From: Bodo saltans
Taxonomy: Eukaryota > Euglenozoa > Kinetoplastea > Eubodonida > Bodonidae
Assembly (NCBI GenBank): GCA_001460835.1
Contig: CYKH01001637.1
Location: 1 to 23,063 of the forward strand
Length of the DNA stretch: 23,063 bases
Direction of reading: 5' to 3'
The notes beneath the pieces were generated by a model. It was not told where the DNA came from. It worked only from the letters and a program-made list of their open reading frames with translations, and ran no database searches. Below are positions 1 to 23,063 of the stretch, in pieces. The position numbers and the translations under genes were made by a program. The first letter of the stretch is position 1. Each line of letters begins with the position of its first letter.

Positions 1-1
1 T

Positions 2-1156
2 GACACTGCGCCGGAGTATGAGGTCATAGTTCCGTTGGTTGATGGTGGCGGTGGTGGTGGTGGCGGTTTGAACCAGCTCTCAGCGGTACTCCTTAACATG
101 AACCACCCCCTGCTGCAGAGCCCCCACAACGTTGACCTTCGCAGCATGGTGCGGTACTGCAACATCAGCTCAAGCTCAAGCTCAAGCTCATCTTATCGGG
201 GCGGAGGACTTGAAGAAGGAAATCATCATTCAAAGACCCCCAACAAAGTGTACACACTTGTGGGAGGAGGTGTGCTCCGAAGCGTCCAAGCGGAACTCGA
301 ACACCTTGCTCACCAGCGTAACTTTATCTCTCAATGCTGGGCAACGATGGAGGAAGTGGAGCATCTTGGTTGGGAGCTGCTTCCCTCCGCCACCCCATAC
401 CGAAGTACGACAAGTGCCCCGTTTCGATCATCTCACATTACGACCAAAGATCATGAATCCGTCCGTAGCCGATTCGAAAAGCGTCACACATTTGTCAATA
501 CTGAAGACATTGCGACTGAAATCGACTTTACAGAGTATTTCACATTTGACCACCGCATGTACGATGTGATTCATGGATTCACAATTCCCGCACTTCAAGT
601 GGTGGCGTTTCGGGAGCACCTTCGGCAGATCGGGCTGCTACGTGGCTGTGGGAGGGAGCCATCGCCTGAACTTTCTGAACGGTGCTTGGTGGCGACGGTG
701 GCGGCACGTGCATCATCGTCTGCTTCCAATGCGTTCATCGCACAGCAGAAGGACCATCTCGGGGCTGTGGTAGGAGAGATGCCTCAGAGGAGCTGCTGGC
801 AGTGGTCGGACCTGTGGCGATTCGCCGGAACGGAGGCGGCCATCAAGTATCTGTTTCACAAAGATGCAAACCACAACAACGGCAGTGGCACACCAATGGA
901 ACCAATTTCTATTTTACCTGACGCGTTGCCGTTTGTCCCTCAGAGCAACGGAACACGCGCAGAAGGAGGAACAGAAGGACTGTTTGTTGCTGCACAGACA
1001 AACGACCCAGTGAGCATGATGATCAAGGGTCGAGAGCTCGTAGCGAATGGGAGAACTCGCGGTTCAGGCACGTTTATTCAACGTCGTTTCGGAGCCCGTG
1101 ATAACGTGTTGGAGAACGGAGGCACGCAGCCTGCCCCACTAAAGTTTCGAAAATAA
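2..1156 (+). CDS. Unrecognised protein, 5'-truncated by the window edge
   Basis: The reading frame is already open at base 2 and runs 384 codons to a TAA at 1154-1156, so only the C-terminal part is present. There is no convincing ATG start with a splice acceptor inside the window, so the gene begins upstream. Near the left edge it carries a run of eight Gly (GGT/GGC codons, 44-67) and a run of nine Ser (167-193) made mostly by an AGCTCA hexamer repeat. The remainder is more ordinary globular-looking sequence, with a segment rich in aromatic and acidic residues around 490-600 (TEYFTFDHRMYDVIHGF) and a basic tail ending PLKFRK. I recognise no domain, signal peptide or membrane segment in the visible part. 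The frame is far longer than chance and is followed by a clean pyrimidine tract and the next gene, so it is very likely a real gene. No function can be offered. Confidence 0.75.
   Translation, partial: DTAPEYEVIVPLVDGGGGGGGGLNQLSAVLLNMNHPLLQSPHNVDLRSMVRYCNISSSSSSSSSYRGGGLEEGNHHSKTPNKVYTLVGGGVLRSVQAELEHLAHQRNFISQCWATMEEVEHLGWELLPSATPYRSTTSAPFRSSHITTKDHESVRSRFEKRHTFVNTEDIATEIDFTEYFTFDHRMYDVIHGFTIPALQVVAFREHLRQIGLLRGCGREPSPELSERCLVATVAARASSSASNAFIAQQKDHLGAVVGEMPQRSCWQWSDLWRFAGTEAAIKYLFHKDANHNNGSGTPMEPISILPDALPFVPQSNGTRAEGGTEGLFVAAQTNDPVSMMIKGRELVANGRTRGSGTFIQRRFGARDNVLENGGTQPAPLKFRK
44..67 (+). repeat. GGT/GGC run, Gly8
   Basis: Eight consecutive glycine codons (GGT and GGC) in the frame of the 5'-truncated gene form a trinucleotide repeat. 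Confidence 0.85.
167..190 (+). repeat. (AGCTCA)4 hexanucleotide repeat, poly-Ser
   Basis: Four exact AGCTCA units in frame encode Ser8, extended by a TCT codon to Ser9. The alternation of AGC and TCA, two unrelated Ser codons, shows that expansion was by hexamer slippage. Confidence 0.9.
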
Positions 1157-1259
1157 GAAACGATGCCAGTTCAACGAAGAACATGTTGGTTAGGAAACAT
1201 TGGAACGAGGCAAATATATCTTGCTTTTCTTTTAAAAAATAAATAAAAACAACATCGAT

Positions 1260-1303
1260 TTTTTTCCTCCTCATTTTTCTTTTGCTCGCGATGGCCAACC
1301 AAG
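1260..1303 (+). promoter_or_regulatory. Trans-splice acceptor for the coiled-coil gene
   Basis: A T/C-rich tract (about 1260-1284) is followed by the first AG at 1302-1303, 12 bases before ATG 1316. An out-of-frame ATG at 1291, whose frame ends at 1326 and overlaps the real start, lies upstream of the AG and would be removed by splicing there. Confidence 0.65.
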
Positions 1304-1315
1304 TCGAGAGAAAGA

Positions 1316-3100
1316 ATGATGCTTAACAATCCTTCAGCGACACATAGCGCCGATGGTGCTAACATCGCCGCTCTTCAGCGAAGGCTAGTCCACTACGAAG
1401 ATTTGAATCAACGTCTCAACACTACCCTTCAGCAGCTTGTTCGACTTCCACAAGCGGAACTTGGACAATTTACTGCGCGCATGCAAGACCCTGACATTGC
1501 TGTCCCCCTTTTACAATGCTACGATGCCGCCATTTCAGAGAAACAACAGCTGCTAGACACCGCGAATGCTGACATCACGCGGGCTCGTGTCGCGCTGCGT
1601 GCATCGGAGGCGGGACGTGACGATGCAGTTCATGCCGCTCGTCTTGCGGAAGAACTGGCCAGATCCACTGCGGAACGTCTCCGCGACGACCACGAGCGGT
1701 TTCACTTGCAAACCGAACAAATTCAAACCGAACTCCACCGCATGAAGGAAAAGGCACAGCAGCTCATCGACTCTGAAAGTTCTCTAAAAGCGCAGTTAGT
1801 CACTGAGAAGCAGCGAAGCACGGACCTGGCGGAAGCTCTGGAAAGAGCACGTGGAGACGCACACGGCGCTGCAGAGACGTTAGAACACGCGCAACGAAAG
1901 TTAAAAGCAAACCGATTGCAAGACAATGAGGAGCGGTATGTGTCGGAAACCCAAAAAGTACAACTGCAGTTGATTGCAAAAGAAAATGACGATAAACTTG
2001 CAGAAATTGAACGATTGCGAGGAAAAATGGTGTCGGCCCTCCGCCAGCAGCAAGATAACCACACAACCCACCTGCGGATTGTGGAGGACCGTCACCGTGC
2101 GGTGGTAGAAGCACTTCGCGATGAGCTTCGTACTCAGGAGGTTCACATGCTGAAACTACGTGCCCAACTTGCACGGGCTGATGTTTCTTCGCCTCTCGGC
2201 GGTGGTGGGCAGCTTGTCAAAAGTGCAACCGAAGTTCTGGAATCCCAATCCCGTGCCGCTCAAGCCGTTGAGATCAAGCGACTGTATTCAGAACTTTCCA
2301 CTGCGCAGCTGCAGCGCGATGAGGCAACGTACCGTTACGACCAACTTGTCGCTTCAAGGAAATCCGACTCCGATGATCGCGTTGCCGAGCTTCGAAGGGA
2401 GTTGGAGCATCAACGAGCTCGCGTGAAAGATGCCGAAGATCGTGTTGCGCAGCTCCAAGCAGAGGTGTCGTCCACCAAAGACCACCTGAGAGCGCAGAAA
2501 GAGAAATGCAAAACGTTATCGTCCGAGATGCACATTGTTGTCTCTGAGAGAGACTCCGCTGCGAGACGCGCAGAAGAAGGTAAGAAGGCGCTTGTTCGGT
2601 CTGAGGCCCTCGTGGACCAGCTGCGAGCGGAGAAGAATGACGCCGTAGCGCACGAAAAGCGTGCTGTACTATCACTCGAACGTCGAACCGCGGAAGCTCG
2701 TCAGGTAGAAACCAACGCGCATGACGTGCTGAAGCAGGCTACGGAGGATTCCCAACGCCAGCTAGATGGCTTGCGAAATCAAATCAATGATTTGCAACTC
2801 GCAAAGCATGAACTTGCGGCTCAGTTGCAAGAACGTGATCGCGCATACGAGGCTCAAACGGGAAAGATGGAGAAAATGTCGTTGGGCCTTCAGGCATGCA
2901 AAGAGCAGCTTGTGCAGTGCGACGAGCGGCTGGTGGCATTTCATCAACAAGAGCAACAGTGGAAGCGTGACGGAAGGCAACTTGCACTAGTCATTGAGCA
3001 GCTCCGGATGGAAGCGATGCGCTTACAAAAGGATCGCGATCGAGCGCTGCAAGAGCTGAAGCACAGCAGCAGCGCGCAGCACCATACTCTTCGTCGATAA
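1316..3100 (+). CDS. Long coiled-coil protein
   Basis: 594 codons from ATG to TAA. Almost the whole protein from about residue 20 to 590 reads as heptad-patterned helix, with leucine/alanine core positions and very high Glu, Gln, Arg and Lys and few prolines (for example RRELEHQRARVKDAEDRV and DGLRNQINDLQLAKHEL). There is no transmembrane segment or signal peptide. The only likely break is a Gly-rich stretch near residue 298 (SSPLGGGGQL). A rod of this kind is typical of cytoskeletal, basal-body or flagellar proteins of kinetoplastids, but no family-specific motif is visible, so that role is inference. The start at 1316 is preferred because the likely trans-splice AG (1302-1303) lies 12 bases upstream and excludes the out-of-frame ATG at 1291. 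Pericentrin/CCDC-type proteins and myosin-tail-like proteins are equally possible relatives. Confidence 0.85.
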   Translation: MMLNNPSATHSADGANIAALQRRLVHYEDLNQRLNTTLQQLVRLPQAELGQFTARMQDPDIAVPLLQCYDAAISEKQQLLDTANADITRARVALRASEAGRDDAVHAARLAEELARSTAERLRDDHERFHLQTEQIQTELHRMKEKAQQLIDSESSLKAQLVTEKQRSTDLAEALERARGDAHGAAETLEHAQRKLKANRLQDNEERYVSETQKVQLQLIAKENDDKLAEIERLRGKMVSALRQQQDNHTTHLRIVEDRHRAVVEALRDELRTQEVHMLKLRAQLARADVSSPLGGGGQLVKSATEVLESQSRAAQAVEIKRLYSELSTAQLQRDEATYRYDQLVASRKSDSDDRVAELRRELEHQRARVKDAEDRVAQLQAEVSSTKDHLRAQKEKCKTLSSEMHIVVSERDSAARRAEEGKKALVRSEALVDQLRAEKNDAVAHEKRAVLSLERRTAEARQVETNAHDVLKQATEDSQRQLDGLRNQINDLQLAKHELAAQLQERDRAYEAQTGKMEKMSLGLQACKEQLVQCDERLVAFHQQEQQWKRDGRQLALVIEQLRMEAMRLQKDRDRALQELKHSSSAQHHTLRR

Positions 3101-3583
3101 ATCGCATACACACTCTCATCATGAATTGATCGAGACTCAGCGAGAGAGGAGAGCAATGCCACTGTACATCAATTTACAACAGGTTGCACAGGTTTACAAT
3201 GTGAGCAACATCAGCCCAGCACAAAGAAGAATGTCATCACATTTGTACAGTGCCGTTTTTGAGAATAGACACACCCGTCCACTGAGAAGCGACAAATCAG
3301 CAGTTAGGCGAAAGCAGTTATTAGAAATCGCACGACCGCGGCTTTTTTTTTTTGTTAGACGACCCTTCCACCTTTCCTGTATTTTTTTTTTTGCGTGTCG
3401 TTTTTTCACTAGAAGTTGTGGCAATTTTTCCCCCGGTTCTATGATTGCACGCGTGCGACTTTTCGCTATGCAGGCTCTTTGTCTTGCACACCACATACAC
3501 ACACACACACAACAGGAATAAGAAGAATACACGCTCTTTTCTTTGATCACGCAGCATCGCTTTACAGTTGGGAGGTCGCATCG
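3101..3583. other. Intergenic region, no gene seen
   Basis: It contains two T11 runs (3343-3353, 3382-3392) and a CA-rich microsatellite (about 3491-3513). Nothing coding is supported: the frames that cross it run through the homopolymers. Acceptor AGs at 3553-3554 and 3566-3567 follow a CT-rich stretch (3531-3545) and serve the gene starting at 3584. It presumably holds the 3' UTR of the coiled-coil gene and its polyadenylation site. Confidence 0.6.
3531..3567 (+). promoter_or_regulatory. Trans-splice acceptor region for the gene at 3584
   Basis: A CTCTTTTCTTT tract is followed by AG at 3553-3554 and again at 3566-3567. No ATG intervenes before 3584, so either gives the same protein. Confidence 0.5.
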
Positions 3584-4798
3584 ATGCACTCTTCTACATC
3601 GTTGCCACCACTTGGTCCTGCTGGCAGCATGCGTCGATCAACGCAACTGTCCTCGAACAACAACAACAACAACAACAACAATCCTCATACACTTCAGCAG
3701 CAGCGGCCAGCGCGTGCGCATCAGCTCTACCTACAGCGACCTGGATCAGTTGAGGGCGACATTCACATGCTGAGCAATCTGCGTCGAAGAATGCAAATCA
3801 CACACGAACTTTTCGATCACATCTTACAAGATGAGCACAAACAGCGGTATCAGCTTTACGAAGAATTTGAAATGCGGTGGAAATCAATACTATCGATGTG
3901 GGCCAGTGGCGGTGCGCAAGTTCGATATCGTGAGGAGCTGCGAGAAAAGGTGAAGGTGCAGTCGGCTCTCACTGAAAAGGTTCATGCACTGTTCGAAGTG
4001 AGTATGATGGAAGAGAAAACGCAAAAAGCGAAAAAGAAAGAAAACGAACTTGCGAAGAAGCGCAACAAAGCACAAAGAGTTCGAGATGCGCGACCATCGG
4101 ATCTGCGACCCCGGCGCAGTTCTAGAGTCGCCGGAGGCGCTGGCGACATACCGTCGGCCTTTATTGTGTCGTCTACCTCCTCGACACCCGTTCCGGTGGT
4201 AGCGGGGGAAGAGGATGAACACAACGACCATCACCGCCCCTACCACAACAGCGACGACGGCAACAACGTTTGGGAACAGCAACGGCAATCCAAAACAAAC
4301 CCAACGACGAATTTCCTCTCTCAACCGACTTGGTCGCCGGAGATGGAAGAGCGCTACCACCACACACAAGCCCGCAGAGCGGAGGATCACCATCGTCGCT
4401 ACAAGTGCGATATCACAAAGAAAATATCCGTTGCCATTCACGCGACCAGCGTGCGGGAGGAAGAAACGGCTCTCCGACGAGAACGAATCGTACAACGGGC
4501 CATCGGACTGCACGATAACCGTCGCCGAGTAGAAGACGTAAGGCGGGCACAATCTCTCACCCCCACGGCGTTCTTACAACTTCCCCCCCTGCGCGAGGTC
4601 TTCGCGGATGATGTCCTTGCATTTGACGCGCCAACTCTCATGTCACGCCATTATCACAGCACGTATCGTCCCAGCGGTGGTGGTGTCGGTGGTGACAGTG
4701 GCATGCTGCTCAGTAGTAGCAGTGCCATGAGGGACCGACGAAGTAGAGAGCCAACGATCAGCGACCGCTCGGTCGATGTGGGTATCGGCACAGACTGA
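3584..4798 (+). CDS. Unrecognised basic protein with Asn run and short charged helix
   Basis: 404 codons from ATG 3584. The frame is open further upstream, but that part crosses T runs and a CA microsatellite and has no ATG that fits a splice acceptor; 3584 is the first ATG after AGs at 3553-3554 and 3566-3567. Near the N-terminus is a run of nine Asn (3656-3682) followed by a Gln-containing stretch. Residues about 65-165 form a charged helical region (ITHELFDHILQDEHKQRYQL, then a Lys/Glu-rich segment around KKKENELAKKRNKAQ). The rest is Arg/Ser/His-rich and probably disordered, with a second helical stretch near REEETALRRERI and a Ser/Gly-rich tail ending DVGIGTD. No enzyme or membrane motif is seen. 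It could be a cytoskeleton-associated protein, but this is only a guess from the helix-plus-disorder composition. Confidence 0.75.
   Translation: MHSSTSLPPLGPAGSMRRSTQLSSNNNNNNNNNPHTLQQQRPARAHQLYLQRPGSVEGDIHMLSNLRRRMQITHELFDHILQDEHKQRYQLYEEFEMRWKSILSMWASGGAQVRYREELREKVKVQSALTEKVHALFEVSMMEEKTQKAKKKENELAKKRNKAQRVRDARPSDLRPRRSSRVAGGAGDIPSAFIVSSTSSTPVPVVAGEEDEHNDHHRPYHNSDDGNNVWEQQRQSKTNPTTNFLSQPTWSPEMEERYHHTQARRAEDHHRRYKCDITKKISVAIHATSVREEETALRRERIVQRAIGLHDNRRRVEDVRRAQSLTPTAFLQLPPLREVFADDVLAFDAPTLMSRHYHSTYRPSGGGVGGDSGMLLSSSSAMRDRRSREPTISDRSVDVGIGTD
3656..3682 (+). repeat. (AAC)8 plus AAT, Asn9
   Basis: Eight AAC and one AAT codon encode Asn9 near the N-terminus of the gene at 3584. In the next frame the same run would encode poly-Gln. 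Confidence 0.9.
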
Positions 4799-5228
4799 TT
4801 TTTTGTTTGTTGTGGCTGTGTGAAACTTGACGATGGTTTTACTCAGTGAGAAAAAGGCCACGGAACTCAAATATCGAGAGAATGATGCTTTGGGTCATTT
4901 TTGTATATTTTTTTGTTGTCTCAGTTTGTTGATGCACATGACGCAATTGTGATGCCCCCCAAAAAGTTGGCCTCCTTCGTGAATGCACATTCATGGTGTG
5001 TGTTGTTTTTCTTATGACTTTTTTTTTTTTTTTTTGACGAGGGAAAAAAAGGAGGTGAGGAACATAGAAAAACAGATTTGCGAAAAGCAAATTGATAGTC
5101 AGAGAAAAGAGGAGAACTCTTGAAAAAAAAATAATCAAATACGAGGGAAGTTCCCTTTTTATTTTTTTTTCAGCCCAGTTTACAGTGTAGTGTATTTCTT
5201 TTTCCCCCTTCGCGTGTAAAAATAACTA
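4799..5228. other. Intergenic region, no gene seen
   Basis: It holds the 3' UTR of the upstream gene, a T17 run (5019-5035), an A/G-rich stretch and then the T-rich acceptor tract for the gene at 5229. No frame of credible length or composition was found on either strand. Confidence 0.6.
5146..5173 (+). promoter_or_regulatory. Trans-splice acceptor for the lipid-anchored protein gene
   Basis: A strong CT tract ends TTTTTTTTTCAG with AG at 5172-5173. The next ATG is 5229, supporting that start and therefore the N-terminal lipidation motif. Confidence 0.7.
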
Positions 5229-7565
5229 ATGGGCTCTTGCAGTTCCATTCACGCGACCGCTCAGCACGATGAAACACAAGAAGAACCGAAGGCACATTCC
5301 ACCAGAGACCACCGCCACCACAGCAATGCAACAACAATAAGTAGCAGTGCATCGCCCAACAACAACCATAAGCGACAAACTATGTCAGTGGATCTTCTCA
5401 CTGGTACATCCGACAACACGTTTGTGGTGCACGACGATCACAAAGAAGGGGGAGGAGGATCAAATGCAACAACTGAGGAGGAGCAGCGACGACGTCGGGT
5501 GAGCGAGATTCAACATGCATCTTCTTCGCCTATTGTGCCTCATCTTAACAGACACCATACATTGCCCCCGTTACGCCAAGCTGAGGAGGGAACGATGATC
5601 GCACTTGGGATAAAAGTCAGCGATAATAATATCAGCGGCGTCGTCGCATCACCCCACCACGCAACATCAACGAACATGGCCTCAAACACTTTTTTACGAG
5701 AAGTCAACTCTGAAGACGCATTCCCTGAAGGCGACCGAGGTGGCGGGAGAGGTGGCGCTGCTGACGGGGTCCACGAGAGTTCCGTTCGGACTGCAGAGCT
5801 CTCCTCCCCCACAGTAGTGATGGCTCAGCACCAAACACCACAACAACTGCAACAAGAGCAGCAACATCAACCGATGCGGCAACGAAGGTCGTCGAACCCT
5901 CTCCAAGATTCCACGAACTCAAATGTTGTCCCTGCGCTGCCACCACCGACCCGCGCCAATATTAACAGCGGAACGTCGCAGCTCGATGACATCGCTGCCA
6001 TCACTCCATCGTCTGTGACGACAACAACAACGAGAGGAAGCTATCGGCGACGACGTCACACGAACATCAGCGACCCCCAACAGTCTCGCCGTGGAGGACG
6101 AAGGAGGCGGCACACGGCAGTATCTGTCGGCCCCCCTCCCACCACCGTCGCCAGCGGTAAGGTGATGGACCCATCATCCTTCTCATCCGTTGCGATTCGT
6201 GGTTCCATCAACCCGGCACTGCTGTATCCCAGTGATGATGAGGACTGCTGGCACCGAGACACGAGTGCTGTGGTTGGGGGGTCTGGGGGCGTGGTAGTGG
6301 AGGAACGAGGCCTTGTCGATGGCGTGCATGACGAGGTTGCGTATGAGCAGCATCATCGCCCCGCGCCCCCAATTTCACTACCACACAACCATACGCCGTC
6401 ACCCTCGCTCGCTGCTGAAGCGGGGGGACCAAGGGACGCCCTGTCCCAACATAGTCATCATCACCCAGGAGTCTCACTCTCCACGTCGTCGCCGACAACA
6501 GGGGAGCTATTTGCTGCGTCGTGCGCTTCTCCATCAGTGCTTGTACCTGGAGGCGTTGGTGGCGCGTTCTTATCAGGGCATGCGTCCCCAGACGTCCTTG
6601 GTGGTGGCAACACGTTGCAAAAGAGCAACCGATCCCGGCCGCAGCCTTTGGATGATCCTGCAGCATTCCAACACGTGTCGTCTTTGATGTTTGTGTCTGG
6701 TAGATTGTCACTCACCACCACGGAAGATGCGATGGCAGCGTACCCACTGCCCCACAGTCCGGAGCGAGGGGGTGGAGGTTGGGGGCCCACCACCACCACG
6801 TCGTCGGCTGGGGGTCATCATCACAACGGCGGTGCGCGTGTCTCGGCAAGCAGCGCTTCTGGAGGTGCCAATGGCAGTATGAGCCTTCTCCCCCATCCGC
6901 CAAACCAACTACCAATGTCCTACTCCCATGTGAATGTTCCACCACAACCGCAACAGTCGTTTAGTGCGTCGTTAAGCCTTTTCGCAGGGCATCGACTATC
7001 GTTCGAATCCCAGTCAACACGGACAGACAGCAGTCGACCGTCACAAGGATCCGCAGTGCCCCCAAGCATTGCATCCACGCAGATTGGGGTGGAGGGGGGC
7101 GACGACAGTCGAAACAGAATATTTGGGAATGGGACAACAGCAAGCGGCCCCCACTATTCGTCGTCGTCGTCCACTACCACCACCACGACACTCAATGGGC
7201 ACACCGCTGCATCCAGCAGCAGTGTCTCATCCCCTCCCCAGACCAACACAGCAGCATCGTCGTCGTCGCCTACCGCTGCTGCCGCTACCCATCACGCCGC
7301 CGTCACAAGCCTCCTCCTTGCCAATGCGCTAGACCACCATCACGACGGTGGTGGCACCATGCGCAGGGAACTTCTTGTCGACGCTATCCCGCCGCTACTG
7401 CAACGCAGCATCGTCGATGGGGGAGGAGATGGGCATGCCGGTGAGTTGGCCATGTCGGTGCATGATGAAGTGAACTCGGACGATGATGACGATGACAGCA
7501 GTCGGCAGCACCACGAACGAGGAGGAGGTGGTCCGGCACCAATTCCATCATTTTGCCGACCCTAG
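5229..7565 (+). CDS. Low-complexity protein with N-terminal myristoylation/palmitoylation signal
   Basis: 778 codons from ATG to TAG. The N-terminus MGSCSS has Gly2 and Ser6, which fits the N-myristoyltransferase pattern, plus Cys4 next to the myristoylation site, which fits palmitoylation. In kinetoplastids this combination directs proteins to the flagellar or plasma membrane (calflagins and small myristoylated proteins are known examples), so membrane attachment is a reasonable inference. The rest is Ser, His, Gly, Pro and Thr rich with no recognisable fold. A basic motif occurs twice, YRRRRHTNIS and GRRRRHTAVS (bases about 6040-6125), and resembles tandem basophilic-kinase target sites. 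An acidic run of six Asp lies near the C-terminus (about 7478-7497). The start is the first ATG after the acceptor AG at 5172-5173, which places the lipidation motif exactly at residue 1. It is probably a membrane-tethered disordered scaffold or phosphoprotein; function unknown. Confidence 0.75.
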   Translation: MGSCSSIHATAQHDETQEEPKAHSTRDHRHHSNATTISSSASPNNNHKRQTMSVDLLTGTSDNTFVVHDDHKEGGGGSNATTEEEQRRRRVSEIQHASSSPIVPHLNRHHTLPPLRQAEEGTMIALGIKVSDNNISGVVASPHHATSTNMASNTFLREVNSEDAFPEGDRGGGRGGAADGVHESSVRTAELSSPTVVMAQHQTPQQLQQEQQHQPMRQRRSSNPLQDSTNSNVVPALPPPTRANINSGTSQLDDIAAITPSSVTTTTTRGSYRRRRHTNISDPQQSRRGGRRRRHTAVSVGPPPTTVASGKVMDPSSFSSVAIRGSINPALLYPSDDEDCWHRDTSAVVGGSGGVVVEERGLVDGVHDEVAYEQHHRPAPPISLPHNHTPSPSLAAEAGGPRDALSQHSHHHPGVSLSTSSPTTGELFAASCASPSVLVPGGVGGAFLSGHASPDVLGGGNTLQKSNRSRPQPLDDPAAFQHVSSLMFVSGRLSLTTTEDAMAAYPLPHSPERGGGGWGPTTTTSSAGGHHHNGGARVSASSASGGANGSMSLLPHPPNQLPMSYSHVNVPPQPQQSFSASLSLFAGHRLSFESQSTRTDSSRPSQGSAVPPSIASTQIGVEGGDDSRNRIFGNGTTASGPHYSSSSSTTTTTTLNGHTAASSSSVSSPPQTNTAASSSSPTAAAATHHAAVTSLLLANALDHHHDGGGTMRRELLVDAIPPLLQRSIVDGGGDGHAGELAMSVHDEVNSDDDDDDSSRQHHERGGGGPAPIPSFCRP

Positions 7566-8047
7566 CACAGTTTTTTTTTTCTTCTTTCGAAGAACAAAGA
7601 GAACTAGCACTCGACTCGAGTTAATGCTCGCCCCCACTCAAAACCCCATTTCTGTTTTGTTAAAGTACGTGTTGAGCCGTAAGGCTCAGGTGCAACGTTT
7701 CGTGAGCCTATTATTCCTGTTTCCTCGTTGTGCTGACGTAGAAGGACAAAACCCAATGTAAAGGCAAGTAATGGCAGAAGTACTGATTTTGCGAGAAAAC
7801 AAAATAGTGCCAAGCAACGCAGCTGAACAAGCATAGCCGGCACGGCGTTTTTGCTCGACGTGTATCTCGATGCACGTAGTGTAAAAGTCTGTACAACAAA
7901 ACAAACAAACAAATGAAAAAAGGAACCTCATTCATCGTAACACAATTTTTTAGTTTATTTTTTCATCCTGCTTTTTTTTTCTTTTTTTTTGCAACTGCTG
8001 GACCATCAAGGATTGGGGCGGATCGGCTTGTTACTTGCGAACGTAAC
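7566..8047. other. Intergenic region, no gene seen
   Basis: It has a T10 run at 7571-7580, an ACAA-type repeat near 7896-7913 and two T9 runs (7972-7980, 7982-7990). Frames crossing it begin or run through the homopolymers and are not credible. It contains the 3' UTR of the upstream gene and the acceptor region of the next. Confidence 0.6.
7972..8010 (+). promoter_or_regulatory. Trans-splice acceptor for the gene at 8048
   Basis: Two T9 runs separated by C are followed by the first AG at 8009-8010. The next ATG is 8048, just before the membrane anchor. Confidence 0.7.
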
Positions 8048-9491
8048 ATGATACACCCGCGTTTGAGAGTGAAGTTTGTCATCGCGATTTGTGTTCTGTC
8101 TTTTTATTTTGGACTTTCGAAATTCTCCGAGTCATCTCTAACGCTTAGACAGCTTCGTCTTAGTCCTGAGTCGACTCCGAACGAGCCAAACTCCACCAAT
8201 GCAAATTTCATCGAGTCAAACTCCGCCAAGCCAAACTCCATCGAGTCAAACTCCACCGAGCCGAGCTACAATGTGCTTCCGATTGCGGATACCGAGGCTG
8301 ACGCAGTGACGTGGCAACTGGCCAACCAAGCGCTACCCGTTCCAAAGCGCGCAAGCGAGGGTACTAAACTCTTGCCTTACGAACGAGAGCTTCTGGAGGG
8401 CTTCCCACCAGCAAAACTGGGGTTACAAATTCATCGACCCACTCACAGCACAGATGTTCATCATCGGCGGCATCAAATCGCCGTCGTTTTCTTTGGATTG
8501 GTGAAGAAAGTGGTTGCTCCACAGTTTGCCGCATTTCGAGATTTCGTCGCGGCGCCATTGCTGAGTGCTGGTGAGGTCGACGTGTTTCTCCATACATTCG
8601 AGGAGAGCAACTTTTCAAACCCTCGCAACGGTGAGAAGTCACAGATCATCAATCAAAGCAAGAGCATTGGTCTGTTGCGGAACGCGTTTTCTGGTGCGAG
8701 ACGATTCAATGTTGCTGTCAGCGAGTCGAAAGAGGCGCACGATTTTTTTTGGTCCGACGGAGCGCTACACCCGCAACGGGAATCCATGGGGGCGCGACGG
8801 AAGTCTTAGCACACACTACTTGCTTCGACAACATTACAGCATGATTCGAGCGACTGAAATGTGGACCGGCACAAACTACCGGTCTCACTACTCGCCCCAA
8901 GAAAAACACCAGAACAATGAAACAACAACACATGTGTTTCTCCCCAATAGTAAGTATTCGTGCGTGCTGTACATCCGGCCGGACATGTTTTCTGAAACGC
9001 CGATCGCAGCTGAGACGATACGCGCCATGTGCAGACATGATAACGATGGCCACCGGGAACTTTCTGTTCCAAACCTTGAGTGGGAAGGAATTTATGATCG
9101 CGCTGCGTTTGGCACCCCAGAGGCGATGTTGTTGTACGGACTGCGTGGGTTACGTCTGCGGGCATTTATTGATGGCGGTGGACATGTCAGCGCAGAACCG
9201 TATCTGTTTCGCTATTTATGCGAAAACGAAGTTGTGATTCACATTGCCCCTTGGATGCTAAGGAGAATACGAGCTGATGGGAGCATAGAAGGACGAGATA
9301 TCAACAAAGCAATCCTCTCCGACCGATTCGTGCTATTCACTGACTTGTGGCGCGACCTACAGCTTCGTCAGCATTCAAAGTATTCAAAGGTGAACAAAAC
9401 GAAACATTCAGGGAGTGAAAAAATGCGAGGTTGTTTACCGCGAGCTCTTTGGGGCCTCCCGCACGTCACGAGCGACGCAGTGAAATCTTAA
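8048..9491 (+). CDS. Type II membrane glycosyltransferase-like protein, interrupted by a 1-nt frameshift
   Basis: ATG 8048 is the first ATG after the acceptor AG at 8009-8010. The protein opens with a short basic tail, then a hydrophobic segment (VKFVIAICVLSFYFGLSKF, about residues 8-26), then a stalk made of seven 15-bp repeats. The globular part starts near RHQIAVVFFGLVKK and EVDVFLHTFEES. This frame ends at 8809, but the continuing protein lies in the +1 frame from the T8 run at 8743-8750 (RNGNPWGRDGSLSTHYLLRQ, then CVLYIRPDMFSE, then YDRAAFGTPEAMLLYGLR, then SAEPYLFRYL) and ends with TAA at 9491. One T fewer would give about 480 residues. Patterns of the type FFGL, DVFLHTF, VLYIRPD and FGTP occur, as I recall, in glycosyltransferase-like luminal proteins of protists; the enzyme assignment is inference. 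The break may be a homopolymer sequencing error, a young pseudogene, or, less likely, programmed frameshifting. Confidence 0.7.
8168..8272 (+). repeat. Seven-unit 15-bp tandem repeat in stalk region
   Basis: Seven consecutive 15-base units, best seen as GAGTCAAACTCCATC-like variants, begin at 8168, 8183, 8198, 8213, 8228, 8243 and 8258. They encode degenerate five-residue units (ESTPN, EPNST, NANFI, ESNSA, KPNSI, ESNST, EPSYN). Two of them create N-S-T sequons, consistent with a glycosylated luminal stalk just after the membrane anchor. The unit is a multiple of three, so copy-number change keeps the frame. Confidence 0.9.
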
Positions 9492-9611
9492 GGCCGCCCT
9501 TCTTCGCTTCTTCGTTCAAGATACAAAATGAACACAAAGTGACAACAATCAACAACTTTACTGGAATTTCGTTAAGATGCGTCATAGGTGCTTGTGTTTG
9601 AAAAACTTCGG

Positions 9612-9637
9612 GTTTGTTTTTGTTTGTTTGTTTGTTT
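9612..9637 (+). repeat. TTTG microsatellite
   Basis: An imperfect run of TTTG units interrupted by one longer T run, in the 3' flank of the frameshifted gene. Confidence 0.8.
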
Positions 9638-9916
9638 AGGCTGCTGTCTTGAATACGTTGCTATGACAGTAGCCTGAGGCGGAGGGAAACATACGTTAAC
9701 GACCACAATGATCAAACACAAGACGCAGACCAGCTTCCGACACGGAACCCTCCTGCTGGAGTCCGGTGTGTGCTTTGCGACGCTACCACCTTGTACGTTC
9801 TCGGCGCCCATCGTGGTGTGTATCGCGCATCCGGTATCCTGTCATATGCAACTCTACCATTCGGTCTTGGGTTTCATGCCGTGGTTCCGCACATCAATGT
9901 CCTAAGGAGAACCATG

Positions 9917-10168
9917 TCAGTCAGTGAGGGAGATCCACATGAGGCTGCCTAGCAGTTGGAGTCCGGTGCGGTATGTTGGGTGTTTCTGTACGAGTGAATT
10001 CGTGGAAAGTGCCGCACCAGTTTCAAGAGCGATTTGACGGCGGCTGAGGTTGATGGTTTTAGCGAGTGAGGGCCCGATCGCCCAAGCCTCGCATAACCAA
10101 CATGATCGCTCGCTAAGGTGCAAAGATTGTTGGTATCTGCTAAAGATTTCGAAGTAAAAATGAATTAC
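9917..10168 (-). mobile_element. Possible reverse-transcriptase fragment (retroelement relic)
   Basis: On the minus strand, 83 codons are open from 10168 down to a TGA at 9917-9919. The stretch TINLSRRQIALETG, followed 25 residues or so later by YRTGLQLLGSLMWISLTD, resembles the region just after the catalytic palm of retroelement reverse transcriptases (the LG-x-x-I-D/N-L...I-x-L pattern, then a helix with LLGSLMW-type sequence), as in DIRS/VIPER/TATE-like elements of kinetoplastids. The catalytic YxDD motif is not visible. The directly repeated TCAG at 9917-9924 creates the terminating frame; with a single copy the frame would continue for about 13 more codons. It sits in the longest intergenic gap and is antisense to all genes, as expected for a decayed insertion. 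The assignment rests on recall of a short pattern only. Confidence 0.35.
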
Positions 10169-10184
10169 TTACTTACTTACTTAC
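10165..10184 (+). repeat. (TTAC)5 microsatellite
   Basis: Five exact TTAC units. They adjoin the edge of the minus-strand open frame proposed to be a retroelement relic. Confidence 0.9.
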
Positions 10185-10260
10185 TTGAAGGACATTCTTG
10201 TCAACTATTGCATACTGTTCTGCCAAGATTCCACCTTTGTTTCCACACGTACACCGCAGA

Positions 10261-10315
10261 CTTGTTTTTCTTCCGATTTCTTTTTCTCTCTTTTTTCTTT
10301 TTTTTTTTAAAAAAG
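10261..10315 (+). promoter_or_regulatory. Trans-splice acceptor directly before the ATG at 10317
   Basis: A pyrimidine tract of nearly 50 bases (10261-10308) is followed by AAAAAAG; the AG is 10314-10315 and the ATG starts at 10317. Splicing here would leave one genome-encoded base of 5' UTR after the spliced leader. Confidence 0.55.
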
Positions 10316-10316
10316 A

Positions 10317-10784
10317 ATGGCGCCAACAGACGACAAGAAACTCTCTGCTAAGAAGCAGCGAGTGCGCCCAACCAACAAGTCCATCGAGTCGCAGCGGTTC
10401 ACCACAGTGAAGCTTCCGAGGTCGAGTGAGGTGGTTGCCCAGTCGCGAATTCACGAGCTCGAGCAGCGCACGGCCACGACCCCAGCTGGCGGGTTCGACC
10501 CAATCCCAAACGACGGCATGTTTCTTATTGTGGAAGAATCACAATATTGGCCACCCCCGCCGCTGGACGATCTCATGCGCAGTTTCAACGAAGCGAATGG
10601 TGGACAGAGTCACACAAGTACAGTAGCACTTGCGGATGGTATGGACATGTACGACCGTCGTGCAGACGATGCTGCAGCAAAATCAGCAAAGCTTAAAGTA
10701 GTGAAGGCAATCGGTGAAGTGAGTCATCCTCGAGGCAAGGCTGCTAAAAATGTGAAAGTACAGTTTAATGATAACGACGATTAA
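10317..10784 (+). CDS. Small unrecognised hydrophilic protein (155 aa)
   Basis: 155 codons from ATG 10317 to TAA. The N-terminal 45 residues are Lys/Arg rich (DDKKLSAKKQRVRPTNKS) and resemble a nuclear or nucleic-acid-binding tail. The middle holds a conserved-looking segment GGFDPIPNDGMFLIVEESQY followed by WPPPPLDDLMRSFNEAN. The C-terminus is Ala/Lys rich and ends in acidic FNDNDD. No membrane segment or known catalytic motif is visible. The start is odd: the nearest AG after the long pyrimidine tract (10314-10315) leaves a single base between splice site and ATG, while the next in-frame ATG is at 10518, beyond a good part of the protein. I keep 10317. The globular middle segment and the surrounding splice signals make this a probable real gene. 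Function unknown. Confidence 0.7.
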   Translation: MAPTDDKKLSAKKQRVRPTNKSIESQRFTTVKLPRSSEVVAQSRIHELEQRTATTPAGGFDPIPNDGMFLIVEESQYWPPPPLDDLMRSFNEANGGQSHTSTVALADGMDMYDRRADDAAAKSAKLKVVKAIGEVSHPRGKAAKNVKVQFNDNDD

Positions 10785-11117
10785 GAATTGCAAAAAAAAA
10801 AAACAGTAAGAAAGAAATGGAGAACCCCAACCTTCGTTGCGTGAGAATCATTCTATTTTGGATTCTGTCAAAGATGATGCCTTCTTTGCGAATGAAAAAC
10901 GTGCGCGCTGTCCTGTTGTGTGCTGTTGAACCTTCTTGTTCTATTGACATTTTCTTATGCAGAAGGTAAACACACTCAGTATTTAGTTGGGCAACGCAAA
11001 TTCGGCAACTTCTCTCGTGGGAGAGGTCCAACAAACTTGAAAAGAGTCCCCCGTTACCCGAACATCGACGCCGCTGACGGAGGTGCATATCAACTACTTC
11101 TTTTGTGTCTCTATACG
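10785..11117. other. Intergenic region plus 5' UTR of the SGNH-like gene
   Basis: An A12 run follows the stop of the small gene. The part after the AG at 10961-10962 is probably a 5' UTR of about 155 bases with no ATG, although it happens to be open in the frame of the downstream gene. No gene seen. Confidence 0.6.
10931..10962 (+). promoter_or_regulatory. Trans-splice acceptor for the SGNH-like gene
   Basis: The tract CCTTCTTGTTCTATTGACATTTTCTTATGCAG (given as separate pieces: CCTTCTTGTTCTATTG, then TTTTCTTATGCAG) ends in AG at 10961-10962. No ATG occurs before 11118. Confidence 0.6.
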
Positions 11118-13685
11118 ATGATCAATAACGCACCTTCACGGAAGGCTATGCTCGTGCTTGTCACACTGGTGCTTTGCCTCTTTTTCATCTCCAATTGGAG
11201 TTCCCGCGAGGACCGGCGTTTGCAAGTCGTCGTTGACAACAACAACAACAACAACAGCAGTTTGGTGGACCTCCCGCGAGCCCTCACTACGATGATCCAC
11301 TGGAGGGAATTTCGCTGGTCTGGTGGTGGTGTGAGAGGCGCCACCGAAGGAGAGGAGAATATGAACCTTGACACAAAGATTCACAGGACTACAGTAGAAT
11401 TTTTTGAGAAGTCCTTTGGCATACCGGCTGCATCGTTTGAGTCGTTACAAAAATTGAACTACACACGGCACAAACATTCCACATTTGTCAAATTCTTTAC
11501 TTCCAACGTCACTTTGAACACGAACCCTGACTGTGCAGACCGTTTGCATCCAAGCTATCAACTTTTGTGCCATGTGTGGGCTGCGCAGCAGCACCATCGT
11601 AGTAGTAGCACTAGCAGCAGCAGCAGCACCACCAGAAATAGCACTGACTCTTCTTCATCCTATTCATCATTGTTCAAGCGGAATGCGTTGAATTCCATGT
11701 GCAGTTTATTTCTCGCGTGTTCTGAGTGGAAGCGCGGCCGATACAATGTCCCTTTGTCTTCAACATTGCTTCGCAGTACATTCGATGAGATCTTGAACGA
11801 CCACGAGCTCTTGAACGCCTCTCAAGTGCTCCTCCGCAACTTGATTCACGGCGGAAATAACTGGCATGAGTACAACTGGCTTGCAGATCGTGTTAATACA
11901 TCTCGCGGGCTTTTAGAGAGCCGTAAGAGCCCTCAAGAAAGTATGGACGTCCGAACAGCCTTCCAGGGTGGCGAAATCACCACCAAGAAAGTTTTTGCCA
12001 ACGGGACTGTTTCGCTACTGTTTTCGTCGAGGGGCAACGGAGCGAGGGGCCCCCACCTCACCCGGCCATTATCAGCACTCGAAACGATTGCGGTGCTCCA
12101 CCACAGAGCGACGTCAGGAATGCCACAGATGGTTGTGTTCCCTGAACGCGCTGAAAGGGTTGTATCGCCCGGTGACTTCGTTGAGTGCCGTGTGCCTGCA
12201 ATTAATGTGCTACTTTTCAGTGGCGACAGTCTCGCCAATCAGATGTTTATGCGGCTTCTCAACCTCGTCCGACGTGGCCCGCAGGGACGAGTGCTGGTTC
12301 CGTACGGGTCGGAACTCTTGAAGTCCAACTTCCGCCATTGGCCAATGCACGATCGGTGCAGATCCCTCGATTTAATTTTGGCCTTTTACCCCACGCATGA
12401 TGAGTTTCTTACATTTCAGTCGCTAATGCCGTACGGTGTGCTGGTGAACGACCAGTTTGTCCGTTCTAACGAGTCTGTGACTGCGTATTTCGCTGCTGTT
12501 GCCAAACGCAGAGCTACTAGCTTCTGCAATCAGTCGAAACCTGCAAGCGGTGCCTCTCTTGAGGAACACGACGACACAGGAGTAGCTTTGTTCTACCTCG
12601 TGTTTTTGGCGGATGCAATCACGTCAAGGCCAAGAACAGACGCGCTAGCACCCTGTCTCCCCGCTCAACCAATTCCTGAAAAATTTCCACCAGATGGTCC
12701 AAATTATCAGAAAATGAAAAACGCTGTATCGAGAGGCTTGACTCTTGTTCACGACCCCCCTGTGCCGTCACTTCGTTCACTGGGCGTGCGTATTCCAATG
12801 CATGTGGTGAACTCGAATATGTGGGAGGTGCATGAGTCGTCCACCACGTACGAGTGGCTGATGCGCATGGCCACCGGTAACTGCAGCGTGACGGCGAACG
12901 CGACGAATGTCACAGCGGTGGCGCCACTCCTCCCGAGAGAAAAAACTGCTGACTGGAGATTCGGCGAGCATCCTTCTTCCGATGTGACGCATCTTTATCG
13001 CACGTCGACGAACTTGTGGTTTCCAGATCGAGCCGTAGGCCGACGACGTCACGCTCTCAAGGCGCCCATCAAACCGTCACGCCGAGCCAAACCATTTTCA
13101 GTACTCTCCCCAACGGAACCTCGAGAGTTGGTTCGGTTGGAGACACCTTTCAGGTGGCTGCACGATGCAGTTACAGCCGTCACCGGATCTGATCCTCTTC
13201 AACAATCGATTCAGAATTCTAACCAAAACACTGAAGGCAAGCACGACCATCGCAACGGTGTTTTTTTTTCGCGGTTGCGGGTGCTGGATATGGGAAAAGT
13301 TTTCTTGGCGACCGGGAACGTATTTCATCAAAAAGACGGGCTACATGAACGTTGTAGCGGACTTCACTGGCTCGTCGGTGCGGCCTCGTACCACGACACG
13401 TCGCGTGCATTGCGCACCTCTGCGGAGAGATTAACACGCGAGGTTTTTCAGATTTCGCCAGAACCTACGGATCACTCTGAGATCGAACGCGTTCCTCTTC
13501 GTTTTGACAATACTGACGACTGCCATGGTTTTGGAACGCTGCTGACATTAAATGCTTTGCTACTAGATATCGTTCAGGCAGCGAATGAGATATCGTTCAG
13601 GCAGCGAATGAGAGTTGAGTCACTGCACTCGGCAAAGGGGATTAGCACGAACTGTGCGCCGCACCTCCCAATACACAGATGCTAG
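11118..13685 (+). CDS. Type II membrane SGNH/PC-esterase-like protein
   Basis: 855 codons from ATG 11118. The frame is open further upstream but has no ATG there; 11118 is the first ATG after the acceptor AG at 10961-10962. A short basic tail is followed by a membrane anchor (MLVLVTLVLCLFFISNW, residues 11-27), an Asn6 run (41-46), a Ser-rich insert (about 162-182) and a large luminal domain with several N-x-S/T sequons. SGNH hydrolase landmarks occur in the right order: NVLLFSGDSLANQ (block I, Ser371), HVVNSNMWEV (block III Asn region, about 562-571) and HQKDGLHERC (block V, Asp740 and His743). This order is characteristic of the PC-esterase/NXPE/CASD1/TBL group, many of which move O-acetyl groups on glycans, so a Golgi or surface glycan acyltransferase or esterase is likely but inferred. 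The last 30 residues are probably secondary: a 23-bp duplication shifts the frame past an older stop (13616-13618). Confidence 0.75.
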   Translation: MINNAPSRKAMLVLVTLVLCLFFISNWSSREDRRLQVVVDNNNNNNSSLVDLPRALTTMIHWREFRWSGGGVRGATEGEENMNLDTKIHRTTVEFFEKSFGIPAASFESLQKLNYTRHKHSTFVKFFTSNVTLNTNPDCADRLHPSYQLLCHVWAAQQHHRSSSTSSSSSTTRNSTDSSSSYSSLFKRNALNSMCSLFLACSEWKRGRYNVPLSSTLLRSTFDEILNDHELLNASQVLLRNLIHGGNNWHEYNWLADRVNTSRGLLESRKSPQESMDVRTAFQGGEITTKKVFANGTVSLLFSSRGNGARGPHLTRPLSALETIAVLHHRATSGMPQMVVFPERAERVVSPGDFVECRVPAINVLLFSGDSLANQMFMRLLNLVRRGPQGRVLVPYGSELLKSNFRHWPMHDRCRSLDLILAFYPTHDEFLTFQSLMPYGVLVNDQFVRSNESVTAYFAAVAKRRATSFCNQSKPASGASLEEHDDTGVALFYLVFLADAITSRPRTDALAPCLPAQPIPEKFPPDGPNYQKMKNAVSRGLTLVHDPPVPSLRSLGVRIPMHVVNSNMWEVHESSTTYEWLMRMATGNCSVTANATNVTAVAPLLPREKTADWRFGEHPSSDVTHLYRTSTNLWFPDRAVGRRRHALKAPIKPSRRAKPFSVLSPTEPRELVRLETPFRWLHDAVTAVTGSDPLQQSIQNSNQNTEGKHDHRNGVFFSRLRVLDMGKVFLATGNVFHQKDGLHERCSGLHWLVGAASYHDTSRALRTSAERLTREVFQISPEPTDHSEIERVPLRFDNTDDCHGFGTLLTLNALLLDIVQAANEISFRQRMRVESLHSAKGISTNCAPHLPIHRC
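11238..11255 (+). repeat. (AAC)6 trinucleotide run, Asn6
   Basis: Six AAC codons in a row encode Asn6 just after the membrane anchor of the SGNH-like protein. It is a pure trinucleotide run in frame. Confidence 0.9.
13566..13611 (+). repeat. 23-bp perfect tandem duplication
   Basis: The 23 bases at 13566-13588 are repeated exactly at 13589-13611. Because 23 is not a multiple of three, the second copy is read in another frame. The first copy reads DIVQAAN; in the original phase the second copy would read the same, followed by GAG AGT TGA (stop at 13616-13618). Confidence 0.95.
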
Positions 13686-14102
13686 TGATTACTGCTTGGA
13701 TGCGTTGGTTGCAAAACAGGTCACTTTAGCACACGCTTGGCCAAACCTTTAGAGAATTTTTACCGGGACCCAGCACCCCCTTTCGAAGCATGTGCGTGGC
13801 TTGAAGGCACTCGGCTGCCGTCGACAACGACGTTTGGAAGTTCCTGGACGTATTGTGATTTCACTCGCTTCGGAAGAACGGCGAAGGTATGGGAGCATGG
13901 GGGACATCGTTGGAGACTCTGGGGCGGGCTCGAAGACGGGGCTAAGCTCTGACGATTCGTTTTTTTTTTTCTTTTTTTTTCTAAACAGTTTTGTGTTTGC
14001 TTTTCAATGTTTTGAAAAATAATAATGAACATCTGCTTATTTTGTTTTGCAAATACGGCGAGACCATAAACATTAATTTTTCAAAAAAAAAATAAAAATC
14101 AA
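13686..14102. other. Intergenic region before the decarboxylase
   Basis: It contains short open frames without support (for example 13737-13952), T11 and T9 runs (13960-13970, 13972-13980), a strong acceptor AG at 13987-13988, two short upstream frames (14007-14015, 14025-14069), a weaker AG at 14061-14062 and an A10 run. No gene is assigned. Confidence 0.55.
13960..14062 (+). promoter_or_regulatory. Two alternative trans-splice acceptors for the decarboxylase gene
   Basis: The stronger tract leads to AG 13987-13988, which would keep two short upstream frames (ATG 14007 with stop 14013-14015; ATG 14025 with stop 14067-14069). The weaker tract (14034-14050) leads to AG 14061-14062, which removes both upstream ATGs and leaves ATG 14103 first. 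Confidence 0.5.
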
Positions 14103-15737
14103 ATGCACCGATTGCTCAACAGACAACCTTCGACGACGGCTGCTTGTACCGCATCGTTGAATGCTGTTCGTTTTGCGAACATGTCTAGCCGCAAAGTACT
14201 TCCTGACATTTCATCCAACAACGGCCTAAGCTGGAAGGTGTTTCGCGATGATGCCCACAAGTTAATTGATCACATCGCAGATCGCCACGAAGCTGCAGAG
14301 GCAGCTGTGACAGGGTCGTTGTGCGAACCGCTGGTGGGAGGCCACTGGAGTGGCAAAGCAGATCTTTCAGGGATGGAGAGAGTTCTCGAAGACTGCGCTG
14401 CAACTTCTCGTTCTACTCACGATCCTCCGACTACCAGTCCATTTTCATCGGTTGTTGAGGATGTGCAAAGCATCTCCTCTGGGTTGATAGATTGGCAATC
14501 CAAGGGGTTCATGAGTTTCTTTCCGGGTCAACTTTCGCCGGCCGCAATGCTAGGCGAACTTCTTGCGTTGAGTTATAATCACGCAGGGTTTGCGTGGTCC
14601 ACGTGCCCAGCATCAACAGAGTTAGAGTTTCGAGTGGTGAACACGATGGGGCGATTGCTGGGCTTGCCTGCCGCATTCGCAACGTCGGCGGATTCGTCAG
14701 GCGGCGGCTCAATTCACCCCAACGCGACTGAAGGGCTTCTCGTAGCGATGATTGCAGCACGCGACGAGAAGAAGCGCCTCCTCGCGCTGAATCAAGGCCA
14801 GGCGGGTACGAGCAGCTTCCCTTTTACCTGCTATACATCAGATCAATCGCACTTCTCTGTTGAAAAAGCCTGCAAGATGGCGGGAGGGATCACGTTGCGC
14901 AAAGTAAAGACCATATTGGACCCTCGATGCGAGAATTATCCTTTGCACCCAACGACGCTGGAGGAGATGATCGTCGAGGATATGATGAACGGCCAGATCC
15001 CATTGATGATCGTGGGAACAGTGGGGACTACAGCGACGTGTGCCATCGACCCAACACGCCAACTTGCGTCTATTGCAAAAAATGCTGGAGCGTGGCTTCA
15101 CATCGACGCGGCGTACGCTGGTGCTGCTGCTCTTTGTCCCGAACTCAGGCCGATTGTGTTTGATGGCATTGAGTTGTGTGATTCTGTTTCTGTGAATGGC
15201 TCAAAATGGATGGCGATGTCGATGGGATGCAGCTTCTTTTTCACCCAACATCTCTCCCTCATCACGAAAGCGTTGTCGTGTGGCGCGTCGTATGTTCCTC
15301 AGCCGCCGCCAGGAGTTCACGACTTGAAGGATGTCAGTATTGGGATGGCTCGACCATGGACGTCGTTGAAGGTGTACTCGGTACTACGATGCGTCGGTGT
15401 CGACGCGCTTCAAGGAATGATTCGGCGCCATGTGATTCTCGCAGAATACTTAGACGCAAAACTACGCGCACATCCTTCGATCGATTGCGTTGTGCGACCT
15501 GTCCTGGGGCTGGTCGTGTTCCGCGTTCGAATGCTATCTGATGAAAGCAACGCAGAATTGCAGCGGCGTCTGTCTGCACATCGAAATATTCTTGTCGGAG
15601 CATCGCGCGTGGACACCCGATTTGTTCTTCGGGTGAGCCTTGCTCACATTCATCTTACGTACGACGACGTTGACAATATTTACATTGCGATCTCAGAAGA
15701 ACTGAAGAAATTCGAATCCACCGCTCATGTTCAGTAA
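14103..15737 (+). CDS. PLP-dependent group II decarboxylase, aromatic-L-amino-acid decarboxylase type
   Basis: 544 codons. The protein follows aromatic amino-acid decarboxylases along its length: FFPGQLSPAAMLGELL, AGFAWSTCPASTELE, SGGGSIHPNATEGLLVAMIA, YTSDQSHFSVEKA (His250, PLP-stacking position), WLHIDAAYAGAAALCPELRP (Asp335, pairs with the pyridine nitrogen), VNGSKWMAM (Lys368, Schiff-base lysine) and TSLKVYSVLRCVGVDALQ. Tyr397 lies 29 residues after Lys368, the same spacing as Lys303 to Tyr332 in mammalian AADC. That Tyr is needed for decarboxylation, so a true decarboxylase rather than an aldehyde synthase is indicated. The substrate (DOPA/Tyr, Trp or other) cannot be read from sequence. 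The first 30 residues are basic with no acidic residue and could be a mitochondrial presequence; a second ATG at 14181 would give a cytosolic form. The active-site NGSKW differs from the usual N-P/x-H-K-W. I know of no AADC-type gene typical of parasitic trypanosomatids. Confidence 0.92.
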   Translation: MHRLLNRQPSTTAACTASLNAVRFANMSSRKVLPDISSNNGLSWKVFRDDAHKLIDHIADRHEAAEAAVTGSLCEPLVGGHWSGKADLSGMERVLEDCAATSRSTHDPPTTSPFSSVVEDVQSISSGLIDWQSKGFMSFFPGQLSPAAMLGELLALSYNHAGFAWSTCPASTELEFRVVNTMGRLLGLPAAFATSADSSGGGSIHPNATEGLLVAMIAARDEKKRLLALNQGQAGTSSFPFTCYTSDQSHFSVEKACKMAGGITLRKVKTILDPRCENYPLHPTTLEEMIVEDMMNGQIPLMIVGTVGTTATCAIDPTRQLASIAKNAGAWLHIDAAYAGAAALCPELRPIVFDGIELCDSVSVNGSKWMAMSMGCSFFFTQHLSLITKALSCGASYVPQPPPGVHDLKDVSIGMARPWTSLKVYSVLRCVGVDALQGMIRRHVILAEYLDAKLRAHPSIDCVVRPVLGLVVFRVRMLSDESNAELQRRLSAHRNILVGASRVDTRFVLRVSLAHIHLTYDDVDNIYIAISEELKKFESTAHVQ

Positions 15738-15777
15738 CGAGAGTTCGTTGTGGTTGTTGCGACACTCAAAAAGGAGT

Positions 15778-15846
15778 TTTTTTTCTTTTTGCCTTTCTTC
15801 TGTGATTTCTGGTACTTTTTTTTTTCTTCCCATCTTGTTTTTACAG
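15778..15846 (+). promoter_or_regulatory. Trans-splice acceptor for the gene at 15860
   Basis: A long T/C tract ends GTTTTTACAG, with AG at 15845-15846, 13 bases before ATG 15860. Confidence 0.75.
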
Positions 15847-15859
15847 CCAGCAAAACACA

Positions 15860-17068
15860 ATGCGAAGTTTCAGCAAAGTGACGAGTCGCGCCCGGCGGCC
15901 CTCACTGCTACTCCCCCAGCAACGACACAGGCATGTTGCTGCCGGCTCCTCCTCCGGTGCAATGAGAGCCACGCGAATGTTGTTGGTGGGCAAAGGAGCA
16001 AGTGATTCTTTTGAGTTTATGTGGGCGCAAGAAGATAAAGTTGACATGTCGTTATACGAAGATCCTTCTGGTGGTTTGTCGGTGTCCGAAGCCACTGAGC
16101 TGGGTGAGAAAGAGCTCAGGACAGAGATGGCCGCTTCGCTGAATGCGTTCGACCCTGTCGCATACTACGTTGCATTCCTTCCCATTGTCGACACTGTTAG
16201 TGTGTTGAAGGACTGCGGATCGAATGTAGTACCGGCGATACGACCAGAGGTGTTCATTTCCAACTGCTTTCACGACCCAAGGTCGTCACTCTCGAACTCG
16301 AATCACCTTGAGACTGCGATGGGGGGCGACGCGTTCGCAGCATTTTCCGTGTCGTATTTGTCATGGGTAAGCGAGATGGAGCAGACAATGCCGCTGAATA
16401 GAGTGTTGACAAGGTACAACATCCCTCCAACGTCTGGCGTACAGTACTCCACATTTTTGCGTGTGGTAGGATGCGGCCTGTGGAGCCGAAACTGGGACAT
16501 GAAGCAGACGAGGCTTCAGCAATTACCCAGCATTGCGTTATCTCTTTGCAATGGCCGCGCGGAAGCGTGGGCACCGACAGGATTTGGCAATGACGAAGAG
16601 AAGCGCTTGCATTTCGTTGCGGAGCTGTTGGTGGCTCTCGGACAAGAAATCGGCAATTCGTCGCCCGCCTTTCTCGGCATTCAACTTTTGCGCGCGAACA
16701 ATGTTGAAGTTCCGTATCGAACTCAAAAAGCACTCACGAACGTATTTGCTTCCATCCAGCGTACAAAAACGGATTGGGAGCTTCGAGGAAGCGGGCAGCT
16801 GCGAGACGTTGTGCCAAAATGGCTCTCCAAGTACTTTAAGAAAGTGGAAGGCGACGCACTTGCTGCACATGCATCTCGATCGCTTCAGCCTTCGTCGGAA
16901 AAATGTTTCGATGATCGCGGAGACCATAAACTCGATGGGCTCTGTGGGTACTTCCAACGCGTTGCCAACGCTGACATTGCAGCGATGCAGAGGAATATTG
17001 CGGCGAGCGTATCCAGCCGCCAAGACGCTGCAAAGAAAGCAATTTCTGCCGAAGAAATCTCAGTCTGA
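15860..17068 (+). CDS. Unrecognised protein with mitochondrial-type N-terminus
   Basis: 402 codons from ATG 15860, the first ATG after the strong acceptor AG at 15845-15846. The first 26 residues are Arg/Ser/Leu rich with no acidic residue (MRSFSKVTSRARRPSLLLPQ), as in a mitochondrial targeting sequence. The body is soluble-looking alpha/beta or all-helical sequence with no transmembrane segment: acidic around MSLYEDPSGGLSVSEATELG, then a core with DPVAYYVAFLPIVDTVSVLK and LHFVAELLVALGQEIGNSSP, and an Ala-rich helical C-terminus ending SAEEISV. I recognise no catalytic motif or family. A kinetoplastid-lineage mitochondrial protein is the most economical guess; the targeting is inferred from composition only. 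Its position between the decarboxylase and the exoribonuclease does not inform function. Confidence 0.75.
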   Translation: MRSFSKVTSRARRPSLLLPQQRHRHVAAGSSSGAMRATRMLLVGKGASDSFEFMWAQEDKVDMSLYEDPSGGLSVSEATELGEKELRTEMAASLNAFDPVAYYVAFLPIVDTVSVLKDCGSNVVPAIRPEVFISNCFHDPRSSLSNSNHLETAMGGDAFAAFSVSYLSWVSEMEQTMPLNRVLTRYNIPPTSGVQYSTFLRVVGCGLWSRNWDMKQTRLQQLPSIALSLCNGRAEAWAPTGFGNDEEKRLHFVAELLVALGQEIGNSSPAFLGIQLLRANNVEVPYRTQKALTNVFASIQRTKTDWELRGSGQLRDVVPKWLSKYFKKVEGDALAAHASRSLQPSSEKCFDDRGDHKLDGLCGYFQRVANADIAAMQRNIAASVSSRQDAAKKAISAEEISV

Positions 17069-17073
17069 CGTCT

Positions 17074-17216
17074 TGTTTTTTCCCCCCCATTTTTTTTATT
17101 TTAATTTTTTTTGCTTGGTTTCTCCAGGAATCCTGTTTTCTCATTGTCCGTTTTGTAAAAAATGTTGTAAGGACACTTCACCTGTCCATCAAAAATTTCC
17201 GAATTTTTCTATGAAG
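17074..17216 (+). promoter_or_regulatory. Trans-splice acceptor region of the XRN-type gene
   Basis: A strong tract (17074-17125) leads to AG 17126-17127. Splicing there would leave two out-of-frame ATGs (17162, a two-codon frame; 17211). A second tract (TTTCCGAATTTTTCT) leads to AG 17215-17216, which removes both and leaves ATG 17248 first. Confidence 0.5.
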
Positions 17217-17247
17217 GACACATACAAAAGAAAGAGACGATTGAGCT

Positions 17248-18975
17248 ATGGGTGTTCAAGGGCTCAGAAAGTTTATTGATAGCAGCTCTTGCACAAAGAC
17301 GCTCACAGTGTCAAGCTCCACTGCAGATACTCCCCGTGTGGAGCATGTCCTATGCGATATGAATAGCATTATTCATTCATGTTACAGCAAACATCACACT
17401 TCCTCAAAAGACACCATCGCCGCGGTCTTGGAGCGTGTCGTACAATTGCTGACACGCGTTGTGGTGCCAACGAAAACACTGACACTGTGCTTCGATGGTC
17501 CCGCTCCTGTCGCGAAGCTGCAAACGCAGCGGCTTCGTCGTAGGAAGGTGTCAAACATGGATATCGGGAACAACAAACAGTTCTCGCACCTCGCCATCAC
17601 TACCGGCTCACATTTTATGATCGAGTTAGAAAATCGCATCGCGAAACACTTTGTGGACCCTGCTGTACTTCTACACAACGTTCCAGTGTATGTGTTCGGC
17701 TCGACGTGCATCGGGGAGGGTGAGGCGAAGATTGCATCTGCATTGGCGTTCCATGCATCTGACCCATTAAACTTCCGCACCAGCGATCAAGTAGCGGTTT
17801 TTGGCAACGATATTGACTTGACCCTCACGTGCCTCGGCGCAACTCCATTTCACAACTTATTCGTTGTTGGACCATCCTCGCTGCAGGCGATTTCTGTTGG
17901 AGATTTAATCAGTCGATGGCTCCTCCCAGCGAGCTCTTTCTTGGTTGACGTGGCGCAGCTCCCGTCGACTCGGATCGACCTCATCTTCTTGTTTTTACTG
18001 AATGGGGGTGACCACTACGTCGGCCTAGGCGAGGTGGCGGTTGACGTTTGGAAGCGGTACCGCCTTGTGCGCACCCAGCAGCCGTACCGGGGGATCGTGT
18101 CAGAGGACCTGCAGTCCATCGACGTGGAGTTACTAGCTGATATTTTGCAGGTTGAAAACTACACCGGTCACGCCGAAGCGAATGCAGGAACGAAGCTGCT
18201 GAGGGCAGCGTTGTGGTCTACGTACATGACGGTGACTGGTGTCTGCCCAAACTACCACTTTGTGTGCGACGAGCTCACTGCGTCGATATCCAACGTGAAA
18301 GCAGCGATTGCGACACGGTCGCCCATTAAAATCGACATCAGCACGAAACCACCGCTAGTACCACTTGCGACATTTGTTGCGTTGATGCCGACTGCAGACT
18401 TCATTCCTGACGGCGTACGAAATGCACTGAAGAAGCAGCCGATTTTGGCGAAGCGGCTGCAAGAGAGCAACGATCCCAAAATCATCGCACAGTCTGCGAC
18501 AGAGGCGGTGCAACTTGCGCAAGAGCAATCGCTCCTAAGCAAAACAGATCAATTCTTGTGCTCATTCAGCGCACCCGTTCACATTAATTTTGTTCCGAAA
18601 ACGAAGCACATGTCGCGAAATGAGCAGCATCGCTTAATCGCCAAGACTGGTTCACACGAGCTTGCACCTGAGCCCCCAAGGGTAAAGTCTATTCAATGCC
18701 CGGAGCACTTTAACTACCAATGTTCCGTCTACAAAGTGAAAGACTTGATTTTCCGCAATCCATTTGTCGTTGAGAAAGCTGAGCGGCGAATTGCCGTTCG
18801 TCAGAGAGGAGAGGGCGAGTTGCTGCGACCCTCGAGCGGGCCTGCGGGCGATATTGTGTCCGTGGCTGATGGCGACGATGGCCTGGATGACGAGCTGCGA
18901 CAGTTTTTGGGTAAAGACGCTGCCACCTTGTCCACTTCCGCTAAGTCAAGTAAGAAGCGAGCGCGAGGAGAATAA
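17248..18975 (+). CDS. Compact XRN-type 5'-3' exoribonuclease
   Basis: 575 codons. The N-terminus MGVQGLRKFI is the XRN family start, which fixes the start codon. The XRN catalytic core is recognisable: CDMNSIIHSCYS (Asp37, His43), LCFDGPAPVAKLQTQRLRRR (Asp83; Lys90, Gln94, Arg97, Arg98), STCIGEGEAKIASAL (Glu157, Glu159), VAVFGNDIDLTLTCL (Asp188, Asp190) and FLLNGGDHYVGL (Asp255). All seven metal-binding acidic residues and the 5'-monophosphate pocket residues known from Xrn1 structures are therefore present, so activity on 5'-monophosphate RNA is expected. At 575 residues it is much shorter than XRN1 (over 1,300) or XRN2/Rat1 (about 900-1,000) and lacks the XRN1 D1-D4 domains. Motifs deviate from the classical YGLDADLIML and GNDFLP wording. 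The tail KSSKKRARGE is a plausible nuclear signal. Trypanosomes have several XRN paralogues (XRNA to XRND); which one this matches is not clear. Confidence 0.9.
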   Translation: MGVQGLRKFIDSSSCTKTLTVSSSTADTPRVEHVLCDMNSIIHSCYSKHHTSSKDTIAAVLERVVQLLTRVVVPTKTLTLCFDGPAPVAKLQTQRLRRRKVSNMDIGNNKQFSHLAITTGSHFMIELENRIAKHFVDPAVLLHNVPVYVFGSTCIGEGEAKIASALAFHASDPLNFRTSDQVAVFGNDIDLTLTCLGATPFHNLFVVGPSSLQAISVGDLISRWLLPASSFLVDVAQLPSTRIDLIFLFLLNGGDHYVGLGEVAVDVWKRYRLVRTQQPYRGIVSEDLQSIDVELLADILQVENYTGHAEANAGTKLLRAALWSTYMTVTGVCPNYHFVCDELTASISNVKAAIATRSPIKIDISTKPPLVPLATFVALMPTADFIPDGVRNALKKQPILAKRLQESNDPKIIAQSATEAVQLAQEQSLLSKTDQFLCSFSAPVHINFVPKTKHMSRNEQHRLIAKTGSHELAPEPPRVKSIQCPEHFNYQCSVYKVKDLIFRNPFVVEKAERRIAVRQRGEGELLRPSSGPAGDIVSVADGDDGLDDELRQFLGKDAATLSTSAKSSKKRARGE

Positions 18976-19067
18976 CATGGGACGTAGTGGTGGTGGTAAC
19001 TTTTTTCCCCCTTGAGCCGGTTAACAGCATTTATCTTCCTGCATTTAAAACTCTTATTTTAACTTTT

Positions 19068-19102
19068 CCTCGCAAGTTTTTTTTTCCTTTTTTTTTTGTC
19101 AG
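19068..19102 (+). promoter_or_regulatory. Trans-splice acceptor for the TTLL1-type gene
   Basis: The tract ends TTTTTTTGTCAG, with AG at 19101-19102. The first ATG downstream is 19174, which excludes the in-frame upstream extension. Confidence 0.7.
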
Positions 19103-19173
19103 ACAAACTTTCAACTGAAGAAAGAAGAGCGTTGTATTTATTTATTTTTCCATCTGGCCAAAAGGAAGAAAGA

Positions 19174-20388
19174 ATGAGCACTCTCGTAACCCCCGTGGAA
19201 GGTAAAGATCAATCGACGCACGCCACAGCTGTCCTTCGCTACAAAACAGATTTTGAAAAGTGCGCACTCAATTTTGTCTTTCGCCGTCTTAGTTGGGAAC
19301 TGTGCGACGACAATTCGCAATGGCACTTTCACTGGATGACAGTAGGACACGTGAGGAACGTATTCTCGCCTGAGTCTTCTACTCGGTTGAATGATTTACA
19401 AATTATCAACCATTTTCCGAATCACTATGAGCTTACCAGGAAAGACTTGATGTACAAGAATATCAAACGCTATTTCCGTGACCCTGCCAACAGCAATGAA
19501 AAGGTGCTGAACAGCCGCGGCGATTTGCGTCTGTGGGACTGCGTACCGATTACCTACTCTGTTCCAAGCGACATGTCTTTATTCGTCGAGGAGTTCAAGA
19601 GGCACCCTGGGAGTACGTGGATTGTGAAGCCGACAAATAGATCTCAAGGAAAAGGTATTTTCTTAGTGAACAAACTCACCCAGATGAACAGGTGGCTTCG
19701 GGACAAACTGGCCGATGAGGATCAAAATCCCTTCATTGTATCGCGTTACATTGACAAGCCGCTTCTCATTGGTGGAAAGAAGTTTGACTTGCGGTTGTAT
19801 GTTCTGGTGACGAGCTTCCGTCCTCTTGTTGCGTATCTTCATCGACAAGGCTTTGCTCGATTTTGCGCGACAAAATACTCGCATGCGATTGACGAGGATG
19901 ACTTGGGCTCGCACTTAACCAACGTTGCGCTTCAAAAAGGAGAAGATGAGTACAACGAACTGCACGGCGGAAAGTGGAGTGTCGCGAACTTGTGGCTTTA
20001 CATTCAAGCAACGTTTGGGCATCAGAAGGCGGACAACTTAATGGACGACATTTGCTTTGTTGTCACACAAACGCTCAAGGCACTTCAACCGGCAATGCTG
20101 AACGACAAGCACTGCTTCGAGCTTTACGGCTATGATGTGCTCGTCGATGAGAACCTTCAGCCTCATTTGATTGAAGTGAACGCCTCCCCGTCGCTCACTG
20201 TCACCACAATGAACGACCGGCTTATGAAGGAAGAAGTGCTCCACGATGTGTTCAGTATTGTCATGCCTCCAGGGTTTCCAAGCCCATCGGCCATGCCGTA
20301 CTGGGAGTACCGCACACGAACGGATCTGACAACAGCGGTGAGTGGGGGTTTTAAGTTAATATCCGATCCCATTGTTGTAGGCTCATAG
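19174..20388 (+). CDS. TTLL1: Tubulin polyglutamylase, TTLL1 type
   Basis: 404 codons from ATG 19174, the first ATG after the acceptor AG at 19101-19102; the frame extends upstream without an ATG. The whole protein follows the TTL ATP-grasp fold and is closest to TTLL1: HWMTVGHVRNVFS, LQIINHFPNHYELTRKDLMY, TWIVKPTNRSQGKGIFL (ATP-binding Lys152 and following loop), RYIDKPLLIGGKKFDLRLYV, LTNVALQKGEDEYNELHGGK, LNDKHCFELYGYDVLVDE (Asp321) and LIEVNASPSLT (metal ligands Glu334, Asn336). The HGGKW and NDKHCFE wording fits TTLL1 better than TTLL9. TTLL1 is the catalytic subunit of the tubulin polyglutamylase complex that adds glutamate side chains to axonemal and basal-body microtubules, so a flagellar or subpellicular microtubule role is expected. 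Length is near the family norm (about 420). The C-terminus after residue 365 is divergent. Confidence 0.95.
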   Translation: MSTLVTPVEGKDQSTHATAVLRYKTDFEKCALNFVFRRLSWELCDDNSQWHFHWMTVGHVRNVFSPESSTRLNDLQIINHFPNHYELTRKDLMYKNIKRYFRDPANSNEKVLNSRGDLRLWDCVPITYSVPSDMSLFVEEFKRHPGSTWIVKPTNRSQGKGIFLVNKLTQMNRWLRDKLADEDQNPFIVSRYIDKPLLIGGKKFDLRLYVLVTSFRPLVAYLHRQGFARFCATKYSHAIDEDDLGSHLTNVALQKGEDEYNELHGGKWSVANLWLYIQATFGHQKADNLMDDICFVVTQTLKALQPAMLNDKHCFELYGYDVLVDENLQPHLIEVNASPSLTVTTMNDRLMKEEVLHDVFSIVMPPGFPSPSAMPYWEYRTRTDLTTAVSGGFKLISDPIVVGS

Positions 20389-20791
20389 AAGGCGGCCGAA
20401 CGCAGAGGAGGATAAGAAATCAACCACCAGCAACGACACAGTCATGCATACAATTCTCAATGTGAACTCTGTTCGTTCTCAACCGTTTTGTGATTCCTTA
20501 GATCTCAAAAACTATATTATTGAGGCTTATCGGATGCCTGCTGCTAATCTTTATCGTTGTTGAACTTTCCTTGAGTTTTTTCCCTTGCTGAACGAACTCT
20601 CCAACAACTGAAAACGGTGTGCGGCAACAGTGTACATTACCTCCGTGAGCTCTGGAGTTTGCGATTCCTTACGATTATCTCCCATTTTTATTTTATTTGT
20701 AACAATTGTGAAGGTTGGTACCTTCTCCTTATCCTTTTTTTTTGTTTCGCGACACACACAACATGAACAAACGAACTAGCCTCAACAACCA
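20389..20791. other. Intergenic region, no gene seen
   Basis: It probably holds the 3' UTR of the TTLL1-type gene, then a T-rich acceptor tract. A 39-codon frame from ATG 20763 to TGA 20882 overlaps the next gene in another frame and is not considered a gene. Confidence 0.6.
20722..20779 (+). promoter_or_regulatory. Trans-splice acceptor for the duplicated-module gene
   Basis: A CT/T tract (about 20722-20746) is followed by the first AG at 20778-20779, 12 bases before ATG 20792. The out-of-frame ATG at 20763 lies between tract and AG and would be spliced away. Confidence 0.65.
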
Positions 20792-23063
20792 ATGTCCCGT
20801 TGCCGTGCGGTTGGGCTGTTATGCCTTGTCGGTGTTTGCAGTATTCTTCTTCTTACCGTGTTGCAAGATTCTCCGGTTGTGACTTACGAAAAAATTGAGC
20901 CACAAGCCAGAGGGAGAGAGTTTTGTCGGCAAGACACAGACCACCCACATGTTGCGAGAGGCTCGCATGACAGTGCAGCTCAGTTGCAAGTGTCCTCAAG
21001 GAACAACGCGACGGGGCAGGCAAGTAGAACCAATGTCCTCAGGAATGAGGAGCTCCGGAATCTGCTGCATGACAAGCTCCCACACTCGAATGGAGGAGAC
21101 ACGGTGGAATCGACGGAAAATAACAACAACAAGAAGCACGTCGTCCCGCAGCATGTCGTCGTTCCTCCTCGCATCGCACCTTCGACGATATCCAAACAGG
21201 CAAATAGAACTGAAGACCGCCGCCCTCCTGTGCTGCGTGATGGGGAGGTCCCAGAAGAAGAAGATTCCGAACGAGACATTTTCACCGAGGTGGTTGCAGC
21301 AAATCGGAAGGACGGCCCACTGCTTTGTAGCACTACATGGCATCCGTCTCCCGCTGATCCTGATGATCTTGACGCCAAGCACAACCGGCAAGGCTGCCAT
21401 CATCGCCAGTCGATCTCATGCACCGGCAAGCGACTTGGGCGTGCGATTGTCATCTACATGCTTCAGACGAAAAATATTCGCGAGATGAACGTGGAGATGC
21501 AAAACTTTAACTATTTCATGAACGTTGGCGTGTTTGGCGAGCACGAGCGGACAGAGATGTTCGAGGGAGTCGACTACATTTTCACACGCATGATGCCCCG
21601 TCACCTTGGAAAAGTCGCTGTGCCGACGATCATCGCGGAGAAGGGGAACATCAAGCTCATGTGGGTTCCGCCGGGGCCCTGCGACCTCTGCGCCCACGGA
21701 CGTGTGATTACCCATCTAGGCGGCGTGGACGCTGTGAAGGCGAACTACTCGTTTATCGTGTTGCTGAACGGAGGTGCGCGCGGTCCTTTCCAGGCAGCGA
21801 ACGACGCGACCTGGATCGACGTGATGGCGATTGGAGGCCAGGCGACGTGGTCCGAGTCCACACCCCCGATCATGGTTGGTCCAAGTGTGAGCACTCAGTT
21901 TTCAGTGCACGTGCAGACGCACACAATTGCCCTGCACACCCGACACCTTGCGCAGTATTTTCCGTTTCTTACTCAGTGCTCCAATGCGTCCAATGGGAAA
22001 GCGATGTGCATTCGTGGCGGTGAAGTTCCTGCGGGGATCGCGTGGCTGAGAGGCGGCGGCTGGATTCATGGGTTGCTTGCAAATGTCACGCTGCGCAGCC
22101 CTGCAGATGCGGACGCTCTGGCACAGACTCATAAGGAGACTAACATTGTTGAGCCAATGAAGGAGCATTATGACTTGTGCTCTGCGCTCTTCACCAAGTT
22201 TGGTGGGACGTTTACTAATGTCGTACGTCCGCGAACTGCTGTTCATGCGGCGCAGCTTATTGTGTTTCAGCCGATTAGTCGGGCCCTATCTGGACGTGCT
22301 CTGCTGCAGGAGCTGCTTGGCAACCACAACTTCATGGTCTTGGGTGATCAGCCTCAAGTCGTTCCACTGCGGAAAGACGAAGGTAAACGCAATCTCTCGT
22401 CGGAGCACATGATCACAATTGTGCATGCTTGGTACGGAGTCCAAGGTCGGATTGAGGACGACCACAATGGCCAAGTGGTTGAGCGCCTACGTGCGAACAT
22501 CGAGCAGAGCCAGGATGGTCGCCTCGTGGTGACGGGTAACCTGAACCATTTCTTTGGATTTGACCCCGCACCGAACGAGGCGAAGATAGCTGCCATTCAT
22601 CTTCGCTACAAGGGAAAGGATCATCACTTTCAGCTTTCGGAAGGACAGACGCTAGAATTCCCCAAAGCCGATGTCAAAGGTCACGACCGACTGCAGTGTA
22701 GCACTACGTGGCATCCATCCCCCGATGCACCAGATGAGGATCTTGATTTCAAGCACGATTACCAAGGCTGCCATCATCGCCAGTCGATCTCATGCACCGG
22801 AAAGCGACTCAGGCGTGCGCTTGTCATCTACATGCTTCAGACGAAAAATATTCGCGAGATGAATGTTGAGATGCAAAACTTTGACTATTTCATGAACAGT
22901 GGCGTGTTTGGAGAGCATGAATCGACCGAGATGTTCGAAGGGGTCGACTACATTTTCACGCGCATGACGCCCCGCCACCTTGGAAAAGTCGCTGTGCCGA
23001 CGGTCATCGCGGAGAAGGGGAACATCAAGCTGATGTGGGTGCCGCCCGGGCCCTGCGACCTCT
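20792..23063 (+). CDS. Large type II membrane protein with internally duplicated glycosyltransferase-like module (3' end outside window)
   Basis: 757 codons are open from ATG 20792 to the window edge without a stop. Residues about 5-22 form a membrane anchor (VGLLCLVGVCSILLLTV), followed by a hydrophilic, probably disordered stalk to about residue 175 with several N-x-S/T sequons. Module 1 starts at residue 179 (CSTTWHPSP) and contains CHHRQSISCTGKRLGRAIVI, VDYIFTRMMPRHLG, MWVPPGPCDLCAHGRV, YSFIVLLNGGARGPFQ and HVQTHTIALHTRHLAQYF. This order resembles a widespread uncharacterised glycosyltransferase-like family of protists and bacteria (from recall). Residues about 540-628 (ITIVHAWYGVQG, LVVTGNLNHFFGFDPAP, AAIHLRYKGKDHHFQLSEGQ) resemble DUF3395, the C-terminal domain of DNAJC11. 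Module 2 then restarts at residue 636 with the same CSTTWHPSP sequence and is cut by the window. The start follows from the acceptor AG at 20778-20779. Likely a Golgi or cell-surface protein; enzyme activity is inference. Confidence 0.8.
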   Translation, partial: MSRCRAVGLLCLVGVCSILLLTVLQDSPVVTYEKIEPQARGREFCRQDTDHPHVARGSHDSAAQLQVSSRNNATGQASRTNVLRNEELRNLLHDKLPHSNGGDTVESTENNNNKKHVVPQHVVVPPRIAPSTISKQANRTEDRRPPVLRDGEVPEEEDSERDIFTEVVAANRKDGPLLCSTTWHPSPADPDDLDAKHNRQGCHHRQSISCTGKRLGRAIVIYMLQTKNIREMNVEMQNFNYFMNVGVFGEHERTEMFEGVDYIFTRMMPRHLGKVAVPTIIAEKGNIKLMWVPPGPCDLCAHGRVITHLGGVDAVKANYSFIVLLNGGARGPFQAANDATWIDVMAIGGQATWSESTPPIMVGPSVSTQFSVHVQTHTIALHTRHLAQYFPFLTQCSNASNGKAMCIRGGEVPAGIAWLRGGGWIHGLLANVTLRSPADADALAQTHKETNIVEPMKEHYDLCSALFTKFGGTFTNVVRPRTAVHAAQLIVFQPISRALSGRALLQELLGNHNFMVLGDQPQVVPLRKDEGKRNLSSEHMITIVHAWYGVQGRIEDDHNGQVVERLRANIEQSQDGRLVVTGNLNHFFGFDPAPNEAKIAAIHLRYKGKDHHFQLSEGQTLEFPKADVKGHDRLQCSTTWHPSPDAPDEDLDFKHDYQGCHHRQSISCTGKRLRRALVIYMLQTKNIREMNVEMQNFDYFMNSGVFGEHESTEMFEGVDYIFTRMTPRHLGKVAVPTVIAEKGNIKLMWVPPGPCDL
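21326..23063 (+). repeat. Large in-frame internal duplication, period 1,371-1,374 bp
   Basis: The sequence beginning at 21326 recurs at 22697. One extra codon in copy 2 near 22730 raises the offset from 1,371 to 1,374. From 22763 to the window end I count about 24 base differences over about 300 aligned bases, giving about 7 differences in 100 residues. Copy 1 is complete (about 457 codons); copy 2 runs off the window. Many of the differences are at third codon positions. Confidence 0.93.

Follow-up and report, generated by a model that had tools for sequence, protein, structure and literature searches.

The closest parallels in working principle to the protein described here are the polypeptide GalNAc-transferases, in which a GT-A domain is joined to an R-type lectin, and LARGE, which holds two glycosyltransferase domains. 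As in the arrangement proposed below, a type II anchor is combined in a single chain with a glycosyltransferase and a lectin, or with two glycosyltransferase domains; the lectin of the GalNAc-transferases is however of another fold than the one suggested here. A further point of comparison is DUF3395 (PF11875), by name a domain of unknown function. It is located at the C-terminus of DNAJC11 and of the homologue of this protein in kinetoplastids, TbJ31 (PMC10432679), with a suggested role in protein-protein interaction (PMC10432679, PMC4128653), and mutation of DNAJC11 in mice is reported to be linked to cristae disorganisation and motor neuron pathology (PMC4128653). Finally, the domain of rhamnose-binding lectins (RBL) has eight cysteines engaged in four disulfides (PMC10817417). 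Within open-licence PubMed Central, DUF3395 is mentioned in five papers, but we found no co-mention with a glycosyltransferase and no mention of PF11875; five co-mentions of DNAJC11 with lectin seem unrelated by title, and the Bodo saltans genome paper (PMC4728078) uses neither glycosyltransferase nor lectin as a word in its main text. The fold families are known, while neither a glycosyltransferase-lectin-glycosyltransferase chain nor a kinship of DUF3395 with lectins was found described in open-licence papers.

The window, i.e. the whole stretch of DNA that was analysed, is an entire contig of the Bodo saltans assembly (G000:C595, 23,063 bases). Its last frame runs for 757 codons from an ATG without a stop up to the contig end, as the first-pass annotation had stated, and considering that the window is the whole contig, the 3' end of this frame is the end of the assembly and not a stop codon. 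The reading we prefer, and to which we give about even credence, is that the encoded protein is a type II secretory-pathway glycosyltransferase consisting of an anchor, a stem, a GT-A-like module (M), a lectin-like DUF3395 module (D) and a second GT-A-like module. Upstream of the frame, a pyrimidine-rich tract followed by an AG 12 bases before the ATG represents a candidate spliced-leader acceptor, a role that we presume from kinetoplastid biology. The features are collected in Table 1.

Table 1. Features of the last frame of the window and of its upstream region.
Feature	Position	Strand	Basis
Pyrimidine-rich tract (about 20720-20748) and first AG thereafter (20778-20779)	20720..20779	+	read directly
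Open frame, ATG start, running off the contig end	20792..23062	+	frame list and contig extent
Hydrophobic segment, residues 6-24	20807..20863	+	hydropathy maximum; paralogue N-termini alike by eye
Stem, residues 25-176, poorly conserved	20864..21319	+	paralogue alignments
Module M copy 1, residues 177-517, GT-A-like by model	21320..22342	+	alignment, structure model, VIA and Foldseek
Linker, residues 518-541, longer than in other M-D proteins	22343..22414	+	alignment
Module D, residues 542-625, DUF3395 (PF11875), lectin-like	22415..22666	+	Pfam, motif and structure comparison
Module M copy 2, residues 634-757, only first 124 residues	22691..23062	+	repeat search; cut by contig end

The sole hydrophobic stretch of the N-terminus, with a hydropathy maximum of 2.76 over 19 residues, is probably a type II signal anchor (or a signal peptide), in line with the anchor proposed earlier. 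The N-terminal 173 residues share 39.9% identity with the protein of contig C102. To place the remainder of the chain, the genome (29.3 Mb, 934 contigs) was searched with the window protein, yielding 17 matches, the window included, that resolve into M, of about 342 residues, and D, of about 85 residues; the modular architecture put forward by the first-pass annotation is hence real. M is present in the window (one and a third copies), on C102, in two neighbouring genes of C792, and on C807, C771, C594 and C553, and in addition in a C816 gene split over two overlapping frames, in a shorter C594 piece and in a distant, fused C594 relative. In the latter (L023:2467-4758, 764 residues), M of about 31% identity is joined to a second domain, and judged from this frame M has yet another fusion partner.

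Ten copies of D were found. Six are located behind M (in the window, on C102, three on C792 and on C807), and four occur without M (on C770, on C17 and twice on C514), with the C17 and one of the C514 copies ending short of the domain end. By eye, both C514 copies (L028, L016) follow Pro/Gln/His-rich sequence, the C770 copy (L026) is in a short frame, and the C17 copy (L029) is preceded by a hydrophobic segment. One C792 gene (L020:3033-4832) has the order M-D-D, and its two D copies pair with each other in the tree (95/88). Considering that D and M also occur apart, each module is employed independently of the other, M-D-M being one among the arrangements observed. The trees of the two modules were also compared. 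That of M groups the window copies with C102 and C771, the branching order within this group being unsettled. In the D tree, a branch supported at 99/98 sets the window copy apart from the remaining five that follow M. All six nevertheless lie together on the same side of another branch (support 77/80, recovered in 72% of bootstrap trees), so that they may still share a single origin. Identities of the window D are 49-53% when compared with D of the remaining M-D genes and 51-61% when compared with copies lacking M, as against 71-78% between the window M and its counterparts in those M-D genes. As a lead from these comparisons, replacement of D, or its joining to M, may have happened more than once.

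The two M copies of the window form a direct repeat in which 21361-21660 and 22735-23034 are 90% identical, with a further 55 nt at 80%. Thus, the repeat of the unit described in the first-pass annotation holds for M, whose second copy is present for 124 N-terminal residues out of about 342; a second D is not within the contig. Over the 124 aligned residues the proteins are 88.7% identical, with a dN of 0.070 and a dS of 0.353, which points to purifying selection and to a duplication that is not very recent. It is conceivable that the M-D-M order arose by a mis-join close to the end of the contig, or by the recent fusion of two adjacent genes there, with M-D as the true unit: the second M copy is located at the contig edge, each of the four remaining M-D genes has its stop only a few residues from its final D, and C792 holds two such genes in a row. 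The stretch from D to the second M is however free of stop codons and of in-frame ATGs, and as 11% of bases are changed between the copies, with the above dS and a low dN/dS of about 0.2, these are not one sequence read twice. We consider an artefactual or recent join improbable.

For M itself, the first-pass annotation had suggested a glycosyltransferase segment, and in this case structure and sequence part ways. A poor, low-confidence structure model, with alignments of only 10-14 sequences available for the prediction, has GT-A enzymes as its best structural matches in VIA and Foldseek, making a GT-A-like glycosyltransferase fold plausible. Among the Foldseek matches listed the nearest are Bogt6a and the ABO synthases, which we take to form family GT6, and the identity to GT-A enzymes is mostly 5-12%; the titles of the Bogt6a structure entries describe this enzyme as metal-independent. 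On the other hand, sequence profiles give M no such assignment: none of nine M members (0/9) matched Pfam, NCBIfam gave no match, and neither sequence nor profile searches of PDB sequences yielded a credible one. The M profile returned four rows, each a scorpion alpha-insect toxin and the best with E 0.057, which were taken as chance, as was the best PHROGs hit (E 0.019). PF05045 (RgpF), suggested by an RGPF stretch, has no match in the genome at E <= 1. Phage records gave no match to M, and pattern and tblastn searches of genome contigs and viral contigs recovered no relatives of M or D, a weak result since the patterns were narrow.

In further contrast to typical GT-A enzymes, M lacks a conserved DXD, there being none among the 58 invariant columns of the nine-row alignment, and the D.D strings of the window protein are located elsewhere. 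The motif N326-G-G-A-R-G-P-F of the first copy instead starts where a strand of the low-confidence model ends, presumably the position at which GT-A enzymes have their DXD. With an asparagine at this point, a likeness to the GT6-type matches, M would be either metal-independent, in the manner of Bogt6a, or inactive. The latter would suit a surface adhesin, in which a glycosyltransferase fold in M, degenerate and without activity, together with D as a lectin, would bind glycans of bacterial prey or of the substrate. Yet DXD is not universal, some GT-A enzymes being active without it, and the 58 invariant columns together with the dN/dS of the M copies fit a constrained enzyme just as well. Multiple copies with varying modules in a presumed phagotroph speak for the adhesin, and bodonins have been proposed for prey attachment in Bodo saltans (PMC4728078). 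Taken together, we find an adhesin quite improbable, and retain a secretory-pathway enzyme as the preferred reading.

D was next compared with known families. The first-pass annotation placed DUF3395 at about residues 540-628, and a Pfam scan of the whole protein at E <= 10 indeed returned PF11875 at residues 542-624 as its sole match. The score depends on what is searched: 27.6 bits for isolated D and 28.0 for a shorter cut, above the cut-off of 27.1, as compared to 22.3 on the whole 757-residue protein and 26.1 in a six-frame search, and the match covers profile positions 42/43-132 of 132 only. None of ten shuffled sequences matched (0/10), 9 of the 10 genomic copies did so at E <= 1, and at E <= 10 the profile detects 11 of 14 D modules when bacterial ones are included; apart from PF11875, the window D matches only DUF218, and weakly. 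By the Pfam measure on the isolated domain, D is thus DUF3395. Similar to DNAJC11 and TbJ31 in this respect, the window protein differs from both in that D is internal, in an anchored chain with M modules, and no J domain was detected by Pfam at E <= 10. A TbJ31-like gene was not seen in the genome, where the six-frame search at E <= 0.001 matches PF11875 in the window only, although such a gene may have escaped this search.

The first-pass annotation also held that DUF3395 is otherwise known from DNAJC11. TbJ31, a DNAJC11 homologue, agrees with this, but the statement proved too narrow, considering two homologues of D on bacterial plasmids with signs of export. In Streptomyces sp. NBC_01401 (plasmid NZ_CP109536.1, L053:2161-4551), tblastn with the window D detected a D-like stretch at E 5. 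The protein reaches 24.7 bits against PF11875 (cut-off 27.1) and has weak TAT-signal, GH65 and kojibiose-hydrolase matches, all below their cut-offs; its gene adjoins a GH97 gene, and hhalign of the stretch against the bodonid D profile gave 85.8% (E 5.4e-6). The second, a hypothetical protein of Mitsuaria sp. 7 (plasmid NZ_CP011515.1, L055:3182-4231), has three tandem D-like modules behind an apparent signal peptide (by eye), and scores 17.5 bits against PF11875 (cut-off 27.1) and 17.3 bits against SUEL_Lectin PF02140 (cut-off 31.4, E 0.0063). A Gly/Trp-rich stretch follows each of its first two modules. A consensus query gave tblastn values of E 3e-12 for Streptomyces and of 7e-7 for Mitsuaria, the latter protein being detected in this way, and these values are not independent evidence because the consensus was typed with the D motif in mind; both proteins were retained on the strength of subsequent Pfam or hhalign matches. 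The bacterial and bodonid D profiles align with 97% probability (E 6.5e-11). All other plasmid and phage rows for D, including a phage row at E 1, were dropped as chance, and one of these that was inspected (H4) has no matching frame.

A resemblance of D to lectins, absent from the earlier proposal, emerged from comparisons to PDB. The joint bodonid-bacterial profile places three rhamnose-binding lectins first (E 4.5e-8, 1.2e-4 and 5.1e-3), followed by an oxidoreductase (0.12) and a latrophilin-like lectin domain (0.65), and the same three lectins are first with the bacterial-only profile; the bodonid-only profile has no lectin match. The E-values are inflated, since repeats are summed, as shown by a reversed control profile that reached E 8.4e-5 on designed repeat proteins, and we consequently rejected a link resting on the value of 4.5e-8. 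The best single stretch with the joint profile has an i-E of 1.4. A doubled D profile gave no gain in the whole-sequence value (E 6.8e-8), but produced a single aligned stretch that spans the junction, with 22.4 bits and an i-E of 9.4e-4. VIA structure comparison has rhamnose/galactose-binding lectins as its top rows, while no RBL is among the 50 Foldseek matches listed.

At the level of motifs, AWYGV and DPAPN..K of D take the place of YGR and DPC...KYL of RBL/SUEL domains (PF02140; SUL-I, CSL3, latrophilin), with Y, D and K retained in AxYG and DPxxxxxK, and Y548, N585, D591, N595 and K598 correspond by motif to Tyr, Asn, Asp, Gly and Lys of the lectin sugar site. Unlike these lectins, D is free of cysteines, none being present between residues 463 and 636, it has neither an exact YGR or DPC nor a counterpart of Glu7, and no PF02140 match was obtained for the window D. 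The C-terminal hairpin of D may replace the first lectin strands, i.e. a circular offset. Tentatively, and with more doubt than confidence, we suggest that DUF3395, including the C-terminus of DNAJC11, is a cysteine-free, circularly offset RBL relative, an old mobile glycan module that was here built into a glycosyltransferase-lectin-glycosyltransferase chain, with the mitochondrial use being derived. Such a link would provide residues to test, both here and in DNAJC11.

Alternatively, D may be a module for protein-protein interaction or oligomerisation that lacks sugar binding and tethers or dimerises a glycosyltransferase M. This would be congruent with the role suggested for DUF3395 of DNAJC11/TbJ31 (PMC10432679, PMC4128653), with the four D copies that lack M and with the weakness of the lectin match, but less so with the conserved Y, D and K at sugar-site positions, or with the bacterial homologues, one of which belongs to a protein that weakly matches glycosidases and the other to a tandem array. 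Moreover, latrophilin lectin domains have been solved in protein complexes, as judged by structure titles, so sugar and protein binding may coexist. An interaction module devoid of sugar binding appears rather unlikely to us. In the preferred secretory-pathway enzyme, the anchor would place the modules in the lumen, where D would hold a galactose/rhamnose-like sugar of the growing acceptor glycan and the flanking M1 and M2, if active, would transfer further sugars near the bound one. A modular M/D family would then supply this trypanosome relative with unrecognised candidate glycan-building enzymes.

Other frames of the contig were also inspected. A frame that is open at the contig start (2-1156) resembles the trypanosome Tc-38 (p38) family at 21.1 bits (cut-off 23.2), and upstream frames further include a PLP decarboxylase, an XRN-type nuclease and a tubulin-tyrosine-ligase-like protein (Pfam). 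The frame 10920-13685 (921 residues) matched nothing in Pfam (E <= 0.1) or NCBIfam (E <= 1); its stretch LLFSGDSLANQMFMRLL is, to our eyes, reminiscent of a GDSL-type esterase. The overlapping frames 7913-8809 and 8565-9491, without a Pfam match when searched apart, resemble a single gene interrupted by a frameshift or sequencing error, and over 96 residues the former shares 47% identity with the C-terminal region of the distant-M fusion protein of C594.
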